DNA of 8,748 bases, taken from Muribaculaceae bacterium. Its GTDB lineage: Bacteria; Bacteroidota; Bacteroidia; Bacteroidales; Muribaculaceae. Shown here one piece after another: positions 1-8,748 of the stretch. Both the position numbers and the translations under genes were made by a program. The notes below the pieces were generated by a model. It ran no database searches and was not told where the DNA came from. It saw nothing but the letters and a program-made list of their open reading frames with translations. Location of the stretch: the NCBI GenBank assembly GCA_017962285.1, contig JAGCVR010000010.1:1-8748 (forward strand), read 5' to 3'. Numbering within the stretch: the stretch's first letter is position 1; each line of letters opens with the position of its first letter.

Positions 1-696
1 AACATCTGTTGCCTGGGCGAATGTATAAGTGGCAGTTGTAGTGGTACTGGTCTTGCCATCTTTCTGTGCATAAGCAGCCAGAGTAGTGGTAGTGCTCAAT
101 GCGATAGGAGCGCTGTAGGTCTGCTCGGCACCGCCGTTGAGAGTGTACTTGATGGTGGCACCGCTGGTGGCACAAGTGATTTCCACATTAATCGGAGCAT
201 AGTAAGTACCTTCATTCTTGCTGAACTGAGGAGCCATAACGCCTGCCTCGCCGCCAACAGTAACGGTGATTTTCTCAACGCGTACCTGATGGTTTGGAGC
301 CGTAACGCTTACTTCCGTTGCGCTACCGGTCCATGTAGCAGTCAACTTATCGGAGCTAACTGATACAGCTTCGCCAAAACCGTCAGCAAGATACTGGCTT
401 CCAGTTGCTGAGTTACACTCAAACACAACCTTTGTAATTGTCTGAGCAGATGTGATTGTAGTGGTAGAGTTCTTACCTAAACGGTAGGAGTAGTACGGTG
501 CAGCATCACCTGTGCAGCCGAAAGCACCGGATGTTACAGCAATTTTAACACCGTCTTTTGTCATTTCGTCAGCACCCGATGCTGTGGTGTTGGAGCCTTT
601 GGTTCCACCGTCAGGGTTGGAATCAAACACGATGTCTGTTGCGCTCATTGCGAAAGCAAAAACGCAAGCCATCATAAGAGTAAAAATCTTTCTCAT
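1..696 (-). CDS. Secreted surface protein with chitobiase-C-terminal-like repeat (3' end cut by window)
   Basis: The frame is open from an ATG at 696-694 to the window edge, giving 232 residues with no stop, so the C-terminus is missing. The start is a typical signal peptide: MRK, a hydrophobic stretch to about residue 17, and a likely cleavage near AMSA/TD (residues 17-21), so the protein is exported. Residues about 21-150 are rich in Thr, Ser and Gly and predicted mostly beta; I do not recognise this part as a named domain. From about residue 155 (APQFSKNEGTYY) to 227 the pattern fits the chitobiase/beta-hexosaminidase C-terminal-like module (CHB_HEX_C_1), with ATSGATIKYTLNGG, then a PIALSTTTTLAAYA strand and an AQKDGKTS turn. 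In Bacteroidales such modules are attached to many secreted or cell-surface proteins, so the module alone does not give the activity. Any catalytic or anchoring domain would lie beyond the window. Codon use resembles the neighbours. A promoter is visible about 130 bases upstream. Function unknown. Confidence 0.85.
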   Translation of the reverse strand, partial: MRKIFTLMMACVFAFAMSATDIVFDSNPDGGTKGSNTTASGADEMTKDGVKIAVTSGAFGCTGDAAPYYSYRLGKNSTTTITSAQTITKVVFECNSATGSQYLADGFGEAVSVSSDKLTATWTGSATEVSVTAPNHQVRVEKITVTVGGEAGVMAPQFSKNEGTYYAPINVEITCATSGATIKYTLNGGAEQTYSAPIALSTTTTLAAYAQKDGKTSTTTTATYTFAQATDV

Positions 697-758
697 AATA
701 AAAGTTCTTAAATTATAAAGTTTAAAAATAAATATTTTTCTGTCAATCAATGATTTAA

Positions 759-772
759 GCGCTTCGTAGCGC
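759..772 (-). repeat. Short hairpin in the secreted-protein leader
   Basis: GCGCT (759-763) and AGCGC (768-772) form a perfect 5-bp stem with a 4-base loop, the most G/C-rich spot in an otherwise A/T-rich leader. It would form in the 5' untranslated mRNA about 62 bases before the ATG. No gene function can be assigned; it could influence mRNA stability or be incidental. Confidence 0.35.
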
Positions 773-782
773 CATTAGTCCC

Positions 783-833
783 ATTTGCCGAAACTATTGG
801 GGCATTGTGCCACGTTCGCTAATTTCGGCAAAT
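783..833. repeat. 11-bp perfect inverted repeat overlapping the promoter
   Basis: ATTTGCCGAAA at 783-793 is the exact reverse complement of TTTCGGCAAAT at 823-833, with 29 bases between. The arm centres are 40 bp apart, close to four helical turns. A smaller palindrome, GGCA-TTG-TGCC (801-811), lies inside. The right arm covers most of the -7 box of the secreted-protein promoter, so it would not be fully transcribed from that promoter. A DNA operator is thus more likely than an RNA hairpin. The spacer is too short for a typical invertible promoter. Confidence 0.55.
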
Positions 834-860
834 ATAACAATAAAATTTGAATTGAGAAAA
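829..860 (-). promoter_or_regulatory. Bacteroidota-type promoter for the secreted-protein gene
   Basis: On the minus strand, TATATTTG at 836-829 matches the -7 box TAnnTTTG of the Bacteroidota housekeeping sigma factor exactly. A TTTTC at 860-856 lies 19 bases upstream, where the -33 TTTG-like box is expected. Transcription would start near 823, leaving a leader of about 125 bases before the ATG at 696. The -7 box overlaps one arm of an 11-bp inverted repeat (783-793 / 823-833), which may therefore act in control. This is a consensus match by eye; no transcript data. Confidence 0.6.
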
Positions 861-924
861 TGAAAAGTGATTTATTTTATTAACCGGCACAATACACTGA
901 AACACTGAGTCATACACACTCTCC

Positions 925-944
925 CCAAAGAAATTGCCCGGCAA
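925..944 (-). terminator. Possible weak terminator downstream of the U32 gene
   Basis: TTGCC-C-GGCAA (934-944) is a perfect 5-bp inverted repeat with a one-base centre. Read on the minus strand it is followed by a T-rich TTTCTTT run. It lies about 88 bases past the U32 stop codon. The stem is short and the T tract is interrupted, so this is only a candidate. Confidence 0.25.
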
Positions 945-1031
945 ACGCTCACACTTTATCACAAATTCAACAGCAAGCCTTACACTTTCATGAAAATCAG
1001 ACAGAAATAGTTGTTTTTCAAAAAGGGAATA

Positions 1032-2270
1032 TTACACTTTTCTCCACAGATACATTTTGTCGCTCGGGCGTATCTTAACATCGGTTTTAATGGAAAAACG
1101 CTCGCCTTTCACCGTCTTTTCCACAGGCTTAAGGTTGACGCGGATCTCTTCCACGCGAATCTCCACCGAACCTGTGGTGGGTCCGTTTATCACCACGTCG
1201 TCGCCAACATGAAGCTCGCCCGCATCCATCTGGAATTCTGCCACACCAATGTTGCCGAAATAGCGGATTCCCTTTGCCAGATAAGCTTTTACGCGTGTGG
1301 CGCTGGAGCCATACTTGCTGCTCCACTCACCGAGTCTCTGCCCCAGATAATAGCCATTCCAGAAACCTCGGTTGAACACGGTGGCAAGTCGTTCGTCCCA
1401 CTGAGCAATCTTTTCCTCGGTGTAAGTGCCGTCGGCAAGGCTGCAAAGAGCCTCGTTGTAGCAGCTGACCACAGTGCGGACATATTCAGGTCCACGGGCA
1501 CGGCCCTCAATCTTCAGCACCCTCACGCCGGCATCTGCCATCTTGTTTAGAAAATGTATGGTTTTCAGGTCCTTGGGCGACATGATATATTTATTCTGTA
1601 TGGCAAGGCTGTCACCGGTATCAAGGTCGGTAACTTCGTAGCCCCGGCGGCAAATCTGTCGGCAGGCACCGCGATTGGCACTCGCGCCGGTTTCATGCAG
1701 GCTGAGATAGCATTTGCCGCTCACCGCCAGTCACATAGCGCCGTGGCAGAACATCTCAATCCGCACACGCTCGCCATGAGGTCCACAGATGTTCTGTTCC
1801 TGTATCTGCATATGAATCCTGCTCACCTGCTCCATGTTCAGTTCCCTGGCAAGGACCATCACGTCGGCCCACTGGGAATAGAATTTCACCGCTTCAATAT
1901 TGCTCACGTTTACCTGGGTGGAGATGTGCACTTCCACCCCGATGCTCCGGGCATAGAGAATAGTTGCCATGTCGCTGGCGATAACGGCGGTGATGGAGGC
2001 TTCGCGTGCAGCATCCACAATGCGGTGCATATAGTCTATGTCTTCATCGTAAACGATGGTATTGACCGTCAGGTAGGTTTTTATGCCGCGTTCCCAGCAC
2101 CACTCAGAGATGGTGCGGAGATCGTCGAGATTGAAATTAACGCTCGACTTGGAACGCATGTTCAAGCCTTCAATGCCGAAATAGATGGCATCGGCTCCAC
2201 CCTGCCAAGCCGCAGTGAGTGACTCCCACGACCCTACCGGCGCCATTATTTCAAAATCCTCTCTTCGCAT
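1032..2270 (-). CDS. U32-family protein (TrhP/YrrO-like, probable RNA hydroxylase), interrupted by in-frame TGA at codon 180
   Basis: From ATG at 2270 to TAA at 1034-1032 there are 412 codons in one frame, close to the usual length of U32 'peptidase' proteins of the YrrO/TrhP type. The N-terminal half has the family's barrel start (MAPVGSWESLTAAWQGGADAIYFG, residues about 9-32), then STQVNVSN and MVLARELN, ending in EMFCHGAM (172-179). Codon 180 is TGA (1733-1731). Reading continues in frame as LAVSGKC, RGAC and QIC (Cys 187, 203, 207), IMSPKDL, KIEGRARGPEYV and FNRGFWNGYYLGQ, all expected of the family. In relatives the motif reads HGALC...SGKC, so the TGA replaces a conserved cysteine. U32 members characterised in E. 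coli and Bacillus hydroxylate tRNA or rRNA pyrimidines (TrhP, RlhA) using cysteine-bound Fe-S clusters; despite the name, peptidase activity is doubtful for this branch. The gene follows mutS by 34 bases without a visible promoter. If TGA stops translation, a 179-residue fragment lacking the other cysteines results. Exact substrate is unknown. Confidence 0.85.
1700..1728 (-). promoter_or_regulatory. Candidate hairpin just after the in-frame TGA (SECIS-like position, weak fit)
   Basis: Starting two bases after the TGA, the minus-strand RNA can pair GGC (1728-1726) with GCC (1702-1700) and UGAG (1723-1720) with CUCA (1706-1703). Between these strands a GG bulge is left out. An inner stem of GGC with GCU (1718-1716 / 1711-1709) closes a loop AAAU. 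The loop lies about 16 bases after the UGA, within the range usual for bacterial SECIS elements. However, the loop lacks the G normally found near its start and the stem is broken by a bulge and an internal loop. G/C-rich coding sequence often folds like this by chance. Confidence 0.2.
1731..1733 (-). other. In-frame TGA replacing a conserved cysteine codon of the U32 gene
   Basis: The minus-strand codons around this point are GCT ATG TGA CTG GCG GTG AGC GGC AAA TGC, read as A-M-stop-L-A-V-S-G-K-C. The family motif has Cys where the TGA stands; it aligns with the cysteine of HGALC in E. coli TrhP, from memory Cys169. One base change from TGC or TGT gives TGA. The next base is C, a context known to make UGA a leaky stop and also the one at the selenocysteine codon of E. 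coli fdhF. No other interruption occurs in the 412-codon frame. Whether it is a nonsense mutation, a read error or a recoded codon cannot be told here. Confidence 0.9.
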
Positions 2271-2280
2271 TAACTTCCAA

Positions 2281-2301
2281 TTTCTAACATCTAATATCTA
2301 A
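2281..2301 (-). repeat. Three tandem 7-base units between mutS and the U32 gene
   Basis: Read on the minus strand, the short gap contains TTAGATA, TTAGATG and TTAGAAA in direct succession. They fill most of the 34 bases between the mutS stop and the U32 ATG, beginning 10 bases before that ATG. No Shine-Dalgarno sequence is present. The tract may simply be an A/T-rich leader suited to translation starts in this phylum. Confidence 0.6.
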
Positions 2302-2304
2302 CGT

Positions 2305-4917
2305 CTATTTCCCCGTTATCACACCCTTAATCTCGTTCAGTTTATTCAATGCCTCAACCGGTGTGAGGTTGTTGATGTCGGTGTTCAGAATCTCGTCGCG
2401 AATCTGACTCAGCACGGGGTCATCGAGCTGGAATATCGACAGCTGGACACCGGTGCGGTTGCTTGCCACTTCGCTCAGATCCTTGCCCACGCTGCCGTGG
2501 TTGCGGTTTGCCTTTTCCAGTTCCGCAAGCACCTCGTTCGCACGGTTCACTATGCGCTGCGGCATACCGGCAAGTTTCGCCACATGAATACCGAAGCTGT
2601 GCTCACTGCCGCCGCGCGCAAGCTTGCGCAGGAAGACCACCTTACCGTCGATTTCCTTCACGGTGACATTATAGTTGACTATACGCTTGAAAGTCTTCGC
2701 CATCTCGTTAAGTTCGTGATAGTGTGTAGCGAAAAGTGTCTTGGCGCGGGCCTTGCTCTCATGAAGATATTCCACTATCGCCCAGGCTATTGAGATTCCG
2801 TCATAGGTGCTTGTACCGCGGCCCAGTTCATCGAACAGAATCAGGCTTCGCTCGCTCACGTTGTTCAGGATGGATGCCGCCTCGGTCATTTCCACCATAA
2901 ATGTGGACTCGCCAAGCGAAATGTTGTCGCTCGCCCCGACACGTGTAAACACCTTGTCCACCACACCAATACGCGCGTTCTCGGCAGGGACGAAGCTGCC
3001 CATCTGAGCCAATATCACTATCAAAGCGGTCTGACGGAGCAATGCCGATTTTCCCGCCATGTTTGGTCCGGTTATCACCATTATCTGCTGCTCGTCGTTG
3101 CTCAGGCTGATACTGTTCGGCACGTAAGTCTCTCCCATGCTCATGTTCTGTTCTATTACAGGGTGGCGGCCCTCCACAATTTCAATTTCCAGGCTGTCGT
3201 CAACCACCGGACGGACATAACGGTTTGCCAGTGCCACCACGGCAAAAGAAAGCAGACAATCCACCTGAGCCACAAGAGCGGAATCGGTCTGAATGGCAGA
3301 GATGTATTCGGTAACATACTGAACGAGTTCGGTAAACAGGCGGTTCTCTATCACCAGTATCTTCTCTTCGGCACCGAGTATCTTCTCCTCAAGCTCCTTC
3401 AGTTCCTGCGTAATATACCGCTCGGCATTGACAAGAGTCTGCTTGCGCACCCATTCGGCAGGAACCTTGTCCTTATATGTGTTGCGGACTTCGATGAAGT
3501 AACCGAAAACATTATTGTAGGCGATTTTCAGGCTCGGAATCCCCGTCCGTTCACACTCCTGCTGCTGCAAACGCAGCAGATAATCCTTGCTCGAATACGC
3601 TATCTCACGCAACTCGTCGAGCTGCTGGTCCACACCACTGTTGATGACATTCCCACGGTTCACCATATTGGGAGCATCGGGGTTGATTTCCTTGCGGATT
3701 CGATCTTGAACGAGCTTACATGGATTTATCCGCTCGCCAATTGAACGAAGCACATCGTTTTGCGAAGCGCTGCAATAGCCCTTGATTTGCTCCATTGCCT
3801 TCAGCGCCACGCCCAGCTGCACCAATTCACGTGGAGTGATTCGGCCTACTGATACCTTCGATACCAAACGCTCCACATCGCCCAATGCGGCGAGGTGCTC
3901 TTTCAGAAAATCGCGGCCGGTGGGGTCGCGGAAGAAGTATTCCACCACATCCTGGCGGCGCTTCACTGCAGGCACCTCCTTGAGGGGGAACAGCAGCCAG
4001 CGGTGCATCATGCGGGCACCCATGGGCGACACCGTGTGGTCGATCACGTCGAGCAGCGAAGTGCCGTCGCCACTCATCGTTGCCACCAGTTCAAGGTTAC
4101 GGACCGTGAACTTGTCAAGACGCACATAGCGTTCCGCCTCAATGCGGCTCAGCATACTGATGTGCTGCAACTGCGTGTGCTGGGTCATGTCCATGTAGTG
4201 GAGCACGGCGCCACAAGCCACGATGCCTGCGCTCATAGTCTCCACGCCAAACCCCTTAAGGTTGCGCGTACCGAAGTGCTGCAAAAGCCGTTCGCGTGCG
4301 GTTTCTTCGTTGAACGCCCAGTCTTCGAGCTCCTGCGTAAGGTATTTCCCCGTGAACACATCGGCAAACCTTCCGCGGTTCTTGCGCTCCACAAGGACTT
4401 CCTTCGGGGCGAAATTGCCCAGCAGTTTGTCCACATAATCCACTCCACCTTCGGCAACAAGGAATTCACCTGTGGAAATATCCAAGAATGAAACGCCACA
4501 ACTCCTTCTGCCAAAATAAACCGCGGCAAGGAAGTTGTTTTCTTTCTTGTCGAGGATGATACCGCCCACAACCACTCCAGGTGTAACCAACTCTGTTATA
4601 CCGCGCTTAACAAGTTTCTTTGTGAGTTTCGGGTCATCGAGCTGGTCACAAATCGCCACACGCTTTCCGGCACGAACAAGTTTCGGCAGATAGGTGTCGA
4701 GAGCATGATGGGGAAAACCTGCCATCTCCACACTCTTAGCGGCGCCGTTGGCACGCTTTGTGAGTGTAATTCCCAGTATCTCACTGGCCAAGATGGCATC
4801 CTGCATGTAGGTCTCGTAGAAATCACCCACGCGGAACAGAAGCACCGCATCGGGATGCTTTTGCTTCATCTCCACGAACTGACGCATCATTGGCGTTTCC
4901 ACTATATCCCTGCTCAT
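2305..4917 (-). CDS. mutS: DNA mismatch repair protein MutS
   Basis: MutS binds base mismatches and small loops in new DNA as a dimer clamp and uses ATP to recruit MutL. The 870-residue length is normal and complete. The mismatch-reading Phe-X-Glu motif is FYE at residues 33-35 in the N-terminal domain. The connector, core lever and clamp regions follow ([31 protein letters not shown]). The C-terminal ATPase has Walker A GPNMAGKS at 617-624, signature region [17 protein letters not shown], Walker [14 protein letters not shown] at 692-704 (Asp696, Glu697) and the FATHYHEL His switch. Near the end, QLSIF (825-829) resembles a beta-clamp-binding motif. The ATG at 4917 gives the expected MutS N-terminus ([12 protein letters not shown]). 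The gene ends in TAG. It lies 165 bases after serS and 34 bases before the U32 gene; no promoter match was found just upstream, so it is probably read through from serS or from a promoter I cannot recognise. This is MutS1, the repair type, because the FYE motif is present. Confidence 0.98.
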
Positions 4918-4945
4918 GACGATTTAGAAAAAAGGAATTAAAGGT

Positions 4946-4981
4946 GAAGTTAAATTTGAAGTTAAAGGTGAAGTTAAAGGT
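4946..4981. repeat. 12-base tandem repeat upstream of mutS
   Basis: Three adjacent copies of GAAGTTAAAGGT occur on the plus strand (4946-4957 with its last five bases diverged to AATTT, 4958-4969, 4970-4981). They are flanked by partial copies (from about 4935 and from 4982), and a detached copy, GAAGTTAAAGAT, lies at 5018-5029. The tract begins 28 bases upstream of the mutS ATG. Copy number of such tracts can change by slippage. Function unknown; it may just be leader sequence. Confidence 0.7.
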
Positions 4982-4988
4982 GAAGTAA

Positions 4989-5003
4989 TCGGGCTGCGCC
5001 CGA
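4989..5003 (-). terminator. Hairpin downstream of serS, possible partial terminator
   Basis: TCGGGC (4989-4994) and GCCCGA (4998-5003) form a perfect 6-bp G/C-rich stem with a 3-base loop, 80 bases past the serS stop codon. On the minus strand it is followed by TTACTTCACC, which is not a real T run. It could act as an mRNA end stabiliser or a weak terminator between serS and mutS. It interrupts the tract of 12-base repeats, which resumes at 5018. Confidence 0.35.
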
Positions 5004-5082
5004 GGGAGTAAAATTATGAAGTTAAAGATGGGACAACTCTCACACATCAAGCGAGGGGGTTGCCCCGAATTTTCACTCTCTA

Positions 5083-6354
5083 TTAATCGATAATATCGAA
5101 TCCGGTGTATTTGCGCAGGCACTCGGGAACAATGATTCCTTCGGGGGTCTGGTTGTTCTCAAGCAACGCTGCAACAATGCGGGGCAGAGCCAGGGCCGAG
5201 CCGTTCAGCGTGTGGCAAAGATGAGTCTTTTTGTCATCGCCACGATAACGGCACTTGAGACGATTGCTCTGATAGGTCTCAAAATTGCTCACCGAACTCA
5301 CCTCGAGCCAGCGTTTCTGAGCCGCGCTCCAAACCTCGAAATCGAATGTTATGGCGCTTGTGAAACTCATGTCGCCTCCACACAGGCGAAGTATGTGCCA
5401 CGGCAAGCCCAGTTTCTCTAGCAAGCCCTGAACGTGGTCCTTCATCTCCTCAAGGGCGGCATAAGAATCCTCAGGGCGCTCAATGCGGACAATCTCAACC
5501 TTATCGAACTGATGCAGGCGATTCAGACCGCGCACGTCCTTTCCGTAAGAGCCGGCCTCGCGACGGAAACATGCACTGTAAGCGCAGTTTTTCTTAGGCA
5601 GCTCGTCCTGGCTGAGAATCACATCGCGATAGATATTGGTAACCGGCACTTCGGCAGTGGGTATCAGATAGAAGTTATCCACCTGGCAGTGATACATCTG
5701 TCCCTCCTTGTCGGGCAACTGACCTGTTCCCAGACCCGAATCTTCGTTCACCACATAGGGCGGCTCAACCTCAACATAGCCCGCTTTCCAAGCCTCGTCG
5801 AGGAAGAATTGTATCAAAGCTCGCTGCAGACGTGCGCCCTTGCCCAGATAGACGGGAAACCCAGCACCTGTTATCTTCACGCCCAGGTCGAAGTCGATGA
5901 GATTGTATTTCTTTGCAAGTTCCCAGTGTGGGAGAGCGTCGTCGCCAAGATTCGGCATTGGACCGCCCTCTTTCTCCACCACATTGTCCTCGGCGCTCTT
6001 GCCTTCGGGCACACCCTTATACGGGAGATTGGGAATAGTAAGCAATATGTCGGTGATTTCCTGTTCTGTTTCTTTCAGACGGTCGTCGATTTCCTTGTTC
6101 TGTTCTTTCAGTTTTGCAACTGCCTCTTTAGCGGCGTTGGCTTCGTCTTTTTCCCCCTGTTTCATGAGAGCACCTATAGCGGTAGCCATCTTGTTGAGCT
6201 CGGCTGCGTTATCGTCGCGGTTCTTCTGGAAAGCCTTGCGCTGGCGGTCAAGTTCCACCACCCGCATAATAGCGTCGCGACCGTCGAACTGTTTCACTGC
6301 CAATCGCTCTATTACCCACTGGGGATTTTCGTTAATAGTTTGTAGTGTAAGCAT
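5083..6354 (-). CDS. serS: Serine--tRNA ligase (seryl-tRNA synthetase)
   Basis: SerS joins serine to tRNA-Ser (and to tRNA-Sec where one exists) in the cytosol as a homodimer. The protein has 423 residues, the normal size. The N-terminal tRNA-binding arm is a long antiparallel coiled coil, about residues 27-105, rich in Lys, Glu and Gln. The class II catalytic core follows: the motif 1 region GAGFPVYLGKGARLQRAL (163-180), the TAE loop (233-235), motif 2 FRREAGSYG (263-271) running into LHQFDKVE, and motif 3 NGSALALPR (384-392). I chose the ATG at 6354 because it gives the family N-terminus MLTLQTINENPQWVIERL. An ATG 24 codons upstream is open but would add residues encoded by a hairpin in the leader, which is unlikely. 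Stop is TAA. The gene lies 148 bases after ftsZ and 165 before mutS. The leader carries a strong hairpin at 6396-6433. Confidence 0.97.
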   Translation of the reverse strand: MLTLQTINENPQWVIERLAVKQFDGRDAIMRVVELDRQRKAFQKNRDDNAAELNKMATAIGALMKQGEKDEANAAKEAVAKLKEQNKEIDDRLKETEQEITDILLTIPNLPYKGVPEGKSAEDNVVEKEGGPMPNLGDDALPHWELAKKYNLIDFDLGVKITGAGFPVYLGKGARLQRALIQFFLDEAWKAGYVEVEPPYVVNEDSGLGTGQLPDKEGQMYHCQVDNFYLIPTAEVPVTNIYRDVILSQDELPKKNCAYSACFRREAGSYGKDVRGLNRLHQFDKVEIVRIERPEDSYAALEEMKDHVQGLLEKLGLPWHILRLCGGDMSFTSAITFDFEVWSAAQKRWLEVSSVSNFETYQSNRLKCRYRGDDKKTHLCHTLNGSALALPRIVAALLENNQTPEGIIVPECLRKYTGFDIID

Positions 6355-6395
6355 TTGTGTGATATTTCTTTTAGTTTGTAATCTTACTCTTTTTG

Positions 6396-6433
6396 CACAC
6401 CTCACCCCCCATTCAGGGGGGTGCAAAGGTGTG
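6396..6433 (-). promoter_or_regulatory. Strong hairpin with an alternative fold in the ftsZ-serS gap
   Basis: Two stacked stems form one hairpin: CACACCT (6396-6402) pairs with AGGTGTG (6427-6433), and CACCCCCC (6403-6410) pairs with GGGGGGTG (6416-6423). That is 15 base pairs with a 5-base loop (6411-6415) and a 3-base bulge (6424-6426). A competing 7-bp pairing, TTTGCAC (6392-6398) with GTGCAAA (6421-6427), cannot form at the same time. On the minus strand the hairpin is followed by CAAAAAGAG, not a T run, so it is not a standard intrinsic terminator for ftsZ. It lies 41 bases before the serS ATG and may protect the ftsZ mRNA 3' end or affect serS expression. Confidence 0.6.
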
Positions 6434-6502
6434 GTTATGTGATTGTTTCCTTATCGAATCAGCCCAATACAGGCATTGAATTCATGTTTTTTTCAGAACG
6501 TC

Positions 6503-7864
6503 CTAATCTTCAAAACTCCAGCTCAGCGTCCCTTGCTCACCCTTCTTGATTTCTGGTTCGGGAACAGGGGCGGCAACTTCTTCCTTCGGAGCGTTCTGGA
6601 GAGCTTCAATTTCGGTCTTGAACTGCGGTGTGCGTCCAAACGTGGGTGTCTTCTCCAGCTTGTCGATCACATCGTCGTTGTCAAGATCTTCGGCGCGAAG
6701 CAGGACATATTGTGCGGCAGCCTGCTGAGTCTCGTACTCATTAAGTTTCTTTCCGTAGAGTTCCTGCAATTCCTTGTTCAACTCCTCATTCTTCTTGGAG
6801 TCCTCCTTATGTTCACTGCTCTTCTTGCTGACAGGAGCGTGAGCCGGCTGCTCGTCGTTCTCAAGCGACATGTCGAAACCAGCGGCAAGCACCGTTATCT
6901 TAATCTTGTTCCCAAGTGATTCATCAATGGTAGTTCCCCAAATAGTATCAACCTCGGTGCCGAACTTTGCCATAAACTGCTTCATCTCGTCAATTTCCTT
7001 CATTTTGAGCGGATTATCGCCCTTAGGATTGTAATAGAAATTGAACAGAATACGTTTTGAAGTTGCTATGTCTCGGTTTTTCAGCAACGGCGACTCAAGG
7101 GCGTTTTCAATGGCCTTGGTCACACGATGCTCGCCCTCTCCGTATCCGGAACTGATAATAGCCACACCGCCGTTGCGCATGGTGGTGTTCACCTCCTTGA
7201 TGTCGAGGTTGATTTTTCCGTTCATCGTAATCAGCTCCGAGATGCTTTTCGCAGCCACCGACAGAGTGTCGTCGGCGATACCAAATGCGTTGTCGAGTTC
7301 AAGGTCGGGATAAATCTCGGTCAGGCGCTCATTGTTGATTATCAGCAACGCGTCCACGTACTGGCGCATTTTCTTGGCTCCCTCAAGGGCCTTGATAATC
7401 TTTTTCTGTCCCTCGAAAATAAACGGTATCGTCACAATTCCCACGGTGAGAAGTCCGCGTTCGTGCGCAATCTTCGCAACCACCGGTGCCGCTCCTGTAC
7501 CGGTGCCGCCACCCATGCCAGCGGTGATAAACACCATCTCGGTAGCATCGTTGAAAATGTTCTTGATATCTTCCGTGCTCTCTTCGGCAGCCTGACGGGC
7601 AACCTCAGGGTCGTTACCGGCACCGAGACCTTTGGTGATTTCGGAACCAATAAGCAGGCGGTTATACACGGGCGAATTCTTAAGAGCCTGAGCATCGGTG
7701 TTGAGTACCACAAACGACACTCCCTTAATGTTTTGCTTATACATGTGCGCAACGGCATTACCACCGCCACCGCCCACGCCAACAACCTTTATGATGTTTG
7801 GCGACTCATTTTTTTCTGTAAACCCGGGATCAGAATCTATTATTGGCAATTTGTCTGTCATCAT
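6503..7864 (-). CDS. ftsZ: Cell division protein FtsZ
   Basis: FtsZ is the tubulin-like GTPase that polymerises into the ring at the division site and recruits the division machinery through FtsA. The frame encodes 453 residues from ATG at 7864; a second ATG directly follows, so the start could be one codon later. The nucleotide fold begins at IIKVVGVGGGGGNAV (24-38). The tubulin signature GGGTGTG is at 118-124, followed by GIVTIPFIFEG and the INNERL segment. The T7 synergy loop reads NLDIKEV (219-225): Asp221 is kept, but the second acidic residue, Asp in E. coli (Asp212), is Glu224. The GTPase core ends about residue 335. A charged Lys/Glu-rich linker (340-380) follows, then DDVIDKLEKTPTFGR (397-411), which resembles the Bacteroidota tail segment, and a final LSWSFED. 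There is no E. coli-like PAFLRRQ tail. The gene has its own promoter in the 112-base gap after ftsA and ends in TAG. Confidence 0.97.
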   Translation of the reverse strand: MMTDKLPIIDSDPGFTEKNESPNIIKVVGVGGGGGNAVAHMYKQNIKGVSFVVLNTDAQALKNSPVYNRLLIGSEITKGLGAGNDPEVARQAAEESTEDIKNIFNDATEMVFITAGMGGGTGTGAAPVVAKIAHERGLLTVGIVTIPFIFEGQKKIIKALEGAKKMRQYVDALLIINNERLTEIYPDLELDNAFGIADDTLSVAAKSISELITMNGKINLDIKEVNTTMRNGGVAIISSGYGEGEHRVTKAIENALESPLLKNRDIATSKRILFNFYYNPKGDNPLKMKEIDEMKQFMAKFGTEVDTIWGTTIDESLGNKIKITVLAAGFDMSLENDEQPAHAPVSKKSSEHKEDSKKNEELNKELQELYGKKLNEYETQQAAAQYVLLRAEDLDNDDVIDKLEKTPTFGRTPQFKTEIEALQNAPKEEVAAPVPEPEIKKGEQGTLSWSFED

Positions 7865-7884
7865 TCTTGTCTTTTTTCCTTTTG

Positions 7885-7915
7885 CAAAGATAGTTATTTA
7901 TTCGCTTTCTGTCAA
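7885..7915 (-). promoter_or_regulatory. Bacteroidota-type promoter of ftsZ
   Basis: On the minus strand TATCTTTG at 7892-7885 matches the TAnnTTTG -7 box exactly. A TTG (7915-7913) lies 20 bases upstream at the -33 position. Transcription would start around 7878, giving a leader of only about 14 bases, purine-rich and without a Shine-Dalgarno sequence, before the ATG at 7864. It would let ftsZ be made in addition to read-through from ftsA. Confidence 0.6.
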
Positions 7916-7925
7916 TTCTATTTTC

Positions 7926-7959
7926 ACAGATATGGATTTTTATGGAAATTTCTATCTGT
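7926..7959. repeat. Inverted repeat with internal direct repeats upstream of the ftsZ promoter
   Basis: ACAGATA (7926-7932) is the exact reverse complement of TATCTGT (7953-7959). Between and partly inside these arms, TATGGA occurs twice, at 7931-7936 and 7941-7946, one helical turn (10 bp) apart. The element sits about 10 bases upstream of the ftsZ -33 box. This is the position expected of an activator or repressor site, but its role is unknown and A/T-rich chance symmetry is possible. Confidence 0.35.
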
Positions 7960-7976
7960 TTTCAATGTTTTTCCGC

Positions 7977-8748
7977 TTAAATATTTTCGTCGTCTTCGGT
8001 AATCAAAGTTTTCATTTTTTCTGTCCACTTCTGCATCCATTGGAACTTGTTGTTCTTTTTGCGTTCTGTTTTTTCGGGTTTCGGCTCTGGCTTTTCTTCT
8101 TCTTTTTCGCTCACAACCTCAAAGTGACCTGCCTCTTGAAAATTATCATTGACAATGCAACTCTCGTCTTCGCCAAGCATTTCGGCACCGCATGCAAGGA
8201 TGGAAAACAGTTCTATATACTCGGCACGATTGTAGTTGTGGTCAAGGAAATTCACTTGCGTTGGCTGGTCTCCAAGGCGAACCTTCACTTTCGACAGCTC
8301 TTCGATTTTATGTGCCAGACCGTTCATTTGTGCAGCACCGCCCACCAGCACAATGCTCTTGATGTCCTGAGCGGTGAGCCCGGAATCGGAAATCTGTTTG
8401 GTGATATTGGCAACTATTTCGCCCACGCGGGCAGCCACATATTGCGAAGCCTCGGCGCTGTTTATGCCGTCGATCACAGTCGATTCCACATTCGCCGACA
8501 GGGGATTGCCAAGATTCTTCTTCACGCGCTCCGCATCCTCTTCAAGCACGCTCATGCCGTTTGCGATATCGAGCGAGATGTTTCGCCCGCCAAGGGGCAG
8601 TGTAGCGAGATAATAGAGCGCATCGGACTTGAAAATAGCCACTGTGGTGGTTTCGGCGCCCATGTCCACGAGCATGCTGCCAAGCGTCATTTCGCTCTTT
8701 GTCATAATCTGGCTGCTCACCGCCAATGGGGTAACCACATATTTTTTC
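7977..8748 (-). CDS. ftsA: Cell division protein FtsA, C-terminal part (5' end cut by window)
   Basis: FtsA is the actin-like protein that ties FtsZ filaments to the inner membrane. The frame is open to the window edge (about 257 codons seen), so the N-terminal 1A/1C part is missing. An apparent GTG at 8738 is internal, not a start. Visible actin-fold elements are the phosphate-2 motif VDMGAETTTV (about 8669-8640), GGRNISLDIA, and the adenosine motif SIVLVGGAAQMNGL (about 8360-8318). EYIELFSILACGAEML follows in the family position. The tail has a Glu/Pro/Lys-rich linker (VSEKEEEKPEPKPEKTER) and ends in a helix, FQWMQKWTEKMKTLI, whose aromatic and basic residues fit the amphipathic membrane-binding helix. 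Stop is TAA. It is followed at 112 bases by ftsZ, the standard order of the division gene cluster, which supports the call over other ASKHA proteins such as MreB or PilM. Confidence 0.93.
   Translation of the reverse strand, partial: KKYVVTPLAVSSQIMTKSEMTLGSMLVDMGAETTTVAIFKSDALYYLATLPLGGRNISLDIANGMSVLEEDAERVKKNLGNPLSANVESTVIDGINSAEASQYVAARVGEIVANITKQISDSGLTAQDIKSIVLVGGAAQMNGLAHKIEELSKVKVRLGDQPTQVNFLDHNYNRAEYIELFSILACGAEMLGEDESCIVNDNFQEAGHFEVVSEKEEEKPEPKPEKTERKKNNKFQWMQKWTEKMKTLITEDDENI

Follow-up and report, generated by a model that had tools for sequence, protein, structure and literature searches.

The window analysed here, by which we mean the whole stretch of 8,748 bases, is contig C41 of a 1.48-Mb draft genome (224 contigs, 61% complete). 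It carries a gene of the U32 family (PF01136), the reading frame of which is interrupted by a single TGA codon at the position of a conserved cysteine. The features of this gene are the following:

1032..2270, minus strand: frame of the U32-family (PF01136) gene, 412 codons plus TAA, with one interruption
1731..1733, minus strand: in-frame TGA, codon 180, first cysteine of the CX6CX15CX3C motif
1730..1736, minus strand: seven-base stretch in codons 179-181 with three non-synonymous differences from the relative L003 (genome G077)
1710..1712, minus strand: C187, second cysteine of the motif, intact
1662..1664, minus strand: C203, third cysteine of the motif, intact
1650..1652, minus strand: C207, fourth cysteine of the motif, intact

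Read in frame from 2270 to 1032 on the minus strand, the sequence around the stop is EMFCHGAM-stop-LAVSGKC. The translation bears out the preliminary description of this DNA, according to which a lone in-frame TGA lies in an otherwise intact U32 frame; it is found at codon 180 of 412, and the frame ends with a terminal TAA. It had also been proposed that both sides of the stop keep family motifs in one frame, and indeed the Peptidase_U32 model aligns with its positions 2-94 before and 97-230 after the stop. The read-through protein reaches 207 bits with PF01136 (gathering cut-off 22.4), and each piece of the split frame also passes the cut-off when taken separately. The protein belongs to a Bacteroidales branch of the U32 family and has the full domain, split only by the stop, as well as the cysteine spacing of U32 families. 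This spacing, C180(TGA)-x6-C187-x15-C203-x3-C207, fits the pattern CX6CX15CX3/4C except for codon 180, which encodes cysteine in the relatives, and it is in the TGA at the first cysteine codon that the gene differs from other U32 proteins. The pattern is described as recurrent in U32 families, of which UbiU and UbiV bind a [4Fe-4S] cluster via related motifs (PMC6747719). The best NCBIfam matches of the protein are TrhP and UbiU, yet both cut-offs were missed (159.2 versus 534 bits for the TrhP equivalog and 156 versus 440 bits for UbiU), and by this test it can be assigned to neither of them. By family, the normal protein is predicted to be a U32 enzyme of the RNA hydroxylase type, in which the four cysteines would bind a [4Fe-4S] cluster. 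A genuine stop would limit the product to 179 residues, with none of the four cysteines of the motif. At the DNA level, no second copy of the gene was found in the same draft beyond a partial match of 41 bases, and a distant U32 paralogue (34% identity) is located on contig C214.

A protein search with the U32 protein gave a match in each of the 101 genus genomes; the copy in the window is the sole one of the best matches to contain a stop. In 98 of the 100 other genomes, an orthologue-like match without a stop covers residue 180; of the remaining two, G019 yielded nothing but a distant paralogue, and for G094 the match is confined to a C-terminal piece. At the DNA level, codon 180 was inspected in 70 other loci, 29 of them from the search of the genus genomes and 41 from a named genome collection, whose members are mostly titled Bacteroidales, Muribaculaceae, Prevotellaceae or Porphyromonadaceae bacteria, several of them from ruminants. 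All 70 loci have a cysteine codon (TGC in 61, TGT in 9), which is preceded by a leucine codon and followed by ATG, whereas the window reads ATG TGA CTG at codons 179-181. Two further loci, from G008 and G035, have TGC as well. The 72 loci represent 54 distinct sequences over 600 compared bases, some genomes being counted twice. The recurrence of TGA at this codon in orthologues, for which the preliminary description had recommended to look, was thus not observed, as 72 of 72 related loci have TGC or TGT. At the protein level, 119 of the best 120 of 7,997 scored full-length homologues read L-C-M, and one is off the motif pattern. Proteins named after Sodaliphilus are among the homologues, at 79-80% identity.

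The 179-residue piece was also used as a query. No near-identical truncated protein was found among the matches listed (120 of 1,874), the best of which is 81% identical, and the ends of the fragments among these matches are spread evenly, with one to three per occupied position. One homologue of 179 residues (P0034, 72% identical) stops exactly before the cysteine position. A recurrent truncated allele was considered for P0034 and set aside, because the listed fragment ends are evenly spread; it is probably a piece from the edge of a contig. A U32 gene that is 73% identical to that of the window was also encountered on a 543-kb contig titled Lachnospiraceae bacterium (L053, JAMPGZ010000001.1). 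The other matches in the same search are Bacteroidales records, and this record may carry a wrong label or be a mixture.

The closest counterpart is the same-species protein P0122, which is identical to the read-through U32 protein at 407 of 412 residues if codon 180 is read as cysteine. The two proteins differ at residues 59, 179, 181, 328 and 349, and at residues 179-181 P0122 reads L-C-M, while the window reads M-stop-L. Judged by P0122, the same species has a copy of the U32 protein with the cysteine. The adjoining MutS was compared with five proteins from the same species, 865 or 870 residues in length, from which it differs at 2 to 6 residues; D94 is the sole site at which the window departs from all five. 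The contig is therefore not broadly riddled with errors, since MutS looks nearly clean. The closest relative compared at the DNA level, L003 from genome G077, is 78% identical over the U32 gene, and the differences fall mainly on third codon positions (196, as compared with 45 on first and 22 on second positions), a pattern of ordinary purifying selection on the gene. Three non-synonymous differences from L003 are packed into the seven bases 1730-1736, i.e. in codons 179-181. Instead of a single tidy codon substitution, the sequence thus has a minor scar at this site.

The same draft was surveyed for other in-frame stops in 80 of its 224 contigs (577,799 bases, 39% of the draft). The survey consisted of a scan for stops with a coding signal on both sides, as judged by codon usage, followed by partial inspection and then by family models, and cases were taken as firm if the family model continues across the stop. 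The scan discriminates weakly, as the U32 stop itself ranked only 40th, so that cases are missed; moreover, most of the 16 high-ranking cases shown are, by eye, neighbouring genes. Nevertheless, at least five further in-frame stops were found in conserved genes of the 80 contigs, two of them TAA, two TAG and one TGA. These are listed first below, followed by a likely case and a candidate:

L160:1998-2000, in-frame TAG in a UvrD helicase gene; the Pfam model aligns at 1-219 and then at 221-271
L180:7870-7872, in-frame TAA in a NAGLU gene; the model aligns at 1-178 and then at 181-335
L150:6985-6987, in-frame TGA in a PorT gene; the model aligns at 1-54 and then at 64-239
L133:15912-15914, in-frame TAA in the gene of a LytTR response regulator; the family model extends across the stop
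L113:5265-5267, in-frame TAG in an acyl-CoA dehydrogenase gene; the N-terminal match has 21.1 bits, slightly under the curated cut-off of 22.9
L131:3088-3090, in-frame TAG in a Peptidase_M15 gene, a likely case, in which the downstream piece alone was matched
L144:5520-5522, candidate in-frame TAG in a SusD-like gene, the downstream piece of which has no match

In a control scan of G004, a genome in a single contig of which 800 kb were covered, one comparable case, a leucine-rich-repeat protein, was seen by eye among the top 22. A homology comparison of the draft with 800 kb of G004 yielded 52 regions with 50 kb aligned, six in-frame stops and one frameshift-like pair; none of the six stops has strong identity on both sides. 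One of them, a TGA opposite a cysteine codon (L155:5040), was rejected as it lies antisense to an open frame of 875 codons, the start of which reads like alanyl-tRNA synthetase, and two more were set aside for being antisense to the same frame. Relatives of the other broken genes were sought in the collected loci, where one weak SusD match was the only result. That unrelated sites carry TAA, TAG and TGA alike is to be expected from errors or decay and not from the recoding of UGA. Where a gene is otherwise intact, a truncated protein prediction has been used as a symptom of assembly errors (PMC6785717). The symptom in the window resembles such spurious stops of draft assemblies; however, the case described there concerns indels in long-read assemblies, whereas the window keeps its frame and the bases themselves differ.

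The preliminary description had suggested that the TGA might be recoded, either as selenocysteine or as cysteine by a special tRNA, and had proposed a search for selA, selB, selD and a tRNA-Sec. The search spoke against this. SelA gave no match at all in the 101 genus genomes, although E. coli and three other control genomes were matched. SelB and SelD did not exceed the cut-off in any of the 101 genomes; weaker matches, present in 101 and 96 genomes, respectively, are probably related GTPases and PurM-like proteins. For tRNA-Sec, weak matches were obtained in 100 of the 101 genomes, one of which (L073) is over the threshold with 47.2 versus 47 bits and is called tRNA-Ser(UGA) by ARAGORN. The best match of the window's own genome (L087) has 43.6 versus 47 bits and is likewise a tRNA-Ser according to ARAGORN. 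As the own genome is only 61% complete, its own lack of Sec genes would by itself prove little; 48 of the genus genomes are at least 90% complete. Moreover, a generic folding analysis, which is not a SECIS model, gave the stretch of 48 bases that starts with the UGA no better fold than shuffled sequences (z 0.35). With the bacterial selenocysteine insertion system (SelA, SelB, SelC and SelD), the window thus shares the in-frame TGA at a conserved cysteine, but the 101 genus genomes have neither SelA, SelB or SelD over the cut-off nor a convincing tRNA-Sec, and selenocysteine was rejected on these grounds.

A reassignment of UGA throughout the genome was discarded as well, because TGA is a common terminator and release factor 2 is retained (prfB, 438 versus 370 bits). 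The 310 long coding segments in the 80 contigs end with TAA in 167, TGA in 96 and TAG in 47 cases. That the complete stop codons are TAA or TAG only had been taken as a weak hint at recoding; this is true for the five in the window, but the hint does not hold in view of the 96 segments that end with TGA. Recoding is further countered by the in-frame TAA and TAG stops and by the same-species cysteine copy P0122. We also considered a programmed frameshift at UGA-C, which was rejected upon inspection of the sequence, as the fourth codon of the +1 frame, counted from the stop, is itself a TGA.

A tRNA with the anticodon UCA, the other item for which a search had been recommended, is in fact present in the genome, in which it lies on contig C146 beside a protein gene:

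G000:C146:4463-4555, class II tRNA with the anticodon UCA; 62.8 bits as tRNA, labelled tRNA-SeC by ARAGORN
G000:C146:3448-4555 (L112), cassette of the UCA tRNA and the gene of an RNase III-like protein; the other cassettes are L231, L232, L233, L238 and L239

According to the alignment with the tRNA model, the tRNA has a 7-bp acceptor stem and a 5-bp T stem, and it has a long variable arm and U73. It is located directly upstream of the gene for a protein of 332 residues, which has weak similarity to RNase III (E 8e-6) and to dsRNA-binding domains (E 1.5e-4), both under the curated cut-offs. Two distant relatives of the protein match the RNase III-like model just under the cut-off. The cassette proteins comprise about 300-330 residues and have a basic tail. 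The acidic signature residues of RNase III seem to be absent from the protein on inspection. The tRNA, as a near-full-length match, and the protein occur together in an identical set of four of the 101 genus genomes, and between G000 and the other three the tRNA is 96-97% and the protein 64-65% identical. The protein was found in four of 397 genomes of the family, which are the same four as in the genus, and in three of 393 genomes of the order, namely the own genome and two in other families. In all six protein carriers, which belong to three families, the UCA tRNA adjoins the protein gene. A second class II tRNA with the anticodon UCG is present in five of the six; beside the cassette protein in G000, it was not found. 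The protein was not detected in viral contigs, plasmids and phage records, nor were the exact patterns of the UCA and UCG tRNAs detected in viral contigs. The matches of the tRNA pair to phage records are short (at most 14% of the query), and some of them are annotated as tRNA-Gly. Over its last 27 bases, the UCA tRNA shares 93% identity with the tRNA-Gly(CCC) found in four genus genomes, and its acceptor stem, with the pairs G1-C72, C2-G71 and G3-C70, looks more like that of tRNA-Gly.

Among the known systems, the selC* tRNA-Cys described by Mukai et al. 2017 bears some resemblance to the UCA tRNA. As summarised in the review PMC7609411, these tRNAs have an opal anticodon and an 8/4 cloverleaf, and a second selB or cysS gene lies beside some of the selC* genes. 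The likeness consists in U73, in the long variable arm reminiscent of tRNA-Sec and in the anticodon UCA, which some of the members have; selC* tRNA-Cys is characterised by U73 together with a UCA or GCA anticodon (PMC7609411), and the tRNA on C146 has U73 and UCA. However, this tRNA has a 7/5 and not an 8/4 cloverleaf, and in contrast to the selC* neighbours reported in the review, its partner is an RNase III-like gene, usually joined by a UCG tRNA in the other carriers. A literature search, which was largely made without subscription papers, brought neither a U32 selenoprotein nor a UCA-tRNA cassette to our notice.

In summary of the observations at the locus, the TGA is a difference that is seen only in the window's assembly and in an otherwise ordinary U32 gene. 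We infer that it most likely goes back to faulty assembly or base calling in a fragmentary draft, and that the codon is not recoded. An error is the most likely explanation because TAA, TAG and TGA all occur as stray stops elsewhere in the same draft. The seven-base stretch would have been generated by a small number of bad reads, perhaps a single one, or by misassembly at a thinly covered site, and the real organism would make a normal full-length U32 protein. An error is less easily reconciled with the nearly clean MutS on the same contig and with the differences from P0122 at residues 59, 328 and 349 besides the scar. Since these three residues differ, the window represents another strain than P0122, which could carry a real nonsense mutation. 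The U32 gene would then likely be a fresh pseudogene, leaving the cell with only the short fragment devoid of the Fe-S cysteines. Such a recent change would be in line with the five aligned differences from P0122 besides the stop codon, with the clean-looking MutS and with the intact remainder of the U32 frame, but no truncated copy from the same species is among the 120 of 1,874 matches listed for the 179-residue piece. Moreover, in-frame stops are found in UvrD, PorT and other unrelated genes, for which a shared technical cause is simpler than parallel decay, and three changes in seven bases are unusual for one new mutation. A genuine nonsense mutation therefore appears unlikely, even though it is the most serious competitor of the error. 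The preliminary description had named, as the alternative to recoding, that an intact family gene was hit either by a sequencing error or by a recent mutation; taken as a pair, these two are supported.

It is also conceivable, but highly improbable, that the UCA tRNA on contig C146 reads the UGA at codon 180, so that the protein would be full-length and carry an amino acid different from selenocysteine at this site. The genome does contain this class II tRNA, which is conserved in three other genus genomes and adjoins the gene of the same protein in two further families, and its discriminator U73 is a feature of tRNA-Cys (PMC7609411). However, the three other genus carriers have cysteine codons at position 180 (L012 in G063, and L240 and L241 in G008 and G035), TGA ends about 31% of the long coding segments, release factor 2 is present, and the in-frame TAA and TAG codons of the same draft are outside the normal reach of a UCA anticodon. 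Hence, the cassette counts little for codon 180, because the other carriers in the genus keep the cysteine, UGA commonly terminates and TAA and TAG are out of reach; the recommended search for a UCA-anticodon tRNA was successful as such, but did not lend weight to recoding at this site. The broader idea that a cassette of a UCA tRNA and an RNase III-like protein, which would be mobile or passed on only sporadically, reads UGA, and that nonsense TGA alleles such as the one in the U32 gene are tolerated or used, is a speculation to which we would give very little credence. Still far less probable, to a degree that is practically negligible, is the insertion of selenocysteine at a redox-active or Fe-S cysteine. 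The exact position of the TGA at a conserved cysteine would suit it, but SelA has no match and SelB and SelD are over the cut-off in none of the 101 genus genomes, the lone tRNA-Sec match over the threshold (by 0.2 bit) is a tRNA-Ser(UGA) according to ARAGORN, and the 48 bases that start with the UGA have no better fold than shuffled sequences.

By itself, the TGA in the U32 gene matters little. It calls for caution: when the draft is fragmentary, an in-frame TGA that coincides with a conserved cysteine does not count as evidence of recoding before the other two kinds of stops, the related copies and the decoding genes have been examined. The UCA-tRNA cassette is the more interesting side finding, and it makes the idea of a suppressor directly testable. 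If true, a working UGA-reading tRNA in bacteria in which UGA also terminates would bear on the question of how bacteria tolerate natural suppressors.

Two minor observations were made elsewhere in the window. Between mutS and serS, a short degenerate tandem repeat with units like GGTGAAGTTAAA was noticed by eye at 4941-4987. Moreover, at 1-750 on the minus strand, an open reading frame that runs off the contig end matches chitobiase C-terminal and Fn3-associated domains, and it perhaps encodes a secreted surface protein.
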